Below are positions 1-64,000 of a stretch of 64,000 bases of DNA, one piece after another. The DNA lies in the IMG/VR virus record IMGVR_UViG_3300042377_000625, positions 1 through 64,000 of that record, one strand, 5' to 3'. Numbering within the stretch: the stretch's first letter is position 1; each line of letters opens with the position of its first letter. Origin of the DNA: a virus. The notes below the pieces were generated by a model, which worked only from the letters and a program-made list of their open reading frames with translations, did not search any database and was not told where the DNA came from. The translations under genes were made by a program, and so were the position numbers.

Positions 1-276
1 TTAAGAATTGGTAAATGGGTGGCTGAGTATTGTGAGGATGGTCGATGTGACTATAACATTTCAAACAAAATCTTTGAAGAATCTTTGATGATGGCAGACG
101 TTAAAAAAATTAACGGTAAAGATGTTCCATGGGAACCAGGTAATCTATTAGGAAACCAATCAGATATCGTTCCTGATGTTGAGGTTGATGAATTGATTAA
201 GAAAAGTAAGAGTGGTGGTACCGTTAAAGAATCTGTTGTAAGAATAAAAAAATTACTTAAGGTTGACCTAAAGTAA
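1..276 (+). CDS. C-terminal part of an unknown protein (cut by left edge)
   Basis: The reading frame is open from base 1 and ends in TAA at 274-276, so only the last 91 residues are visible. They are hydrophilic, with a WVAEYCEDGRCDY stretch near the start and a lysine-rich end (RIKKLLKVDLK). An internal GTG at 19 is not needed as a start, because the frame continues leftward. I do not recognise a family. It is followed by a late-type promoter motif, so it is probably the last gene of its unit. Confidence 0.7.
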   Translation, partial: LRIGKWVAEYCEDGRCDYNISNKIFEESLMMADVKKINGKDVPWEPGNLLGNQSDIVPDVEVDELIKKSKSGGTVKESVVRIKKLLKVDLK

Positions 277-284
277 AAATACAT

Positions 285-293
285 TATATTTAT
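285..293 (+). promoter_or_regulatory. TATATTTAT motif, candidate phage late promoter
   Basis: This is the sense-strand TATTTAT motif found before many virion genes in this window. Here the next start (398) is 104 nt away, leaving an unusually long leader. Confidence 0.35.
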
Positions 294-339
294 CCTTGAA
301 ACCTTGTTACTGAGGTCCACGTGTCCAAGAGGCATTTGA

Positions 340-356
340 GTTGGTTAACTACCAAC
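340..356 (+). other. Leader hairpin before the zinc-ribbon gene
   Basis: GTTGGT and ACCAAC form a 6-bp stem around a 5-nt loop in the long leader (294-397). No tRNA could be built from this stretch. A role in translation or stability is only a guess. Confidence 0.3.
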
Positions 357-397
357 GAAGTGGGGTTCAATAAACATAAAAATAAAATAAGGAAAAA

Positions 398-1237
398 ATG
401 TATTATCAAACAAAAACTGCAACGCCTTGTGCGTTCATCACAAAAGACAAATTACGTCTTAAACAATTTGGGCATAATGTCTATCTTAAAAACGGGTCAG
501 AATTCGAATTAGAATTATTCAACCCATCACAATCAACTGTTTTAGCAAAAATTAGAATCGACGGAAATTATATTTCAGGTGGAGGAATTGTTCTTAAACC
601 TGGACAACGAATTTACCTTGAGAGATTCTTAGACGACGCTAAAAAATTCAAATTTGAAACATACGAAGTTGATTCAACCTCTAATGAAGTATTAAACGCA
701 ATATCCAATAATGGTAATGTGGACGTAGAATTCTACGAGGAGTATATTAAACCAACATACCAACAACCCTTTTTGGTTAATTACCCGTTGGTCAACCCTT
801 TAGTTAATTACCCGTCAACAAATCCAAACCCTTACTATGTGAATACGTTTACAACTACAGGGTTAGGGGATACCGTATCCACATATACTACAAGTGTTGG
901 ATTTAACTCTTCAAATAGTGGTGACTCAACTTTAAGCTTTACCAACGGTTTCTCAAATAAGGTTGATTTACAAAAACCAAGAAGTAGAAGTTTAACAAAA
1001 AAATCAAAATCAATAGAAACAGGTAGAGTTGAGAAGGGTGGTAATAGTAACCAATCCTTTAGAACTGTTAATAAAGACTTTAATAGTTATACAATATCAA
1101 CATCTAACTGGAAAATACTTCCTGAGTCAGTTAAACCATACGAATCAAATGATTTAAAAGTTCACTGTACTGAATGTGGAAGTAAGAGAAAGAAAGATTC
1201 TCATAAATTTTGTCCTAATTGCGGAACAAAATATTAA
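398..1237 (+). CDS. Zinc-ribbon protein of unknown function
   Basis: This 279-residue protein ends in a clear four-cysteine zinc ribbon: C257-x2-C260 and C272-x2-C275, in a CTECG...CPNCG context. The N-terminal 100 residues look like a small beta-rich domain (LKNGSEFELELFNPSQSTVLAKIRIDG). The middle (about 125-250) is low-complexity, rich in Asn, Ser, Thr, Tyr and Pro, and probably disordered. Terminal zinc ribbons like this often bind nucleic acid or other proteins, but nothing here identifies the partner. A terminator follows immediately, so it is the end of a transcription unit. Confidence 0.75.
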   Translation: MYYQTKTATPCAFITKDKLRLKQFGHNVYLKNGSEFELELFNPSQSTVLAKIRIDGNYISGGGIVLKPGQRIYLERFLDDAKKFKFETYEVDSTSNEVLNAISNNGNVDVEFYEEYIKPTYQQPFLVNYPLVNPLVNYPSTNPNPYYVNTFTTTGLGDTVSTYTTSVGFNSSNSGDSTLSFTNGFSNKVDLQKPRSRSLTKKSKSIETGRVEKGGNSNQSFRTVNKDFNSYTISTSNWKILPESVKPYESNDLKVHCTECGSKRKKDSHKFCPNCGTKY

Positions 1238-1265
1238 AATAAAAAACAAGGTTTCAAAAAAATAA

Positions 1266-1295
1266 ACCCCTTCTATTCGGAGGGGTTTTGTTTTT
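1266..1295 (+). terminator. Rho-independent terminator
   Basis: A C-rich/G-rich hairpin (ACCCC...GGGGT) is followed by a T-rich tract (TTTTGTTTTT) after the zinc-ribbon gene. The T tract also contains the upstream element of the next promoter. Confidence 0.75.
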
Positions 1296-1317
1296 AATAA
1301 AAAATGTCGTATCTTTG
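1287..1317 (+). promoter_or_regulatory. Bacteroidota-type promoter for the RNA-repair region
   Basis: TTTG at 1287-1290, a 19-nt spacer, then TATCTTTG at 1310-1317 matches the TTTG-N19/20-TAnnTTTG consensus of the primary sigma factor of Bacteroidota. It overlaps the preceding terminator. The predicted start of RNA is near 1322. Confidence 0.75.
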
Positions 1318-1331
1318 TTCAAATAAAGGTG

Positions 1332-1775
1332 ATGAAAATAATAAGTAAAAAAAATTATACTATGAAACAAAGAATATATTTGGATGATGTTAGGACTCCT
1401 GTAGAAAAAGACCAATGGGTTATTGTTAGAAATTACGACGAGTTCGTAAATAAAGTTACAGAAATTGGTTTAGAGAACATTGGATTAATTTCCTTGGACC
1501 ACGACTTAGGTGATACTGCGATGACAGAATGGCATAAAAACGTTTACCACAACTACGAACTGAATTACGATAACATTACTGAAAAAACAGGGATGGATTG
1601 TACTAAATGGTTGGTAGAACAATGGATGGATGGGTCACCTGTTGTGGATGTTGTAATTCACTCAGCAAATGCTATTGGTAGTGCGAATATGATGGGGTAT
1701 ATTAATAACTACCGTCACATCAATCGTTTACCACAAAATTGTATCAGAGTACAAATCGAACATACTGTAAACTGA
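1332..1775 (+). CDS. Cyclic-phosphate-processing receiver-like (cREC) protein
   Basis: The sequence has the hallmarks of the stand-alone receiver-like family predicted to act on cyclic phosphates in RNA repair: an N-terminal IYLDDVRTP, a central LISLDHDLGD, a TGMDCTKWLVEQ helix and a C-terminal VVIHSANAIGSANMMGYI. The length (about 147 aa) is typical. Three starts are possible: GTG 1329, ATG 1332 and ATG 1362. The last would begin MKQRIYLDD and fits the family best, while 1332 lies about 10 nt after the predicted transcription start. Two RNA ligases and a phosphoesterase downstream support a role in healing RNA ends. The enzymatic activity itself is a family prediction. Confidence 0.75.
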   Translation: MKIISKKNYTMKQRIYLDDVRTPVEKDQWVIVRNYDEFVNKVTEIGLENIGLISLDHDLGDTAMTEWHKNVYHNYELNYDNITEKTGMDCTKWLVEQWMDGSPVVDVVIHSANAIGSANMMGYINNYRHINRLPQNCIRVQIEHTVN

Positions 1776-1805
1776 TAATAAATAAACAGATAAATAAAAC
1801 GAAAA

Positions 1806-2147
1806 ATGAAGGTCAATAATAGCGAGTTAAGTGGGAAAGTAATCAGAAATAATGAGACGTATATTGTTGAGGACAATACGTTTCTTAATAATTTAGTGTT
1901 ATCTAAAACAACACTACATCCTGGTAAAGAAACTACAGGACACTCTCACGAAGGTCTTGAAGAAGTTTATTTCTTTATCAAAGGTGAGGGTAAGATGTTG
2001 TTAAAAACAGAAACTACTGAAACTAACCTATCGGTTGGTGAAGGTGACATCGTATTGATTCCTGATGGAGCTTTCCACAAGGTTTTCAATCACGAAGGAA
2101 AAGAAGATTTAGAATTTGTTTGCGTATTCCAAAAGTACGAAAGATAA
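1806..2147 (+). CDS. Cupin-domain protein
   Basis: A 113-residue single cupin barrel. Motif 1 is complete (GHSHEGLEEVYFFIKGEG: two His and one Glu metal ligands). Motif 2 is complete too (GDIVLIPDGAFHKVFN: the last His ligand). A divalent metal is therefore expected. Substrates cannot be inferred, since small cupins include isomerases, dioxygenases and binding proteins. The stop overlaps the ATG of the next gene by one base (TAATG), so the two are translationally coupled. Cupins are occasional cargo in large phages. Confidence 0.85.
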   Translation: MKVNNSELSGKVIRNNETYIVEDNTFLNNLVLSKTTLHPGKETTGHSHEGLEEVYFFIKGEGKMLLKTETTETNLSVGEGDIVLIPDGAFHKVFNHEGKEDLEFVCVFQKYER

Positions 2148-2665
2148 TGAATATTTTCATTTTAGATTGGGATGTTAAAAAGTGTACTCAGTATCATGTT
2201 GACAAACACGTAGTCAAGATGATACTTGAAACCGCACAATTATTGTGTGGTGTTCATCATGTGACTGACGAAGTAACGACCAAGTACCGACCAAGTACCG
2301 ACCAAGTACCGTACAAGTTGTCACATAAAAACCATCCTTGCGCAATTTGGGCTCGTAAGAGTTTATCTAATTATTTGTACTTGTGTGAATTGGGATTAGA
2401 ATTATCTAAAGAGTATACTCATAGGTACGGTAAACAACATAAATCAGAAATGGTTATTTTATGGTGTATTATGAATAAACCTAACATTCCTGATATTGGA
2501 TTTACAGAACCTGCCAAGGCGATGCCTGACGAGTTTAAAGTGGATTCTGTTGTAGAATCCTACAGAAATTATTACATGGGGGCTAAATCTGATTTGGCCG
2601 CTTGGAAAAACAGAGAAAAACCTTTTTGGTTTGAAAAAAAAGAATTAAATTTGCAGTATGATTAA
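2147..2665 (+). CDS. Conserved phage protein of unknown function (DKHVVKM family)
   Basis: 172 residues starting MNIFILDWDVKKC; an upstream in-frame ATG at 2120 lies inside the previous gene and is less likely. Conserved blocks are DKHVVKMILETAQLL, HKNHPCAIWARKS, EYTHRYGKQHKS and a C-terminal Trp/Phe-rich end (PFWFEKK). I recognise this as a family widespread in phages and some bacteria, whose members are sometimes annotated as related to pyrimidine-dimer glycosylases. I cannot confirm that activity. Three exact copies of an 11-bp unit (2277-2309) sit inside the gene. Confidence 0.7.
   Translation: MNIFILDWDVKKCTQYHVDKHVVKMILETAQLLCGVHHVTDEVTTKYRPSTDQVPYKLSHKNHPCAIWARKSLSNYLYLCELGLELSKEYTHRYGKQHKSEMVILWCIMNKPNIPDIGFTEPAKAMPDEFKVDSVVESYRNYYMGAKSDLAAWKNREKPFWFEKKELNLQYD
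2277..2309 (+). repeat. Three tandem copies of an 11-bp unit within a coding region
   Basis: CGACCAAGTAC occurs three times head to tail. The unit is not a multiple of three, but three units make 11 codons, so the reading frame is kept (encoding TTKYRPSTDQV). Loss or gain of one unit would shift the frame. Confidence 0.9.
2646..2653 (+). promoter_or_regulatory. Host-type -7 element 4 nt before an ATG
   Basis: TAAATTTG is followed by CAGT and then the ATG at 2658. It lies inside the end of the preceding gene. I found no convincing -33 element, so confidence is modest. The spacing equals that at 5012-5019 and 11941-11948. Confidence 0.45.
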
Positions 2666-3320
2666 GATAGATAAAGACTTTAAAGGTGATGTGTGGATTT
2701 TTTCGGACCCACACTACAACCACAAGAATATATGTCGTGGTGTAACGGCATGGCGTTTACCTGATGGGACGGTCCCTGTTTCGCAAACTCGTGATTTCGA
2801 AACTATCGATAAGATGAACGCGACAATAGTGAATAACATCAACGAAAATGTGATGCAAGATGATATTTTAATTTGTCTTGGTGATTGGAGTTTCGGAGGT
2901 TTTGAATCAATCAAAGAATTTTGGGATAGAATTGTTTGTAAAAACATTCACCTTATTTTAGGTAACCATGACCACCACATTGAAAATAACCGAGACGGTT
3001 GTCAGGGGTATTTCAAAAGTGTCTCTCACTACAACACTTTAAAAATTGATGAACACACATTCCGTTTGATGCACTACCCGATAAGTTCTTGGGATGGTTT
3101 AAACAAGGGTGTTATGCACCTTCACGGACACTGTCACTTACCAACTAGTTTACGTTTAGGTAAAGGACAACGATTAGATGTTGGTATGGATGGTCATCCA
3201 GAATTTCGACCATACAATATTCGACGTGAAGTTGTCCCTATGTTACGACACAGAGATAAAGTATCTGAGATGGATAATGACCATCACACCGATGAAATAA
3301 TTAACAAAGATAAAGGATAA
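2658..3320 (+). CDS. Calcineurin-like metallophosphoesterase
   Basis: 220 residues with the full metallophosphoesterase ligand set in order: DPHYNH (D-x-H type), GDWSFGG, LGNHDHH, and HLHGHCH near residue 160. A two-metal phosphodiesterase or phosphatase is expected. In this neighbourhood (cREC upstream, RNA ligases downstream) removal of a 2',3'-cyclic or terminal phosphate from RNA is an attractive substrate, but the family also includes nucleotide and protein phosphatases. The start overlaps the preceding gene by 8 nt. Confidence 0.85.
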   Translation: MIKIDKDFKGDVWIFSDPHYNHKNICRGVTAWRLPDGTVPVSQTRDFETIDKMNATIVNNINENVMQDDILICLGDWSFGGFESIKEFWDRIVCKNIHLILGNHDHHIENNRDGCQGYFKSVSHYNTLKIDEHTFRLMHYPISSWDGLNKGVMHLHGHCHLPTSLRLGKGQRLDVGMDGHPEFRPYNIRREVVPMLRHRDKVSEMDNDHHTDEIINKDKG

Positions 3321-3324
3321 GAAC

Positions 3325-3597
3325 ATGAAACACGATAAAGACATTTTAATTTGTAGTTGTCATTCAACTGACCATCAATTAATTGTTCTATACGAACAAG
3401 ATGAGGATTTTCCGATGGTATATTTCCACATTCACTTGAATGAAAGACCTTTTTGGAAAAGATTGGTTTATGGTGTAAAATATATTTTTGGAAGAAAATC
3501 TAGATATGGGGCTTTTGATGAATTTATATTTAATCACGACGATGCTCACAAAATTGAAAGAATTTTAGAATATTTGCGAGATGAAAAAACCGTGTAA
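3325..3597 (+). CDS. Small conserved hypothetical protein
   Basis: 90 residues, no signal peptide or membrane segment. There is a CSCHSTDHQ stretch near the N-terminus and an acidic/hydrophobic C-terminus (DDAHKIERILEYLRDE). The composition (Phe, Tyr, His-rich, two beta-like segments) resembles small phage proteins of unknown role. It lies 4 nt after the phosphoesterase stop and overlaps the next gene by 17 nt, so it is part of the same unit. Confidence 0.6.
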   Translation: MKHDKDILICSCHSTDHQLIVLYEQDEDFPMVYFHIHLNERPFWKRLVYGVKYIFGRKSRYGAFDEFIFNHDDAHKIERILEYLRDEKTV

Positions 3598-3787
3598 GGA
3601 ATGTCCTTGGGTTGTTAAAAACAAACATAACGAAATGATTACTAATCATTCGATAAAACATAATAAACCCCATAATTGTCATATGATATCACCTGAAAAA
3701 AGAGGTGGGTTATGGGAGATAAAAGAAGAAACTAAATGTATAGGGAGAAAATTATATGAACACAGAGAGAAAGTTAGCAAGTATTAG
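3581..3787 (+). CDS. CxxCPW-motif small protein (DUF6283-like)
   Basis: 68 residues opening MKKPCKECPWVVKN, with two more cysteines (NCHM, TKCIGR) and several His. The CPW-type opening matches small metal-binding phage/actinobacterial proteins classed as DUF6283. No function is established. It overlaps both neighbours (17 nt at the start, 32 nt at the end), which argues for coupling to the RNA ligase downstream. Confidence 0.6.
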   Translation: MKKPCKECPWVVKNKHNEMITNHSIKHNKPHNCHMISPEKRGGLWEIKEETKCIGRKLYEHREKVSKY

Positions 3788-4778
3788 AATTATCAGCGAC
3801 ATCCAACCTATTGAGGGGGCAGATGTAATTGAATTGGCAATTGTTGACAGTTGGAAGGTTGTTGTTGCTAAGAATGTCGGACATAAAGTAGGTGATATGG
3901 TTATCTACTGTGAAATTGATTCATTCTTACCAATCAGAGATGAGTTTGAATTCTTAAGAAAGACTTCGTATAAAAAAATGTCTGACGGAGCGGAAGGATT
4001 TCGTTTAAAAACAATTAAAATGAGAGGACAAGTTTCTCAAGGATTAATCTTACCAATGTCTGTTGTAGAATATACTAACGTAGGTTTTGAAGTTGGTATG
4101 GATGTAACTAATTTATTAGGAATTAGTAAATACGAACCACCAATCCCTGCTGAATTATCAGGTAAAGTGAAAGGTTTATTCCCATCTTTCTTACGTAAGA
4201 CTGATGAGGAAAGAGTTCAAAACTTGACAAAAGAATATGAACAATACAAATCATTAGGTCGTAAATTTTACGTAACAGAAAAATTGGATGGTTCTTCCGC
4301 AACGTTCTACTACAATGATGGGGTATTTGGCGTTTGTTCTAGAAATTTGGAATTACTTGAGACTGAAGGTAACACTTTTTGGAAAGTTGCTCGTGAATTA
4401 GATTTGGAAAATAAAATGAGAGACTTCGGGGTTAATATCTCACTTCAAGGAGAATTAATTGGTGAAGGTATTCAAGGGAATCCTTACAAAATAAAAGGTC
4501 AAACTGTGAAATTCTTTAATTTGTTTGACATTGATTTACAAGTATACCATTCTTTGGCTCATTTAGATAGAGCTCTTGGTATTATGGGGATTAAAATGGT
4601 TCCAATTGTTGATGAGTTTTTCGTATTACCTGACACTATTGAAGAGTTATTGAAATACGCCGAAGACAAATCTGTGTTGAATTCAAAATTTGATAGAGAA
4701 GGGGTTGTTATTCGTTCTAATGATAGAACAATCAGTTTCAAAGTTATCAGTAATAAATTCTTATTAAACGAGAAGTAA
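3756..4778 (+). CDS. ATP-dependent RNA ligase (Rnl5 / DRB0094-type)
   Basis: 340 residues. An N-terminal OB-like domain (about 1-110) precedes a nucleotidyltransferase domain. Motif I is EKLDGSS, with the adenylated lysine at K176. SLQGELIGEGIQGN fits motif III/IIIa, DREGVVIR fits motif IV, and SFKVISNKFLL fits motif V with its lysine. N-terminal OB plus C-terminal ligase domain is the architecture of the Deinococcus DRB0094 group (Rnl5). It joins 3'-OH to 5'-phosphate RNA ends. The gene overlaps the previous one by 32 nt and the next by 1 nt. Sealing of tRNAs cut by host anticodon nucleases is the textbook phage use, and here it is an inference. Confidence 0.85.
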   Translation: MNTERKLASIRIISDIQPIEGADVIELAIVDSWKVVVAKNVGHKVGDMVIYCEIDSFLPIRDEFEFLRKTSYKKMSDGAEGFRLKTIKMRGQVSQGLILPMSVVEYTNVGFEVGMDVTNLLGISKYEPPIPAELSGKVKGLFPSFLRKTDEERVQNLTKEYEQYKSLGRKFYVTEKLDGSSATFYYNDGVFGVCSRNLELLETEGNTFWKVARELDLENKMRDFGVNISLQGELIGEGIQGNPYKIKGQTVKFFNLFDIDLQVYHSLAHLDRALGIMGIKMVPIVDEFFVLPDTIEELLKYAEDKSVLNSKFDREGVVIRSNDRTISFKVISNKFLLNEK

Positions 4779-4996
4779 TGGAAGAGAAGAAAATAAGAAA
4801 AACTATAATTCACGAGGAACTTAATGAGAAACAACAGGAAATGTATGATGAATGGTTATTACACATTAAAGCAATTTATGGTGAATATGGTGCATTCACT
4901 TGGAAAGTAACCCCAACAGGAATTGGGAGTGGTCTTGTGGTTTATAGTCACAAAACAAAAACAGAATTAGATTTAACCGACGTTGATAGTTGGTAA
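4778..4996 (+). CDS. Small hypothetical protein
   Basis: 72 residues, coupled to the RNA ligase by a TAATG overlap. The N-terminal half is charged and helical (EEKKIRKTIIHEELNEKQQEMYDEWLLHIKAIYGEYG). The C-terminal half has a beta-like TWKVTPTGIGSGLVVYSHKTKTELDL. No family recognised. Confidence 0.6.
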   Translation: MEEKKIRKTIIHEELNEKQQEMYDEWLLHIKAIYGEYGAFTWKVTPTGIGSGLVVYSHKTKTELDLTDVDSW

Positions 4997-5019
4997 TTAA
5001 TAAAAAAGTATTACCTTTG
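4989..5019 (+). promoter_or_regulatory. Host-type promoter giving a leaderless mRNA
   Basis: TTG at 4990-4992, a 19-nt spacer, then TACCTTTG at 5012-5019. The ATG of the second RNA ligase begins 5 bases after the last G (at 5024), where the first transcribed base would be expected. Confidence 0.7.
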
Positions 5020-5023
5020 TGGT

Positions 5024-6106
5024 ATGTTAGAAAGATTGAACAAATATTATGATGAGGGTTTGGTACAAAAACAATCGCACCCAACCCTTCCTTTAACTAT
5101 ATGGAACTACACTCCAAAAGTACAATATGGGGTGACTGGTGACCAATATAAGTTATGGGATGATATCACTGTGCAATGCCGAGGTTTAGTTACCGATGAT
5201 AACGGAGTTGTGGTTGCAAGACCATTTAAAAAATTCTTTAACATAGAAGAAAACCGACATACCTCAACTTCAGATTTTGAAGTATATGAAAAAATGGACG
5301 GTTCTTTAGGAATCCTATTCAACTATAAAGGAGAATGGGTTCTTGCAACTCGTGGTTCTTTCACTTCTGACCAGGCGGTTAAAGGTACTGAGTTACTTCA
5401 GAAATACGACTATAATAAATTACATTCTGATTACACTTATTTGTTTGAGATAATCTATCCTGAAAACAGAATAGTTTGTTCTTATGATTTTGAGGATTTA
5501 GTTTTATTAGGGATGATACACACTGAAAGTGGTGTTGAGGTTGATATCCATTTAGGTAATAATAACGATGTTAGGTTTAAAAATTTATTAAATAATCTTG
5601 AGTTAAACATTGTTAAAAAATACGACGGTATCAAAGATTATACTTTTTTGAAACGTATGATAGCAGATTCTAAAGAGGGTTTTGTTGTTAGATTTTCAAA
5701 TGGTAATAGGATGAAAATAAAAGGTGAAGAATACCTTCGTCTTCATAAAATAATGACTAACGTATCTACAACTGCGGTTTGGGAAGTTTTAAGTTCTGGT
5801 GGTGATATGGAGGAAATAATAAAAGATGTTCCTGATGAGTTCTACAAGAAAATAAAAATGTATGTTCAGGAACTGAATTATCAGTTTTATCGTTATTCAG
5901 AATATGCTGGTAAGACTCATGATTATTTCCGATACGGTAAGTATGGTGATAACGAAAAAGAATATAGTAAAAAAGAATTTGCAGAACATTTGGTAAAATG
6001 TGATGTTCATCCTAAAGTAAAATCTATCTGTTTTGCTATGTGGGACCAAAAACCATATGACCATATCATATGGAATTTACTCAAACCAAAGTTTGAAAAA
6101 CTATAA
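5024..6106 (+). CDS. RNA ligase, T4 Rnl1-like
   Basis: 360 residues. The N-terminal block CRGLVTDDNGVVVARPFKKFFN is the classic segment before the ligase active site of the T4 RNA ligase 1 family. Motif I is YEKMDGSLG, with the nucleotidyl lysine at K90. LFEIIYPENRIV corresponds to motif IIIa, EGFVVRF to motif IV and MKIKGEEYLRL to motif V. It is therefore a second, distinct RNA ligase in the same region as the Rnl5-type enzyme. It has its own promoter immediately upstream and a terminator immediately downstream, so it is a separate unit. T4 Rnl1 repairs the anticodon loop of cleaved tRNA, and a similar role is likely. Confidence 0.88.
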   Translation: MLERLNKYYDEGLVQKQSHPTLPLTIWNYTPKVQYGVTGDQYKLWDDITVQCRGLVTDDNGVVVARPFKKFFNIEENRHTSTSDFEVYEKMDGSLGILFNYKGEWVLATRGSFTSDQAVKGTELLQKYDYNKLHSDYTYLFEIIYPENRIVCSYDFEDLVLLGMIHTESGVEVDIHLGNNNDVRFKNLLNNLELNIVKKYDGIKDYTFLKRMIADSKEGFVVRFSNGNRMKIKGEEYLRLHKIMTNVSTTAVWEVLSSGGDMEEIIKDVPDEFYKKIKMYVQELNYQFYRYSEYAGKTHDYFRYGKYGDNEKEYSKKEFAEHLVKCDVHPKVKSICFAMWDQKPYDHIIWNLLKPKFEKL

Positions 6107-6134
6107 AACACGACATAAAGTCGTGTTTTTTTTT
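6107..6134 (+). terminator. Rho-independent terminator
   Basis: AACACGAC and GTCGTGTT form an 8-bp stem around ATAAA, followed by a run of T, just after the second RNA ligase. Confidence 0.85.
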
Positions 6135-6144
6135 GTTATCATTA

Positions 6145-6151
6145 TATTTAT
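6145..6151 (+). promoter_or_regulatory. TATTTAT late-type promoter
   Basis: Within TTATATTTAT, 18 nt before the ATG at 6170. It is the first of a series preceding virion genes. Confidence 0.55.
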
Positions 6152-6169
6152 TATAAAAAATTATTGCTA

Positions 6170-6775
6170 ATGTCAACAGAAGTTATTGTAGCGTTTATAA
6201 CAGGTGTATTAGGTCCAGTTATTCTTCTATACGCAAAAAACAAATTTGAGAAGAACAAAGAAAAACCTGATATGGTTAAAGAAGCACTACAAGTTAGTGA
6301 ATTGATTACCTCAAAGATTGAACACATCAAAGAAGAATTCAAAGCCGATAGAGTTTGGATTACTCAATTCCATAATGGAGGTCACTTTTACCCCACGGGT
6401 AAATCAATGGCAAAATTCAGTGTTATTTATGAATCTGTCGCACCATCAGTAAATTCAATCCAATTAAATTTTCAAAATATCCCTGTTAATTTATTTAGTA
6501 AGTCTATTAATCAATTATATGAAAATGATGTAATTGAAATTTCTGACTTTAAAGACGATACAATCTCAACATTTGGTTTAAAATATATTGCTGAAGATAC
6601 AGGATGCAAATCAGGTTTCTTATTTGCAATTAAAACCATTGACGATAAATTCATTGGTACTTTAGGTATTGATTATACTAAAAGAAAAACAAAACTTGAT
6701 ATGGAATCTATAAATCACCTACAAGTTCATGCAACCGCAATCGGTGGAGTTCTTATGGGTCACCTAAACGGGTAA
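6170..6775 (+). CDS. Membrane-anchored GAF-like protein
   Basis: 201 residues from ATG 6170 (a TTG at 6164 is an alternative). Residues about 3-23 (VIVAFITGVLGPVILLYA) form one membrane segment. A charged linker and helix follow, then a domain with WITQFHNGGHF, FSVIYESVA and SGFLFAIKTIDDKFIGTLGIDYTK. The last pattern resembles the end of GAF/PAS-like sensor folds. A single N-terminal anchor plus a small-molecule-binding-like domain suggests a host inner-membrane protein, or a virion component. The function is unknown. A late-type motif stands upstream. Confidence 0.6.
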   Translation: MSTEVIVAFITGVLGPVILLYAKNKFEKNKEKPDMVKEALQVSELITSKIEHIKEEFKADRVWITQFHNGGHFYPTGKSMAKFSVIYESVAPSVNSIQLNFQNIPVNLFSKSINQLYENDVIEISDFKDDTISTFGLKYIAEDTGCKSGFLFAIKTIDDKFIGTLGIDYTKRKTKLDMESINHLQVHATAIGGVLMGHLNG

Positions 6776-6793
6776 CAATTCCGAATCTCATTA

Positions 6794-6800
6794 TATTTAT
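6794..6800 (+). promoter_or_regulatory. TATTTAT late-type promoter, 4 nt from ATG
   Basis: TATTTAT-TAAG-ATG: only four bases separate the motif from the start at 6805, implying a leaderless or nearly leaderless message. Confidence 0.6.
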
Positions 6801-6804
6801 TAAG

Positions 6805-7473
6805 ATGAGACGATTCCTAAACGAAACTTTACAAACACCAAACCCTTCAGATTATACTAATACTGACTTCAAACCATTTGTTGTTGGTAGAAGTAATCCG
6901 TTATCGGATAAGATAAATCCATCCTTATTGAAGGATGTTGATACCGCAGCCAAAAAAGCCAATGTTAAGGTTAGTATTACAACCGCAGTTAGTGGCCACG
7001 ATAAAGGTTCTCGACATGAAAAAGGTTTAGCCGTTGATATTGCGATGGTTAATGGACAAGGTTTTGGTAGTGAAAAAGCCGCAAAACAAAAAGGTATTTA
7101 CGATGATATTATGAGATTTGTCTCTGAATTAGAGAGTCTTGGGTATGTTAAGAATAGTGAATCAGGTAATGATAAAGCGGTTTTAACTTTCGGATTCCCA
7201 AACCATCATCACCATGTACACGTCTCAAGAAATTCAGATACAGGGGTATCAGATAGTAACGGTAAGGTTTCACCCGAGGTTAAACCCGATTCTCAAAAAA
7301 CACCTGACTCTGGTGAAAATTATGATAATATTGATTTTGAAAGCTCATCAGAGAGTAATAATGTTATTCAAAGTTTTTTAAACCCATTATTAAACACATT
7401 AGGTTTTAAAGAAGGAGAAGAACCTACAAATAAATTGGTTGAGGATATTAAAAGAATTAAAAATTTATTATAA
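6805..7473 (+). CDS. Peptidase M15-like peptidoglycan endopeptidase
   Basis: 222 residues. GSRHEKGLAVDIA (H71, D78) and NHHHHVHVSR (about 132-141) reproduce the SxHxxGxAxD and HxH zinc ligands of D-Ala-D-Ala carboxypeptidase/L-Ala-D-Glu peptidase folds. A Pro/Asp/Ser-rich linker follows, then a C-terminal tail with NPLLNTLGFK and VEDIKRIKNLL. Related tails occur in the next protein and in the M23 fusion at 15565. It begins MRRFLNET, ending in L-N-E, like the short leaders of several head proteins here. It probably acts on the host wall at entry or lysis. The stop overlaps the next ATG (TAATG). Confidence 0.8.
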   Translation: MRRFLNETLQTPNPSDYTNTDFKPFVVGRSNPLSDKINPSLLKDVDTAAKKANVKVSITTAVSGHDKGSRHEKGLAVDIAMVNGQGFGSEKAAKQKGIYDDIMRFVSELESLGYVKNSESGNDKAVLTFGFPNHHHHVHVSRNSDTGVSDSNGKVSPEVKPDSQKTPDSGENYDNIDFESSSESNNVIQSFLNPLLNTLGFKEGEEPTNKLVEDIKRIKNLL

Positions 7474-8096
7474 TGGAAAGATTTATTAATCCAGCACCAT
7501 ACGGTAATATGAAATCATCAATAATGTCAAAATCTGTTGATTTAATTTCATACCCAAATTCAAAATTAATAAATCCATATGATGGTGTTATTGTTTTTGA
7601 CAGAACTCCTTCTTGTGAAAACTTAATTAAAATTAAACATGAGTTTAATGGTGATAATGTATATTCTGAATTTTGTAATGTTGGTAAGTCATTTGTTTCA
7701 CCAGGAGATAGAATAAAACAAGGTCAAATTATTGGACATTTCACTGACGATAGAATTGGGTACTCAATTAAAAACGATGATGATAAAAAATTAGACGTGT
7801 CAAAATATATGGAAGGGTTTAAACCTAAAAAAGAAGACTCTAAAAAAGAGGGACCAAAAAAAGAAGACCCTAAAAAAGAAGACCCTAAAAAAGAGATTAA
7901 TAAAATTGATGTCGGTAATAAAGACGTTGGTTCTGGTAATATATTCTTAGATACTTTACTATCCCCATTTTCAATCGCAAATGATATTACAAGTGGTGTT
8001 GGTAAAGAGATTAAGAAATCCTTTAAAGAAGATTACGGTGGTAATAAAAGACTTACAGAACAAATAGATAAGATTAAAAAAATTATAAAGCATTAA
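7473..8096 (+). CDS. Degenerate M23 (LytM-like) protein, probably non-catalytic
   Basis: 207 residues. The middle (about 33-105) follows the M23 fold: INPYDGVIVF, a VYSEFCNVGKSFVSPGDRIKQGQIIGHF stretch matching the usual LYAHL...VGDxVKKGQxIG, then IGYSIKNDD where active enzymes have HLHFEV. The zinc histidines are therefore replaced. A lysine/acid-rich linker with KKEDP repeats (about 110-135) follows. The C-terminal tail (RLTEQIDKIKKIIKH) resembles that of the preceding M15-like protein. A structural or regulatory partner of that enzyme is more likely than a hydrolase. Confidence 0.65.
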   Translation: MERFINPAPYGNMKSSIMSKSVDLISYPNSKLINPYDGVIVFDRTPSCENLIKIKHEFNGDNVYSEFCNVGKSFVSPGDRIKQGQIIGHFTDDRIGYSIKNDDDKKLDVSKYMEGFKPKKEDSKKEGPKKEDPKKEDPKKEINKIDVGNKDVGSGNIFLDTLLSPFSIANDITSGVGKEIKKSFKEDYGGNKRLTEQIDKIKKIIKH

Positions 8097-8127
8097 AAAA
8101 CCCCCTTTTCAGGGGGTTTTGTTTTTT
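8095..8127. terminator. Bidirectional terminator
   Basis: AAAACCCCC and GGGGGTTTT pair around TTTTCA, with A tracts on the left and T tracts on the right. It can end both the + strand unit and the - strand lipoprotein gene, whose stop is at 8126. Confidence 0.85.
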
Positions 8128-8308
8128 ACTTAACAGATTGAACTGAAGTGGTGTCTACTAAAGTAGAGTCTACACTGATTTTAGTTGAGTCTGTGGCTAC
8201 AGATGTACTGTCTGCCGTTGTTAGAGTTTCCTCAGTTTGAGTTGATTGTCCACAAGATACCATCATCATTGTTCCTGTAACCAACATAGCGAAAATTACT
8301 TTTTTCAT
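8126..8308 (-). CDS. Small Bacteroidota-type lipoprotein
   Basis: 60 residues. A basic start (MKK), a hydrophobic core (VIFAMLVTGTMMM) and a lipobox VSC-G place the lipidated cysteine at residue 19. The mature part is 41 residues, nearly all Thr, Ser, Asp, Val and Glu, without aromatic residues. It would be lipidated by the host and anchored in the inner or outer membrane. Phage lipoproteins of this size (for example Llp of T5) can block the receptor against superinfection. That role is an analogy only. Two TATTTAT motifs lie upstream on the same strand. Confidence 0.75.
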   Translation of the reverse strand: MKKVIFAMLVTGTMMMVSCGQSTQTEETLTTADSTSVATDSTKISVDSTLVDTTSVQSVK

Positions 8309-8327
8309 GTTATATTTGTTTTTATTG

Positions 8328-8338
8328 ATAAATAAATA
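8328..8338 (-). promoter_or_regulatory. Overlapping TATTTAT motifs before the lipoprotein gene
   Basis: Two overlapping copies (8328-8334 and 8332-8338, - strand), 19 nt upstream of the ATG at 8308. Confidence 0.45.
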
Positions 8339-8429
8339 GGTGATTGTTGACGTAAAATCAACTTATACTTTAAAATAATTCAGATTTTCTTAACAAAGTA
8401 CAATATTTATATAAAAAATAAAAAAATAT

Positions 8430-8462
8430 ACTGTTTAGGTATTGTCAGAACAGTTTTTTTTA
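8430..8462 (+). terminator. Possible terminator upstream of the RNA locus
   Basis: ACTGTT and AACAGT can pair around 13 nt, followed by eight T. It would shield the promoters downstream from readthrough. The loop is rather large. Confidence 0.45.
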
Positions 8463-8471
8463 TTATCTTTG
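8442..8471 (+). promoter_or_regulatory. P1: host-type promoter upstream of the large RNA
   Basis: TTG 8442-8444, 19 nt, TATCTTTG 8464-8471. It lies about 210 nt upstream of P3, and any transcript would run through P2 and P3. Confidence 0.6.
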
Positions 8472-8550
8472 TAAAACAATTCGGGGTTAGGTTGACAATC
8501 TGTTATAAAATCGTGGTTTCCTAAGACTGAAAAAAAAAACAAAAAAAAGA

Positions 8551-8582
8551 TTTGGTAAATCGAAAAACTTTACCTACCTTTG
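8551..8582 (+). promoter_or_regulatory. P2: strong host-type promoter with inverted repeat
   Basis: TTTG 8551-8554, 20 nt, TACCTTTG 8575-8582. The spacer is bounded by GGTAAA (8554-8559) and TTTACC (8569-8574), an inverted repeat with a 9-nt centre. The surrounding segment is nearly identical to P3. Confidence 0.8.
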
Positions 8583-8601
8583 TACAACAAAAGAGATAGA
8601 C

Positions 8602-8616
8602 AACGATTCAGATACA
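8602..8616 (+). other. 15-mer shared exactly with the small RNA at 31295-31407
   Basis: AACGATTCAGATACA lies between P2 and P3, in the loop of a possible AGAGAT/ATCTCT hairpin. The same 15-mer occurs in sense orientation in the small RNA encoded on the - strand at 31381-31395. Confidence 0.7.
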
Positions 8617-8643
8617 AATCTCTAAAAAAAATAAAAAAAGATT

Positions 8644-8675
8644 TGGTAAATCAAAAAAGTTTACCTACCTTTGTA
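8644..8675 (+). promoter_or_regulatory. P3: strong host-type promoter of the large RNA
   Basis: TTTG 8644-8647, 20 nt, TACCTTTG 8668-8675. It has the same inverted repeat as P2 (GGTAAA 8647-8652, TTTACC 8662-8667). The predicted RNA start is near 8681. Confidence 0.85.
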
Positions 8676-8699
8676 AAACAAATCGGAAACGTCCGAAGA

Positions 8700-8714
8700 A
8701 GTTCTTTGACATAT
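8700..8714 (+). promoter_or_regulatory. boxA-like antitermination element in the large RNA leader
   Basis: AGTTCTTTGACATAT begins about 20 nt after the predicted transcript start. The core resembles boxA (CTCTTTAACA in E. coli; GTTCTTTGA in Firmicutes rRNA leaders), the NusB/NusE site of rRNA operons. The tmRNA leader carries AGTTCTTTAACATAT. Confidence 0.6.
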
Positions 8715-9977
8715 TATTATCCATTATAACACTTCGGTGTTGTATAAACGATAATCGGCCGTATATGGTCGTTAAATAAACCTCGAAAGGGGGATAAAGT
8801 GAAATCATAAGTGTTAATGGTTTTGCGGTTCGGGTAACCGAACTCGAGTATACAAGTGGGATATCAGTGAGCCTGTAGTACCGAGGATAACTTCGTAGGG
8901 AAATGGAAAACTGAACGGGCAATGTGGATTGTCAGTTTGAGGTGGGAACACCAATAAGAATAACCCATAGGAATCAAGTGAGAAGTGTACTCCAAATACA
9001 CAATTGCGGGTTCCAATATAAGAGGTGACTTAAAACCGAAGGGATTAACCTGAAGGTAAGATAGAGAACGAATGGTGTCGCTACTATCCTTACCACAGAC
9101 CCACCAAGGTCTTGGTACGAAGTAATCTTAAAATATGAGAGTGGGGACACTCTACCGAGTAGACAAGTATCTTGTTGTTCAAAAGATAACGAGGCTTAAG
9201 ACGGACCTCTACTTGGAATCATCCACAACACAAAACTTATACTAAATTTAAGTAAAACTAAAAGACATATAAGCAAAAGTGTTCGTCAGGTTTTGATGAA
9301 AGTCGCCTACATAGTCATGAGTTGTTCATGGCATACTGAGACCGCAAGTCGATGTATATTGTTACCAAAAACCTCCAAGGAGTCGAATCCTGAGTCAGTT
9401 CGCAAGATTGAAGAGAGTAGAGTAGTAATAGAGTAGTTAAAACCTTAAGGAGTGATTGGTCTAACCAATCGGCGATGAGAGTTACCATTCAAAAGATGGT
9501 GGAAATGAAGGGAACCAAATAATCCTTCTAAAGATTCTCACAAAACGGTGTATTCTCAGCCTTTAGCCAACCAAAACTATGAAAACAGTGACTCCAATAC
9601 AGAGAAAAGAGGTAATTACGGTATATTCCTCAAGGTAATGAGTTTAAACTTTCCCTTAAAAAAGTCCCATAGAGTGTGTGTTTTTGGTTTTATACTATGT
9701 TACAACCTTTATCTGCTCTGATTGATAAATACAAAAAACTAGTGTGTTTGTGTCAAGACAAGACATCTTCGCTAAAAGATAAAAAACGTCAACACCGATA
9801 TTCTTAGGTTGTGGATTTTTGTGATAACCACAGGTTTTTTATAGGTGTCTAAATAAGTAAAAAACCAAAAAACATAGACGTTTAGGTCGCGGATATTCAC
9901 CTCACGATAGAAGGTCCCATTCGGTGTCACAAACTGATGGAGTGGTTAAGGTTGTACCACTGAGTAAAAAGCCCAAC

Positions 9978-10010
9978 GGGAATAACATGACGATGTTATT
10001 CCCTTTTTTT
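9978..10010 (+). terminator. Terminator of the large RNA
   Basis: An 11-bp perfect stem (GGGAATAACAT / ATGTTATTCCC) closes a GACG loop and is followed by seven T. It is one of the strongest terminators in the window. Confidence 0.93.
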
Positions 10011-10060
10011 ATGCACTAAAATATAATAATCATACAACACTAATCTATAATTTTAACGCA

Positions 10061-10088
10061 TAAAAAAACCCCATCCGAAGATGAGGTT
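10061..10088 (-). terminator. Terminator of the tmRNA gene
   Basis: On the - strand, AACCTCATC and GATGGGGTT pair around a TTCG tetraloop, followed by seven T, directly downstream of the tmRNA 3' end. Confidence 0.88.
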
Positions 10089-10095
10089 TAATGAG

Positions 10096-10481
10096 TGGAG
10101 GTAGAGGGGTTCGAACCCTCGTGTTGTACACCTTACCTATTAAGGACTACACGCTTAGGATAACATTTTCTAATGTTCCAAAAATAGTTAGTTCGTTCTT
10201 CACCATCGTAAACTAACAACCAATGGATGACTCGATTTTGGGTTCAGTCATTTTTCCACCTTTGTATAGACTTCTGTTCCTAGGTTGTATGTCCACCGAC
10301 CCGTATGGTGTTTCCTATATGTTAGGCAACAACCGCAGCTTCTTCACGGATTAATCCGATGGTCGCCATTTTGTCTAAAACGTTTCCGTTTACAGTTTAC
10401 ATCCGTAGATTTAAGTGATAGGATACATCTCACTGCGTGCCCCGAATAACTAACAATGCCAGTCAATTCCAAGTTACCCCC
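10096..10481 (-). ncRNA. ssrA: Phage-encoded tmRNA
   Basis: About 386 nt. The acceptor stem GGGGGUA / UACCUCC has a G-U as its third pair, the alanyl-tRNA synthetase identity element of tmRNA, followed by discriminator A. The T-arm is perfect: GAGGG-TTCGAAC-CCCTC at 10104-10120. CCA is not encoded. The internal frame ends GCG ACC ATC GGA ... GTT GTT GCC TAA (10322-10366 on the - strand), giving a tag ATIGLIREEAAVVA if it resumes at GCG, or GLIREEAAVVA from GGA (host Bacteroidota tags usually begin with Gly). The usual ending ALAA is replaced by AVVA. It would rescue stalled ribosomes and tag the nascent chain. It has its own promoter, boxA-like leader and terminator. Confidence 0.92.
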
Positions 10482-10496
10482 ATATGTTAAAGAACT
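10482..10496 (-). promoter_or_regulatory. boxA-like element in the tmRNA leader
   Basis: On the - strand AGTTCTTTAACATAT directly precedes the mature 5' end of the tmRNA. It differs at one base from the element in the large RNA leader at 8700-8714. Confidence 0.6.
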
Positions 10497-10507
10497 TATT
10501 TCTTTTA

Positions 10508-10538
10508 CAAAGATAGTAAAGTTTTACCAATTACCAAA
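10508..10538 (-). promoter_or_regulatory. Host-type promoter of the tmRNA
   Basis: On the - strand: TTTG (10535-10538), 19 nt, TATCTTTG (10508-10515). A related inverted repeat, GGTAAT-N9-TTTACT, occupies the same place as in P2 and P3. RNA would start near 10501, giving a leader of about 20 nt to be removed by processing. Confidence 0.85.
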
Positions 10539-10546
10539 CTATTTTA

Positions 10547-10553
10547 TATTTAT
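10547..10553 (+). promoter_or_regulatory. TATTTAT late-type promoter
   Basis: Part of TATATTTAT (10545-10553), 16 nt before the GTG start at 10570 and back to back with the tmRNA promoter. Confidence 0.5.
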
Positions 10554-10569
10554 ATGTAAATAAATATTT

Positions 10570-11934
10570 GTGGAGGAATCAAAAAACGCTAAGATAATAT
10601 TTGAGAACGAGTATGTCGTATTGGTACAGGTGTTCAATAAGAACGCAGCGACCTATTACGGACCCCCCAAGGTTACTGAATTGTATGACCGAGATTTTAG
10701 TCATGGTGATTTATATTTTGCCGTGAGTAAATACAATCCTGGCCCTGAGTATATATACACACTATACAAACCTACCGATGGTGAGCTTGAATATTATTCA
10801 GGTATCGAATTAAAACTTGAAAGTTACGACAACATCACATTTAAGTATCCGTACCTAAAACCCTACGTCCAAGATATTATGGGGAATAGTGAGATATACG
10901 ATTTATTATTAAAAATTAAAAACGGTCAAAAGGTTAATAACTGGGATGCTAATAGATTTGACCCAATTGTATATGATATTAAGTTTAATGAACAAACACC
11001 TGGTAAAAGTAGAGTTAAATTAAAGTTTGATGATTATGAGGATTATTGGAAATTATTTGAGTTAACTGAAGGAGATATTTGGTTTGGAAATTACGTATAT
11101 TCTAATTATGATTCCTACCAATTTGAAAGTGAAGATTTCGCTGATGAGGATTGGAAACAGGGTTATTTGTTACGGGAATTAAATGACGAAAACCAAATTA
11201 AACTAAAAGAAATTTTAAAATTATTATCGCCAGAACTATCTCAGTTACGAAATGATGAAGAATGGGAAAAAGCGTCTAATTTACTATTATCAACATTTGA
11301 ACGTGAATGTGAGGGAATTAAATCTGAATGGTTGTCAGAAAAAAATAACTGTAAAGAACGAGGTGCCCGTAAGATGATTGAAGACGACTGTTGTAATTTC
11401 TTCCAAAATTATGGAATATTCAATATGGGTAATTGTTTTTATAGTTATGTGACAACAGTGTCGGTATTATTATCTTTATATAAAATGGTTGATGAAAGAC
11501 ATTTCACGGTTAGTGAGGTTTTAAGTGATATTGGTCATAAATCAGGAAATCTTGGTGGATGGGAAGAATATTCTTATGAACAGGATTGTATTGATTTTGA
11601 TGATGAATCGTTCAATCGTAGTTGTGGTTGGCAATTAGATAAGATGTTTACTAAACTTGAGGATTCTGACGAATTTGAGGATATTAAAAAATTCTCAGAT
11701 AATGCTTCGAAAATTTTAAGTAAGTACGACATGGAAACTAATTACAAATTACCCAAAGACGAAACAAAAACATTTAGTATAATTAAAATGGACCCAAAAA
11801 CTAATAAAGTCCATGTTGTTGTTTCAGTTAAGAATTCATATCAAGGCGAACAAAGAAGTTATGATTTTGAAGATTTTGACCAATTTTTACATCATCCCGA
11901 ATTATTTGAAAATAGATTTGTCAAAGTAAAGTAA
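10570..11934 (+). CDS. Unknown acidic protein, 454 aa
   Basis: It starts at GTG 10570 (an in-frame stop lies at 10561-10563, so no longer form exists). The protein is acidic and aromatic-rich, without membrane segments. The N-terminal 80 residues (VVLVQVFNKNAATYYGPPKVTELYDR...GDLYFAVSK...YIYTLYKPTDGELEYYSG) follow the layout of a small domain common in phage proteins, usually seen with a KWCTA-like motif. Here that motif is changed, and I treat the resemblance as weak. The rest is helical and unassigned. Its late-type motif and the following peptidase with its own promoter make it a single-gene unit. Confidence 0.65.
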   Translation: MEESKNAKIIFENEYVVLVQVFNKNAATYYGPPKVTELYDRDFSHGDLYFAVSKYNPGPEYIYTLYKPTDGELEYYSGIELKLESYDNITFKYPYLKPYVQDIMGNSEIYDLLLKIKNGQKVNNWDANRFDPIVYDIKFNEQTPGKSRVKLKFDDYEDYWKLFELTEGDIWFGNYVYSNYDSYQFESEDFADEDWKQGYLLRELNDENQIKLKEILKLLSPELSQLRNDEEWEKASNLLLSTFERECEGIKSEWLSEKNNCKERGARKMIEDDCCNFFQNYGIFNMGNCFYSYVTTVSVLLSLYKMVDERHFTVSEVLSDIGHKSGNLGGWEEYSYEQDCIDFDDESFNRSCGWQLDKMFTKLEDSDEFEDIKKFSDNASKILSKYDMETNYKLPKDETKTFSIIKMDPKTNKVHVVVSVKNSYQGEQRSYDFEDFDQFLHHPELFENRFVKVK

Positions 11935-11948
11935 TTTACTTATCTTTG
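11917..11948 (+). promoter_or_regulatory. Host-type promoter, 4 nt from ATG
   Basis: TTTG 11917-11920, 20 nt, TATCTTTG 11941-11948, then GCCT and the ATG at 11953. The -33 element lies inside the end of the preceding gene. Confidence 0.8.
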
Positions 11949-11952
11949 GCCT

Positions 11953-12783
11953 ATGGAAAGAAACTATCAATTACTAAAGGACGTTTTGTCGGTCCCAACA
12001 AAGACATATAAGGAAGACCGAATGATTGAGTTTTTAGTTAATTGGTTAACCGAAAACCAAATACCATTTCAGGTAGACGAACATCGAAACATTTATGCTA
12101 CTAAGACATCTCAGGATATTACTGAAGATTTCTATTTCCCGTGTGTTATTGCTCATACTGATACCGTACATCAATTAGACGTAATTAACGTTAGAGAAAT
12201 GGAATTACCTAACGCTCAGGGAGTAATTAAACCATCATTAAAAGCATTCAACGATTTTGGTGAACCAACAGGAATTGGTGGTGATGATAAATGCGGTGTT
12301 TACGCATGTTTAGAATTATTAAAAGAATTACCAAATCTTAAAGCCGCATTCTTTGTTTCAGAAGAAACAGGTTGCCACGGTTCAAAACAAGCGGATAAAA
12401 ATTTCTTCGAGAATGTTGGATACGGAATTCAATTTGATGCTCCTGAAAACTGGATGGTTAGTGAGTTCTGTATGGGAGTTCAATTATTTGGTAGAGAAAC
12501 CGAGTTCTTTAAATCATGTGATGAGGTTTTAACAGAAACATTCAATCCTGATAGAAAATATCAATCTCACCCATACACAGACGTGTACGCTTTGAAGAAC
12601 ACATTTGACTTCTCATGTATTAACTTCTCGATTGGGTACTACGACTACCACACTAGAGAAGAATACGTTGTAATCGAAGATGTTTATAATGGAATCAAAA
12701 CGGGTAAAGAATTAATTGAGAAATTGGGTAATGTGAAATACCCATTCAAATCGAAACCACGATACAGTTATTTATTTGACTAA
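11953..12783 (+). CDS. M20-family metallopeptidase (aminopeptidase-like)
   Basis: 276 residues with the dinuclear-zinc motif set: HTDTVH at 68-73 (H68, D70), GIGGDDKCG with bridging D111, SEETG at 136-140 (catalytic base E137, ligand E138), FDAPENW with an Asp ligand, and a late His in YYDYHTREEY. The lid domain found in peptidase T/CPG2 is largely missing, so the enzyme is shorter than the usual 370-410 residues. It would hydrolyse small peptides or related amides. It lies between the tmRNA and a Clp unfoldase, so recycling of proteolysis products is plausible but unproven. Confidence 0.82.
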   Translation: MERNYQLLKDVLSVPTKTYKEDRMIEFLVNWLTENQIPFQVDEHRNIYATKTSQDITEDFYFPCVIAHTDTVHQLDVINVREMELPNAQGVIKPSLKAFNDFGEPTGIGGDDKCGVYACLELLKELPNLKAAFFVSEETGCHGSKQADKNFFENVGYGIQFDAPENWMVSEFCMGVQLFGRETEFFKSCDEVLTETFNPDRKYQSHPYTDVYALKNTFDFSCINFSIGYYDYHTREEYVVIEDVYNGIKTGKELIEKLGNVKYPFKSKPRYSYLFD

Positions 12784-12788
12784 TAAAA

Positions 12789-12816
12789 AACCCCTCCGTA
12801 AGGTGGGGTTATTTTT
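12789..12816 (+). terminator. Terminator after the M20 peptidase gene
   Basis: AACCCC and GGGGTT pair around TCCGTAAGGT, followed by ATTTTTT. Confidence 0.75.
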
Positions 12817-12834
12817 TGCTTATTAATGAACATA

Positions 12835-12858
12835 AAAAAAGGGGGTTATTCAACCCCT
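12835..12858 (-). terminator. Terminator overlapping the clpC-like stop codon
   Basis: On the - strand GGGGTT and AACCCC pair, with the TGA stop of the Clp gene in the loop region, and six or more T follow. Confidence 0.75.
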
Positions 12859-14888
12859 TTTCTTTTTCTTGTGACTTTCTTTTCCTCTTTAAACTTAACA
12901 TCACCATTTTCACTTATTAACGTGTACTCAGTATTCTCTTGAATGTTACTCTTAAGAACCTCTTCAGATATAAAATCTTCAACTTTATCCTGAATAGCTC
13001 TTTTCAATGGACGAGCACCATACATTTCATCAAACCCAACCTCAGAAATCATATCTAAAATAGAATCGTCAAATTTAATATTATATTTAAGACCTGTCAA
13101 TCTTTCAGATAAAATACTCAACTCAAGCTTAACAATTTTTTTAACATCTTCTTTCACTAGTGAATTAAAAATAATAACCTCATCAATACGGTTTAAAAAT
13201 TCAGGGGCGAAAAACTTCTTAAGTTCCTTCTTCAAAACTTCTCTTTTTTGTTCTTCTTCAACGTAAGAACTCGAGTTAGTTTTAAATCCTACACCCGCAC
13301 CAAACTCCTGTAGTTTTTTAACTCCAACGTTTGATGTCATGATAATGACACAGTTTTTGAAGTTAATTTTTCTTCCCATACCATCTGTAAGGTGACCGTC
13401 ATCCAACACTTGTAATAATGTTGAAAATATGTCTTTGTTTGCCTTTTCAATCTCATCAAATAAAATTACTGAGTAAGGTTTGTTTTTAACTTGTTCAGTT
13501 AATTGACCACCTTCGTCATAACCTACATATCCTGGAGGGGCTCCAATTAATCTTGAGATACTATGTTTTTCTTGGTATTCAGACATGTCCACACGAATCA
13601 TATTCTCCTCACTACCAAACATTTGTTTTGCCAATTGTTTTGCTAAGTAAGTTTTACCTACACCTGTTGAACCAAGGAAAATAAATGAACCAATTGGTTT
13701 ATTAGGGTCTTTAATACCTAATCTGTTTCGTCTGATTGACTTAGCAATTTTCATAACCGCTTCAGATTGGCCAATTACTTTGTCAGATAAACTACCCTCT
13801 AATTGAGATAGTAACATCGTCTCATTAGCATTCAATTTACTAATAGGAATTTTAGTCATGTTTGAAACGACCTCATAAACCAATTCGATAGAAACTTCTT
13901 TTTTCTTAATCTGAAGTTCCTCCTCAAATTTTTTCTTCTCAATATCTAATTTATTGAGAATACGTTTTTCCTTGTCACGTAGATTTGCCGCCTCTTCGTA
14001 ATTTTGTTTTTTAACAACCTCAAGTTTTTCAATTTTAACGTCGGCAGCTTCTTGTTTTAATTTTTCAATAATGTCAGGCATTTTAATCTCAACTTGACAT
14101 CTCGCACCTACCTCATCAATAATGTCGAATGCCTTATCAGGAAACTCTCTGTCGGTGATATATCTTGCCGCCAAATCAACACATACTGAAAGTATTTCAT
14201 CAGTATAAGATACCTTGTGGAATGATTCGTATTTATCTTTAACATTCTTAAGAATCTCCAAAGTCTCTTCTTTAGTCGCCGCGTCAACAATTACCTTTTG
14301 AAAACGTCTTTCTAATGCTCCGTCTTTCTCAAAGTTCTTACGATACTCATCAAGAGTTGTTGCACCAACACATTGAATTTCTCCACGGGCAAGTGCTGGT
14401 TTGAAGATGTTTGATGCGTCTAACGAACCTGATGAATTACCTGCACCAACTATTGTGTGAATTTCGTCAATAAAGACAATGATATTTGGTGCGTTTTGTA
14501 ACTCCTCGATAATTACTTTCATACGTTCCTCAAACTGACCACGGTATTTTGTACCCGCAACAATCGATGTCATGTCTAACGAAACAATTCTTTTATCCAT
14601 TAAATTTCTTGGACATTCACCGTTAAAAATTTTAATTGCTAATCCTTCTACGATTGCGGTTTTACCACAACCAGGTTCACCAATAATAATAGGGTTATTT
14701 TTCTTTCTACGAGAAAGGATTTGAGCAATCCTTGTAATTTCTCTTTCTCTACCAACAACAGGGTCTAATTTACCTTGTTCGGCCAATTTGATTAAATCTC
14801 GGCTGAAGTTATCCAACACAGGTGTTGATGAGTCAGATGTTGATTTAGGTGGGTTATTCTTTCCCCCATTATCCATGGATTCTATCAT
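12846..14888 (-). CDS. clpC: ClpC-like AAA+ protein unfoldase
   Basis: 680 residues with two AAA+ modules. D1 has Walker A GEPGCGKT (70-77) and Walker B VFIDEIH (138-144). A UVR-like segment (EVVKKQNYEEAANLRDKEK, about 290-310) marks a short middle domain. D2 has Walker A GSTGVGKT near 405, an LFDEIEKA Walker B and a C-terminal domain. A VGF motif (GAGVGFKT, near 530) corresponds to the loop by which ClpC docks on ClpP, so it should work with a peptidase, presumably host ClpP. The usual N-terminal adaptor/substrate domain is absent, and the protein begins about 30 residues before D1. Substrate choice must therefore differ from host ClpC. Confidence 0.9.
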   Translation of the reverse strand: MIESMDNGGKNNPPKSTSDSSTPVLDNFSRDLIKLAEQGKLDPVVGREREITRIAQILSRRKKNNPIIIGEPGCGKTAIVEGLAIKIFNGECPRNLMDKRIVSLDMTSIVAGTKYRGQFEERMKVIIEELQNAPNIIVFIDEIHTIVGAGNSSGSLDASNIFKPALARGEIQCVGATTLDEYRKNFEKDGALERRFQKVIVDAATKEETLEILKNVKDKYESFHKVSYTDEILSVCVDLAARYITDREFPDKAFDIIDEVGARCQVEIKMPDIIEKLKQEAADVKIEKLEVVKKQNYEEAANLRDKEKRILNKLDIEKKKFEEELQIKKKEVSIELVYEVVSNMTKIPISKLNANETMLLSQLEGSLSDKVIGQSEAVMKIAKSIRRNRLGIKDPNKPIGSFIFLGSTGVGKTYLAKQLAKQMFGSEENMIRVDMSEYQEKHSISRLIGAPPGYVGYDEGGQLTEQVKNKPYSVILFDEIEKANKDIFSTLLQVLDDGHLTDGMGRKINFKNCVIIMTSNVGVKKLQEFGAGVGFKTNSSSYVEEEQKREVLKKELKKFFAPEFLNRIDEVIIFNSLVKEDVKKIVKLELSILSERLTGLKYNIKFDDSILDMISEVGFDEMYGARPLKRAIQDKVEDFISEEVLKSNIQENTEYTLISENGDVKFKEEKKVTRKRKGVE

Positions 14889-14942
14889 ATTTTGTTTTTT
14901 AGTTAATTATAAGGATTAATTTTGTATTTTCAACAACAGGTA

Positions 14943-14950
14943 CAAAGGTA
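14943..14950 (-). promoter_or_regulatory. Host-type -7 element of the clpC-like gene
   Basis: TACCTTTG on the - strand, about 55 nt upstream of the ATG. The -33 region is only weakly matched. Confidence 0.5.
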
Positions 14951-14988
14951 AGTAAAATATCTAAATTAAAAAATTTAATTTTTGGTTA

Positions 14989-14995
14989 TATTTAT
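14989..14995 (+). promoter_or_regulatory. TATTTAT late-type promoter, 4 nt from ATG
   Basis: TATTTAT-GAAT-ATG. The motif overlaps an upstream in-frame ATG (14994), which supports 15000 as the start. Confidence 0.55.
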
Positions 14996-14999
14996 GAAT

Positions 15000-15335
15000 A
15001 TGATAAAACACTACACCAAATATATTGAGACCTTAGGTGCTGATAAAGATATCTTAGAAACATATAGAAATCTTAGACAATCATTCCAAAGAGAAGGTTG
15101 GTCCGAAAAGGATTTGGAGAAACCACCATATTATCCCCAAGATATTATGAGAAACTTCCAAAGGTTTAGTAGTTTACATTCAAAATTATTCCAAGAACTA
15201 AAAAGTTTTTTCCCTGATGTTGACCACAATGAGTTTGTTGATTATCTTAAAGGTAAATTACAAATAATAGATTCAGAAACACCTTTACAAAATGGCAGTA
15301 AAAAAAGAAGAGATAATCGGGACGAAGATTATTAA
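15000..15335 (+). CDS. Small hypothetical protein
   Basis: 111 residues from ATG 15000 (MIKHYTKYIETLGADKD). Longer versions from 14982 or 14994 would run through the promoter motif. It is helical and charged, with no known family; it contains YPQDIMRNFQRFSSLHSKLFQELKSF and a lysine/arginine-rich end (GSKKRRDNRDEDY). It overlaps the following KTSC gene by 44 nt in another frame. Confidence 0.6.
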   Translation: MIKHYTKYIETLGADKDILETYRNLRQSFQREGWSEKDLEKPPYYPQDIMRNFQRFSSLHSKLFQELKSFFPDVDHNEFVDYLKGKLQIIDSETPLQNGSKKRRDNRDEDY

Positions 15336-15534
15336 CGAGATAGATTCAAGTAACTTAGTAAAAACTGAGTATGATACCGAAACCAAATTAATGGTGGTGG
15401 AATTTAAAAACGGTATGAAATACCAATATGACGCGGTTCCTCATGAGGTTTACACTAGATTTAGAATGAATGAGTCTCAAGGTAAATTCTTTAACACAGA
15501 AATCTCTAAAAAATTCAAATATACTAAACTTTAA
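15292..15534 (+). CDS. KTSC-domain protein
   Basis: 80 residues matching the KTSC pattern: DSSNLVKTEYDTETKLMVVEFKNGMKYQYDAVPHEVYTRF, then SQGKFFNTEISKKFKYTKL. The KTSC family is small, common in phages and often fused to lysyl-tRNA-synthetase-like or other domains. Its function is unknown, though nucleic-acid binding has been suggested. The long overlap with the preceding gene suggests coupled translation. Confidence 0.8.
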   Translation: MAVKKEEIIGTKIINEIDSSNLVKTEYDTETKLMVVEFKNGMKYQYDAVPHEVYTRFRMNESQGKFFNTEISKKFKYTKL

Positions 15535-15552
15535 TTATTATCAATACTCGAC

Positions 15553-15559
15553 TATTTAT
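15553..15559 (+). promoter_or_regulatory. TATTTAT late-type promoter, 5 nt from ATG
   Basis: TATTTAT-TAGTA-ATG before the nucleotidyltransferase-M23 fusion. Confidence 0.55.
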
Positions 15560-15564
15560 TAGTA

Positions 15565-16860
15565 ATGAGTGATTTAAAAAGTATATTAACTAGTTTTCAC
15601 GTACAAGACGAATTAAATCCTAAGATTTGGGATGGGTCAATGGAAAAGATGTCACCTAAAGTTAGGTCACGTCTACTTGAGATTGCTTATGAGTTTATAG
15701 AATTTTTAAACGTTGATATTTTTGTGTCAGACGTTATAATGACAGGTTCATTAGCCAATTATAACTGGTCAAAATTTTCAGACATTGATTTACACATCTT
15801 AGTTGACTTTAATCAATTCTCAAAAACTGAATTACCTTTATACGAAGAATTATTCCAATTAAAAAAAACCATATATAACGACAAACACGATATCACCATC
15901 TACGGATATGAAGTTGAGTTATATGTTCAAAATGAAATTGAGTCTCACTTTAGTAGTGGAGTGTATTCTGTTTTATTTGATACATGGGAAAATGAACCTA
16001 AAAAAGAAAATGTTAAAATTGACCTTGAACTGATTAAAAACAAATCAAAACAATGGATGGACATTATTGACGGTGTTATTGAAAGTGTTAAGGATGAATC
16101 TATTGATGACACTAAAAAAATTATCGACAAGTATAAGAAAAAACTTAAAAAATATAGAACTTGCGGATTAGAAGAAGGTGGAGAATATTCTGATGAAAAC
16201 TTAGTATTTAAAGTATTGAGAAGAAATGGATATATTGAAAAATTATATCAATATCAAGATAATCGTATTGATAAAGAATTATCCTTGAAAGAATCTACAA
16301 CAACTATTGGTGGTAATTTTAAAACTGATTTAGAGAACGGTCCAAAAAATCATGGTAGTAGAAAATTAGGTAATTGGCAATCAGATAATGCTTGGGATAT
16401 TTTTGCCCCTCCGAATACAGTTGTTAATTCATATACTAACGGTACTGTAACTAAAATAAGAGATACTGGTAAAAATTCTGGAAAAATTTATGGAACACAA
16501 GTATCGATTAAAGGGTCTGACGGATTTCCTGATATTTTTTACACTCACGTTAAAAATGTAAAATTAAAGAACGGAGATACAATTAAAGTTGGTGATTACA
16601 TTGGAGTTGTTTCTGAATGGGTTGGACATGACACAATGACTCATGTGCACATAGGATTACCTTATGGGGAACATATTAGAGAATTGTTAAAAAATTCTGG
16701 AAAAATTTTCACTAATAAATTGGGTACTGATTATAAAGATGATAGTAATAATGACGAAACTGATTACGACGAGACTGTTATCACCAAAGGTATCGAAGGA
16801 AGTAATAAAGAAGTTAGTAATTGGTTAGAACCATTATTATCGACATTAGGATTTAAATAA
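15565..16860 (+). CDS. Fusion of a nucleotidyltransferase domain with an M23 peptidase domain
   Basis: 431 residues. The N-terminal half carries a polymerase-beta-type nucleotidyltransferase signature, G61-S62-x10-D73-I-D75, in MTGSLANYNWSKFSDIDLHI. After a lysine-rich helix (about 150-195) the C-terminal half (about 245-370) is a LytM/M23 domain: DNAWDIFAPPNTVV, KNGDTIKVGDYIGVV and THVHIGL (H360, H362). The His normally four residues before the first Asp is Asp here, so zinc binding may be altered. The last residues (EPLLSTLGFK) repeat the tail motif of the M15-like protein at 6805. I know of no characterised protein with this pairing. It lies at the head of the virion module. Confidence 0.8.
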   Translation: MSDLKSILTSFHVQDELNPKIWDGSMEKMSPKVRSRLLEIAYEFIEFLNVDIFVSDVIMTGSLANYNWSKFSDIDLHILVDFNQFSKTELPLYEELFQLKKTIYNDKHDITIYGYEVELYVQNEIESHFSSGVYSVLFDTWENEPKKENVKIDLELIKNKSKQWMDIIDGVIESVKDESIDDTKKIIDKYKKKLKKYRTCGLEEGGEYSDENLVFKVLRRNGYIEKLYQYQDNRIDKELSLKESTTTIGGNFKTDLENGPKNHGSRKLGNWQSDNAWDIFAPPNTVVNSYTNGTVTKIRDTGKNSGKIYGTQVSIKGSDGFPDIFYTHVKNVKLKNGDTIKVGDYIGVVSEWVGHDTMTHVHIGLPYGEHIRELLKNSGKIFTNKLGTDYKDDSNNDETDYDETVITKGIEGSNKEVSNWLEPLLSTLGFK

Positions 16861-16904
16861 ATGATTCAATTACGTTAGAACGATAACATTTTTGATTCTG
16901 AATA

Positions 16905-16911
16905 TATTTAT
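16905..16911 (+). promoter_or_regulatory. TATTTAT late-type promoter
   Basis: In ATATATTTATATAT, 32 nt upstream of the ATG at 16944, the start of the head-gene operon. Confidence 0.5.
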
Positions 16912-16943
16912 ATATAAAATAATTTTAAAAAAAAAACAAAATA

Positions 16944-18284
16944 ATGGGAAACTTAAAACCAATTGGAAGTGAAAAATTACAAGGTATGGATAAAATCAAC
17001 CGTATCATTGAAATTTCTAGATATAATGAAAATACTCCGACGCCTATAAATGAAGATAAATCAATCGAATATAGAAAGACTTTATCTGACGGAAACAATT
17101 ATCAAATTGTTAAAGAAAAAAATGGGTACGTAATTAAAAAATCACTAACTGAATCTGTTGGTGAAAATGATTACTTAGAACCAATGAAAAATAGAAAATA
17201 CTATTCTTCTTATTCGCAAGCGTTCAAACGTCTTAACTTAATTGCTAAAGAGGTTAATATTAATGAAGGATATGAATCAAATGTTTCATTATTTGGTGAG
17301 AGCGATATTGATGAAAAAGCGGCGACAAAATACATTTTGAAAATGGGGGAAACTAAGGAACAAGCGGCACCCGCTCCTGCACCCGCTCCCGCTCCTGCAC
17401 CCGCTCCCGCTCCTGCACCCTCACCCGCTCCTGCACCGACAGACGATTTAGGTATGGAAGATGATATGAGTATGGAAGAACCTGAAGGTGAAGAAATGGA
17501 ACAACCTGAAGAAGATGAAGTTATTACATTAAAAGTTATTCAAAAATTAACAGGTAAATTAGCTCAGAAATTAAGAGCTTTCCAAGACACTCAAGAAGAT
17601 GAGGAACCAATGACATCTAAAGACATTAAATATGTTATTAATTCTATCTTATCAGCATTGAATTTAGAATCATTGGATGAAGAAGATAAAGAAGATATTT
17701 TAAATAAACTTGAGGGTATTGAATCTGAGGAAGAATTTGGTGGTGAAGAAATGGATATGGAAGAACCTGAGGGTGACGAAATGGGTATGGAAGAACCTGA
17801 AGGTGAAATGGCTGAGGGTGATTCTGGCATGTTTGATGATGAAGACGAAGCACTTTCTGCGGGTAAAAAATTAGCAGATAATATTTTTGGTGAAGGTCAT
17901 GATGAAGAAGATGGTGAAGAATATCGTTCAAAAATTAAAGGTGTTAACCCAAAACATGGTAAACACATGGAAGATGTTATCGAAGGACTTTTTACCGAAT
18001 CTAAAGTTGATGACATATTAAAAAAATACTTCAAGGTTGAGGAAAACGAACGTAATTTAATCGAAGCTAAAAAACAAAAACTTAATTTAATTAAAGAAAA
18101 CAAATCAAAAACGATTAGTAAAATTAAGATTGTTTCTGAAAGTATTTCTCAAGAAGTTGCATCAACTAAATTGGTTTCCAAATACCCTAACGCTAAATTA
18201 GTGGGTAAAACAAATCACAAAAATTTAGTTTTTGAAATGAATAATAAACAACTTAGAGTTACGGTTAAAGGTCAGATACTATAA
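16944..18284 (+). CDS. Acidic head/core protein with Ala-Pro repeat
   Basis: 446 residues. After an N-terminal region with candidate prohead-protease sites (SLTE-S, LFGE-S) comes an (AP)n stretch at about 142-165, then a strongly acidic Met/Glu/Asp-rich region (MEEPEGEEMEQPEED, about 175-320) and a lysine-rich C-terminus that ends in a compact beta-like segment (KLVGKTNHKNLVFEMNNKQLRVTVKGQIL). Acidic, low-complexity proteins beside terminase and portal genes are typical of T4-like prohead core or internal proteins. The specific homologue is not identifiable. It overlaps the next gene by one base. Confidence 0.65.
   Translation: MGNLKPIGSEKLQGMDKINRIIEISRYNENTPTPINEDKSIEYRKTLSDGNNYQIVKEKNGYVIKKSLTESVGENDYLEPMKNRKYYSSYSQAFKRLNLIAKEVNINEGYESNVSLFGESDIDEKAATKYILKMGETKEQAAPAPAPAPAPAPAPAPAPSPAPAPTDDLGMEDDMSMEEPEGEEMEQPEEDEVITLKVIQKLTGKLAQKLRAFQDTQEDEEPMTSKDIKYVINSILSALNLESLDEEDKEDILNKLEGIESEEEFGGEEMDMEEPEGDEMGMEEPEGEMAEGDSGMFDDEDEALSAGKKLADNIFGEGHDEEDGEEYRSKIKGVNPKHGKHMEDVIEGLFTESKVDDILKKYFKVEENERNLIEAKKQKLNLIKENKSKTISKIKIVSESISQEVASTKLVSKYPNAKLVGKTNHKNLVFEMNNKQLRVTVKGQIL
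17367..17436 (+). repeat. Ala-Pro coding repeat
   Basis: Tandem copies of a CCCGCTCCTGCA-like unit encoding Ala-Pro dipeptides. It is strikingly GC-rich compared with its surroundings and prone to slippage. Confidence 0.85.
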
Positions 18285-18694
18285 TGAGTTATTTAATATA
18301 TGTTAATGAATTAGGCCCTAATTATAAGGGAGATAACATATATGAATTCATATTTTCTGATACTTTAGAAAAAATATGGGGGGATAATTGGGAGTCAAAA
18401 CCATCAAATGGTTACCCACTACCACCTGATTTAGAATTTATACGAAAAGTAGGAACTCTAAAAGATGACCAAGTTACATTATCAGTTATCCAAAATTCTG
18501 ATTACTTCTCAATGATGGATTCTATGGATGGAGTAATTGCGATGGCTTGGGAGAACGAAAGTGATGATGTCGATTTTGACCATCAAAAAAGATTAGTGTT
18601 TAGATTCGGTGACGAAGAAACCACAGTCAAAGATAAATTATATGAACGTGATATCGTTTTAGAATTTGAAAAAAAGGTTGTCTATGAAAACTAA
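18284..18694 (+). CDS. Conserved structural-region protein, unknown
   Basis: 136 residues, starting one base inside the previous stop codon (ATAATG). It has a compact, acidic, aromatic-rich sequence (EFIFSDTLEKIWGDNWESKPSNGYPLPPDLEFI) and no low complexity. Its fixed place between core protein and terminase genes suggests a head-assembly or packaging role. I cannot name a T4 counterpart. It overlaps the next gene by 11 nt. Confidence 0.6.
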   Translation: MSYLIYVNELGPNYKGDNIYEFIFSDTLEKIWGDNWESKPSNGYPLPPDLEFIRKVGTLKDDQVTLSVIQNSDYFSMMDSMDGVIAMAWENESDDVDFDHQKRLVFRFGDEETTVKDKLYERDIVLEFEKKVVYEN

Positions 18695-19613
18695 CCAAAA
18701 ACAATTAAAATTAATACAACACGGGTTGAAGGCTTCCACTGTCACTAAATTAAGTGAATCACAAGTGGATATTTTGTTTAACAGACTGAATGAGTCTAAA
18801 AAAGAAAATAAAGAACAAGTTACCAAAACTACTGAGCCCGCTAAAGAAATTGTTAATATAGGAACTCAAGGAGGTGAATTACCAAATAACCCAACAGGAA
18901 AGGGATATAAGGTTGAGAAAAAACCTGATGGTACTATGAAAGCAACACCTATGGAGACTGAAATGACCGAAGACACTGATTCTGAAATGAATTGGTTAAT
19001 GAAAGGTGATACACAAGACCCAGTTCAAAAAGGACCTACAGGTGACGGTGACCCTGATTCATTACAAGAGTATAAAAATCTTGCGGAAAAATTTGAGTCT
19101 AAAAAACAACAAAAATATTTCTTCGCCAAATGCGGTGATGGTAAAACAAAAGAACAAAAAAAATGGTGTAAAATGGCTGAAGAATTTGCCGATAAAACAA
19201 ACTTTAAAAAGTTACCTGAAAAGAAAAAAACTGAAGCTAAAGAAAGCGGTTTAAATAATTTAGTTAATAAAGTTTCTGCGGCATATGCTGGTGGAGTAAA
19301 AAATAAGTTGAATTCCATCTCCCCAAGCGTTACATTTGGTGAGAACGAAATAGAGAAAAAAATTATGAAGTTAGTGGAAAAACATATCACACCAAAAATG
19401 ACTAAGCAGGAATTCCTTAATTTAGTTAAAGAACAAGGTACTAAAACGGCGCCATCAAGACCAGGGGTTAAACCTGATGTTGATACCCCAACAAGACCCT
19501 CAAAACCTGCAACACCGTACCAACCTAAGCCAGGAGTTAAACCAGCCCCTAAAGCGAAAACAAAGGTACCAAGTTGGTTATCATTTAAATCATTAGGAAT
19601 TAAATTAAAGTAA
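18684..19613 (+). CDS. Lysine-rich structural-region protein
   Basis: 309 residues from ATG 18684 (MKTNQKQLKLIQHGLKAS). An in-frame ATG at 18666 is possible but lies deeper in the previous gene. The N-terminus has leader-like sites (KLSE-S, RLNE-S). The middle contains a conserved-looking block YFFAKCGDGKTKEQKKWCKMAEEFADK with two cysteines. The C-terminus is Pro/Lys-rich and basic, ending PSWLSFKSLGIKLK. A basic tail fits an internal head protein contacting DNA, which is an inference. Confidence 0.6.
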   Translation: MKTNQKQLKLIQHGLKASTVTKLSESQVDILFNRLNESKKENKEQVTKTTEPAKEIVNIGTQGGELPNNPTGKGYKVEKKPDGTMKATPMETEMTEDTDSEMNWLMKGDTQDPVQKGPTGDGDPDSLQEYKNLAEKFESKKQQKYFFAKCGDGKTKEQKKWCKMAEEFADKTNFKKLPEKKKTEAKESGLNNLVNKVSAAYAGGVKNKLNSISPSVTFGENEIEKKIMKLVEKHITPKMTKQEFLNLVKEQGTKTAPSRPGVKPDVDTPTRPSKPATPYQPKPGVKPAPKAKTKVPSWLSFKSLGIKLK

Positions 19614-19617
19614 GAAA

Positions 19618-20943
19618 ATGAGTCTAAATCCAAATACAGAAAAAAATCTAAAAGTTAAAAAATTTTTAGAAAAAAAATTAGTTAGTGAAGGTTTAACTAA
19701 TAGTGAACGTAGTCTTTTAAGTGAGTTAAAAAATAACTTAAAAGAAGCTCCTATTGATTATGAAGGCCCTGAAAGAATGGAACCTGGTATTGAAAGAAAA
19801 ATTACATCCAAAGGGACTCCTTATAATAACTTTCCAGCAATCCCTAATATGGATATGGATAAGGATTATATTGAATTAATCTCCTCAAAAAGATTTAAAG
19901 ATTCTGTAGATAAAGTTAGAAGAGCCATGGGTGATACCAGAGCAATCCAAGGAGCGAATCCATTAAATTCATTAATGATGACCGCAATGCAATCGCTACA
20001 AACAGTTGTGTCGATTCAAATGCAAAACAAAGAAGTTTTAGAACAACTTGCGGTTGATTTAGTTATTAAAGAAATGGGTATTCCTGAAGGAGCGATGCAG
20101 TTTGATGCTAAATTGGTTATGCAACCAATGGGAGCGTCTCAAGGAATGCAAGAAGAACCTGAAATGCCAAGTGAAGAAGAAATCGAAGAGTTTATGGGTG
20201 ATGCCGAAACATTTGATTTGGAGAGAGCGAAAAGAAGATTTATTAACTCACTTATTCAAGGGGCCGCCTTCAAAGGGGGACATATGTTTAATTTAGTTTC
20301 AAGAGAACTTAATGACGTTGACCCTAGATTAATGAATTTATACACCGTGTCGCAATCTTTAATGGAACACGCATATTGGTTATTCCCTGATATGGAAGGA
20401 ATGGCTGGCGGTGGCGGTGGTCAAATGGGACAATCAGAAGTTGATACCGAAACAGACCCACCAACAGTAAAAGCGAGGGCAATGACGTTCCCACTTTTAG
20501 TTCATGAATTGGTTAAAGGTGTTTATGAAATATTTGGTACTCACGGTTTACCTGATGACCCAAGACAACAAGAAATGATTATGAAGGCTGAGGATACTTT
20601 ACCAGCTGAGATTTGGGATTCTCGTTTAGGACCAATTTTTTGGGAAAAATTCTTAGAGGCTTACCCGATGGAATTGTTTGATGAGGATATGAAACATATC
20701 CAACACTACTTATTTATGAGATTTTCTAAATTAAATGCTGAAGAATTTTTCAGAGTTGCTAAACTTATACTTTCAGGTAACCCACAAGGAACTCAATTTA
20801 TTCAGAGAATGGTTAATGAAATCGTTACTGAACTGAAACAATATGATGCTGAAGAAGCGTTAAGTGGTGGTGATGATGAAGAAGATGACGATGATGGATT
20901 AGATGATTTCTTAAGTGGTTTAGGTATATCAAGACCAAAATAA
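19618..20943 (+). CDS. Structural protein upstream of terminase, unknown
   Basis: 441 residues, largely helical. There are Met-rich patches (MMTAMQSLQTVVSIQMQNKEVLEQL, AMQFDAKLVMQPMGASQGMQEEPEMPSEEEIEEFMGDAE), a glycine patch (GGGGGQMGQ) and a very acidic C-terminus (GGDDEEDDDDGLDDFLSGLG). The gene sits 6 nt before the large terminase. The position suggests a packaging or neck component. The small terminase would be a candidate by position, but the length is too great, and I do not assign it. Confidence 0.6.
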   Translation: MSLNPNTEKNLKVKKFLEKKLVSEGLTNSERSLLSELKNNLKEAPIDYEGPERMEPGIERKITSKGTPYNNFPAIPNMDMDKDYIELISSKRFKDSVDKVRRAMGDTRAIQGANPLNSLMMTAMQSLQTVVSIQMQNKEVLEQLAVDLVIKEMGIPEGAMQFDAKLVMQPMGASQGMQEEPEMPSEEEIEEFMGDAETFDLERAKRRFINSLIQGAAFKGGHMFNLVSRELNDVDPRLMNLYTVSQSLMEHAYWLFPDMEGMAGGGGGQMGQSEVDTETDPPTVKARAMTFPLLVHELVKGVYEIFGTHGLPDDPRQQEMIMKAEDTLPAEIWDSRLGPIFWEKFLEAYPMELFDEDMKHIQHYLFMRFSKLNAEEFFRVAKLILSGNPQGTQFIQRMVNEIVTELKQYDAEEALSGGDDEEDDDDGLDDFLSGLGISRPK

Positions 20944-20949
20944 TGAAAC

Positions 20950-22719
20950 ATGTCAAATTTAACCAGAGAACAGGTACTAATAGAGTACGTAAAATGTCAT
21001 AAGGACGTACAATATGCGTTAAAAACATATCTACAAACATACGATAACACAGTTTCTAAATACGTACCGTTAGAATTATTTCCTGACCAAGTATCATTAC
21101 TTGAGGATTACGAAAATTACAACGAAAATATTGCCTTAAAATATCGACAAGCGGGTGTATCTACGGTTACCGCAGCTTGGGCTTCGATGAAACTTTCTTT
21201 TGCTAAGAAAAACAAACCCGAAAAAATCCTTATAATAGCCAATAAACTTGATACGTCATTAGAGATGGCTAACAAGATTAGAGCTTTTATCAGTCAATGG
21301 CCAAGTTGGGTCGGTATTGATTTTGCGGTAGAAAAAAACTCACAAAAACATTATAAACTAAATAACGGTAGTGAGGTTAAAGCCGTTGCAACATCTAAAG
21401 ATGCCTTACGTGGATTTACACCAACAATACTTGTATTTGATGAGGCGGCATTTATCGAGGCCGACAGTGATTTTTGGGCAGCTTGTATGGCGTCCTTATC
21501 TACAGGTGGTAAAGTAATCGTAGTCTCAACACCAAATGGTTATGACCGAATTTATTATGAGATATACGACCAAGCGTTAAGGAATATGAATGACTTCAGG
21601 ATTTCTGAAATGTATTGGTACCGTGACCCTCGTTACACAAAAGATTTATATTTGGTTAAAACCGACGATATGATTCACTATCTTTTAAATAAAGAAGAAT
21701 ACAGTGAAAAAGATATACTCAGTTGGTCCCATATACCCGCACACGAAAGAGATTATAAAGAACTGAGAGAATTAATGAATCAAGGTTATAAACCTTGCTC
21801 GTCTTGGTTTGAAGCGATGGTTAAGAAATTAAAATATGATAAACGTAAAGTATCTCAGGAGTTGGAATGTAACTTCTTAGGTTCAGGTGATAACGTATTT
21901 GATTCTAAAATGTTACAAACAATTAGAGAAAATTCTATTGTAGAACCCAAGAATAAAATGATGGGTAATGCTTTGTGGATTTGGAAAGAACCTGTCGTTG
22001 GACATAAATACATTATGGGGGTCGACGTTTCTCGTGGGGATAGTGAAGACTTTAGTTCGTTCCAAATCATTGATTTTGACGAAAGAGAACAAGTTGCGGA
22101 ATATGTTGGTAAATTACCTCCTGATACTATGGCGGAAATTTGTTATAAATGGGCCAACATGTATTCATGTTTTATTGTGATTGATATCACAGGTGGAATG
22201 GGAGTTTCCACCTCAAGAAAATTACAGGAAATGGGTTATAAAGACTTATATGTTGATGGTGTTGACACCGCTAATAAGTGGAAATACGATTCTAAGTCCC
22301 ATGAAAAAATACCAGGAATTAATTTTAATAATAAAAGAGTTCAAATTATTGCTTCATTTGAAGAAGGGATGAGACATGGGTTTAAAATCTACAGTTCAAG
22401 ACTTTTCAATGAAATGAATACTTTCATTTACATTAATGGTCGTCCTGACCACCAAAAAGGACATCATGATGACTTAATTATGTCAGTCGCCATGGCAACT
22501 TATGTTGCTGAGTCGTCATTTAGTAATTTAACTAAAGTTGTCGAACATACTAAGGCAATGATTGAGTCTTGGGCGGTTAGCAATAATGACCAAGTTGCGA
22601 AAAATTTAGAATTTAATCCTGTTATACCACACATGTCAGAAAGAATAGGTCAATATAATAATCAGAACATGTCTAAAGAAGATTATCAAAAGTACGGTTG
22701 GTTATTTGGTATTAGATAA
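20950..22719 (+). CDS. 17: Terminase large subunit (gp17-like)
   Basis: 589 residues. The ATPase domain has a variant Walker A, KYRQAGVST (64-72), the RQxG(x)ST form seen in T4-like terminases without the classic Lys, and Walker B LVFDEAAF (161-168). The motif III region has VVSTPNG. The C-terminal nuclease domain shows GVDVSRGDSEDFSSF, an FIVIDITGG segment and GHHDDLIMS, which supply the acidic metal ligands. It packages concatemeric DNA through the portal by headful translocation. It is the clearest taxonomic marker in the window, together with portal and capsid. Confidence 0.95.
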   Translation: MSNLTREQVLIEYVKCHKDVQYALKTYLQTYDNTVSKYVPLELFPDQVSLLEDYENYNENIALKYRQAGVSTVTAAWASMKLSFAKKNKPEKILIIANKLDTSLEMANKIRAFISQWPSWVGIDFAVEKNSQKHYKLNNGSEVKAVATSKDALRGFTPTILVFDEAAFIEADSDFWAACMASLSTGGKVIVVSTPNGYDRIYYEIYDQALRNMNDFRISEMYWYRDPRYTKDLYLVKTDDMIHYLLNKEEYSEKDILSWSHIPAHERDYKELRELMNQGYKPCSSWFEAMVKKLKYDKRKVSQELECNFLGSGDNVFDSKMLQTIRENSIVEPKNKMMGNALWIWKEPVVGHKYIMGVDVSRGDSEDFSSFQIIDFDEREQVAEYVGKLPPDTMAEICYKWANMYSCFIVIDITGGMGVSTSRKLQEMGYKDLYVDGVDTANKWKYDSKSHEKIPGINFNNKRVQIIASFEEGMRHGFKIYSSRLFNEMNTFIYINGRPDHQKGHHDDLIMSVAMATYVAESSFSNLTKVVEHTKAMIESWAVSNNDQVAKNLEFNPVIPHMSERIGQYNNQNMSKEDYQKYGWLFGIR

Positions 22720-22726
22720 TATTTAT
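22720..22726 (+). promoter_or_regulatory. TATTTAT late-type promoter
   Basis: Overlaps the terminase stop region; 14 nt before the small gene at 22741. Confidence 0.5.
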
Positions 22727-22740
22727 TAATAAAATATCAC

Positions 22741-22896
22741 ATGGGACTAACTTCTAGAAAAAAATCGGGGAACAAACTTAATGGTAGTAAATTAAACGTA
22801 CCTGGTCAGGGTATTAGTAATGTTAGACCTGGTGGTGATAATAAAATAAACCAACAAAAGGGTGACCCTAATGGAAAGAAAGGTAAACAAAATTAA
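22741..22896 (+). CDS. Small basic Gly/Asn/Lys-rich protein
   Basis: 51 residues from ATG 22741 to TAA 22894-22896 (MGLTSRKKSGNKLNGSK...GDPNGKKGKQN). It is preceded by a late-type motif and lies in the gap between terminase and portal, which would otherwise be empty. It is strongly basic and probably disordered. No family is recognised. Conservation at this position in related phages would confirm it. Confidence 0.6.
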   Translation: MGLTSRKKSGNKLNGSKLNVPGQGISNVRPGGDNKINQQKGDPNGKKGKQN

Positions 22897-22933
22897 CTAT
22901 TTAATTATAGATAATTAGAATTAAATTTATTAC

Positions 22934-24778
22934 ATGGAAAACAATCAAAATAATCAATTTACAGTTTGGCAGAGGCTATCTCAAGCCTTCGGTCCTAACG
23001 CCCTGTTAAATCAAGATTATCCAACATATAAGTTAGACAAGACTGAGTTATTAAAAACGACATCAAAACAGGAATACGATAAAGAAAAATTACAAGCTCA
23101 ACAAACGTATTACTTAGCCAATCAATGGACTAAAATTGAGAGTAACTTATACACTCAAGCGGTTTATTATGAACCAACAAGATTAGCATCATTCTATGAT
23201 TATGAATCAATGGAATATACTCCTGAAATTTCGGCGGCTTTAGATATCTACGGTGAAGAATCAACAACTGTTGACCAAAATGGTTACATGTTACAAATAT
23301 ATTCAGAATCTAAACGTATTAAATCAATCTTAATTGACTTGTTTAATAATGTTTTAGATATCAATACTAATTTACCGATGTGGACAAGAAATACCGCAAA
23401 ATACGGTGATAATTTTGTTTATTTAAAATTAGATGCTGAAAAAGGTATTGTTGGATGTATGCAATTACCAAATATTGAGATTGAACGACTTGAAAGAGGT
23501 ATGGCGGCAAAATCGGCAAACGTCGAGGAACCCGCAGAAAATAAAGGTTTAAGATTTAAGTGGAAGGCTAAAGACATGGAATTTAATTCATGGGAAATTG
23601 CCCACTTTAGATTATTAGGTGATGATAGAAAATTACCTTATGGTACTTCTATGTTAGAAAAAGCGAGACGTATTTGGAAACAATTATTATTATCGGAAGA
23701 CGCAATGTTAATCTATCGTACCTCAAGAGCCCCTGAAAGACGTGTCTTTAAAGTCTTTGTAGGTAATATGGACGATAAAGATGTTGAGTCGTATGTACAA
23801 CGTGTTGCGAACAAATTCAAACGTAGTCAGGTTGTTGATAGTCAATCAGGTAATGTTGATATGAGATTTAATCAAATGGCGGTTGACCAAGATTATTTTA
23901 TTCCTGTACGTGACCCTGCTCAAGCATCTCCAATTGAGACTCTACCAGGTGCACAGAATTTAGCGGAGATTGCCGATATTGAATACATCCAAAAGAAATT
24001 ATTAACCGCCCTTAGAGTTCCTAAAGCGTTTTTAGGGTTTGAGGAAGTTGTTGGTGATGGTAAGAATTTATCATTACAAGATATCCGTTTCGCAAGAACA
24101 ATTAATAGAATTCAAAAATCTATGATTGCGGAAATGAATAAAATAGCTATCATCCATTTATTCTTATTAGGGTTTGAAGATGAATTGTCAAACTTTACAT
24201 TAGGTTTAACTAACCCATCAACACAGGCCGATTTATTAAAAATTGATGTTTGGAAAGAAAAAGTTTTATTATATAAAGATGCAGTAACGGCAATCGAAGG
24301 TATTGCACCAGTTTCTGTAACTTGGGCTAAGAAACACGTATTAGGATTCTCTGATGAAGAAATTAAATTAGATTTACAACAACAACGTATTGAAAAAGCG
24401 GTTGGTGCTGAATTAACTAACACGGCGACTATTATCAGTCATACAGGTGTATTTGACAATATTGATAAACTATATGGTGTTAAATCAGGCGCAACTCAAA
24501 CTGTGGGAGCAACCCCACCACCTCCAGGAGGTGAATCAAGTGGTGGAGGATTAGGAGCACCTGAAGATATGGGTGGAGGGGCTCCAATACCACCACCACC
24601 AGGACCTGAACCAGGAGGTGAAGCGGAGATAACACCTGAATCATATAAACGTGATAACTTAACAATTTTATTAGAAAGTGATAACTTAACAGATTCGGAT
24701 TCATTTATTGATTTGTCTAAAGCAAGAAATTCTTTAGGTGAAATGGAAAAAGAGTTAAACAAACTTCTAAAAGACTGA
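22934..24778 (+). CDS. 20: Portal protein (gp20-like)
   Basis: 614 residues. The core has portal features of T4-like phages: EYTPEISAALDIYGEEST, MWTRNTAKYGDNFVYLKLD, WEIAHFRLLGDDRKLPYGTSMLEKARRIWKQL and RVPKAFLGFEEVVGDGKNLSLQDIRFARTI. A Pro/Gly-rich segment (about 525-565) and a short helical C-terminus follow. Twelve copies would form the ring at the unique vertex through which the terminase pumps DNA. It lies in the conserved order terminase, portal, protease, scaffold, capsid. Confidence 0.93.
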   Translation: MENNQNNQFTVWQRLSQAFGPNALLNQDYPTYKLDKTELLKTTSKQEYDKEKLQAQQTYYLANQWTKIESNLYTQAVYYEPTRLASFYDYESMEYTPEISAALDIYGEESTTVDQNGYMLQIYSESKRIKSILIDLFNNVLDINTNLPMWTRNTAKYGDNFVYLKLDAEKGIVGCMQLPNIEIERLERGMAAKSANVEEPAENKGLRFKWKAKDMEFNSWEIAHFRLLGDDRKLPYGTSMLEKARRIWKQLLLSEDAMLIYRTSRAPERRVFKVFVGNMDDKDVESYVQRVANKFKRSQVVDSQSGNVDMRFNQMAVDQDYFIPVRDPAQASPIETLPGAQNLAEIADIEYIQKKLLTALRVPKAFLGFEEVVGDGKNLSLQDIRFARTINRIQKSMIAEMNKIAIIHLFLLGFEDELSNFTLGLTNPSTQADLLKIDVWKEKVLLYKDAVTAIEGIAPVSVTWAKKHVLGFSDEEIKLDLQQQRIEKAVGAELTNTATIISHTGVFDNIDKLYGVKSGATQTVGATPPPPGGESSGGGLGAPEDMGGGAPIPPPPGPEPGGEAEITPESYKRDNLTILLESDNLTDSDSFIDLSKARNSLGEMEKELNKLLKD

Positions 24779-24785
24779 TATTTAT
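24779..24785 (+). promoter_or_regulatory. TATTTAT late-type promoter
   Basis: Starts within the portal stop codon; 13 nt before the ATG at 24799. The local sequence TATTTATAAATA is palindromic. Confidence 0.5.
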
Positions 24786-24798
24786 AAATAAAAAAGAG

Positions 24799-25518
24799 AT
24801 GACAAATTTTGGAATAATTAAATCGAAGATAGAAGATGTGTTATTAGAATCATATAAAAACAACACATTTAAACAAGAATTCAAAAACTTTAAAAAGTTA
24901 GTTTTAGAAAATAAAAAAATATGCAAACTTTTTTATTTATATGATGATTTATCTTCTAATAAAGGATTATCGGAATCTATCGTTAATGAATATGTGAATG
25001 AATGTATAACCATTTATGAAAATACCATTAATAAAATACAAGAGTCGGATATTACACCATTAAAGTCTTGGATTAAAAATTCTAAGGTTGACAATCAGTA
25101 TAATAATATTGATAATTTATTCTCGAGAGATGTCCTAACAATCGAATCAAGAATAACTAGTAAAAAATACATTTCAGAATCTCTTAAGAAATTACCTATC
25201 AAGAAAGCAGATACTGTTCAAATATCGCTAACTTCTATGGTTAATGTTGCAAATAAAACAATCACAAATTTTATTGATTCATTAACTGAGTCAGATAAAA
25301 AAGAATTAACAAAACTTTTATCTGAAGATGACGTTACTTTAAACCAAAAATTTGATGATGTTAAAAAAAGTGTTGTAACTAAATTAACTGAAATGAAAAA
25401 TAATAATGAAGATAACTCAACTCAAACAAGAATTGATGAAACTCTTGATAAAGTAATTTCAGAAAAATACGACAAGTTAACTTATTTCAAACTTAAAAGT
25501 TTGAATGAGAATCTTTAA
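24799..25518 (+). CDS. Head-module protein with protease-type leader
   Basis: 239 residues, almost wholly helical, rich in Lys, Asn and Ser. It opens MTNFGIIKSKIEDVLLE-S, an amphipathic leader ending in L-L-E before Ser, the form cut by T4-type prohead proteases ((L/I)-x-E before a small residue). Similar sites recur (GLSE-S, SLTE-S). The position between portal and protease is that of prohead core proteins in T4 (gp67/68 region), though lengths differ. Its stop overlaps the stop of the opposing bS21 gene. Confidence 0.65.
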   Translation: MTNFGIIKSKIEDVLLESYKNNTFKQEFKNFKKLVLENKKICKLFYLYDDLSSNKGLSESIVNEYVNECITIYENTINKIQESDITPLKSWIKNSKVDNQYNNIDNLFSRDVLTIESRITSKKYISESLKKLPIKKADTVQISLTSMVNVANKTITNFIDSLTESDKKELTKLLSEDDVTLNQKFDDVKKSVVTKLTEMKNNNEDNSTQTRIDETLDKVISEKYDKLTYFKLKSLNENL

Positions 25519-25709
25519 TCGTTATTTGATTTATATTTTTTCTGAACGTATTTCGCTTTTGAAATCATATTCCTATTTTTAACAGATTTTTTTTGGAATT
25601 CTTTTCGTTCATTTAATTCCTTACTTTGCCTTGTCTTTATGACTTTGCTTTTGTAAATTTTTAACGCTTTTTCAAGAGTTACATTTTTTTCTACCTTTAT
25701 GATTAACAT
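25515..25709 (-). CDS. rpsU: Phage-encoded ribosomal protein bS21
   Basis: 64 residues with the bS21 pattern: MLIIKVEKNVTLEKALKIYKSKV, then RQSKELNERKEFQKKSVKNR and AKYVQKKYK, strongly basic and helical. Host Bacteroidota bS21 opens the same way (MLIIPV..., LKRYKRK..., RARKxFxKPSxxR, AxYxQ). In this phylum bS21 helps cover the anti-Shine-Dalgarno of 16S rRNA, and phage copies of bS21 are known in large phages. It could replace host bS21 and bias ribosomes toward phage mRNAs. It is the only - strand gene inside the portal-capsid block, implying different timing. Confidence 0.88.
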   Translation of the reverse strand: MLIIKVEKNVTLEKALKIYKSKVIKTRQSKELNERKEFQKKSVKNRNMISKAKYVQKKYKSNND

Positions 25710-25724
25710 GTTTTTGTGAGTTTA

Positions 25725-25731
25725 TATTTAT
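25725..25731 (+). promoter_or_regulatory. TATTTAT late-type promoter
   Basis: In TTATATTTATTTTG, 65 nt upstream of the ATG at 25797. Confidence 0.4.
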
Positions 25732-25796
25732 TTTGACTATTGCAGTAAATATACCTATTTTTATTAAAACAATAAACTTAGAAATTATGAAATTTA

Positions 25797-26267
25797 ATGA
25801 AAAAGGGTAAAACCTCACACATTCACGGATTCAACACTGCCAAGGTAGTATATGGAACAGTTGATTCGATGAATTTAAAGTCACTCTATCTTAACATCCA
25901 AACATGGGTAGAACCAACTACAGAGTGCGAAAATTGGACAAGGACAGTTCTCAATATGAGCAGAGCCATAAAACATTCGGTCTACGAATCCTTAGATAAA
26001 GAGTTATTTGATGATAAATTTATAGTAGATTTAGATTTAAGGTCCAGCGGATTAAATCAAGGTAAAAAATCTTTTATGAACTTAGAGATTAATTTCTTTT
26101 TAAATCATGAAGGACATGACTTTAAATCAAAAGAAATTAAAGATTCACTTAAAGATATTACTAATAGAATTTTTTACGAAAACTTTATCGGTAACGATTA
26201 CTTCAACTTTTATCTAACTAAAAAAATCAAAACAAACGATGATACGCTACAATTAGAGAATGTTTAA
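25797..26267 (+). CDS. Head-module protein, unknown
   Basis: 156 residues (MKKGKTSHIHGFNTAKVVYG). There is a beta-rich N-terminal half with WVEPTTECENWTRTVLNMSRAIKH and a charged C-terminal half. A tiny out-of-frame ATG frame (25787-25810) precedes it. Immediately before the protease gene, in the T4-like order, it may be a core or vertex protein. No family is identified. Confidence 0.6.
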   Translation: MKKGKTSHIHGFNTAKVVYGTVDSMNLKSLYLNIQTWVEPTTECENWTRTVLNMSRAIKHSVYESLDKELFDDKFIVDLDLRSSGLNQGKKSFMNLEINFFLNHEGHDFKSKEIKDSLKDITNRIFYENFIGNDYFNFYLTKKIKTNDDTLQLENV

Positions 26268-26274
26268 TATTTAT
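26268..26274 (+). promoter_or_regulatory. TATTTAT late-type promoter
   Basis: 15 nt before the ATG at 26290. It lies inside a longer upstream extension of the frame, which argues for 26290 as the start. Confidence 0.55.
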
Positions 26275-26289
26275 AATAAAACATTTGAG

Positions 26290-27018
26290 ATGAATTTAAG
26301 AATTTTACAACCAACTGAAATAGGTAAAGGTATATTAATAGAATACGATGCGGGTTACGTATCACCAACAGATACACATAATGCTAAGGTTATTAAAGAA
26401 TCTAAAGGTAATATGTTAGACCACTCTAAACCATTTGAATTTTATGCGGTATTACAGAAATATAATACCCCAAACAGAAATGGTAGAATATACCCTGAAC
26501 GTATTTTAAAAAGAGAATCAGAAAACTATAAAAAAATGATAGAAAAGGGCACCGCTCTTTCAGAGTTAAATCACCCTGAATCGTCATTAATTGATTTAGA
26601 TAGAGTTTCTCATGCAATAACTGAAATATGGTGGGAAGGTCCTGTACTAATGGGTAAGATACAATTACTTACATCACCAGGATTCCACGAAAGAGGTATT
26701 GTATCAACTAAAGGAGATTTAGCCGCTAATTACCTAAGACAAGGAGTTACGTTAGGAATCTCTTCAAGAGGAGTTGGTTCCCTTAAAAAAGTTGGTGAAC
26801 AGAATGAGGTCCAAGAAGATTTTGAATTAATCTGTTTTGACTTAGTATCCTCACCATCAACACCAGGAGCGTATTTATTCCAAAATCCTGAAGATAGATT
26901 TAACTTTGAGGAGAACTTGGAAGAGGAGAAAAAAATGAAAGTCGAAAGACAAGTTGGGGAAAGTGGAAATAAATCACTTGACTTAATGAAAAAATTGAAC
27001 GATTATTTAGGATATTAA
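26290..27018 (+). CDS. 21: Prohead core protease (gp21-like)
   Basis: 242 residues from ATG 26290 (MNLRILQPTEIGKGIL); an upstream ATG at 26260 would put the promoter inside the gene. Conserved blocks of the T4-like prohead protease family are present: FYAVLQKYNTPNRNGRIYP, ALSELNHPESSLIDLDRVSH (likely catalytic His), GVTLGISSRGVG (likely catalytic Ser) and FDLVSSPSTPGAYL. It matures the head by cutting scaffold, capsid and internal proteins after (L/I)-x-E. Candidate substrates with that site are abundant in this window. The C-terminus (VERQVGESGNKS) may be trimmed by self-cleavage. Confidence 0.92.
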   Translation: MNLRILQPTEIGKGILIEYDAGYVSPTDTHNAKVIKESKGNMLDHSKPFEFYAVLQKYNTPNRNGRIYPERILKRESENYKKMIEKGTALSELNHPESSLIDLDRVSHAITEIWWEGPVLMGKIQLLTSPGFHERGIVSTKGDLAANYLRQGVTLGISSRGVGSLKKVGEQNEVQEDFELICFDLVSSPSTPGAYLFQNPEDRFNFEENLEEEKKMKVERQVGESGNKSLDLMKKLNDYLGY

Positions 27019-27032
27019 AAAAAAATTATAAC

Positions 27033-27242
27033 ATGGACGAAAAGTATTTTATTGCAAAAATCACAACCGATATGATTGATGAAAAATCGGGAAAACTTAA
27101 AAAATTAAGAGAAGAAAAATTAGTAAAAGGTTATAACCCTACTGATGTTGAGGCCAAAGTAACGAAAGTTTTTGAGAACTACACACAGGATTGGAGACTA
27201 ACTGCAATTGTTGAAAGTAAAATAGATGAAGTGATAGAATAA
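27033..27242 (+). CDS. DUF4494-like small protein
   Basis: 69 residues. The pattern (YFIAKITTDMIDEKSGKLKKLREEKLVKGYNPTDVEAKVTKVF...WRLTAIVESKIDEVIE) follows DUF4494, a small family nearly confined to Bacteroidota and their phages: tyrosine/tryptophan start, VxGxxxTxAEA, and a final K-x-x-x-I-D-E. The function is unknown. It is transcribed with the protease and ends at a terminator. Confidence 0.65.
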   Translation: MDEKYFIAKITTDMIDEKSGKLKKLREEKLVKGYNPTDVEAKVTKVFENYTQDWRLTAIVESKIDEVIE

Positions 27243-27265
27243 AATCTTTACATTTCAATAATAAT

Positions 27266-27293
27266 AAAAGGGGGACATTTGTCCCCTTTTTTG
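27266..27293 (+). terminator. Terminator between protease and scaffold units
   Basis: GGGGAC and GTCCCC pair around ATTT, flanked by A and T tracts. Confidence 0.85.
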
Positions 27294-27312
27294 TTTTTTA
27301 TCAAAATGGTAA

Positions 27313-27385
27313 TATTTATAATAAATAAAAAACCAATTATCAAATTAGTTTAATTAAAACTTTTTTGATATTGGGAGATATTTAT
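27313..27385 (+). promoter_or_regulatory. Two TATTTAT late-type motifs before the scaffold gene
   Basis: Copies at 27313-27319 and 27379-27385. The second is 22 nt before the ATG at 27408. A doubled promoter before the scaffold/capsid genes fits their need for high expression. Confidence 0.55.
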
Positions 27386-27407
27386 ATAGTAAATTAAAAA
27401 CATACAA

Positions 27408-28907
27408 ATGGCGAAAGAAAAATCTTTAGTGGAAGAAGCAATCATCCAAATGAAAAATTTGGAAGAAGCGGTTGCGGAAAATGCAAAAGGAATACTTGCT
27501 TCAACTATGAAGGAAGAAATCAAAGAACTAGTAAAAGAATCTCTAACTGAACAAGAAGACGAGATTGAAACGGATGTTGAAATGGACGAGCCTGAAATGG
27601 AAGACGATATGTCTGACGACGAAGGAATGGAAATGGATACTGATAATTTAGATATGGATATGGATGATGAAGATTCTATGGAGGATGACTTTATGGATGA
27701 CGATGAAACTATTGACCTTACCGACGTTGACGACGAAGATGAAATCTTACGTGTATTTAGTTTAATGGGACCTGAAGATAATATCGTGGTTACCAAAGAT
27801 AATTCAGGTAATATCAATCTTAAAGATTCTGAAAAAGAATATATGATTGTTGGTGAAGGTGAAGAATTTATGGATGATTCTGAAGAAATGTTTGAAATGG
27901 ATGATATGTCAGATTTTGGTATGGAAGACGATGAAGACGAAGACATCAATAGCATCATTGATAGAGTATTTAAAAAAGATAACGACGAATTAGAAGAAAT
28001 GGATTTTGAAAAAGATGAATTAGAGTTCGGAGAAGAAGAAGGAATGGACAGTGAAGAAATTGTTTATGAAATTGAATTCAACGAAGAAGAAGGTGAAGAA
28101 GATATGGGTCTATCTGAAGAAGATGAAGTAGAAGAAGAAATGTACGAATCTTACGAAGAAGAAGACGAGGATATGGAAGAAGAACCTGTTATGGAATCTA
28201 AAAAGATGTCAATCAAACCTAAGGGTGTTGGCATGGGAAATCCAAATAAGAAAAAAGTATACTCAAACAAACCTAACCAAGAAGGTGGTTTCAAAACTGT
28301 GAAAAAAACAGTTAATAAAACTATGGGTACTGGTAAAGCGAAATTTGAATACAAAGACGGTGAAAATCTTGACGGTGATATGAAAACTGTTAAAAAGGTT
28401 GAAACCAAAGAAGCATCAAGAACTTTAGGAAACGGTTCTAACTTTAGAAAGGGTGGTTTATCAAAACCAAGAGCTCACTCTAAATTTAATACCGCAATCC
28501 AAAAAGAGAGTGTTGATAACAAAGAATTACAAGTTCTTAGAGAAAAAAATGAAGAGTACAGAAAAGCACTTAACGTTTTCAGAAATAAATTAAACGAAGT
28601 TGCAGTGTTTAATTCAAACTTAGCTTATGCTACACGTTTGTTTACAGAACATTCGACATCAAAACAAGAGAAGATTAATATCTTAAGACGTTTTGATAGT
28701 GTTGAAACTATTAAAGAATCTAAAAACTTGTATAAGACATTAAAAGATGACCTTTCGGCTACGACAAGTCAACCAATGAATGAATCAATGGAAAGAACCA
28801 TTCAAAGTTCTCCATCAACAGGTTCTTCGGCTAACTTGATTGAGTCTAAAACATACGAAAATCCTCAGTTCTTAAGAATGAAAGATTTAATGTCAAAATT
28901 AAAATAA
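27408..28907 (+). CDS. Prohead scaffold/core protein (gp22-like by position)
   Basis: 499 residues. After a helical N-terminus (EEAIIQMKNLEEAVAENAKGIL) comes a very long acidic region (about 55-260) dominated by Asp, Glu and Met. A Lys/Gly-rich linker follows, then a helical C-terminal third (LQVLREKNEEYRKALNVFRNKLNEVAVFNSNLAYATRLFTEHS). It lies directly upstream of the capsid gene. Helical, highly charged proteins in this position are the main scaffold in T4-like phages. Several (L/V)-x-E sites would allow destruction by the protease. Assignment is by position and composition. Confidence 0.75.
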   Translation: MAKEKSLVEEAIIQMKNLEEAVAENAKGILASTMKEEIKELVKESLTEQEDEIETDVEMDEPEMEDDMSDDEGMEMDTDNLDMDMDDEDSMEDDFMDDDETIDLTDVDDEDEILRVFSLMGPEDNIVVTKDNSGNINLKDSEKEYMIVGEGEEFMDDSEEMFEMDDMSDFGMEDDEDEDINSIIDRVFKKDNDELEEMDFEKDELEFGEEEGMDSEEIVYEIEFNEEEGEEDMGLSEEDEVEEEMYESYEEEDEDMEEEPVMESKKMSIKPKGVGMGNPNKKKVYSNKPNQEGGFKTVKKTVNKTMGTGKAKFEYKDGENLDGDMKTVKKVETKEASRTLGNGSNFRKGGLSKPRAHSKFNTAIQKESVDNKELQVLREKNEEYRKALNVFRNKLNEVAVFNSNLAYATRLFTEHSTSKQEKINILRRFDSVETIKESKNLYKTLKDDLSATTSQPMNESMERTIQSSPSTGSSANLIESKTYENPQFLRMKDLMSKLK

Positions 28908-28939
28908 AATAAACTAAAAAATTAATAAAAACCAAAAAA

Positions 28940-30811
28940 ATGGGAGCATTATTAGAATCAGGTCTTGTTGGTAACATCGGGTTAAAACACCTTAAAGTTA
29001 TCAAAGAAGATACTATCAACAAATGGGATAAATTAGGATTCCTAGAAGGCCTTAAAGGTCACCTAAAAGAAAACGTAGCTCAGTTATATGAGAACCAAGC
29101 GTCTTTCTTAATTAACGAAGCAACGTCTGACGGGTCTTCAGGTTCATTTGAAACTGTTGTATTCCCTATCGTAAGACGTGTATTCTCTAAATTATTAGCG
29201 AATGACATCGTATCAGTACAAGCGATGAATTTACCAATCGGTAAATTATTCTTCTTTGTACCTAAAATTCAAGGGTATTCAGGTGGTACTAACACTCCAT
29301 GGAGTGATGTATCTTCAGGAGACCACTACGCACCACTAGGAGCACCAAACGGACCAACATCTCAAAATGCAGGTTACACAGGAACTGGAGCGGTTGCTAA
29401 AAACCTTTATGACTTATTCTACGAAGGAACTGAACCAGGTTTAGACCCAGCAGGTTTATTCGATTATTCAAAAGGTCGTTGGTCAGCAATCACTGCAAGT
29501 ACGTTGATTCAAGCATGGTCAAATGGGTCATTAGTTGATGCAACTATTAATGATGGTGCACCAGCAAATGGTATTGAAATTGCTTCAGGTAACACAAGAA
29601 AAGTTATTGTTAAAATGTGTGGTTTCGCTGATACAGGAGCTGGTAAATTAATCGGACCTGACGGTAATGAAATGGATACAGAATCTTTCTTATCTGATTT
29701 AGTTATCTTTACAGGTGCTGGTTTAACAGTTGCTGAAGGTTCTCCATGTACAGTTTCAACAGGAGCATTATTGTTCAGAGTTGTTACTCAACAATATGGT
29801 AAAGGAATCGTTTCTTACGGTAATACAGTTCAAACTAATTGGCCAGCGGCATCAGGTAATAACCCTGCAGGTAACGGTGGTTCGTTTAAAACCGTATGTG
29901 ACGCTAACGGATGTATCTACTTAGAAGTTGATTTATCTTGTCCAGTATGTGCTGATTGTGATTCTACATCTTTAGATGGTTACACAGGTACTACTATTAC
30001 TGAAGCGTCTTCAGGAACATCATTCTACGCAGCGTTCAGACGTTACGAACAATTAGAATTTGAAGATAAAATCGGTGAGGTTTCTTTCGACTTAGATTCA
30101 GTTACTGTATCTGTTACAGAAAGAAAATTAAGAGCACAATGGTCTCCTGAGTTAGCTCAAGACGTTGCTGCATTCCACAACATCGATGCTGAAGCTGAAT
30201 TAACGGCTTTATTATCTGAACAAGTTGCTGCTGAAATCGACCGTGAAATCTTAAGAGATTTACGTAAAGGTGCGGCATGGAACTTACGTTGGGATTACAA
30301 CGGATGGAGAAGAATTTCTCAAACTACATCTTATACTCAAAAAGATTGGAATCAAACATTAATTACTGCAATTAACCAATTGTCAGCACAAATCCACAAA
30401 TCTACATTAAGAGGTGGAGCTAACTGGATTGTAGTTTCTTCTGAGATTTCGGCTATTTTTGATGATTTAGAGTACTTCCACGTATCTAACGCGTCTCCAG
30501 AGCAAGACCAATACAACATGGGTATTGAAAGAGTTGGAACATTAGCAGGTCGTTACCAAGTTTACCGTGACCCTTACTTCCCAGCTAACACAGTGTTAGT
30601 AGGACATAAAGGAACGTCATTGTTAGACACAGGTTACATCTACGCACCGTATGTACCATTACAATTAACACCTACAATGTATAACCCATTCAACTTCACA
30701 CCTATTAAAGGTATTATGACACGTTACGCTAAGAAAATGGTTAACAACCGTTTCTACGGACGTATCACAGTTGATGGAGTTAGAACATTCGACTTAAGAG
30801 AATTGAGATAA
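28940..30811 (+). CDS. 23: Major capsid protein (gp23-like)
   Basis: 623 residues. The N-terminal 60 residues form a helical pro-sequence ending FLINE-A (E60/A61), matching the (L/I)-x-E/A cut that matures T4 gp23 at residue 65. Capsid-like blocks follow: VFPIVRRVFSKLLANDIVSVQAMNLPIGKLFFFVPK, EQLEFEDKIGEVSFDLDSVTVSVTERKLRAQWSPELAQDVAAFHNIDAEAELTALLSEQVAAEIDREILRDL and a C-terminal RYAKKMVNNRFYGRITV. A middle insertion (about 185-345), including CPVCADCD, probably forms an extra surface domain. Codon use is better balanced than in its neighbours, as expected for an abundant protein. Confidence 0.95.
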   Translation: MGALLESGLVGNIGLKHLKVIKEDTINKWDKLGFLEGLKGHLKENVAQLYENQASFLINEATSDGSSGSFETVVFPIVRRVFSKLLANDIVSVQAMNLPIGKLFFFVPKIQGYSGGTNTPWSDVSSGDHYAPLGAPNGPTSQNAGYTGTGAVAKNLYDLFYEGTEPGLDPAGLFDYSKGRWSAITASTLIQAWSNGSLVDATINDGAPANGIEIASGNTRKVIVKMCGFADTGAGKLIGPDGNEMDTESFLSDLVIFTGAGLTVAEGSPCTVSTGALLFRVVTQQYGKGIVSYGNTVQTNWPAASGNNPAGNGGSFKTVCDANGCIYLEVDLSCPVCADCDSTSLDGYTGTTITEASSGTSFYAAFRRYEQLEFEDKIGEVSFDLDSVTVSVTERKLRAQWSPELAQDVAAFHNIDAEAELTALLSEQVAAEIDREILRDLRKGAAWNLRWDYNGWRRISQTTSYTQKDWNQTLITAINQLSAQIHKSTLRGGANWIVVSSEISAIFDDLEYFHVSNASPEQDQYNMGIERVGTLAGRYQVYRDPYFPANTVLVGHKGTSLLDTGYIYAPYVPLQLTPTMYNPFNFTPIKGIMTRYAKKMVNNRFYGRITVDGVRTFDLRELR

Positions 30812-30832
30812 TCAACATCTTAAATAATATGA

Positions 30833-30860
30833 AAAGGGACGAGTAATCGTCCCTTTTTTT
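30833..30860 (+). terminator. Terminator after the major capsid gene
   Basis: A 10-bp stem (AAAGGGACGA / TCGTCCCTTT) with a GTAA loop, then a T run. Confidence 0.9.
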
Positions 30861-30870
30861 GTTTTACAAG

Positions 30871-30877
30871 TATTTAT
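30871..30877 (+). promoter_or_regulatory. TATTTAT late-type promoter, 5 nt from ATG
   Basis: TATTTAT-ATTAT-ATG. The upstream in-frame ATG (30859) is before the motif, so 30883 is preferred. Confidence 0.6.
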
Positions 30878-30882
30878 ATTAT

Positions 30883-31296
30883 ATGAGCGAATTACGTAGA
30901 TTAATCAAAGAACATTTATTATTAGAAAAGAAAATTGGGCATATTATGGCCAAAATAGAAATTGCCTTTGGTTTTGAGATTGATAGAACTACCCACGCAT
31001 ATGAAAGAAAAAACAGAACTGATATTCCTGATTATAATGATAGAGAAATATCTAACGGTGAATTAAAATATATAATTGAGAGTTGTAGACGAGAAATTGC
31101 GGAAGGAATTACCACAGGAGAGATTAAAGATGATGTAGCATTTGTTATTAAATCAAAAGAAAAAGAAATCGCTATGGTCATAGTACCAAAACATGGTGGT
31201 GGCTCCTATTGGAAATTACTTATAATTACCGTTTTTAGAGAATCGTATGATTTATCTTTTAGAGTTGGTAAAGACCAATTTGTTATTTGGATTTAA
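30883..31296 (+). CDS. Small protein with capsid-type leader, possibly toxin-like fold
   Basis: 137 residues from ATG 30883. It begins MSELRRLIKEHLLLEKK, a basic amphipathic leader with L-L-E like those of other head proteins. The body has THAYERKNRTDIPDYNDREIS, then IAEGITTGEIKDDVAFVIKSKEKEIAMVIVPK and YWKLLIITVFRESYDLSFRVGKDQFVI. A HA-x-E-R start with strands ending in a K-x-x-VI strand recalls RelE/DUF4258-like folds, but this is a weak resemblance. If packaged, it could be delivered into the host with the DNA. Confidence 0.55.
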   Translation: MSELRRLIKEHLLLEKKIGHIMAKIEIAFGFEIDRTTHAYERKNRTDIPDYNDREISNGELKYIIESCRREIAEGITTGEIKDDVAFVIKSKEKEIAMVIVPKHGGGSYWKLLIITVFRESYDLSFRVGKDQFVIWI

Positions 31297-31338
31297 AAAA
31301 GAACGGGACTTAGTATCTAAATCGTTTCTATCCCGTTC
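31295..31338 (-). terminator. Terminator of the small RNA
   Basis: GAACGGGA and TCCCGTTC pair (31301-31308 with 31331-31338). Six T on the - strand follow at 31295-31300. Confidence 0.8.
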
Positions 31339-31407
31339 AAATTAGGAGGTTTTCGTCCTAACCATTATGATTGATTTAGTTGTATCTGAATCGTTTCCCT
31401 CAACCAC
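31295..31407 (-). ncRNA. Candidate small RNA on the opposite strand, about 112 nt
   Basis: A complete transcription unit without a protein frame. A host-type promoter lies at 31412-31441 (- strand). An inner hairpin (TTAGGA / TCCTAA, 31342-31361) follows, then a strong terminator (GAACGGGA...TCCCGTTC with six T). Two near-copies of GAAACGATTCAGATAC stand about 70 nt apart (31381-31395 and 31312-31326). The first contains a 15-mer identical to 8602-8616. It overlaps the stop codon of the convergent gene. Confidence 0.7.
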
Positions 31408-31411
31408 ATTA

Positions 31412-31441
31412 CAAAGATAAGTAAATATACTGAATCCACAA
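31412..31441 (-). promoter_or_regulatory. Host-type promoter of the small RNA
   Basis: On the - strand: TTG, 19 nt, TATCTTTG at 31412-31419. Confidence 0.7.
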
Positions 31442-31462
31442 CTTTTTTTTCGAAAAAACAGA

Positions 31463-31469
31463 TATTTAT
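31463..31469 (+). promoter_or_regulatory. TATTTAT late-type promoter
   Basis: In GATATTTATATATT, 19 nt before the ATG at 31489. Confidence 0.5.
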
Positions 31470-31488
31470 ATATTAAACAGAAATAGGT

Positions 31489-32364
31489 ATGAAAAAATTA
31501 TATTTTTTAAATGAAGAAGAATCTAAAAGAATTCTAAATCTTCATAAAGAAGCAACTAAAAAACAATATCTTAAAGAAGACGACACTATGATGTCATCTG
31601 AAAATGAGTTAGCCGAAGATGGTGTAATGGCGTCAATGGCAACAGGTGCTGCAATTGGTGGAGCCGTTGGTTTAGTTCCAGGAGCAATTATCGGTGGAGC
31701 GATTGGATTAATTAACGGATTAATTAATGGTGGGAATTATTCTTACAAAGGTGCCGAAAAAATTTTACAAGCTTGTGGAAATTTAAAAGAAGTTGGTAAA
31801 TCAACACTGAGTAGAGCCACATTAAATGGTATTGCCGATGGTATTAACGCAGCGGTTGATGGTATGGGTACTGATGAGGATGCAATTAAAAGTAATCTAC
31901 AAAAAATCACAACAATTCCTGATTTATGTGCGATGTCAAACATATATAATACAAGACATGGTGAAAGTTTATTCGCAGCAATTGATGGGGACATCGATTC
32001 TGAGGGTGAATGGAAACAATATGTTTTTTTACCATTATTAGACGCATATGAAAACAGTGTTGACCTTGGTAAAAAATTGGCGGCACAAAAGGAATCAAGT
32101 GTCGTAAAGGGATTTGAAAAATTTCCTTGTATTCCAAGTAACCCAAAAGCGAAATCATCAAAATTGAGTGACGGTAGTATTGCTTACATAATTGATGGGG
32201 TGGTTTATTACGGGAATGGTAGAAAAAAATTGGTCGACGGAACTATGGCCAGTTATTCTTGTGGTAAAGAATCGTCTAATACTAAGACAAATACTAAGAC
32301 AAAAGTTAAACAACCAACAATACCTTCAGATACAGATTTAGATATGGTATTGACTAAACTTTAA
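31489..32364 (+). CDS. Putative internal head protein with glycine-zipper and annexin-like segment
   Basis: 291 residues. The leader MKKLYFLNEEESKRILNLHKEATKKQYLKE resembles the start of the next protein. Residues about 50-85 form a glycine zipper (ATGAAIGGAVGLVPGAIIGGAIGLINGLING), a membrane-inserting pattern. Then INAAVDGMGTDEDAIKSNLQKI and DLCAMSNIYNTRHGESLFAAI recall the GxGTDE calcium-binding repeat of annexins. A leader suited to protease processing, plus a membrane-active segment, fits a protein packaged in the head and inserted in the host envelope at infection. That is an inference. It is cotranscribed with the next gene. Confidence 0.6.
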   Translation: MKKLYFLNEEESKRILNLHKEATKKQYLKEDDTMMSSENELAEDGVMASMATGAAIGGAVGLVPGAIIGGAIGLINGLINGGNYSYKGAEKILQACGNLKEVGKSTLSRATLNGIADGINAAVDGMGTDEDAIKSNLQKITTIPDLCAMSNIYNTRHGESLFAAIDGDIDSEGEWKQYVFLPLLDAYENSVDLGKKLAAQKESSVVKGFEKFPCIPSNPKAKSSKLSDGSIAYIIDGVVYYGNGRKKLVDGTMASYSCGKESSNTKTNTKTKVKQPTIPSDTDLDMVLTKL

Positions 32365-32380
32365 ATTATTAATTATTAAA

Positions 32381-32863
32381 ATGAAGAAAATTATAAAAAT
32401 AACTGAATCTGAAAAAGAGTCTATTTTAAATTTACATAACACGTATAAAAATAGATTAATGGAACAAACACCAGCTCCTGTAACTGCAGCTCCTGCAACC
32501 GCAACTCCTGCAACCGCAGCTCCTGCAACCGCAGCTCCTGCATCCCAAGATAGAAAAGTAGATTGTACAACAACTAAAAATCCTACAAGATGTAAACAAA
32601 AAGTTTTAGATGTACAAGTTAAAATTAACGATAAATGTACTAAGATATCTAAAAAATTAGTTGAGGATGGTATATACGGTACTAATACTATGAACGCAAT
32701 TAATGCTTGTACGGGTATTGATTTGAGTAAAAGTTCGGGAACTCAAACACCCGCAGGAGTACAAACACCTGCAGGAGTACAAACACCCGCAGGAGTACAA
32801 ACACCCGCTGGAACTACAGTTGCGTCAGCAACAGATGAACCTGTTGATAGCTTAACGGTTTAA
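32381..32863 (+). CDS. Peptidoglycan-binding-like protein with Pro repeats
   Basis: 160 residues. The leader MKKIIKITESEKESILNLHNTYKNRLME matches that of the preceding protein (ES...ILNLH...L-x-E). An Ala/Thr/Pro repeat (about 31-55) follows. Then comes a compact cysteine-bearing domain (VDCTTTKNPTRCKQKVLDVQVKINDKC...LVEDGIYGTNTMNAINAC) resembling the PG_binding_1 fold (x-x-DGxFGxxTxxAv). Four TPAGVQ repeats end the protein. A wall-binding role is likely. It overlaps the stop of the convergent methylglyoxal synthase gene. Confidence 0.65.
   Translation: MKKIIKITESEKESILNLHNTYKNRLMEQTPAPVTAAPATATPATAAPATAAPASQDRKVDCTTTKNPTRCKQKVLDVQVKINDKCTKISKKLVEDGIYGTNTMNAINACTGIDLSKSSGTQTPAGVQTPAGVQTPAGVQTPAGTTVASATDEPVDSLTV
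32468..32550 (+). repeat. Ala/Pro/Thr coding repeat
   Basis: Degenerate tandem GCTCCTGCAACCGCA units encoding PATAA-type repeats. Confidence 0.8.
32744..32811 (+). repeat. 18-bp tandem repeat encoding TPAGVQ
   Basis: Four copies of CAAACACCCGCAGGAGTA, almost identical, so recent expansion is likely. Confidence 0.9.
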
Positions 32864-33243
32864 TCTTCTAAGGGACTGATTAATCTACTAGCGGTAGAAT
32901 AATTCGTAGCGATTGCAATGTCATGGACATTACAAATTCTTAATAACATACTAACATCTACTTGATGTGGATGAACTTCTAAGGGGTCGATAAAGAATAT
33001 AACTATATCGACTTCTTTGTTTACAATCATTGACGCAATCTGAGCGTCACCACCCATAGGACCACTTAACATCGTCTCAACCTTAGTTAATCCAGCATGT
33101 TTTAAATGTTTTCCTGTTGTACCTGTGGCAACTACTTCAACATTATCTGAAGTGAAGAAAGGTAGTCGTTTCATTACGAATGATACCATATCGGCCTTCT
33201 TACCGTCGTGAGCGATTAACGCTAATTTAATCTTCTGTTTCAT
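32860..33243 (-). CDS. mgsA: Methylglyoxal synthase
   Basis: 127 residues from ATG 33243 (MKQKIKLALIAHDGKK). Blocks match MgsA throughout: ALIAHDGKKADMVSFV, ELVATGTTG-like VVATGTTGKHLKHAGL, MLSGPMGGDAQIASMI (contains the catalytic Asp), DIVIFFIDPLEVHPHQVDVSMLLRICNVHDIAIATNYSTA (contains the active-site His). The length is normal. It would convert dihydroxyacetone phosphate to methylglyoxal and phosphate, draining glycolysis and freeing phosphate. As a phage-borne metabolic gene it is unusual. It is coupled to the gene upstream by a 17-nt overlap. Confidence 0.9.
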   Translation of the reverse strand: MKQKIKLALIAHDGKKADMVSFVMKRLPFFTSDNVEVVATGTTGKHLKHAGLTKVETMLSGPMGGDAQIASMIVNKEVDIVIFFIDPLEVHPHQVDVSMLLRICNVHDIAIATNYSTASRLISPLED

Positions 33244-33460
33244 TTTTAATTTCCTGTTTTGACATAACTCTAATTGCTCTTGATACAACCTCTGCCTCAC
33301 CTAAAGAATAAACCCCCTCGTGGTATGCCTTCTTAACCGCTTGTATTAATAGGTATGAAGCATTGTCTTTATCCATAGATTGTAGTAGCACGTCTAAATG
33401 GTCCTCAGTTAGTAGAGGTATTGTGTCGAATAGTTTTCCAAATAATTGTTGTTCTTCCAT
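33227..33460 (-). CDS. Small helical protein coupled to methylglyoxal synthase
   Basis: 77 residues (MEEQQLFGKLFDTIPLLTEDHLDVLLQSMDKDNASYLLIQAVKKAYHEGVYSLGEAEVVSRAIRVM). Entirely helical, no membrane segment, no recognised family. It overlaps mgsA by 17 nt and shares its transcript, both lying opposite to the head genes. Confidence 0.6.
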   Translation of the reverse strand: MEEQQLFGKLFDTIPLLTEDHLDVLLQSMDKDNASYLLIQAVKKAYHEGVYSLGEAEVVSRAIRVMSKQEIKNETED

Positions 33461-33483
33461 TGTGAAAATATCTTTTTTTGATA

Positions 33484-33490
33484 TATTTAT
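33484..33490 (+). promoter_or_regulatory. TATTTAT late-type promoter
   Basis: In ATATATTTATAAG, 18 nt before the ATG at 33509. Confidence 0.5.
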
Positions 33491-33508
33491 AAGTATACTA
33501 AAATATCT

Positions 33509-34954
33509 ATGCTAAATCAATTAATAAAGAAAGTATTACTCGAGGCAACTTCTGACAGTAATGGGGGTAGAGGGTCCTATGTTTCTCCTTTACAACCTGG
33601 TGTTAGAGAATTTAGTAAAGAGTCGTTACAACCATTTATAACACCCGTATCAAAGTATGTCAATACTGAGTTGGGATACGACAGTTATGACGGTAAAATG
33701 AGTACCCCTAAAAAGAAAATTAAAAAGATGGAAAATAAAGCAAAAAACATCTCCAATTATATTAAGAATCACCCTACTTTAACATCTGGTGATGATGAAG
33801 GTAATAATATAAACCAAACACCTGGAGGTAAAAAAAGTATTGTACCAATCACAACTCTAAAAGAGTGGATTGAAATAAAAAAAGACACTGTAGTTGTTGG
33901 TGAAAAGAAAGTAATTAAACTTAACGAAGGTGATATTATTCGAATGGTAAAAAGAATTTTATCTGAACAAGATGATGAAAAAACTTATTATAAGTTAGGT
34001 GCAACAGGTTTAGGATTTAAAATTATTGATGGAAAATTATACACGGTATTATTTAATAAATCAACAGGTGAAGTAAAACCAGACTACGCATTAAACGGGG
34101 AGTTATACGACTTCAAAGTAGATGTTAAAACAGGTGAAGTACTTGACGAGGACTATAGAACAAATATCGAATTCACAGAGTTTTATTGGAATGATATAGT
34201 TCGTTCTGATATACAACCTGGACAATATAATAATGTAAGATACAAATTTATTGCCGTGGCACCTGAAGGTGTTCCTAATAAGGCCTCAATCGGTAAACCA
34301 GTTGTTTACACGGGTAATATTGTTGCAGAGGACATAAGTGTCTTAAAATCAATCGGAATGACCGAATCTAAAGATACTACCATTTCACCTATGATGTATT
34401 ATAAGAAGGGTGGAAAAGGGTATTATGTGATGTTATATCCTGGCGCAAGACCTGGTACTGAAGTTACAATTGGTGGGTCATCAAAAAAAACAACACCAAC
34501 ACCGACTAATATTAGTTTGGATATTACAGAACCGTTCGTATTTGACAAAACAGAATTAAAACCTGAAGCTCAAGATAAGATTGATAAATTTATTTCTAAT
34601 TTAAATGGTTACTTGAAAACATATCCTAAGTATGGTAAATTCTTATTACAAAACGTCCCATTAATTATCGGATATTCATCAAGAGATAAAGACCCTAACG
34701 ATAGAATAATTGGTAAATTACCTGCATGTCAATCATCTAAAACTATTGGTGAGTATAATCAATGTTTATCACAACAAAGAGCAAATACAATCGCTAATAT
34801 GATTAAAGAGAAAACGGGTATTGTTATGACCCCTATTGGTAAAGGTGAAACGACTGAGTTCGGGCCAGGATGGACAAAAGAAAAATCAACTACTACTGAC
34901 CAAACACAACCTAATAGAAGGTTTGTAATTAAAATTAAAGATTATACAGAATAA
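33509..34954 (+). CDS. OmpA-domain protein with capsid-type leader
   Basis: 481 residues. It begins MLNQLIKKVLLE-ATSDSNGG. The L-L-E/ATSD junction closely copies the capsid cleavage site INE/ATSD at residue 60 of the major capsid protein. The middle is beta-rich and unassigned. The C-terminal 150 residues are OmpA-like: ITEPFVFDKTELKPEAQDKIDKFISNL, IIGYSSRDKD, LSQQRANTIANMIKEKTG and a final NRRFVIKI. OmpA domains bind peptidoglycan diaminopimelate. It is probably a virion protein contacting the cell wall. The last + strand gene before the strand switch. Confidence 0.75.
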   Translation: MLNQLIKKVLLEATSDSNGGRGSYVSPLQPGVREFSKESLQPFITPVSKYVNTELGYDSYDGKMSTPKKKIKKMENKAKNISNYIKNHPTLTSGDDEGNNINQTPGGKKSIVPITTLKEWIEIKKDTVVVGEKKVIKLNEGDIIRMVKRILSEQDDEKTYYKLGATGLGFKIIDGKLYTVLFNKSTGEVKPDYALNGELYDFKVDVKTGEVLDEDYRTNIEFTEFYWNDIVRSDIQPGQYNNVRYKFIAVAPEGVPNKASIGKPVVYTGNIVAEDISVLKSIGMTESKDTTISPMMYYKKGGKGYYVMLYPGARPGTEVTIGGSSKKTTPTPTNISLDITEPFVFDKTELKPEAQDKIDKFISNLNGYLKTYPKYGKFLLQNVPLIIGYSSRDKDPNDRIIGKLPACQSSKTIGEYNQCLSQQRANTIANMIKEKTGIVMTPIGKGETTEFGPGWTKEKSTTTDQTQPNRRFVIKIKDYTE

Positions 34955-34982
34955 AAAAAAGAGGTCATTAGACCTCTTTTTT
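34955..34982. terminator. Bidirectional terminator at the strand switch
   Basis: A perfect 12-bp stem (six A plus GAGGTC / GACCTC plus six T) around ATTA separates converging + and - strand operons. Confidence 0.9.
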
Positions 34983-34984
34983 AT

Positions 34985-35380
34985 TTAGAACACTTTGATG
35001 TTGATAATTTTCTTATCAGTGTAGTCATCAAAGCAGTAGATTAAAACATACTTACCTAACTTAGGATGAGTATTAGTATGTGGAATACTATCTAATGTGA
35101 CAACCCCTGTTTTCTTATCTTGGATATATACGTATGAATCGTATGTGAATTCATTATGTAACGTTTGATTAAGTTTGAAGTCCTTGAAAAATCTAACTGA
35201 ATCAAGATTAGTGATATCAATCTTGTATGTGTTAAGTAACAACTTAACGGATACGGAATCTTTAACCCATAAATCACTTAACTCATAGAAGTTCCCCGCC
35301 TTCTTAATAGAGGATTCAACCTGAGCGAAACCAACACATGTGGTTAAGACTAAAACGATGAGTGTGATTAATTTTTTCAT
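34985..35380 (-). CDS. Secreted protein with signal peptide
   Basis: 131 residues. MKKLITLIVLVLTTCVGFAQ-VES is a clear Sec signal with cleavage after Ala/Gln at about 19-20, typical of Bacteroidota proteins. The mature part is small, beta-rich, with Tyr/Lys content and no cysteines. No family is recognised. Exported to the periplasm, it may modify the envelope or protect the infected cell. It lies between a terminator and another small gene on the - strand. Confidence 0.7.
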   Translation of the reverse strand: MKKLITLIVLVLTTCVGFAQVESSIKKAGNFYELSDLWVKDSVSVKLLLNTYKIDITNLDSVRFFKDFKLNQTLHNEFTYDSYVYIQDKKTGVVTLDSIPHTNTHPKLGKYVLIYCFDDYTDKKIINIKVF

Positions 35381-35389
35381 ATTACAAAG

Positions 35390-35800
35390 TTAAGCAATTT
35401 TTTCTAATATTGATGATAAAGAATGAACTATTTGTGATTTTATTTCATCTTCGTACCCTTGTCTCATAATCTCTGTTTTGTTATCATACAAAACATTTAA
35501 TTTTTCCCAATCTCTCTGAGACAAAACTATATCATAATGGTATACGTGATTGGTAATACTAATTTTTCTATCGTCCATAAGGATAAATAAACCTAACGTA
35601 ACATTCTTGATATATTTCTTACCTGATAGTGGAGCAATTAAAAATTTAGAATCAGGATGATTAATAAGTCTACGACAAATTGCGGTACAAATCTTTTCAT
35701 TTTCCGATAGTCGACTTTTTTCTGTGAAAAATCGATACTTGTGCCAAAGAGTAAATTTAGTGTACCATCTCTTTAGAACCCTCTTTAAATATATTTTCAT
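35390..35800 (-). CDS. Hypothetical protein, basic N-terminus
   Basis: 136 residues. The first 30 are very basic and aromatic (MKIYLKRVLKRWYTKFTLWHKYRFFTEKSR). Then come a helix (NEKICTAICRRLINH), a beta-rich middle and a helical end. No family is recognised. A host-type -7 element (TATCTTTG, 35836-35843) lies upstream on the same strand, so it probably forms an early unit with the secreted protein. Confidence 0.6.
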   Translation of the reverse strand: MKIYLKRVLKRWYTKFTLWHKYRFFTEKSRLSENEKICTAICRRLINHPDSKFLIAPLSGKKYIKNVTLGLFILMDDRKISITNHVYHYDIVLSQRDWEKLNVLYDNKTEIMRQGYEDEIKSQIVHSLSSILEKIA

Positions 35801-35835
35801 TTTTTTGTTGTATGTTGATTACATTATCTTAAGTA

Positions 35836-35843
35836 CAAAGATA
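35836..35843 (-). promoter_or_regulatory. Host-type -7 element
   Basis: TATCTTTG on the - strand, about 36 nt upstream of the ATG at 35800. No clear -33 element at the right distance. Confidence 0.45.
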
Positions 35844-35857
35844 GTAAAAATATTGAC

Positions 35858-35892
35858 AAAAAAAAATAACCTTAAAATAATTAAGGTTATTT
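35858..35892 (-). terminator. Terminator after the tail-gene operon
   Basis: On the - strand AATAACCTTAA and TTAAGGTTATT pair, followed by about nine T, downstream of the stop at 35922. Confidence 0.85.
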
Positions 35893-35921
35893 CTTGTATT
35901 TTTTATTATTAGTCTTACTAA

Positions 35922-36524
35922 TTACCCGTTTAATCCGTTACCACCAATAAGAACCGCGTTCATTTGAACAACTTCTCTACCAGCACTATTTGTATAGGTT
36001 GGATGTGGAGGAATTATTGTAATTACCGAATTGTCGCATATTTCCTGGCATATGGTGGTTTCAGTGTTAGACGATAATGGTGGTAGATTTTTACAATCTT
36101 CACAATCTAAAAATGGCCCTGAACTGTAATGATAATTTGTTTCACCCGTTAGTGATAACTCATCAAAAGTAGCACAAAATGGTGTTTCAGAACCAAATTG
36201 TATTTCATAAGTAATACCTGTTGTAGGAGTACCATATTCACGACAAAAATTAGTTGCTTCAATATTAAACACTTCTAAGTCATTACATCCTATAAATTTA
36301 AAATTTAAAGACTCTGTAAGACCACTTAAACACGTACAACAATCGTCGTGTAATTGAACAAAGGATATATTTAGAGTTTCCGCGCTTTCTGTTACTGCCC
36401 CAACAGTACCACAAAATCGAGCCTCGCTAATATCGAACTCTACTGTGGCCCCCAAAGTTAACGTTGCTGCAGAAAGAATGTATACATCATTAGTTAAACA
36501 TTCATTTATAATATAATTTGCCAT
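35922..36524 (-). CDS. Cysteine-rich virion/fibre-type protein
   Basis: 200 residues with at least ten cysteines (DDCCTC, CEDC, CQEIC). Beta-rich, Thr/Ser/Asn-rich, without signal peptide, ending VVQMNAVLIGGNGLNG. The style matches the long adhesin at 56850, with its Cys pairs and Thr-rich strands, so a tail or surface decoration protein is likely. It is the last gene of the - strand tail operon. Confidence 0.55.
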   Translation of the reverse strand: MANYIINECLTNDVYILSAATLTLGATVEFDISEARFCGTVGAVTESAETLNISFVQLHDDCCTCLSGLTESLNFKFIGCNDLEVFNIEATNFCREYGTPTTGITYEIQFGSETPFCATFDELSLTGETNYHYSSGPFLDCEDCKNLPPLSSNTETTICQEICDNSVITIIPPHPTYTNSAGREVVQMNAVLIGGNGLNG

Positions 36525-36610
36525 ATCTTTTGTGTTATTTTTTTTTTAATTTTTATAGGTTATAATGTAAAATTTAATAATTTTATATTATTTAACATTT
36601 TGTTTTTATT

Positions 36611-36617
36611 ATAAATA
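36611..36617 (-). promoter_or_regulatory. TATTTAT motif, distant
   Basis: TATTTAT on the - strand, 86 nt upstream of the ATG at 36524. Weak case because of distance. Confidence 0.35.
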
Positions 36618-36622
36618 TCTTA

Positions 36623-38098
36623 TTAATCTAAATACTTCATATTAACGATTTGAAATTTAACTTGTCGTTTGTATGTATTTATCTCTCCACTACTATCCAC
36701 CTTAATATCTATATAATACTCGTTAGGTATTTTATCCCTAGTGTCAAACATAAAATAATATTCGTTTGGCGTCCTGTTGATTTTGGTCCAACCTTGAACC
36801 TCAACCTCAGTCTGGCCTTCTCTAACATATACTCTGTAGTGAGCGTCAACATTTTGTAAAAGTTTTTGAGTTGTGTAAGCTTGTTTAATGACAACACCAA
36901 CTTTTCTAATATCAGTATTGTATATTTTTTCATCTTGTTTAATACCATAAAAGTCAAACCCATATAATTTAGGGTCGACTGAATTAGTACCAATCTGAAT
37001 TGAATTTTTTAATGGTTGTATTGTAAACTCATTAAACGATTGGGGTAATGGGAAACCATTGTAATTTAAGTTGTACCATTTATCAGTAAACATACATGGT
37101 GTTTTATAACCAATTATTGGTGGTATAACAATTTCATAAACACCTTTAGTTCTTTGACAAGCGGTTAACCCTGTTAATCCAGGAATGTCATTTCCCGATG
37201 AATCCATAATAGTAACACTTGGATTATTGTCTAAATTGATTGGGTTACCGTTATCAAACAAGTACAAATAAAGTTTGTTTGTTCTACCTAAAGAAAATAA
37301 GTTTCTATCATCTTCAATAAGGTCATTATAGTTTGTTTCTAAAAATGGTTCGTAAAATGTTTGAGTATGTCTTGTAAAAAATTGAGTTTCATAGGTATCA
37401 GTAAGACCTGATAAGTTTTCGACCTGAGGTTTGTAAGCAATTCCCCATCCTGTGACATTAGTTAATGAACCATCAATAATTGAATTAATTTCACTAGTCA
37501 TGTCAAAACTAACGTTCTCATTACCAAATTCAAAATGTTGTGTGTCAACGATAGTTAATGAGCTAAAAGGAACAACCCCACTGTTTAAGTTATTGTAGAC
37601 ACCAGGCTCAGTCCAAACACCAATTGTCGTTGTTTGAAACCAATTCGAGGGTCTATCAGAAAAAGATTTGTCCGTATCACTATATTCATAAACTAAATCA
37701 GCAAAATCATAACCAACACCTTCATCCCAAATCTGTGGGTTTAGTGGGTTGTTATTAATGTATGGGATTCTGAATAAAATTAAATCAAATGACGTGGCTC
37801 TTTTTCTACCTTGAGATGTTGAGGTGTTTAATAACTCAATATCAAAGGTTGAGGTATTCACCATTCTTAAAGTGTGAACAATTGTGTCGTTACAAGTTGT
37901 AGAAATTGTACCGTCATTTATCTTCTGAAATAGTAATGAAAGGTCTAAATCGAATATGAATCTACTATACCCACTAGGATATTGAGACACTGCGGTAGAA
38001 CCATAAAACAATTCCGTAACTGGGTTTCTACCAGTATTGGTGAAACTGTTGGATATGATAGTATTGTTCTTACTAAAGTAGGAGTTATTAATTGACAT
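36623..38098 (-). CDS. Tail/baseplate structural protein, unknown
   Basis: 491 residues, beta-rich, Asn/Thr/Tyr-rich, no low complexity. The N-terminal half has FIFDLDLSLLFQKINDGTIS and SFDLILFRIPYINNNPLNPQIWDEGVGYDFADL, resembling jelly-roll style virion proteins. The C-terminal part (about 340-490) ends with Ig-like strands (AHYRVYVREGQTEVEVQGWTKI...YYIDIKVDSSGEINTYKRQVKFQIV). Late-type motif at 38114-38120. Confidence 0.6.
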   Translation of the reverse strand: MSINNSYFSKNNTIISNSFTNTGRNPVTELFYGSTAVSQYPSGYSRFIFDLDLSLLFQKINDGTISTTCNDTIVHTLRMVNTSTFDIELLNTSTSQGRKRATSFDLILFRIPYINNNPLNPQIWDEGVGYDFADLVYEYSDTDKSFSDRPSNWFQTTTIGVWTEPGVYNNLNSGVVPFSSLTIVDTQHFEFGNENVSFDMTSEINSIIDGSLTNVTGWGIAYKPQVENLSGLTDTYETQFFTRHTQTFYEPFLETNYNDLIEDDRNLFSLGRTNKLYLYLFDNGNPINLDNNPSVTIMDSSGNDIPGLTGLTACQRTKGVYEIVIPPIIGYKTPCMFTDKWYNLNYNGFPLPQSFNEFTIQPLKNSIQIGTNSVDPKLYGFDFYGIKQDEKIYNTDIRKVGVVIKQAYTTQKLLQNVDAHYRVYVREGQTEVEVQGWTKINRTPNEYYFMFDTRDKIPNEYYIDIKVDSSGEINTYKRQVKFQIVNMKYLD

Positions 38099-38113
38099 TT
38101 AAGTGTTTTACTT

Positions 38114-38120
38114 ATAAATA
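38114..38120 (-). promoter_or_regulatory. TATTTAT late-type promoter
   Basis: On the - strand, in ATATTTATAAG, 15 nt before the ATG at 38098. It overlaps the stop codon of the upstream gene. Confidence 0.5.
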
Positions 38121-39701
38121 TCAATTAATTCGGATATTTTGATTTAGGATGGTATTTTCTGCGTCAGCAAGAATTGCATTAATTTCTGCGGAGGTTTGTC
38201 CGTTACCTGCGGCAACAGGAATAGGTGGTGCCGTAGCCACAGGATGTACGTGACCAGTAACAAATGAAAATATTTTTCTAAGTAGTTTCATTAACTCATC
38301 ACCTCTTGTTGTTGGGTATGTCTTATTAAAAATACTACTTTCGTCACCAATAAATTTATCTTGTGGTATACCATATAAAGTTTGACTTAAACTAATCTTA
38401 CCTTTAGGTCCTGTAGAGTCTTGAGATAGTAAATAAATTTTTTGAGCTCCTAAGACACCATAAGTGACATCTGAAGGTACAAACTCGGATGGAGTAACTG
38501 TTTCAGTTTTAATATCCCCTTGAGGTCCAATAAGTGCAGTTCCATTTTTGTTTTCCCAAACTAAAAACCACCCACTATTAACTAACCCCATATTTAATTT
38601 AATTTTACTATAAAAATTAACATAATTAGTTAGTTCCGCAACATCATTTACAACTTGTGATGGTGAGAATTTAACACCTTTTTCATAAGTTAATTTTGAT
38701 GGGGTAACAACAAATGGAAATATTTGGTCTTGAGGTATATTACGTAATTGGTTGTTAACAACATAATTAGGTAAATCAATAAATTTTTTAAAAACTCCAT
38801 CACTAAATTTATTAATTAAAGTTAATGATTCGTTAAAACTTTTGGCGGTAAATTTTACTTCCTCAATAGGGCCACTATAATCGGTACCAACACTTAAGTT
38901 AAGGATAGTGTCGGACTTAAAATTTTTACTGTTAACTTTCTGACTTGGTATTACATTGTATAATCCAACAGACCCATTAAAAACATTTTGAGTGTTTTCT
39001 AAATTTTCAATATCCCAGATTATTATTTTTTTAACTACCTTTACATTTTCAACTAATCTAGCTTGACTTTCTTGGGGTAATAAAACTTTTTGTTGGGTAA
39101 AATTTGAAAGTTGTAAGAATGACCTCATCGCATTTCCAACAGGTAATTGTGTTGTACTTAATACTTTTGTTTTACCCGCTCTAATTAAAACCTCATTTTC
39201 TTTAACAACTACATCGGCGGAACCACGTCCTAACAATGCGTTATCACCAGGTTCGGGAAATACACCATAACTATCTTTGTTACGATATTGCCCATCACTA
39301 TTTTTAATCGAAATACCTTGTTTAATTCTATCTCCCGCAGCTAAAAATTTCTTAGCGCCTTGATAATACTCAAAAGGTGTTGTCATTGGTGACGAAAACG
39401 GTCCTTGAATATAAAATTGACTTTGGAAATTAAATTTTTTATTTTGATATATAATATGTACGTACTCGTCTTTTTTCGGTACTTGGCTAAAATAAAAAGG
39501 TAGTAATGGTAAAAAAATTAACGGGTCTTTAGAAGTCCATTTATCTATTTCCTCATTCCAATCAGGAACTGAAGCTAAAATATCACTATATGTTTGTGTT
39601 TCAGGTATTACTCTAAGTCTACCTAACATCATCGGGTCTTGGTTATCGTAAACGATACCAGGAAATATAATTTGATACTTATTAGATTGGTCTATTTTCA
39701 T
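38121..39701 (-). CDS. Baseplate hub / gp5-like OB-fold protein
   Basis: 526 residues. The N-terminus ([25 protein letters not shown]..., then [30 protein letters not shown]) follows the gp5/VgrG OB-fold pattern (DPxxxGRVKV ... P...GD.V), which sits at the tip of contractile tails. Later come a repeated beta region, and a Pro/Ala-rich C-terminus with [20 protein letters not shown]. That HVHP end resembles the metal-binding region of baseplate spike proteins. No lysozyme motif is visible, so it is probably the hub/spike part only. Confidence 0.7.
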
Positions 39702-39913
39702 TATTTAATAGTTCTGTTTTGATATTCTTTAAGAATAGTATTGTAAGTTAATTCTAATTTATCTAAATGTTCGGTCATTTTAATGACCGCATCTTTGGTA
39801 AATTTAAAATCTTCCTGAATAAAATCCATAACAAAAGTCAAATCTTTATTTGAGTGTGATTTGTAGTCTTTTATTATTTTTACGGCTTTTTCCGATTGTT
39901 CTTTTTTTGTCAT
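39701..39913 (-). CDS. Small helical protein in the tail operon
   Basis: 70 residues, entirely helical and charged ([38 protein letters not shown]). It overlaps the baseplate gene by one base. Helical small proteins at this position may be chaperones for the neighbouring tail proteins. No family is recognised. Confidence 0.6.
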
Positions 39914-39915
39914 AA

Positions 39916-41823
39916 TTACATTTTTTTACCGAAAGCACTCGAAGGAACTGTCAGACCTGCTGGTGTCATTGTTAATGGTGGTATTGCAATTTGTACCTTA
40001 CCATTTTCAGCCTCTTCCGATGACATAGATTTCATTTGCCCTAACATTTTTAGAACATCTAAATTAGGACTTCCATCTGGCATTGTACCTGTTGGGATAC
40101 CAAGTTTTTGCATTTCCTCAATAGCTCCAATAAACGCACGAGATTCAGAATATCCATCCATAAATTGAGATGCAAATAATAGAGGTAATGGTATTTCACC
40201 ACCCCATCCAGAAGTCGCAATCTTTAACAATGATAGAATTTCATCAATAACACTCTTACATTTACGCCAATCCGATATAAACTGAGCCACAACAATTATA
40301 AGTTGGATTAACTTTAAAATCATAATAATTCTTTTATCCATTTTTTCTCTAGCAACATCTTGAATTACTGATTGGATTAAATTTAAAATATCTTTTTTAA
40401 TTATTTCAAAAAGTTCCTTAACAAATAAAGCTCCTATTTTTGACATTAAGTTTATAAAAAACTTTTTAAATGTTTTCATGAAAGCGACGAATGAGTTAAC
40501 ACCATCAACAAATGTTTGACCTAATGATTTTAACATTACAAATATTGGTAATAATACTTTTGGAGATAGTAACGACGCGGCAATTCCTTGAACGATTAAT
40601 TTAAGGAAGTTTAAATCTACCGTGGCTTTAATATTCCCCTCAATAGCAAAACCTTGCCATTCAGGATTGTTAATTAATGTTTGAGTTAATGCGTCAGCAG
40701 CATCGACTAAATCCTTATCCTCAATAAAATTTAATGTACCTAAATCATTTAGAATGTCATCATAATTAACGGGTAATTTAACATTACCACAATCCTCAAA
40801 TTCAATCACACCATTTTTAATGTTAGTTACTCTTTGGTCAATATTACGTAAATCAATATCTGTGAATTCAAAAAACGACTCATCAATATCATCGAGTTCG
40901 GCTAATTTTGCAATACCACTAACATCGATTTCTTTTTTATTATCAAAACATAAACCTAAAACCCTTTGGATGATTAACATAAGTTTATTAGTGTCTTCGG
41001 CTTGAGCTACTCCAACATTTGCACTAATAGATATGGCTCCACTTAATGACTCCATAATATTTGCCATAATATTTGTGAACTCAACAACTTTAGTTGTTCT
41101 ATAATAATCGGCTAAAAAAGTACCAACTTTATTAATATTGTTTGCTCTATTAGGTAGAGTTACCTTAAACCACGGACCAGTTTCTCCTAAGTTATTTGTG
41201 TCAACGTATTGAATATCAAATAACGCTTGTCCTGATTGACCAATATATTGTTGACCGTTGTCAGTTGAGTAAGGTTGACCACTTTGAATTCTTTGATACA
41301 ACTCTTTGTTCATTGAGAATGGATAAAGTTGTACGTTAACAGGATTTCTTTCGTATAAGACTTTACCTTCTTTACTTGACGGGTCTTTTTTTAATAGGTT
41401 AATCAAGTCTATTGAACTTACTTTAACATACACCACCTGAGCCGCATATGTTTGTTGTTGGTCACAACCAACCGCATTTATTGCTTCTTCCATAAGAAGC
41501 TCAATAATTTTAGGTTCAATATTCTTAATAACCCTAATTAATGTTTTTTTAACGTAACTAATTGAACTACCTCCCTTACCACCAGTAAGATTATTAATAT
41601 CTAGTAATTGTTCAAATTGATTTTTGATTTCCCTTTGAAATCTTTTAGTCTGTTCTTTGACTTTATCTATAGACTCAGTAACGTTTTGTTTGGCAGTATC
41701 AAAAGACTCTCCAGCTTTTTTAGAAGTGTCATCATATTGAGTTTTTAAATCCTTATATGTGGTGGTCGCCGCAATCTTTTTTTGTGCGTCTTTATAATCA
41801 AGACCTAAATCTAATGATGCCAT
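39916..41823 (-). CDS. Large tail/baseplate protein with hydrophobic segments
   Basis: 635 residues. The N-terminal 75 are a charged coiled coil (TYKDLKTQYDDTSKKAGESFDTAKQNVTESIDKVKEQTKRFQREIKNQFEQ). The middle is mixed (YPFSMNKELYQRIQSGQPYS...ALFDIQYVD). From about 410 there are hydrophobic helices (FLKLIVQGIAASLLSPKVLLPIFVML; IIMILKLIQLIIVVAQFIS). The end is Pro/Met-rich. Large size, location beside the hub gene, and potential membrane-interacting helices suggest a baseplate or tail-tip component that reaches the host membrane. I cannot name a T4 homologue. Confidence 0.6.
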   Translation of the reverse strand: MASLDLGLDYKDAQKKIAATTTYKDLKTQYDDTSKKAGESFDTAKQNVTESIDKVKEQTKRFQREIKNQFEQLLDINNLTGGKGGSSISYVKKTLIRVIKNIEPKIIELLMEEAINAVGCDQQQTYAAQVVYVKVSSIDLINLLKKDPSSKEGKVLYERNPVNVQLYPFSMNKELYQRIQSGQPYSTDNGQQYIGQSGQALFDIQYVDTNNLGETGPWFKVTLPNRANNINKVGTFLADYYRTTKVVEFTNIMANIMESLSGAISISANVGVAQAEDTNKLMLIIQRVLGLCFDNKKEIDVSGIAKLAELDDIDESFFEFTDIDLRNIDQRVTNIKNGVIEFEDCGNVKLPVNYDDILNDLGTLNFIEDKDLVDAADALTQTLINNPEWQGFAIEGNIKATVDLNFLKLIVQGIAASLLSPKVLLPIFVMLKSLGQTFVDGVNSFVAFMKTFKKFFINLMSKIGALFVKELFEIIKKDILNLIQSVIQDVAREKMDKRIIMILKLIQLIIVVAQFISDWRKCKSVIDEILSLLKIATSGWGGEIPLPLLFASQFMDGYSESRAFIGAIEEMQKLGIPTGTMPDGSPNLDVLKMLGQMKSMSSEEAENGKVQIAIPPLTMTPAGLTVPSSAFGKKM

Positions 41824-41828
41824 TTTAG

Positions 41829-42206
41829 TTAGTTTTTCATTTTGTAAGACCCGTCAGGTTTAGACGCGTCTTTTAGTATTAAATTTTCTAATAAATCATC
41901 ATCCACACCTAAATCAGTAATTGAGAAACTACCACTTCCTGCGGTATTAGATTTTTCCCACATAGTAGATTGCAGTTTAGATAATGTTAATTTCTTTTCA
42001 ACACAATCGTTAATGATTTTTTGTTGCTTTTCAATAACAGGACCTATTAGAGTCATATCTTCAGGTTCTTTCATCATTGTCAACATTTTATTTTGTATTC
42101 TAATCGCAGTGTTTCTTTGTTCAACAAGTTCATTATAGATTTCTTGCATCAAAGATAACATCGACTCTTTAGTTAAATTAATTTCTTTTTTTTGTGGTCT
42201 TCCCAT
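41829..42206 (-). CDS. Helical protein next to the late sigma factor
   Basis: 125 residues with a basic N-terminus (MGRPQKKE), a long helical hairpin (ESMLSLMQEIYNELVEQRNTAIRIQNKML...EKQQKIINDCVEKKLTLSKLQS) and a short acidic C-terminus (DLGVDDDLLENLILKD). Location next to the gp55-type gene makes a gp33-like transcription coactivator conceivable, but no specific motif shows it. A tail chaperone is an alternative. A late-type motif lies 4 nt before its ATG. Confidence 0.5.
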   Translation of the reverse strand: MGRPQKKEINLTKESMLSLMQEIYNELVEQRNTAIRIQNKMLTMMKEPEDMTLIGPVIEKQQKIINDCVEKKLTLSKLQSTMWEKSNTAGSGSFSITDLGVDDDLLENLILKDASKPDGSYKMKN

Positions 42207-42210
42207 TACA

Positions 42211-42217
42211 ATAAATA
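42211..42217 (-). promoter_or_regulatory. TATTTAT late-type promoter, 4 nt from ATG
   Basis: TATTTAT-TGTA-ATG on the - strand. The close spacing again implies a leaderless message. Confidence 0.55.
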
Positions 42218-42231
42218 TTAACTATAAAATT

Positions 42232-42981
42232 TTATTTAACCATATTCTCCACTAAAGTATAATACATTGTTTTGTATTTCTTCATTGACCCCCTAATTTC
42301 TTTGGTTGACAAATTAGTCATTTCCCTTAATGAGAGTAGTATAATATTTTTATTAAATTTATTATTATCGTTACCGATAAAAATAGATTCATAATTCTCA
42401 AAAAGGTCATGTAACGCATGACCTAGTTTGATTTCGTTTTCCGATAAACTCTCATTTTCTAGCAAATTATCTAACTCAAGTAAAAAGTTTTTAATTACTT
42501 TTTCTGAATCAATACCTTCTTTTTCTATACTGTAAGAAAAGTTAGGGTTATTTTCTATACTCGTTGAGATATCTTCATATGATATTTTTCGGTTAGTTTC
42601 TTTTTGGTCCTTAATAATTTGACCCATAAGATAATTCTTACAGATTGTACCAAAATATGAATAAGCTTTTTTCTCTCTAGAGGGTTTAAACTTTTCAATT
42701 TTTGTCATTAAGAATGAGTGAGTGTCTACATGTATCTCCGTAAAGTCCATGTCTTTTCTATATAATTTGTATCTTCGAATTATCGAAGATATCATCTTAT
42801 CTAAAGGTTTTTTTAAAAAATCATTATAAATTTTATTTCGTTCTTCGTAGGAGGTTGATTCTAAAAATCTAACAACGGCCTGCTCTTCGGGAACATCAAA
42901 ATAATTTAATTGTGTTGGTTTTCTACCTTTCTTTTTTAACTCAACATTGGTGTTTCCTGTTAAATTAATAATTTCTGTCAT
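42232..42981 (-). CDS. 55: Late-transcription sigma factor (gp55-like)
   Basis: 249 residues. The block AYSYFGTICKNYLMGQIIKDQKETNRKISYED (106-137), preceded by HSFLMTKIEKFKPSREKK, corresponds to sigma region 2 as preserved in T4 gp55 and its relatives (AYxYFxxIxxxxLxxxIxKxKK). The C-terminal half is helical and may hold a degenerate region 3/4 (LREMTNLSTKEIRGSMKKYKTMYYTLV). It would direct host RNA polymerase to late promoters, for which the TATTTAT motif in this window is the candidate. It overlaps the next - strand gene by one base. Confidence 0.85.
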   Translation of the reverse strand: MTEIINLTGNTNVELKKKGRKPTQLNYFDVPEEQAVVRFLESTSYEERNKIYNDFLKKPLDKMISSIIRRYKLYRKDMDFTEIHVDTHSFLMTKIEKFKPSREKKAYSYFGTICKNYLMGQIIKDQKETNRKISYEDISTSIENNPNFSYSIEKEGIDSEKVIKNFLLELDNLLENESLSENEIKLGHALHDLFENYESIFIGNDNNKFNKNIILLSLREMTNLSTKEIRGSMKKYKTMYYTLVENMVK

Positions 42982-43793
42982 TAAACTGTTTGGGGTTCAT
43001 ACTTTATGGCCCTGTCGTTAATAAAAAAGTATTCTTTTTTGGCCGAGTCAATCCAAAATCTTACTTCACCTTCCGTTAATCTATCGTCACCATTTTTATA
43101 ATTCCAAAAAATAGACCCGTCTCTCAAGTTAACATGTTTATACCCAATCTTAGGTATTGACATAATCTTAACTGAGTTATGTGTCATTCTTAAGAAAAAT
43201 TCATATCCAAATGTTAATTTGAATGATGGTTTAATTAAACCAAAATCAATAAAAGATGATGTTTTAATAACCATACCTGAAGTTTGAAAATTCTGATATT
43301 CTAATAAAGTTTCATGAGTTAAAATACCCATTTCTGGTGTGAAGTTTGCTGCGAATGTTGCCTCATTTGTAAATCCTGCAAATTTACCTGTTTGGTCTGT
43401 ATCAACAACGATAGGTAAGAATGCGTCAACATCAGGATATGAGTTAGCGTAGACCTCAACGTTTTTAAACCAAATACTTGAATACTCATCGTCAAACTCA
43501 AATAGAGAAACCCATTTAGATTTTGCCGACCTCACACCATGATTTATTTGTGATGCGTAGTTAGCGTCTTTTGTCCACGCAACTTTAACTACATTTAAAG
43601 TACCAAAATCAAATTGATTTAAGTAATCTACAATATGTGTTTCGTTAGTGTGAACTATAATTAATTCATTGATACCAACTTTTTGATTTTTTAATGACTC
43701 AATACATTTTTCAAAATATTCAGTAAATCCGTTTGCTTTTCCTGACTTAATTGGTAAAATAACCGATACGTCAAATTTTTGTGTGTTTTCCAT
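42981..43793 (-). CDS. Glycosyltransferase, family 2-like
   Basis: 270 residues with a GT-A fold start: VSVILPIKSGKANGFTEYFEKCIESLKNQ, then NELIIVHTNE, and a FEFDDEYS segment in place of the usual DxD metal site. The C-terminal part (HVNLRDGSIFWNYKNGDDRLTEGEVRFWIDSAKKEYFF) is longer than needed and may bind the acceptor. It is the first of at least five glycosyltransferases in this - strand cluster. Confidence 0.78.
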   Translation of the reverse strand: MENTQKFDVSVILPIKSGKANGFTEYFEKCIESLKNQKVGINELIIVHTNETHIVDYLNQFDFGTLNVVKVAWTKDANYASQINHGVRSAKSKWVSLFEFDDEYSSIWFKNVEVYANSYPDVDAFLPIVVDTDQTGKFAGFTNEATFAANFTPEMGILTHETLLEYQNFQTSGMVIKTSSFIDFGLIKPSFKLTFGYEFFLRMTHNSVKIMSIPKIGYKHVNLRDGSIFWNYKNGDDRLTEGEVRFWIDSAKKEYFFINDRAIKYEPQTV

Positions 43794-43794
43794 A

Positions 43795-44859
43795 TTACTC
43801 TTCGATAGTTTCTAGTTTAGTTAATTGTTCTTGAAATGAGGCAAATCTTGTGTTAATATAATCAGTAAATAATTTTACCGAAACCTCATTGAATTCTTTT
43901 TTTGTTGGTAAATTCTCAACTGTTTTAATCATTTCCTCATATAAATTAGGGTTAACATTGTCCTCCAACCAATTTTGTAAGAAGTCAGCAACAAAATCAA
44001 CCATTTGATTTTTATTGTTAATCCATATACCATTATCCTCTGACATCCAAGATGGTAGTAAGTTTGGTGTTAAACCTAAAACAGGTACCCCGCAAGTCAT
44101 TGATTCTAATGGGAATGTACCATAAGCACTTGTTTCATCAATCCATACAGATAAGAAACTTTCTTTTAATGATTTAGAAAATTCTTCTTCGGATAAACCT
44201 CTCATATCTCTAAAAGTGACCCATCTATATTGAGGGAATTTTATGTAGAAAGATTTAATTAAATTAACCGAATCTCTTTGGTCTCTTGAATGGACTGCAA
44301 CAATTGGTTTTGGTGGTAATGTTTGTTTGGTGAATGATTCCGAAATGAATGGTTTTAAAACATCATAAGAAATACCTTTCATTAAGTTTTCTAAAAACTC
44401 CATTTGGGTTTCTGATGTAGTAATACATTTGTAAAACCCTAATTGTGACCAAGATTGACCTGGTTGTAATGTTTCCAATACGTGGTCATAAGCTTGACAT
44501 AACACAATTTTACCACAAGGTAATTTAGCGATTTGACTCATTACAAATCCGTATAATTCAGGGATAACAATAAAATCTTCAGGTGAAACCTCTAAGTTTT
44601 GACCTTCGATAGATTTATGAGGTAATGATGTCATGTATGATTCACCTAACCATCCTGATACTCCTGTATAATCAGGTTTCTCATGTAAAATGATTGGGTT
44701 ATATCCTTCGTTTAATAATGCCATTCCTAAATTATAAATGTAGGCGATTGATGCTTTGGCATTACCCTTAGTATCCTGAACTAAAAGATAGATTCTTGAT
44801 TTCTTATCTTTCATGTTTTGAACTGACTGTTCTAATTTTGAAATTTGTTCTTTATTCAT
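43795..44859 (-). CDS. Glycosyltransferase, GT-B type
   Basis: 354 residues. A GT-B fold is suggested by SRIYLLVQDTKGNAKASIAYIYNLGMALLNEGYNPIIL, a central KPIVAVHSRDQRDSVNLIKSFYIKFP and a C-terminal SAYGTFPLESMTCGVPVLGLTPNLLPSWM. The last matches the donor-binding E-x(7)-E-like loop of GT1/GT4 enzymes. Overlap-free but tightly spaced with both neighbours, it belongs to the glycan cluster. Confidence 0.75.
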   Translation of the reverse strand: MNKEQISKLEQSVQNMKDKKSRIYLLVQDTKGNAKASIAYIYNLGMALLNEGYNPIILHEKPDYTGVSGWLGESYMTSLPHKSIEGQNLEVSPEDFIVIPELYGFVMSQIAKLPCGKIVLCQAYDHVLETLQPGQSWSQLGFYKCITTSETQMEFLENLMKGISYDVLKPFISESFTKQTLPPKPIVAVHSRDQRDSVNLIKSFYIKFPQYRWVTFRDMRGLSEEEFSKSLKESFLSVWIDETSAYGTFPLESMTCGVPVLGLTPNLLPSWMSEDNGIWINNKNQMVDFVADFLQNWLEDNVNPNLYEEMIKTVENLPTKKEFNEVSVKLFTDYINTRFASFQEQLTKLETIEE

Positions 44860-44863
44860 TGTA

Positions 44864-45139
44864 TTAGTATTTATTTAGTAATTTTTTATTTAAAAGTGTG
44901 TTAAAGGCTAATTTAAATGGAATTGTAATCTCTGACCCTTTACCTGCTAAAGTTTCGTCGACTTCATCTCCATCATCCATAATAACATCTAACATGAGTT
45001 TAATCGTTTCGTATTTTACGATATTAATTTGTGTACTATCGGTTTCACCCGAAGAAGATGACGGCTCTTGTTTTATTTGGATATATTCGTCAATCTTATC
45101 TAAATCCAAATAGTAATGTTCTCCTAATATTTTTAACAT
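44864..45139 (-). CDS. Small hypothetical protein
   Basis: 91 residues (MLKILGEHYYLDLDKIDEYIQIKQE), with a Ser/Glu/Thr linker (SSSSGETDST) and a helical C-terminal half. It shares one base with the next gene and is therefore coupled to it. No family recognised. Confidence 0.6.
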   Translation of the reverse strand: MLKILGEHYYLDLDKIDEYIQIKQEPSSSSGETDSTQINIVKYETIKLMLDVIMDDGDEVDETLAGKGSEITIPFKLAFNTLLNKKLLNKY

Positions 45140-45735
45140 TATAAAATAATTTTTAATTTATCTTCCAATTCTTTGATTGTGTTTATTGTGTATTCCGATT
45201 CAACATTATTGTTATAAATTGTTTCATATTTAATTAATGTTTTATCTGATGGATGGTCTAATAATAGTGCGGGATTTGCGGTAAGTAAAACATCAATTTC
45301 ATCCCACATAGAGTTAATTGTTAAATTACTATAGAATTTTACCTTTTCAAATTCGCATCCAAATTTAGATAAGAAAAATAATGAAGCGGGTTTTGATTTA
45401 TTAATTTCGTCAGAAATAATAATTAAATCATGTTCATTTCTTAATTTTAAGTAGATTTCATTTAAATCGTTAAATGTTGAGTATTCTGCTGATTGAGCAT
45501 GTCCAAAAATTTCCATAGGAAATTCTTCATACAAGAATGAGTATAACTCCTCATCATTTTCAAAACTAAAATGTTTTTTTAAATCAAGACTATCAACAGG
45601 TGTTGTTATCTCGTAATTGAAGGTGTTTTCTTCCTCAATACCGTCAGTCTTATCAATCATGAATTTTTGATAAGTTTGTTCTATTTTGTCTAAAGTGTTT
45701 CGTAGAACACCATTAATTTCTATACCTATTCTCAT
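45139..45735 (-). CDS. HAD-fold protein with altered nucleophile motif
   Basis: 198 residues. It opens MRIGIEINGVLRNT, which aligns with the HAD motif I IGIDIDGVLxxT, but the nucleophile Asp is Glu and the second Asp is Asn. Later segments fit the fold: LRNEHDLIIISDEINKSKPASLFFLSKFG (motif II/III region) and SMWDEIDVLLTANPALL (motif IV). Catalysis by the usual aspartyl-phosphate route is therefore unlikely. A binding or scaffolding role, or a changed chemistry, is more probable. Its position beside PhoH and glycosyltransferases gives no further hint. Confidence 0.65.
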   Translation of the reverse strand: MRIGIEINGVLRNTLDKIEQTYQKFMIDKTDGIEEENTFNYEITTPVDSLDLKKHFSFENDEELYSFLYEEFPMEIFGHAQSAEYSTFNDLNEIYLKLRNEHDLIIISDEINKSKPASLFFLSKFGCEFEKVKFYSNLTINSMWDEIDVLLTANPALLLDHPSDKTLIKYETIYNNNVESEYTINTIKELEDKLKIIL

Positions 45736-45756
45736 ATACGTAAAAAAATATGTAAA

Positions 45757-45802
45757 AAACCCAATAAGTAAATTAAATTGAATTTATACTTATTGGGTTC
45801 GT
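45757..45802 (-). terminator. Terminator after phoH-like gene
   Basis: A 13-bp stem (AACCCAATAAGTA / TACTTATTGGGTT) with a T-rich tract on the - strand. Confidence 0.75.
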
Positions 45803-45809
45803 AATTATT

Positions 45810-46547
45810 TTAGTTTTCGTATCTTTTTAGGATTTTACTAATTAATGGGTTTCTAACCACATCTTCAGGTTTGAATTCGAATGTTCCAATATCATCCATA
45901 TTTTGAAACTTTTGTAGTGCGTCCCACAACCCTGTCTGAGTTTTATCTTTATGTCGGTCAAATTGTTCTAAGTCACCTGAAAGGAAGAATTTAGAATTAA
46001 ACCCAATCCTTGTTAATAATAATTTCATTTGACTTGGTGTTGAGTTCTGAGCCTCCTCGAATAGTAGAATTGAATTGTCGATGTTCATACCTCTCATGTA
46101 GGCCAATGCAAAAACTTCGATAGCTTCAATCTCTTTTAATTTTTCTCTCGCTTCTTTACCAATAATCTTATTTAATAAATAATACGATGGGAAAATGTAA
46201 GGGTCTAATTTCTCTTCAACATTACCAGGGAGTGAACCTAATTTTTCTTCGGCCTCAACTGCGGGTCTTACAATAATGATTTTTTCATAAGGTGTTGTAG
46301 GGTCTGCGAGTAAATCTACCGCCGCTTTCATCGCTATGTAACTTTTACCAACACCTGCAGGTCCTGAACAAATGGTAATTTGACTATTAGTTAAAATGTC
46401 ATAATACTTTCTTTGACTTTCCGAAAGAAACTTCTCTTTAGATTTTTTCTTTATGATTTGTGATATTAATTCTTTTTTTGTTAGTCTTGGTTTGTACTCA
46501 TCAACTGGTTTTGGTGGTACTGTACTTCTTTTTTTTCTTTCTGTCAT
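45810..46547 (-). CDS. phoH: PhoH-like ATPase
   Basis: 245 residues. Walker A is CSGPAGVGKSYIA (about 80-92), Walker B is NSILLFEEAQNSTP, with LSGDLEQFD downstream and an IIVRPAVEAEEKLGSLPGNVEEKLDPY block. These define the PhoH family of phages. It has an N-terminal basic extension. The family has helicase/RNA-related ATPase features, and its exact phage role is unsettled despite the phosphate-starvation name. It is flanked by its own terminator, so it is at least partly independent of the downstream genes. Confidence 0.9.
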   Translation of the reverse strand: MTERKKRSTVPPKPVDEYKPRLTKKELISQIIKKKSKEKFLSESQRKYYDILTNSQITICSGPAGVGKSYIAMKAAVDLLADPTTPYEKIIIVRPAVEAEEKLGSLPGNVEEKLDPYIFPSYYLLNKIIGKEAREKLKEIEAIEVFALAYMRGMNIDNSILLFEEAQNSTPSQMKLLLTRIGFNSKFFLSGDLEQFDRHKDKTQTGLWDALQKFQNMDDIGTFEFKPEDVVRNPLISKILKRYEN

Positions 46548-46606
46548 GTTAAAAACTTAAATGTTAATTGTTTTTTAAAATATACTTTAGTTACTGTTTA
46601 TGTAAA

Positions 46607-47317
46607 TCAATTTCTTTCAAATCCTTCTTCATCATGGTGACAGGTTATTGAGTTAATTAAATAACTTTTTAAGTTATTTTTTAATATATGTTCTCTACAT
46701 CTATTCCATAATTCACCATCAGAGGGTAACCCAACAACCCCTGTTTCATCAAATAAATCACGATATTTAAATGGTATTGTATTAAAATTCATACATACTG
46801 AAGAATGGATTAATGTCGCATAACTTGGTAGAAAATTAATATAATGATTTTCGATACCAATTATTTTTGGCATAGTTTTTTCTGGTGACAAGTAAGTTGA
46901 CTTAGTACAAACCCAATCGGCGTTTGTATTTAATAGACATTTATTAATTACTTCTAAATGATTTGGTTCCCATACGTCGTCATGGTCCAAATGACAAATA
47001 TAATAGTTTCCATCGTCTAATGATTTATCAATTCCGTAGTTAACCGCGTTAACACCACCGTAAGACCAAAGAGCATACCCTTTACCATAACGGTCCCTTT
47101 CTTTAGCAAACGGGAGGTTTTCAAAATAGAGTTTATCTTTATCGTAACTTTTACATATGTTAATAAACTCTTCATTATCTTCGTACTTGTCTCCAATAAC
47201 GTAAACTTTAAAATCTTCATGAGTTTGATTAAAAACACAATCTAACGCTCTTTTTAAGTAAAAAGGTGTTGAGTTATCTGTTCTTTGGTATGTTGATATT
47301 ATAATTGATAGTTTCAT
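46607..47317 (-). CDS. Glycosyltransferase, family 2
   Basis: 236 residues with the full GT-A start (MKLSIIISTYQRTDN...FYLKRALDCVFNQTHEDFKVYVIGD) and a HLDHDDVWEPNHLE segment containing the DxD-type metal site. The C-terminal end is HDEEGFERN. A single-domain enzyme of normal size. It is near the acyl- and aminotransferase genes, so it probably builds the same glycan. Confidence 0.85.
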   Translation of the reverse strand: MKLSIIISTYQRTDNSTPFYLKRALDCVFNQTHEDFKVYVIGDKYEDNEEFINICKSYDKDKLYFENLPFAKERDRYGKGYALWSYGGVNAVNYGIDKSLDDGNYYICHLDHDDVWEPNHLEVINKCLLNTNADWVCTKSTYLSPEKTMPKIIGIENHYINFLPSYATLIHSSVCMNFNTIPFKYRDLFDETGVVGLPSDGELWNRCREHILKNNLKSYLINSITCHHDEEGFERN

Positions 47318-47335
47318 GATTATTTAGTTTTTACT

Positions 47336-47704
47336 TTATTTTTTTAAAACTATCGCATTACCATCAATAATTTCTACATCGTCTCTTATTATTTTTGTTT
47401 TTAAAAAATACTTATTATTTTCTTTTTTGTCTAACTCAATCACAATTTCAATCTCATCATTAATGTAACAAGGGTTTTTAAAATTTAAATCTTGTTTTAA
47501 ATATATTGAACCTTCACCAGGGTAATAGGTTGCAATTATCTTAGAAAAAAAGGAAGATAATAACATTCCATGTGCAATTCTTTTTCCAAATATACTATTT
47601 TTGGAATACTCATCATCTAAGTGGATTGGATTTTTATCTCCAGACAGTTCGGAAAAATCCCTCACCATTTTATCTGTTATAGTTATTTTTTCAGAAACTC
47701 GCAT
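47336..47704 (-). CDS. MaoC-like (R)-hydratase
   Basis: 122 residues with the hot-dog fold signature DFSELSGDKNPIHLDDEYSKNSIFGKRIAHGMLLSSFFSKI, including the catalytic Asp and His of (R)-specific enoyl-CoA hydratases (D-x-N-P-x-H). The length is typical. It would form (R)-3-hydroxyacyl-CoA from the enoyl form. It is coupled by a 22-nt overlap to a hexapeptide acyltransferase gene, suggesting that it supplies a hydroxyacyl donor for sugar acylation. This is an inference. Confidence 0.85.
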   Translation of the reverse strand: MRVSEKITITDKMVRDFSELSGDKNPIHLDDEYSKNSIFGKRIAHGMLLSSFFSKIIATYYPGEGSIYLKQDLNFKNPCYINDEIEIVIELDKKENNKYFLKTKIIRDDVEIIDGNAIVLKK

Positions 47705-48240
47705 TCTAAACTGTATAAATTATTTTCTCTATTTTTTATGACCTTAGATGGTATACCAACAACAATTTTAGACTTTTCAACATCTTTAGTCACTAATGAT
47801 AACGAACCAACAGAACTATGGTCATCAATATTAACATTTGGTAATATCACACTCCCCGCACCAACAATAACGTGTTTACCTAACCTAACATCACCTGATA
47901 TAACATTAGTGTATTCTTTACTTACTGTTGGATTTGTTAAAAAATTACCACTATAATCATCAGTTGAACTGTATATTGATACTCTTGATGATAATCCTGA
48001 AAAATCGTCAAGTGTTATTTTACCGTTCCCGATTAAACTACAAAAAACGGCAATGTGAACATAGTTACCTATTTTAATTCCACCTTCACCAGCGCTAATC
48101 ACACAAAAATCATCAATTCTAACATTGTTACCTATCGATATGTTCCGTGGATTGTAAATTGAACATTTGTTTGAAATCAAAACATTTTCCCCAATTGATT
48201 TAAATCCAATTAATTTTAATTCTTCTTTAGTATAAAACAT
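47683..48240 (-). CDS. Left-handed beta-helix acyltransferase
   Basis: 185 residues with hexapeptide repeats across most of the length (ISIGNNVRIDDFCVISAGEGGIKIGNYVHIAVFCSLIG...GDVRLGKHVIVGAGSVILPNVNIDDHSSVGSLSLV). It ends in VVGIPSKVI, the usual tail of sugar O- or N-acyltransferases. The catalytic His is likely in GNYVHIA. The overlapping MaoC gene suggests a hydroxyacyl donor. It is probably N-acylation of an amino sugar made by the DegT-like protein upstream. Confidence 0.85.
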   Translation of the reverse strand: MFYTKEELKLIGFKSIGENVLISNKCSIYNPRNISIGNNVRIDDFCVISAGEGGIKIGNYVHIAVFCSLIGNGKITLDDFSGLSSRVSIYSSTDDYSGNFLTNPTVSKEYTNVISGDVRLGKHVIVGAGSVILPNVNIDDHSSVGSLSLVTKDVEKSKIVVGIPSKVIKNRENNLYSLECEFLKK

Positions 48241-48327
48241 AGTTATTTTAATTAATTTTTATAGACAGTAAAGAAAGATTATTACTCACTTTCCTTCCAA
48301 ACTCACCTGTACCTATTCTCGATTTTT

Positions 48328-48945
48328 TTATTTTATTTTTTTAATTATTTTACGGTAATTTGAATGTAATTCGGTAATATAGTCAGAAAAGGTTAACATA
48401 AAATAGTCTACAGATTCTTTCGGTCTTAAGTTTGTTGGCCGACTCATTTCCCATAAGTAATCGTCAAAAATAATAATACCATTATCATTTAATAATTCCC
48501 ATGACATAATCGCATCCATCATAACATATGGTGCGGTATGATTACCGTCAATAAAAATTATATCGTACATTTTTCCTTCAGTAATTAAAAATGGTAAGAC
48601 TTTATTTGAAAGACCTTCCCTAACGATTACCTTATTGGCGTTTGTACTTTCATTAATATTATGTAAAAACATTTCTTTAGTTTTTCTTTCACTTAATAAC
48701 CATTCAGCGTTATCTTTAAAGTAAGAATTTAAACTATTATTATCTTGACTAAAATTAGTCCATGGGTCGACACAAGTTATCGTTGATTTGTCGTTTTGTA
48801 AAATATTATCTAAAAACCAAATAGTGGATTTACCCTCAAAACAACCTATCTCAAGGATATGAATTTCTTTTGTTGGGTCTAAATTATTTAATACGGATAA
48901 CCCATCGTTGGTAAACCATTCTTCTGTAAATTTGTAATTTTTCAT
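48328..48945 (-). CDS. Class I SAM-dependent methyltransferase
   Basis: 205 residues. ILEIGCFEGKSTIWFLD is SAM motif I, TITCVDPW is motif II, and MYDIIFIDGNHTAPYVMMDAIMSWELLNDNGIIIFDDYL matches the Methyltransf_24/cephalosporin hydroxylase-like group. It probably methylates a sugar or aglycone in the glycan pathway. It overlaps the next gene by 4 nt (ATGA type). An 87-nt gap without visible signals separates it from the acyltransferase. Confidence 0.85.
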   Translation of the reverse strand: MKNYKFTEEWFTNDGLSVLNNLDPTKEIHILEIGCFEGKSTIWFLDNILQNDKSTITCVDPWTNFSQDNNSLNSYFKDNAEWLLSERKTKEMFLHNINESTNANKVIVREGLSNKVLPFLITEGKMYDIIFIDGNHTAPYVMMDAIMSWELLNDNGIIIFDDYLWEMSRPTNLRPKESVDYFMLTFSDYITELHSNYRKIIKKIK

Positions 48946-49571
48946 TGTTGATATATTTTAAAATTTGATAAATCTGGATAAGGTAATTCTAAATCCTCAT
49001 TATGTTTTGGAGTCCCATCCATATTATAGAACTGATTCATTAATAAATAACCTCTCGCGGCTAATTCGGGCATCATATAAAAATTCCAACCTAACATATC
49101 AAAATGGTCGTCATGGTATGAACATTCTCTTCTCCCACTATATCTTGCTCGTTTGAACCAAAGATACGCATCATAGTCGTCTGTTAAAATTGCACCACCC
49201 TTAGACAGTTTAAAGTGTTTGTATGGTCCTGTGAATGAGATACACATATGAGTGTTAGGTATGTACATATTACTAGTAAACCTAAGTGCCGAATCCCAAA
49301 CTTTTGTTGGGGACAACTGGTACGCACCTTTTATAGTTTTACCCTCAACAGGGGTAAATTTAACCTTACCTCCCGCATGAATAATCTCACATGGTACCGA
49401 TGGGTATGTTCTGGATGGAATCTCAATTTCCATACCTTTAATATTCTCATACATTAGTGATAAGAATAATGCGTTACTTTGATTATCCACTGTTACAACG
49501 TACTTCGCACCTGTATATTCGGATAGTTTAGTTTCAAAATTTTCTGTTATTTGGTAAATTCCTTGTGCCAT
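48942..49571 (-). CDS. DegT/DnrJ/EryC1-type PLP protein, short form
   Basis: 209 residues. The first part has the aminotransferase start (ITENFETKLSEYTGAKYVVTVDNQSNALFLSLMYENIKGMEIEIPSRTYPSVPCEIIHAGGKVKFTPVE), and SFTGPYKHFKLSKGGAILTDD covers the PLP-lysine segment (SFxxxKxxxxGxGG). It ends about 150 residues before the usual end of the family (about 370), so the C-terminal small domain is missing. Either it is a minimal enzyme or a non-catalytic relative. It would place an amino group on a nucleotide sugar. Overlaps the neighbour by one base. Confidence 0.75.
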   Translation of the reverse strand: MAQGIYQITENFETKLSEYTGAKYVVTVDNQSNALFLSLMYENIKGMEIEIPSRTYPSVPCEIIHAGGKVKFTPVEGKTIKGAYQLSPTKVWDSALRFTSNMYIPNTHMCISFTGPYKHFKLSKGGAILTDDYDAYLWFKRARYSGRRECSYHDDHFDMLGWNFYMMPELAARGYLLMNQFYNMDGTPKHNEDLELPYPDLSNFKIYQQ

Positions 49572-51070
49572 TAGTTTAATTTAAATATAAAAGGTTTAAT
49601 ATTGTTTTCGTTTTTAATCATAAAAGGATAAAAAGTGTTAATGTAATCTTGACGGTAATTATCATCATTATCTCCTCTGGTTTGACTCTCATAGTGATAA
49701 GCAACTAAATTACCGTCATAATAATTATTTAGACCTAATGAAAGACATTTGATGTTTAATTCCGCATCCTCTAAACAAGTTTGATAATTTTCGTTAAAAT
49801 AACCACACTTTTCAAATATGGTTTTATTAATCATTAATAGAGCTGCAGTAGACCCCAATACTTTTTTTATTGATGGTGTATAAGTATAATATCCTTTTAA
49901 TCCCGAATGTGTTAATTGTATTATATTGTTATGAATATAAATTACCATACCATCATGTTGTACGGTATTATCTAAATAATGTAGACGACAACCGACAGTA
50001 CCAACTTTTGGAGTTGTTTTGAATATTTTTAACATACCATAAATAACGTTGTTTAATAATTTAATATCATTATTACAAAATAACAAATATTCGTGAGTGT
50101 TATTTAGATGGTTTTTAACCACATCATTATTAATTTTTGCAAAATTATAATAATCATATTCAATTAATTTAATATTATTATAATCAGAAATAAATGATTT
50201 AAGTTTTTCTTTATTTTCATCAGTTGACCCAGTGTCGGCGATAAAAATGTCAAATAAATTAGGGTTACAATGTTCGTAAAAAGATAGAATACATTCACTT
50301 ATTAATTCGAACTTATCTTTTGTTGGTATAATTACCGAAACTTTACCAATATTTTTAGTTGGTTTTTCGTTTATTTTAGGAACGTAAATACTGTTTGGTT
50401 TTAAGTCTAATGGCAATTTAGACGAGAACTTCTCTAAAAATTTAGTTTTACTTTCAAAAAATTCCTCATTTGGTCGTCCAACTGATTGGTGGGTAATATC
50501 AAAAGAAAATGTAACCCCAATTTTTACCCCGTCTAAATAATTACTTAAACAGAATGGGTGGTCATAAAAATGAAACTTACCAATAGTCTCATTAAAATTA
50601 TGTTTTATTTTTGTTTTATCGAATGAAATGAATAAACCATCAATAGTCACTACTGGTGTTAATTCATCTAATTTTGCGGAATACTTATTAACCCATTTTT
50701 TACGACCCTCAGGTTGGTGATATACATGACCAACCATTGTTTGAGCCATTCGTTCCCAATAGACTCCTGATTCAGGAAAATATGTTGACCCTGCCTTCCC
50801 AATGATTCCGTAATCAGGGTTATTTTCGAAATCTTTAAATAATTTCTTACCCCAATTATTTTCTAATTTGATGTCGTTATGACAACAAACCACAATATCA
50901 TAAATTGATTGTGATATACCTTTGTTATATACCTCAGCCAAACTGTATTGATTATTGTTCTGAAACTCTAAAATCTGAACATGTTTTAATCCAACAGTTT
51001 GTAACAAATGTTGTTTAAATTTGTTATTATAAGTTTCGTCTTTATGGGTTGAATAAATTATTGTTATCAT
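49571..51070 (-). CDS. Two-domain glycosyltransferase
   Basis: 499 residues. The first half (ITIIYSTHKDETYNNKFKQHLLQTVGLKHVQILEF...DIVVCCHNDIKLENNWG) is a GT-A-like domain. The second half (KVSVIIPTKDKFELISECILSFYEHCNPNLFDIFIADTGSTDENKEKL...YLLFCNNDIKLLNNVIYGML...VGCRLHYLDNTVQHDG) is a canonical GT2 rhamnosyltransferase-like domain with a DNDxxL-type site (NNDIKL). The two halves may add two sugars in sequence. Confidence 0.85.
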   Translation of the reverse strand: MITIIYSTHKDETYNNKFKQHLLQTVGLKHVQILEFQNNNQYSLAEVYNKGISQSIYDIVVCCHNDIKLENNWGKKLFKDFENNPDYGIIGKAGSTYFPESGVYWERMAQTMVGHVYHQPEGRKKWVNKYSAKLDELTPVVTIDGLFISFDKTKIKHNFNETIGKFHFYDHPFCLSNYLDGVKIGVTFSFDITHQSVGRPNEEFFESKTKFLEKFSSKLPLDLKPNSIYVPKINEKPTKNIGKVSVIIPTKDKFELISECILSFYEHCNPNLFDIFIADTGSTDENKEKLKSFISDYNNIKLIEYDYYNFAKINNDVVKNHLNNTHEYLLFCNNDIKLLNNVIYGMLKIFKTTPKVGTVGCRLHYLDNTVQHDGMVIYIHNNIIQLTHSGLKGYYTYTPSIKKVLGSTAALLMINKTIFEKCGYFNENYQTCLEDAELNIKCLSLGLNNYYDGNLVAYHYESQTRGDNDDNYRQDYINTFYPFMIKNENNIKPFIFKLN

Positions 51071-51071
51071 A

Positions 51072-51674
51072 TTAAATTCCTGTTGAACCGAATCCGTTAC
51101 TATTACGGTCTTTTTTTGTTACTTCATTTCTCTCATCCAAATAAACCCAACCACCATTAACTACGGGACATAAAACTGCTTGAGCAACTTTCATACCTTT
51201 AGTAATTGTAAAAGGTTCTTTATTTGTATTAAATATAATTACTTTTACTTCACCTGTATATCCATTATCTACCGTTCCTGGAGAGTTTAAACACATTAAA
51301 CCTTGATTAATGGCTAACCCACTTTTAGACCTAACTTGAATTTCATATCCATCTTTAATGTCAAATGATAATCCTGTCGGAACTAAACCTCTACCAAGTC
51401 CCTCAATTGTAATATCTTCAACTGAGTATAAATCAAATCCAGAATCACTTGGGTAGTTATAACTTGGGGTTACGGCATCAAGATGTAGTTTATTAAAACC
51501 TAATTCTAACTGAGCTTTATAGTTTTTCATATCAACTTCTAATTGTTTAACATCAACACCAAACTCCTCAAGGATTTGATTATAATCAATATCATTGTTT
51601 TCTGACATTGATAGTATTGATTTTAGCTCTTCGGCTTTTTTCTTTAAAAAATCTAAATCTATTTCTTCTGACAT
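51072..51674 (-). CDS. dut: dUTP diphosphatase
   Basis: 200 residues. The C-terminal 140 carry all five trimeric dUTPase motifs: SDSGFDLYS, RSKSGLA, GTVDNGYTGEV, KVAQAVLCPV and RNSNGFGSTG. The N-terminal 55 residues are an acidic helical extension (LDFLKKKAEELKSILSMSENNDIDYNQILEEFG) not found in the minimal enzyme. It removes dUTP and supplies dUMP for dTMP synthesis. Sits between glycan and nucleic-acid genes in one operon. Confidence 0.93.
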   Translation of the reverse strand: MSEEIDLDFLKKKAEELKSILSMSENNDIDYNQILEEFGVDVKQLEVDMKNYKAQLELGFNKLHLDAVTPSYNYPSDSGFDLYSVEDITIEGLGRGLVPTGLSFDIKDGYEIQVRSKSGLAINQGLMCLNSPGTVDNGYTGEVKVIIFNTNKEPFTITKGMKVAQAVLCPVVNGGWVYLDERNEVTKKDRNSNGFGSTGI

Positions 51675-52393
51675 TATTTAAGTTCTTTTAATTTTTTTAT
51701 CACCTCAATTAATACGTTAACGTCTCGTTCACAGTATTCTGAGATTTCTTTTAATTTACCATGGTTCCAATATGAATTATGTACTTTATCTCCTGTGATT
51801 TCACCTTCTTTTGGTGATGGAATCTCCATTGAGGTACACATTAAATCTAATGAACCAATCGCCGTATAAGCACCATATTGCCAAATTTCTTTAGTGTCGA
51901 TGGCTTTAATTTCCCATGGTTTTGTATCGTATGACGGTAAAATTGATGGTGGAAGTAATCCATTAATAATCATTCTTTTAGCCATCATTGGAATATCAAA
52001 ATTCTTTAGATTATGCCCACACAGAAAGAAATCCAATCTTCCACAACGGTCCAATAATTTCTGACAATCACGTAATAATTGTTCCTCATCATCACCAGAA
52101 AACGTTTGTTTTTTAACTTCACCATTATCCATAACAAAGGCAACACTAACACATACAATCTTTGCAAATTCGGGTACCAGCGCGGTTCTTGTTGAGAATA
52201 TAATATTTTTTCTTTCATCTTCGTTTTCCCCTTTAATTGCGTCTTCAGGGAATCGTTTTAAAAACCAATCGAAATACTTATCGAATTGATGTGCAATTTC
52301 AGGACGTTTTTCAACACAAGTATCGAAGTCTTTTTCAATCCCAACTGTTTCTATATCAAGAAACAAAATTTTAGTAATAGGTATTTTAATCAT
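51674..52393 (-). CDS. DnaQ-like 3'-5' exonuclease
   Basis: 239 residues. KILFLDIETVG is Exo I (D-x-E), FLCGHNLKNFDIPMMAKRM is Exo II and SEYCERDVNVLIEV is Exo III (YxxxD), so the catalytic acidic residues are complete. The overall pattern matches the family known as predicted 3'-5' exonuclease related to polysaccharide-region genes. It acts on nucleic acids. It shares bases with both neighbours and may work in repair or nucleotide scavenging. Confidence 0.85.
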   Translation of the reverse strand: MIKIPITKILFLDIETVGIEKDFDTCVEKRPEIAHQFDKYFDWFLKRFPEDAIKGENEDERKNIIFSTRTALVPEFAKIVCVSVAFVMDNGEVKKQTFSGDDEEQLLRDCQKLLDRCGRLDFFLCGHNLKNFDIPMMAKRMIINGLLPPSILPSYDTKPWEIKAIDTKEIWQYGAYTAIGSLDLMCTSMEIPSPKEGEITGDKVHNSYWNHGKLKEISEYCERDVNVLIEVIKKLKELK

Positions 52394-52844
52394 TTGTCTC
52401 TAAATTTTTTAAAATTTCAGGGTTTTGTTTCAATGTTTGTATTGTGATTAAATCTTTGATTTTAGTTGTTGACCAATTGTGAGACCTTGTGGTGTAAACT
52501 ACCTCAATTGGTAGATGGTCTCCAGTAAACCTCTTACCAATATAATCGTCACCTAAAATTCTAACATCAGGTTTATAAAACTCAATAAGTTTTATTAAAT
52601 CCTCTTCAGTTTGATATGTCACAACTTCATCAACATACTTTATTGACATTAAAGTTTTATATCTTTCATATAATGGAACGACTGGTTTATACTTTGTAAA
52701 TCTTGTCTCAGACGGGTCTCTTTGTAAAAAGACCATAAAGTAATCACACTTTTCTTTTGCCGCTTCAAAAGTGTAAATATAACCTGGGTGTAATAAATCA
52801 AAATTACCTGCGGTGAACCCAACTTTACCTTTTTTATTATACAT
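52386..52844 (-). CDS. Cytidylyltransferase-like protein (TagD-type)
   Basis: 152 residues. GFTAGNFDLLHPGYIYTFEAAKEKCDYFMV matches the nucleotidyltransferase start of glycerol-3-phosphate cytidylyltransferases, but the signature HxGH reads HPGY. The second His, which contacts the phosphate, is therefore Tyr. RILGDDYIGKRFTG and RSHNWSTTKIKDL (usual RTxGISTTxI) complete the fold. It may activate a sugar or polyol phosphate as CDP-donor, possibly with reduced or altered activity. Confidence 0.78.
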   Translation of the reverse strand: MYNKKGKVGFTAGNFDLLHPGYIYTFEAAKEKCDYFMVFLQRDPSETRFTKYKPVVPLYERYKTLMSIKYVDEVVTYQTEEDLIKLIEFYKPDVRILGDDYIGKRFTGDHLPIEVVYTTRSHNWSTTKIKDLITIQTLKQNPEILKNLETND

Positions 52845-52845
52845 A

Positions 52846-54066
52846 TTATTTAATTAATGATTTATAAAATTCTGCTCTATTTTTTGTTACGGTATTTAAA
52901 TCGTATTTGTCTTTAACCGTTTCATATAATCTTTCTCCCATATCTGTAATCAAATTAGGGTTTTGAACTAACTTTTTGATGTGTTTCGACCAATCACTAT
53001 GATTTCTTTGCTCACCGACTAATAAAGCATTACCATCAACAAAGTTACCATTCTTCATACAATGTTTCAAGTCGATTGTATATGGACCTATTTCAGACGC
53101 GATTAACGCTTTCTTATAAAATCCTGCTTCAATAACTTTTAACTGAGATTTCATTCTATTAAAGACGTGATTTTTGATTGGAGCTAATGAAATATCAAAT
53201 TTAGAATAATTCATTGCATATGTGGTAACAGGTTTTGTCCAAACTCTAAGATAAGGTAATTCTTTATTTGAAACATAATCTTGTTCTTTATATTCCATTA
53301 AGAATTTTTTATAATCCTCATCAACTAAATTATAATTGTTTGTAAAAATCTCTTCATATTTTGCCCACACAGTTTCGTGAGGTAAAATGTCTCTACGTTT
53401 TTGTTCCCCCGTTTGTGGATTAATCTCAGTAACAGTACCACGAGTATCAAACCCACAAATAACATATTGAATTTTGTCATTAATGTCCTTACCATTTCTT
53501 TGAGTGAACCCTTGTAGTAACATTAAATCATGTAAGTGAGATGAGCCACCTAACCACCCAACTCTAATTCTATCTGATTCAACGGTTGGTTGATTGAATT
53601 GAGGTTCTTTTGGGTTAATTGCATTGGGGAATACAACAACATTTTTATTAAACCTTCTAATTTCATTTGCAAAAATATCTGTTGTTGTTGTAACATAATC
53701 AGCTTCTTTTAAGTTTGCAACAATTTTTTCGTTAATTTTTTGTTGAACAATTATTTGATGAATAGGATGTTCTTTTGTTGGTAACCAATAATCATCAATG
53801 TCAACAATAACGATAATTCCTAGTGATTTTAACTTTCTAATGATTAGTGGAGTATTGTCGTAATTACTACCAATATTTCTATGTACGTGAACGATTTGAT
53901 ATTTTTTCCAATAATTTGGGTCATTGATTTTTGGTTCGTAGTCAATGTCTAAATGGAAGTCGTCAGGATATAAATTTTGTAAATGTACGTGAGGGTCGAT
54001 AGAACGAAATTTCCCAACACCACTTTTATCACTTGGTAGTACTAAAACATTAATTTTTTCTTTCAT
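52846..54066 (-). CDS. Glycosyltransferase, GT4-like
   Basis: 406 residues. Features of a GT-B enzyme: INVLVLPSDKSGVGKFRSIDPHVHL (N-terminal), YQIVHVHRNIG, DYVTTTTDIFANEIRRFNKNVVVFPNAI, RVGWLGGSSHLHDL and a C-terminal QLKVIEAGFYKKALIASEIGPYTIDL with the donor-site Glu. It lies first on the - strand glycan cluster (farthest upstream), just after a terminator of the preceding unit. Confidence 0.82.
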   Translation of the reverse strand: MKEKINVLVLPSDKSGVGKFRSIDPHVHLQNLYPDDFHLDIDYEPKINDPNYWKKYQIVHVHRNIGSNYDNTPLIIRKLKSLGIIVIVDIDDYWLPTKEHPIHQIIVQQKINEKIVANLKEADYVTTTTDIFANEIRRFNKNVVVFPNAINPKEPQFNQPTVESDRIRVGWLGGSSHLHDLMLLQGFTQRNGKDINDKIQYVICGFDTRGTVTEINPQTGEQKRRDILPHETVWAKYEEIFTNNYNLVDEDYKKFLMEYKEQDYVSNKELPYLRVWTKPVTTYAMNYSKFDISLAPIKNHVFNRMKSQLKVIEAGFYKKALIASEIGPYTIDLKHCMKNGNFVDGNALLVGEQRNHSDWSKHIKKLVQNPNLITDMGERLYETVKDKYDLNTVTKNRAEFYKSLIK

Positions 54067-54126
54067 AATATAAAATTGTCTTAGAAAATATAATAAGAAA
54101 ATAATAGAATATCAACCTTATAAAAT

Positions 54127-54157
54127 AAAAAACCCCCACATAGTTATGAGGGGGGTT
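54127..54157 (-). terminator. Terminator between virion-type and glycan operons
   Basis: AAAACCCCC and GGGGGGTTTT pair around CACATAGTTATGA; the - strand has a T tract beyond. Confidence 0.8.
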
Positions 54158-54178
54158 TTCTTTAGAGTAAACTTGTTT

Positions 54179-54763
54179 TTAAGATATTTTTTTTATCTTA
54201 GTAACCTTACCTTCAAATATATGCTTACCTACCTTAAAAGAAAATACTTCATTTGATTTTTGGGTTGATTCGGCGATTAATCCATTTTCTAATAAAACCT
54301 CTTCAACAACTTCTCTTAACAATTCTTTTAAACTTGACAAATCTTGAGTCGGTATTGATTGTTCGGTAACTCTTTTTGGTTGAGGTCCTCTTGGAGTTCC
54401 TTTAGCGTCAACATTCATCAATCTTGCGGCTTTATCAATCAAATCATTAGATAATGAAGGTCCTGCCATTGAGTTTGGTTGATTGATTGGATGTTCTATC
54501 ATTAACCTTTTAATCTCATCAGGTAATTTAGATGACATAACCCTATCTTTGGTTATTGGTTGTTGTGTTGAAGGAACTGATTGAGTTACAGATTCCTGCA
54601 TAAATTCTTGTGGTAAGTTATACTTGGCTTGTGGGGCTTCGTAATCCTGAACCATTGGACTTGTCATATTTAAATTATTACCCGCTCTTGGGGTATTATT
54701 ATGTTTATCCATAATAGCCTTAGATACCATTAATTTTTGTATTAAGTCGTTTTCGTTTGTCAT
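54179..54763 (-). CDS. Virion-region protein, unknown
   Basis: 194 residues. Disordered, Pro/Gln/Ser/Met-rich N-terminal two thirds (AKYNLPQEFMQESVTQSVPSTQQPITKDR). Then a helix SSLKELLREVVEEVLLENGLIAE-S with L-x-E sites, and a small beta segment FSFKVGKHIFEGKVTKIKK at the end. The helix-plus-LLE form resembles the leaders of the head proteins but is internal here. Last gene of its unit, before a terminator. Confidence 0.55.
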   Translation of the reverse strand: MTNENDLIQKLMVSKAIMDKHNNTPRAGNNLNMTSPMVQDYEAPQAKYNLPQEFMQESVTQSVPSTQQPITKDRVMSSKLPDEIKRLMIEHPINQPNSMAGPSLSNDLIDKAARLMNVDAKGTPRGPQPKRVTEQSIPTQDLSSLKELLREVVEEVLLENGLIAESTQKSNEVFSFKVGKHIFEGKVTKIKKIS

Positions 54764-54770
54764 ATCTTAA

Positions 54771-55205
54771 TTATTGTATTGGTTCCGTTGGTTCCGTTGG
54801 TTCCGTTGGTTCCGTTGGTTGTTGATTAAACACTGCGTTAATAATAACTCTATTCATACTTTTGTCCCCTGATGGATTATATCCTGGTTTAGATGAATCA
54901 AAATTTTCTCCCGTTGGTTTAAATGATAATATTTTATCAACTCTGAATAATCTCCACCCAGGTAAAGGTTGTTCGCCTTTATACGCGGTATGAGAAGACC
55001 CTTCATTATCCCAAGCTCTTAAAACAGGATTATCTGACTTACTATACCCAAGACAAACAGGTTCGATTTCTCTTAACCCTCTACCACCTGGCTCATCACC
55101 ATCATAGTAAATTACTATCTTATTTCTTTTTTTTATAGCATCAACGATTGAGTCAATCGACGCTACTTCTAAAATAAGAGATTTAACTGTGTTGTAAAGT
55201 TTCAT
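54771..55205 (-). CDS. WYL-like small protein with capsid-type leader
   Basis: 144 residues. It begins MKLYNTVKSLILE-VASIDS, a leader ending in L-x-E. The body (NKIVIYYDGDEPGGRGLREIEPVCLGYSKSDNPVLRAWDNEG...PGWRLFRVDKILSFKPTG) follows a WYL-like fold (R-x-IEP...LRAW...FRVDRI). Four Thr-Glu-Pro repeats end it. WYL domains bind nucleic-acid or small ligands in regulators. With a leader and a virion-type neighbourhood, this could be a delivered protein. Speculative. Confidence 0.6.
   Translation of the reverse strand: MKLYNTVKSLILEVASIDSIVDAIKKRNKIVIYYDGDEPGGRGLREIEPVCLGYSKSDNPVLRAWDNEGSSHTAYKGEQPLPGWRLFRVDKILSFKPTGENFDSSKPGYNPSGDKSMNRVIINAVFNQQPTEPTEPTEPTEPIQ
54781..54820 (-). repeat. 9-bp tandem repeat encoding Thr-Glu-Pro
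   Basis: GGTTCCGTT (as read on the + strand) repeats four times with no change. Confidence 0.9.
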
Positions 55206-55498
55206 TATGCACTTGGTGTAGTATACGGTGAGTTGGGTTTAAATTCATTAATAACTACCTCGGCCTTTCTCTCTAAAATGTCTTGGATTGCTCCCGCACC
55301 TTGATTATAAACATCTAAAAATCCTCCAGTACCTTTACCTTGAGCATCTCCATCGGCAATAGCGTCAGGATTAACCGCAGAATATTGGTTTGTTGGTTTA
55401 TAATCATTCTTTGGGAATAATTTTGCTCTCTCCATCTCAGCAATTGATGATAAATCATTTTTAGGTTGCTCGAAACTAATTGGTTCTGTTGTTGGCAT
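55205..55498 (-). CDS. Small hypothetical protein, virion region
   Basis: 97 residues, mostly disordered (Pro, Asn, Gly, Asp-rich), with a short helix GAGAIQDILERKAEVVINEF. Touches the next gene by one base. No family recognised. Confidence 0.5.
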   Translation of the reverse strand: MPTTEPISFEQPKNDLSSIAEMERAKLFPKNDYKPTNQYSAVNPDAIADGDAQGKGTGGFLDVYNQGAGAIQDILERKAEVVINEFKPNSPYTTPSA

Positions 55499-55499
55499 A

Positions 55500-55970
55500 T
55501 TATATTATTTTTTTAATTAAATCGTTTATTCTAGTTAAATTTTCCATGATAGCAGTGTCATATTTATCAACGGTTGATTTGTGACTTTTACTAGGTCTAT
55601 TAATCGTTGTCATGTCATTCTTCTCATGTGGCTGAATAAATTGATTAGGTAAAACCTCAGATTTATTCTTTTTAGTATTGTGTACATTATCTCTCATTGA
55701 AGTTAAGGTGTTGTGAACCCAATTTTTAACATAATGACCCCCATTTAAAATATAAGATAAATCATTTTCGTCACCCTCAAACTTATCAAACCAATTTTTC
55801 ATTCGTTTTAATTGTTGATATGTAACTTCACGACTATCTCTTAGTTCTTTGTTTCTCTTATAACCCTCAACACTTTCGTCAGCACCTCCCGCGGCATCAT
55901 GACACTGTTGTAAATAACTTACAACCTCCTCAGGTAGAGAAAATTTATTTCCATATAAATCTTTATTCAT
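55500..55970 (-). CDS. Hypothetical protein, virion region
   Basis: 156 residues, starting MNKDLYGNKFSLPEEVVSYLQQCHDAAGG. The first 100 residues are a compact helical domain (VTYQQLKRMKNWFDKFEGDENDLSYILNGGHYVKNWVHNTL); the rest is basic and disordered. The N-terminal helix series is reminiscent of small phage structural proteins near the tail genes. No family recognised. Confidence 0.55.
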   Translation of the reverse strand: MNKDLYGNKFSLPEEVVSYLQQCHDAAGGADESVEGYKRNKELRDSREVTYQQLKRMKNWFDKFEGDENDLSYILNGGHYVKNWVHNTLTSMRDNVHNTKKNKSEVLPNQFIQPHEKNDMTTINRPSKSHKSTVDKYDTAIMENLTRINDLIKKII

Positions 55971-56799
55971 TTGATTTTAATATGTTAATTAATTTAGAAA
56001 TACTGATACCTTCTTTATCTGCTAATTTTTTAATTGATTGTAAATTTTTAACTAATATCTTACTAACGCTTTCATCACGTTTTACAACGTCTGAACTATC
56101 TTTAGATTTCTTAGTTAAGATGTCCTCAACCATTTTAATCATTTTTTCTTTTTGTTGTTCTTCAATACTATCTTTTTCAGAAAGTCTTTGTTTTAATTTA
56201 CCACCAACTTTCTTAGCTTTGGGTAATTTACCAAATTCTTTTGCTCTTTGTACGGGATTCTCAACACCCATCTTTTTTAATATATTTATAGTTTCTTTAA
56301 AATCTTTTCCTTCAGTCTCAACATATCCAAAGGCTTCTGAATAGTCAACTTCTGACACAATATTTTCTTTTTCTTCTTCACTCTCACCATAATAAACACG
56401 GTAACCTCTTGTTACAGGGTCATTTGTTGTTCTAGCCATAACAACAGTTTGGTCCATTGTTTTTCTTGGGGAAAGGGTTAAATTTATCAAAGGAATTCTT
56501 GAACTTAACATAGTTCCGTCAGAATCAACTAACTCACCAATCTCACCCGAAGATTTTTTTACACCTTTTAATTTATCCTCAATATCAATTGTTGTTTGTT
56601 TTTCTTTTGATTTTAAAATATTATTTACAACATCTTTAACTTTTTTCGAATCTTTTTTATCGAAGTCCATTTTTTTGTCTTTTTTTCTAGATTCGGTTAA
56701 AGTGTCAGCAATAGAATAGTATAAGGAGATTTGGTCTCCTCTATCTTTTAAAAAGAAGTAATAATTATTACTGTAGTATTCTTTGTTAAAATTTATCAT
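55963..56799 (-). CDS. Lysine-rich virion-region protein
   Basis: 278 residues, strongly charged (Lys/Glu/Asp) and helical. A candidate protease site IADTLTE-S lies at about 36, followed by a lysine-rich stretch (RKKDKKMDFDKKDSKKVKDVV). The middle has a short beta region (PRKTMDQTVVMARTTNDPVTRGYRVYYGESEEEK). It has a late-type promoter facing its start. It overlaps the downstream gene by 8 nt. Unknown role. Confidence 0.55.
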   Translation of the reverse strand: MINFNKEYYSNNYYFFLKDRGDQISLYYSIADTLTESRKKDKKMDFDKKDSKKVKDVVNNILKSKEKQTTIDIEDKLKGVKKSSGEIGELVDSDGTMLSSRIPLINLTLSPRKTMDQTVVMARTTNDPVTRGYRVYYGESEEEKENIVSEVDYSEAFGYVETEGKDFKETINILKKMGVENPVQRAKEFGKLPKAKKVGGKLKQRLSEKDSIEEQQKEKMIKMVEDILTKKSKDSSDVVKRDESVSKILVKNLQSIKKLADKEGISISKLINILKSNE

Positions 56800-56812
56800 A
56801 ACACATTTTCCA

Positions 56813-56819
56813 ATAAATA
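56813..56819 (-). promoter_or_regulatory. TATTTAT late-type promoter (divergent pair, left arm)
   Basis: On the - strand, 13 nt before the ATG at 56799. With the + strand copy at 56833-56839 it forms an inverted repeat AGTATTTAT / ATAAATACT. Confidence 0.6.
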
Positions 56820-56832
56820 CTTCGATTTAGAG

Positions 56833-56839
56833 TATTTAT
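56833..56839 (+). promoter_or_regulatory. TATTTAT late-type promoter (divergent pair, right arm)
   Basis: 10 nt before the ATG at 56850, the mirror image of 56813-56819. Each gene of the divergent pair has the motif in its own sense orientation. Confidence 0.6.
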
Positions 56840-56849
56840 CATAAAAAAG

Positions 56850-59800
56850 ATGGCAAGTCAAAATATAAATCAATACGTCCGCTCAAATTGGTCTCTAAAA
56901 CTTAATTTAGATTCCAATGATATGTCTTTGACCTCAGATGAACAAGACTACAATCAAGAGGTTGTTTTCTCCCCATATTTGATTGCACAAACATACGGAA
57001 ACCGACTTCCTGTTTATTTTGACATTAACAATCCTTTAAGTGTTCAAAACCAAACACTTTCATATAAACAATACAATAATAATAATATTTTTGTATCTCA
57101 AAATTATTACAATCCAAATAATGATGATTTGACTTGTTACTCATCATCAACATCATGTGATATTGGGTTAACAGGTGTTGACAACGGATTAGTCAACCAA
57201 ATGACGGGTGAAACGATAACATTCACTAAAGGTTTATATTCTGATTATTTAAAATTCAATAGAATGTATTACGACCGAAGATTAAAGTTACATCAAGTTA
57301 CAGGTCACACCAATTTACCTAACGTAAGATTTTCGGGGTTTAATAAAACCGTTTTATACGAAGTGGTTAGTAAATCAAGCCCTTTTGAGGGTAGATACCA
57401 CGAATTATATGGTGGTTTTTATCAAGGGTTTTATAAATTATTTGGTTTTGATTATGAGATTTTTCCTGAAAGAATGAATAAAGGATGGTCCGTTGAAATG
57501 GTTTTGAAACCAAGACTTATCAATGAGTATTCTCCATTACCTAATGAAACAACTCTTAATGAAATTTATCCAAACAATAAGAATACTTTTTTTTATTTTG
57601 GAACTAGAGCTGAAAATAAATTTTATCACCACGCCAGTGGTAGTCCATTGTGTTTTTCGGGGTACAATCGAGTAACATCAGGTCTAACTCAACTACAAAC
57701 ATGTGCTTGTTGTAATAGAACAATTACGGATAGTAGATGTGTATTTGTTTATCCGCCAAGGTCAGTAAATAATATTCATGACCCTCACGTTAATTATGGG
57801 TGTAGTAGTTGTAATGGAGACCCAGAAAAGAAAATTACTTGTGGTTGTGATTGTAATTTAGACCCTTGTGAAACTTGTGGGTGGGAATGTCAAACACACA
57901 TATGCGACACTATAATTATCCCAACACCAACACCAACACCCCCTCCAACGCCAATACCTGATTGTGAACTACCACCTGTTTGCACACCATCATGTGATGT
58001 TTGTACAACAACCACAACTTGTTATAACTGTAATACAGGATTTACATCAATCGAAAATACTTGTGAAACAAATCCAATATATGATTCTATGTCAAACGCA
58101 TTATCTTTTAGATTATGTGGTGACCCAAAAAATCCTGGTATCGGAGTTAGAATGTTAAAATTCACAGGAGACTGTGTTACTACGGGTTCTTGTGAAACAA
58201 GTGGAATTACGTACACTACAGGACACACTATTGTTGATTATTGTACACCCCCAATTTACCCTACATGTTTATTAGAGAATCCCGCGTGGTTAGAGGAGGA
58301 ACATTGGTTTCAAGTAGATGCGGTATGGGAAAGATATACATGGTTAGATACGTGTGATTTATGGTATCGAGGAGGACTTGGTGATATAACTGAAAAACTT
58401 TATTTAGAATCATTAGCAAATAATGCAACATCATTAATTACAATACCATACACTCAAATTGGTGGTAAAACATCAGAACAAATTGAGTTGGTTAGATTAA
58501 ATGAAAAATGGTTAATTGATAAATTATATCGAAATGGGAGACTTAAGATTTACGTTAATGGTAAATTATTTCATACAATTGAAAATTTTGAGGAGATTAT
58601 CCCAAGAGGGTTAGATACCGACAAAGAAAAACAAGTTGGTGTTCCATTTAATATATCGTGGGGTGGAGGTACCCAAGGACTTAGAGAAAATTTAACTTTT
58701 TCATCTATGACGCAACCTTACGGACCTTATATTCAAGACCCTGAAAATTTCCCAATTAATGATTTATCGGGGACAACATTTAATGGGTTAAAAACTAATA
58801 TATTAATTGAACAGAATTTTGCGGGAACTTTTGATGGTGCCATTTCACAATTTAGAATGTATGTTACCCCATTATCGGCTCCTGAGGTAAAACACAACTT
58901 TAATTTATTAAAAAATACTTTCAGAATGTTTAACCCTGATTGTCCTGACTGCTCGACATCGGTTTGTTTACCTAACGACTTTACATACCAAATATCTGGA
59001 GAAACAACAACAACCACCACCACAAATTTAACCACAACGACAACAACAACCTCAAATTTAACGACAACAACTACAACCTCAAATTTAACAACAACAACTA
59101 CAACCTCAAATTTAACAACAACTACAACCACATATTCACCGACCCCAACACCAACTAACACCCCAACACCAACACCGACTAACACTTCAACACCAACTTC
59201 AACACCAACTTCAACACCAACACCTACACCTACACCTACACCTACGGTTTATACACCTGGAGAGTGTATTCGTTTTATTGATGATTTAACGGATTGTACT
59301 GGTACAATTGCATTACCATCAAATATAAGTCCTTCAACTCAGATTAATGGTAAATCATCATATTATTTCACTTATTACTCTATCGCCCCACCCACCGTAT
59401 TAATGAGGATTTCTTGGGATAATATAAATAATTATTGGATTTTAGAGGATATGTCCACATATTATCCATTACCTAACCCACTCGCATATCTTCCTATAAA
59501 TAGTCTTACACCAATTGGGGGAATGAATAATTGGGTACCACTACCAAATATTATAGGTAGTTGTCTATATGGAGGCGGTGCAGGAATACAGCATATAAAT
59601 TTTCTGACGTATACGGTTATTGGAGATTGTTCATCTTGTTGCAAAACATTCCAATTATATAGTGGATTTGGACCTGGAACTGGTTCAACGTATCAAATTT
59701 TATATTGTGATAATACTGTCGAAGTTATTGATGTACCATTATATGTTACCATAACTTATAAATGTGCCATCAATGTAATTAAACTTAATGGTGGAGGAAC

Positions 59801-59855
59801 TGTAACAGTTGTTGATATCAATTGTGATTGTGACCCAAATAATTTAAGTATATGA
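56850..59855 (+). CDS. Large adhesin/tail surface protein with Cys-rich and Thr/Pro regions
   Basis: 1001 residues. The N-terminal 300 are beta-rich with [44 protein letters not shown], a LamG/concanavalin-like pattern. A cysteine-rich region follows (about 285-400: [36 protein letters not shown]). More lectin-like strands come next ([14 protein letters not shown]...[37 protein letters not shown]). A Thr-rich then Pro-Thr repeat (about 715-805) joins a final Cys-containing domain. It probably sits on the tail or head surface and binds host glycans. The paired cysteines could bind metal or form disulfides. Confidence 0.7.
58997..59248 (+). repeat. Thr-rich and Pro-Thr coding repeats
   Basis: ACAACC-type units encoding poly-Thr with repeated TSNLTT blocks (58997-59137), then CCAACACCAACA-type units encoding PTPT (about 59140-59248). 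Short, near-identical units suggest variable copy number. Confidence 0.88.
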
Positions 59856-60349
59856 ATGAAACAATTGTAATATCTAGTATCAATTATAATGGTCAAATTG
59901 CTAATGTTGTTTTTAAACCTGACAACAGTATGGACGCTATTAATTTAGGTGATGTATTATTACCTTTTTTATTTGAACCTAACTTATTAACTCCCCCAAG
60001 AGAGGTTTATGGTGTTTATACTATATTAGTTATTAATTCTGACTGCCCTAACTTCTTAACTGTTGTTAGACCAATTCCATCACCAACACCTACACCAACA
60101 CCTACAAGTACCCCAACTCCTATTCCTACAAGTACGCCAACACCAACACCAACAGACACTCCTTGCCCCCCACAACCAACTAAAACGCCTAAACCAACCA
60201 AAACACCAACTCCAACACTACACCCAACACCAACCCCTACTTTTGACCCTTGCGCCACCCCAACACCAACCCCAAAACCAACTCGTGCTCCAAGACCAAC
60301 ACCAACATTAACTCGCACCCCTTGTGTAACACCAACAATTGGTTTATAA
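59852..60349 (+). CDS. Pro-Thr repeat protein following the adhesin
   Basis: 165 residues, starting 4 nt inside the adhesin stop (ATGA overlap). The first 70 form a small beta domain ([41 protein letters not shown]). The rest is PTPTPTSTP-type repeats with Lys/Arg and scattered Cys ([10 protein letters not shown]). The N-terminal domain may assemble with the adhesin, and the repeat would be an extended stalk. It is not obviously a frameshift product, since it has its own ATG and no homology to the adhesin end is visible. Confidence 0.6.
60080..60340 (+). repeat. Pro-Thr coding repeat
   Basis: Degenerate CCAACACCTACA-type units, the same family as in the adhesin upstream, so recombination between the two is possible. 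Confidence 0.85.
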
Positions 60350-60382
60350 TATTAAGTTTAAGAATAAAATAAAAATAAAAGA

Positions 60383-60389
60383 TATTTAT
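60383..60389 (+). promoter_or_regulatory. TATTTAT late-type promoter
   Basis: In AGATATTTATTAA, 17 nt before the ATG at 60407. Confidence 0.5.
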
Positions 60390-60406
60390 TAAATAAAAAA
60401 AAAACT

Positions 60407-61441
60407 ATGTCAACATCAAGACCATTTGCATATAATCCAACATTATCACTAATCAATGGGGCTATCCGAGTATTTAATAGTACATTAACTATTGGGGTTG
60501 ACGACCAAGACTACACATTACAACCAGGTGGAATTCAATGGTGGAACGGACCCGATGAAGACCTTGGGTATGTAATCGCTCACTCAGTTCCAACAGGAAC
60601 ACAACCAAATCCGTTAGGGATTTCTGCGTATGTAGGATTTTGGAGGTCGTTGTCGTTAAATGAAATTTCATTTGTTGAAAAGGCGGGATTTGTTAGTAGT
60701 AAAACTTACACAACAGGTGACGAGGCGTATATTTGGATGAACGGTTTTGGACATTGGTCTTCTTGGGAAGTAAATCCAGGTTCGTTAATATTTCCAAATA
60801 GTTCTAATACGGCAAGGATTATTCCTACTCATATTGGTACAGTTAATGAATTCTTTACAATTGAATTTTGGTATTTTGGAAATCCAGTATCAACAGGTAG
60901 TAACCAATACATATTTAGTCAAAGTGCTTCATTTGGTGGTGGTGATTTAAATTTATATATTGACCCATCAGATAGTTGTCTTCACGGATTATCCACTGGT
61001 AATGCGATATCTCTACCATTGTCAACAAATGTTTGGCAACACATTGCAATTACATGTGACAATGGTCAAGTTAAAGTCTATTTTGATGGTAATGACAAAA
61101 CTGCCGTTGGAATACCTAACACTCTGATTAGTAACACTATTGGTTTAATTTATTTTGGCTCTTTACTATCGAGTAGTAATTTTTTAGATGCGAAACTTAC
61201 TGATATAAGGATATGTAGAAATATTGTATATACAAGTGGGTTTACAACCCCCAAAAGTTCATTATTACCAATACAAGGTGCAAATCCTTACGGAGGTGCG
61301 TCCACTAATCAAATTAATGATGGTGACTGTGTTCTTTTAATTGACTCATTAAATTCACCCTCTTTTCAACAAGACCTTAGTAATTTAGGTAGTACCGTTA
61401 TTGTTGGGGCAATAACACGTAGTTCTGACACTCCTTATTAA
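60407..61441 (+). CDS. LamG/concanavalin-like virion protein
   Basis: 344 residues. The N-terminal 125 (LINGAIRVFNSTLTIGVDDQDYTLQPGGIQWWNGPDEDLGYVIAHSV) are a separate beta domain. The C-terminal 200 follow the LamG fold: EFFTIEFWYFGNPVSTGSNQYIFSQSAS, NVWQHIAITCDNGQVKVYFDGNDKTAVG and AKLTDIRICRNIVY. Lectin-like domains like this recognise sugars on the host surface or decorate the virion. A terminator follows. Confidence 0.72.
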   Translation: MSTSRPFAYNPTLSLINGAIRVFNSTLTIGVDDQDYTLQPGGIQWWNGPDEDLGYVIAHSVPTGTQPNPLGISAYVGFWRSLSLNEISFVEKAGFVSSKTYTTGDEAYIWMNGFGHWSSWEVNPGSLIFPNSSNTARIIPTHIGTVNEFFTIEFWYFGNPVSTGSNQYIFSQSASFGGGDLNLYIDPSDSCLHGLSTGNAISLPLSTNVWQHIAITCDNGQVKVYFDGNDKTAVGIPNTLISNTIGLIYFGSLLSSSNFLDAKLTDIRICRNIVYTSGFTTPKSSLLPIQGANPYGGASTNQINDGDCVLLIDSLNSPSFQQDLSNLGSTVIVGAITRSSDTPY

Positions 61442-61462
61442 TAACTATAAAAACATAAATAA

Positions 61463-61497
61463 AGTCCTCCAACCCTTGGGGGATTTTTTGTTTTAAA
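61463..61497 (+). terminator. Terminator after the LamG protein gene
   Basis: TCCTCCAA and TTGGGGGA pair around CCC, followed by TTTTTTG. Confidence 0.78.
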
Positions 61498-61520
61498 AAA
61501 GAGTTAAAGTAAATACTAAC

Positions 61521-61527
61521 TATTTAT
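61521..61527 (+). promoter_or_regulatory. TATTTAT late-type promoter, 5 nt from ATG
   Basis: TATTTAT-TCAAT-ATG before the gene at 61533. Confidence 0.6.
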
Positions 61528-61532
61528 TCAAT

Positions 61533-61835
61533 ATGACACAAATTGAGATTACTGGAGTTTCTGGAGTTACATTACCGTATGATTTATATGCGTGTGATGT
61601 GTATGGGAATCAATGTGTTTTAATTTCAACTATTAACACTCAAGTACCTCCATCAATATCTATTGTACTACCAACCACATTCAATTCAGCCCCCGCCGTT
61701 GGAATAAAAATCATAGACTCTTTGGGGTGCGAAAAGTTCGGAATAATTTATTGTGACGAGAAAGGTAAGATTTATCAAGACGGAGAAATCTTTATTTTCA
61801 TGGATGCAAATATTTATATATTCGAAGACCAATAA
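61533..61835 (+). CDS. Small virion-type protein
   Basis: 100 residues, beta-rich, four cysteines (DLYACDVYGNQC, SLGCEKFGIIYC). The end (GEIFIFMDANIYIFEDQ) is hydrophobic. No signal peptide. Its placement between surface-protein genes and its own late-type promoter point to a virion component, such as a connector or fibre subunit. Confidence 0.6.
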   Translation: MTQIEITGVSGVTLPYDLYACDVYGNQCVLISTINTQVPPSISIVLPTTFNSAPAVGIKIIDSLGCEKFGIIYCDEKGKIYQDGEIFIFMDANIYIFEDQ

Positions 61836-61858
61836 AAACCAAATTATGAAAAGATTCA

Positions 61859-61865
61859 TATTTAT
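61859..61865 (+). promoter_or_regulatory. TATTTAT late-type promoter
   Basis: In TCATATTTATACAT, 17 nt before the ATG at 61883. Confidence 0.5.
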
Positions 61866-61882
61866 ACATATAGACTAAAAAG

Positions 61883-64000
61883 ATGCCGAATTATCAAAGA
61901 CTGACCGACAGAACCCAAGCTCCGATAGTATCTCCAGATGACATTGTACACATTGTCATTACGGGTGATACATCACAAAACCCCGCAGGTTCATCATATA
62001 AAGCAAGTATCCAACAAATTGCGGATGCTCTATCCCTTGCTGGTACTTCAGGTACTGCAGGAACAAGTGGTGTTAATGGTTCATCAGGAACAAGTGGTGT
62101 TAATGGTTCGTCAGGTTCAAGTGGTCAAAATGGTACTTCAGGTTTAAGTGGTTCTTCAGGAAGTAGTGGAACATCAGGAAGTAGCGGTTCTTCGGGTAGT
62201 TCAGGAACTAAAGGAACATCAGGTTCAAGTGGTACTTCAGGAATATCAGGTTCTAGTGGAACAAGTGGTTCATCAGGAAGTTCAGGTTCAAGTGGTTCAT
62301 CAGGAAGTTCAGGTTCAAGTGGTTCTTCTGGTAGTAGTGGTTCTTCAGGAACTAACGGTTCTTCAGGAACTAACGGTTCTTCAGGAACTAACGGTTCATC
62401 GGGTTCATCGGGTTCTTCGGGTGAAAGTGGTTCATCAGGAACATCGGGTACGTCAGGTAGTAGTGGTTCTTCTGGTAGTAGTGGTTCTTCAGGAACTAAC
62501 GGCTCTTCAGGGACTAACGGCTCTTCAGGGACTAACGGCTCTTCAGGGACTAGTGGAAGTTCGGGTACTGATGGTTCATCAGGTACTTCAGGTACTGATG
62601 GTAGTTCAGGAACAAGTGGGACTGACGGTTCTTCAGGAACGTCAGGTTCTTCAGGAACAAGTGGGATTGACGGTTCTTCAGGAACTTCAGGAACTGACGG
62701 TAGTTCGGGAACTTCAGGTGCTGATGGTTCTTCGGGAACTTCAGGGTCTAGTGGTATAAGTGGTGTTAATGGTTCTTCAGGGACTTCAGGTATTAGTGGG
62801 ACCGATGGTAGTTCAGGTACGTCAGGAAATAGTGGGTCTTCAGGAACATCAGGAACAGATGGTTCTTCAGGAACATCGGGCTCAAGCGGAACAAGTGGTA
62901 CCAATGGTAGTTCAGGTACAAGTGGAACTGACGGTAGTTCAGGTACAAGTGGAACTGACGGTAGTTCAGGAACTAGTGGTATTGACGGTTCTTCAGGAAC
63001 AAGCGGTACTGACGGTAGTTCAGGAACAGATGGTTCATCAGGAACTAGTGGAACAGATGGTTCTTCAGGAACATCGGGCTCAAGTGGTACAGATGGTAGT
63101 TCAGGTACAAGCGGAACTGACGGTAGTTCAGGAACTTCAGGAACAGATGGTTCATCAGGAACTAGCGGAAGTTCAGGAACAGATGGTTCATCAGGAACAA
63201 GTGGAACTGACGGAAGTTCAGGCACTTCGGGTTCAAGCGGATTAAGTGGTGTTGATGGTTCTTCAGGAACAAGTGGAACTGACGGTAGTTCAGGAACAGA
63301 TGGTTCATCAGGAACTAGCGGAACTGACGGTAGTTCAGGAACAAGCGGAAGTTCAGGAACAGATGGTTCTTCAGGAACAAGTGGAACGGATGGTTCTTCA
63401 GGGACTAGCGGTTCTTCAGGAACAAGTGGGAGTTCAGGTACTTCAGGAACTGATGGTTCTTCAGGAACAAGTGGAACTGACGGTAGTTCAGGAACAAGTG
63501 GTACCGATGGTTCAAGTGGTACCTCGGGTTCAAGTGGAATTAGTGGTGTTAACGGAACTAATGGTACGTCAGGTTCTTCAGGAACAAGCGGAACAGATGG
63601 TTCATCAGGGACAAGCGGTAGTTCAGGAACAGATGGTTCATCAGGAACTAGTGGTACTAACGGTTCTTCAGGAACTAGCGGAACAGATGGTTCATCAGGA
63701 ACAAGTGGAACTAGCGGAACAGATGGGTCATCGGGAACAAGTGGAACATCAGGTTCAAGTGGATTAAGTGGTGTTGACGGTTCTTCAGGAACAAGCGGAA
63801 CAGACGGTTCTTCAGGAACTAGCGGTACTGATGGTTCTTCAGGAACAAGCGGAACTGATGGTTCTTCAGGTACTAGTGGAACAAGCGGAACAGATGGTTC
63901 TTCAGGAACAAGTGGAACATCAGGTTCAAGTGGATTAAGTGGTGTTGATGGTTCTTCAGGTACTTCAGGAACAGATGGTTCTTCAGGAACAAGTGGAAGT
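61883..64000 (+). CDS. Collagen-like Gly-x-y fibre protein (runs off right edge)
   Basis: At least 706 residues without a stop. The first 55 form a small N-terminal domain (MPNYQRLTDRTQAPIVSPDDIVHIVITGD), probably for virion attachment. From about residue 56 every third residue is Gly, mostly GSS, GTS, GTD, GVN and GIS triplets; a GTSGTDGSS nonapeptide is the main unit. Collagen-like Gly-x-y of this kind forms trimeric rods in phage fibres. Ser/Thr at almost all y positions and almost no Pro make it unusual as a triple helix. The opposite-strand frame at 62125-63225 is an artefact of the repeat. Confidence 0.8.
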   Translation, partial: MPNYQRLTDRTQAPIVSPDDIVHIVITGDTSQNPAGSSYKASIQQIADALSLAGTSGTAGTSGVNGSSGTSGVNGSSGSSGQNGTSGLSGSSGSSGTSGSSGSSGSSGTKGTSGSSGTSGISGSSGTSGSSGSSGSSGSSGSSGSSGSSGSSGSSGTNGSSGTNGSSGTNGSSGSSGSSGESGSSGTSGTSGSSGSSGSSGSSGTNGSSGTNGSSGTNGSSGTSGSSGTDGSSGTSGTDGSSGTSGTDGSSGTSGSSGTSGIDGSSGTSGTDGSSGTSGADGSSGTSGSSGISGVNGSSGTSGISGTDGSSGTSGNSGSSGTSGTDGSSGTSGSSGTSGTNGSSGTSGTDGSSGTSGTDGSSGTSGIDGSSGTSGTDGSSGTDGSSGTSGTDGSSGTSGSSGTDGSSGTSGTDGSSGTSGTDGSSGTSGSSGTDGSSGTSGTDGSSGTSGSSGLSGVDGSSGTSGTDGSSGTDGSSGTSGTDGSSGTSGSSGTDGSSGTSGTDGSSGTSGSSGTSGSSGTSGTDGSSGTSGTDGSSGTSGTDGSSGTSGSSGISGVNGTNGTSGSSGTSGTDGSSGTSGSSGTDGSSGTSGTNGSSGTSGTDGSSGTSGTSGTDGSSGTSGTSGSSGLSGVDGSSGTSGTDGSSGTSGTDGSSGTSGTDGSSGTSGTSGTDGSSGTSGTSGSSGLSGVDGSSGTSGTDGSSGTSGS
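62050..64000 (+). repeat. Gly-Ser/Thr-Ser coding repeat, continuing past the window
   Basis: Highly similar 9- and 27-nt units (GGTTCTTCAGGAACA-like) over almost 2 kb. Many long stretches recur exactly, so length variation by recombination is likely. Confidence 0.9.

Follow-up and report, generated by a model that had tools for sequence, protein, structure and literature searches.

The locus

The window (the whole 64,000-nucleotide stretch of DNA analysed here) belongs to a virus record of 92,343 bases that carries genes for a T4-like terminase and a gp23-like capsid protein. The terminase is 27-28% identical to those of the Flavobacterium 'immuto' phages and of one metagenomic huge phage, and we therefore regard the window phage as a member of an uncultured lineage; its TAnnTTTG promoters and the form of its boxA point to Bacteroidota hosts. 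Several IMG/VR contigs hold identical copies of the locus, whose features are as follows.

8464-8471, plus strand: −7 element of promoter P1, TATCTTTG, from the sequence by TAnnTTTG scan
8575-8582, plus strand: −7 element of promoter P2, TACCTTTG, from the sequence by TAnnTTTG scan
8666-8673, plus strand: −7 element of promoter P3, TACCTTTG, by TAnnTTTG scan; boxA follows about 30 nt later, as it does in most relatives
8683-8696, plus strand: boxB-like hairpin, TCGGA-AACG-TCCGA; stem pairing kept across leaders, with differing stem letters
8701-8711, plus strand: boxA, GTTCTTTGACA; strict motif, conserved in relatives
8744-9154, plus strand: GOLLD 5′ domain, outside the Rfam model; collinear with full-length relatives from about 8744 onward, with compensatory pairs
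9155-9562, plus strand: GOLLD 3′ domain, RF02032; 326.8 bits, E=7.3e-93, model positions 1-416 of 416
9586-9977, plus strand: tail RNA, no Rfam family; nhmmer family, cmsearch 59.3 bits at 9894-9965
9809-9833, plus strand: tail hairpin A, TTGTGG-(AUUUUUGUGAUAA)-CCACAG; present in 11 of the 12 lineages, with partial conservation of the loop
9899-9915, plus strand: tail hairpin B, ACCT-(CACGAUAGA)-AGGT; both partners differ among lineages in 3 of 4 pairs
9917-9940, plus strand: tail hairpin C, CCAUUCGGU-(GUCACAA)-ACUGAUGG; both partners differ among lineages in 5 of 7 pairs
9941-9961, plus strand: tail hairpin D, AGUGG-(11 nt)-CCACU; both partners differ among lineages in 2 of 4 pairs
9978-10010, plus strand: intrinsic terminator of the unit, 11-bp stem and T7
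10093-10481, minus strand: phage tmRNA, convergent; RF00023, 65.9 bits
10483-10495, minus strand: boxA of the tmRNA, GTTCTTTAACATA; same arrangement in L054, L058, L082, L085 and L067

Between 8096 and 10570 the plus strand has no ORF of at least 60 aa, the sole minus-strand ORF of that size inside the unit (8665-8922, 85 aa) looks like chance, and the longest stop-free run in any frame of 9565-10010 is 57 codons. Hence the original prediction of a large structured phage RNA under rRNA-like control, with no protein frame, tandem host-type promoters, an rRNA-style leader, a strong terminator and a tmRNA beside it, was right in each of these respects; its length of 1.33 kb agrees when counted from a start near 8680, and a UUCG loop, also noted there, is found by inspection in one hairpin (8728-8741). 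What had been described as a single RNA mixed together three things, namely a leader, the body formed by GOLLD, and another RNA downstream; the description overlooked that the last ~430 nt form a second conserved structured RNA and that relatives share the leader. A 60-aa ORF on the minus strand (8126-8308), a short way upstream of the promoters, by inspection encodes a small lipoprotein-like peptide (MKKVIFAMLVTGTMMMVSCG...).

The tmRNA, which lies downstream on the opposite strand, has its own promoter as well as its own boxA, and close copies of it lie beside GOLLD in several relatives. ARAGORN, run on the window, did not detect it. Its tag, read by inspection, would be GNVLDKMATIGLIREEAAVVA, like the ARAGORN tags in L085, L111 and L052. 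The phage genome also holds a gene for a ClpB/ClpA-type AAA+ ATPase (12846-14888, minus strand).

The body is a full-length GOLLD RNA

The body of the unit is a full-length GOLLD RNA of about 820 nt (8744-9564) that contains both domains. The 3′ domain, which has a short linker at about 9212-9275 and no tRNA inside, covers the whole RF02032 model at more than twice the gathering threshold of 150 bits. The two-part organization of GOLLD, in which a structured 5′ region precedes the conserved 3′ region over about 800 nt or more, is present at 8744-9564, as is the characteristic location in a phage or prophage near tRNA-type genes, given the T4-like genes, the virus record and the adjacent tmRNA. 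The suggestion that this might be a new family, to be checked by cmscan and abandoned upon a good match to a known one, was therefore wrong for the main body, and its novelty ends by that same standard.

A GOLLD motif scan of viral contigs, which used neither the leader nor the tail, returned at least 120 stretches, and at least 125 loci (huge-phage and own-record loci included) can be aligned with the body; 61 of these are non-redundant among the matches listed. The homology extends from about 8744 to 9559-9571 in most relatives. From an alignment of 38 relatives, RNAalifold derived 187 pairs in both domains, and 125 of these show at least one compensatory double change. Two Flavobacteriaceae matches of the motif in bacterial genomes were not GOLLD by cmsearch and were used solely as entry points to host genomes.

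A conserved rRNA-like leader precedes GOLLD

The leader is rRNA-like, comprising three promoters, a boxB-like hairpin and a boxA. The promoters were recognized by TAnnTTTG, which we take to be the Bacteroidota −7 consensus, and P2 and P3 sit in a 59-nt duplication (8533-8591 and 8624-8682, 91.5% identical). As expected of an rRNA-type leader, boxA (GTTCTTTGA) follows soon after a promoter with the hairpin just upstream of it, and most relatives share this module: a TAnnTTTG promoter, a spacer of ~26-28 nt containing a hairpin, and then GTTCTTTGAAA. Of the 61 non-redundant relatives (among the matches listed), 49 have a strict boxA no more than 130 nt ahead of the body, compared with 7 occurrences elsewhere in the same loci (1.08 Mb, both strands), a density ~950 times higher before GOLLD. 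When G or A is allowed at the eighth base there are 19 sites elsewhere, 6 of which by inspection precede tmRNA and 4 tRNA genes. Some homologues have no strict boxA, and several of those have the variant GTTCTTTGAAT. The hairpin stem reaches at least 5 bp in 41 of 46 leaders, versus a mean of 2.1 and a maximum of 6 in shuffled sequences, and its letters vary widely (TCGGA/TCCGA, TCAGGA/TCCTGA, ATTAGG/CCTAAT, CTTGGT/ACCAAG).

The same class of motif is found in the likely hosts. Upstream of Bacteroidota 16S genes, GTTC[AT]TT[GA]A is present in 23 of 36 distinct regions, several of the remainder being truncated contigs; the boxA form in the Flavobacteriaceae sample is GTTCATTGA, and GTTCTTTGA is present in the phylum-wide sample. 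A hairpin precedes the host 16S boxA in 16 of the 23, which is not clearly above the chance expectation of 10.8 (maximum 17), and we make no claim for a host boxB hairpin. In four loci (L018, L033, L092 and L011), boxA followed by TATTGG lies directly before phage tRNA genes, as in host 16S leaders. The GOLLD RNAs of Acinetobacter, Mycobacterium and Streptococcus phages have no boxA in the stretches examined, which indicates that control of the rRNA type belongs to these phages and not to GOLLD in general.

A second structured RNA lies downstream of GOLLD

Past 9564, the window can be aligned with sequence that follows GOLLD in other phages, and positions 9586-10009 (~430 nt) are apparently an undescribed structured RNA in tandem with GOLLD, which we call the tail. 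A profile search places it in 12 lineages (the window, L085, L084, L051, L035, L264, L100, L016, L082, L004, L020 and L067), with a size of ~370-450 nt; the main lineages are 49-61% identical to each other. Hairpins B-D are paired in 76.2% of cells (64.7% after shuffling), and their covariation score of 0.409 exceeds the shuffled value of 0.217 (sd 0.029; the score is attained in none of 500 shuffles), as well as the maximum of 0.218 obtained with slid partners. The alignment behind this score was fitted to the structure, and an unfitted MAFFT alignment gives 0.414. Because the shuffles ignore the relatedness of the sequences, this support is strong but not final. The loop of hairpin C, UCAC(U/A), is kept in 12 of 12 lineages on stems of differing sequence, and the start of the tail, AGUGA, is complementary to the loop C sequence UCACU over 5-6 bp. 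This could be a long-range pairing, to which covariation lends no support because both sides are conserved. By eye, a terminator pseudoknot (GGCUA/UAGCC, or GGUUA/UAACC in L085) is seen in several relatives and is not obvious in the window.

Scans for tail patterns alone, with GOLLD not used, gave confirmed matches that have GOLLD 18-94 nt upstream wherever the locus reaches far enough; where an insertion is present the distance is 641 nt, and the L263 contig breaks off within the 3′ end of GOLLD. The pattern matches in L261 and L266 look like coding DNA, having neither GOLLD nor the tail profile, and weak cmsearch matches in L006, L048, L103 and L118 (E 0.5-0.9) were discarded as chance. Searches of Rfam 15 with window positions 8400-10560 and with the L051 and L004 tails, at E up to 1, found no tail family near the cut-off, where GOLLD, tRNA and tmRNA were the only families, all elsewhere than in the tail; blastn of INPHARED with the window tail matched no record. 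The body is of a known kind, and the leader and tail RNA are the new part, neither having been found in Rfam 15 or in the papers searched, an open-access subset that may miss earlier descriptions.

Gene order and linked tRNAs

Gene order was compared in 54 non-redundant loci (among the matches listed) with at least 450 nt of downstream sequence. GOLLD stands alone in 34, and the others read GOLLD-tRNA-tail (9), tRNA-GOLLD (6), GOLLD-tRNA (3) and GOLLD-tail (2, the window and L058, with a gap of 18-22 nt). The tail is therefore not needed for GOLLD, being present in 11 loci, 9 of which have a tRNA between the two RNAs. The window phage has lost this tRNA(CAU), which is found between GOLLD and tail in most tail relatives. 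L082 and its copies have an additional insertion there; in L082, where approximately 640 nt separate the GOLLD end from the tail, an open frame that by eye resembles a GIY-YIG homing endonuclease lies between GOLLD and the tRNA and tail.

The GOLLD-linked tRNAs have the loop CTCATAA. Bacterial initiator tRNAs typically have C1:A72, and 12 of the 21 linked tRNAs lack a 1:72 pair and have A73, 4 of them with C1:A72; the remainder fit A1:U72 (L086-type genes) or are unclear in register. On this basis the linked tRNA(CAU) is likely, though not settled, to be initiator-like. Upstream of the body, the linked tRNAs of L123, L078, L113 and L066 have C1:A72, and three of them have anticodon stems of the initiator type, GGG/CCC.

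A probable operon for stable phage RNAs, organized like an rRNA operon

Taken together, we consider it very probable that this locus is a phage stable-RNA operon that is built like an rRNA operon and contains GOLLD and a second RNA. Host RNA polymerase would start at the tandem, strong host-type promoters, and the nascent leader would expose the boxB-like hairpin and boxA, onto which host NusB/S10 and other Nus factors are predicted to load. Nus-dependent antitermination could then keep the 1.3 kb untranslated RNA from being cut off by Rho. By analogy with the published env-38 RNA, the GOLLD portion should fold as the known two-domain subunit and may join 13 other copies in a nanocage, and the same transcript would bear the second structured RNA. 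Where the initiator-like tRNA lies between GOLLD and tail, as in most tail relatives, cleavage by RNase P and maturation of the tRNA 3′ end would probably release both RNAs; in the window, where the tRNA is lost, GOLLD and tail may stay joined.

This last point bears on the alternative that the tail, instead of being a separate RNA, is an optional third domain that remains covalently attached to GOLLD, for example as cargo or as a handle of the cage. The obligate tandem position would be explained by it, and in the window and L058 nothing stands between the two RNAs; set against this, maturation of the intervening tRNA would cut GOLLD and tail apart in nine of the eleven tail loci, and L082 and its copies are interrupted further. 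We regard a third domain as possible but rather unlikely. A second alternative concerns the leader, which could serve mainly as a decoy that draws host Nus factors off the rRNA operons and not as an antiterminator of the unit. That its motif is of the same class as those of host 16S leaders, and that some loci (such as L084, L047 and L100) repeat the promoters and have additional copies of boxA upstream, fit such a role; nonetheless, there is usually one leader-body unit in which the promoter spacing is fixed, and tmRNA and tRNA genes are preceded by boxA copies of their own, which suggests action in cis and makes a decoy improbable. Also improbable is an ordinary GOLLD with an unconstrained 3′ trailer past 9564 and a leader that resembles those of rRNA by chance: most relatives do end soon after GOLLD, but tail lineages that are 50-60% identical retain a common set of hairpins by changing both partners of a pair, and the concentration of boxA before GOLLD is far too great. 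That the unit is a giant phage RNA belonging to a new family, as its length and structure had seemed to indicate, is practically untenable given the match over the full RF02032 model, and survives only for 9586-10009.

If the operon reading is correct, the conserved rRNA-type leader implies that the phage needs its GOLLD cages to be transcribed like rRNA, and the obligate second RNA and the initiator-like tRNA in the same unit become the first candidate partners of the cage. We know of no established function for GOLLD cages. Because a tmRNA, an initiator-like tRNA and an rRNA-type leader surround GOLLD, we lean towards the view that it helps to handle components of translation late in infection, and the candidate partners likewise point to translation or ribosome handling. 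One can also imagine, quite tentatively, that the tail is a new structured RNA family existing only as the operon partner of GOLLD, that the pair and the initiator-like tRNA come from an imitation rRNA operon, and that the tail is cargo, lid or assembly partner of the nanocage.

Comparison with known systems

ROOL and OLE resemble GOLLD as giant, ornate RNAs that form homo-oligomers, and ROOL is likewise a nanocage of phages and prophages; neither has a match within the window. The phage leader resembles the boxB-boxA, nut-like leaders of rRNA operons in having a hairpin and then boxA close behind a promoter, and it shares the core GTTCWTTGA with Bacteroidota 16S leaders. It differs in that it drives a phage RNA and in that the binding of Nus factors is here a prediction. 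An independent case is phage DSS3_MAL1 (MN602268, L277), in which a leader with the hairpin ggaacctcggttcc and then the boxA CTCTTTGACA precedes tRNAs, GOLLD and tmRNA in one array; in contrast to the window, its boxA has that different sequence, its tmRNA is on the same strand, and the sequence leading up to the GOLLD 3′ end contains a tRNA-Arg.

The closest comparison is with GOLLD env-38, for which the available passages of the cryo-EM paper (PMC12286853) describe a 14-mer cage, a length of 833 nt and a 5′ domain of 420 nt; the same passages report that GOLLD of other members is induced at lysis and pulls down with ribosomes. The words 'boxA' and 'antitermination' are absent from the paper's text, and these passages mention neither such a leader nor a second RNA. 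The window RNA, at ~820 nt, is like env-38 in its complete 3′ domain, its structured 5′ domain of ~410 nt, its short linker, its phage location and the tRNA-type genes nearby. Relative to env-38 as those passages present it, the window adds two features: a conserved leader of the rRNA type and, downstream of GOLLD, a second structured RNA.
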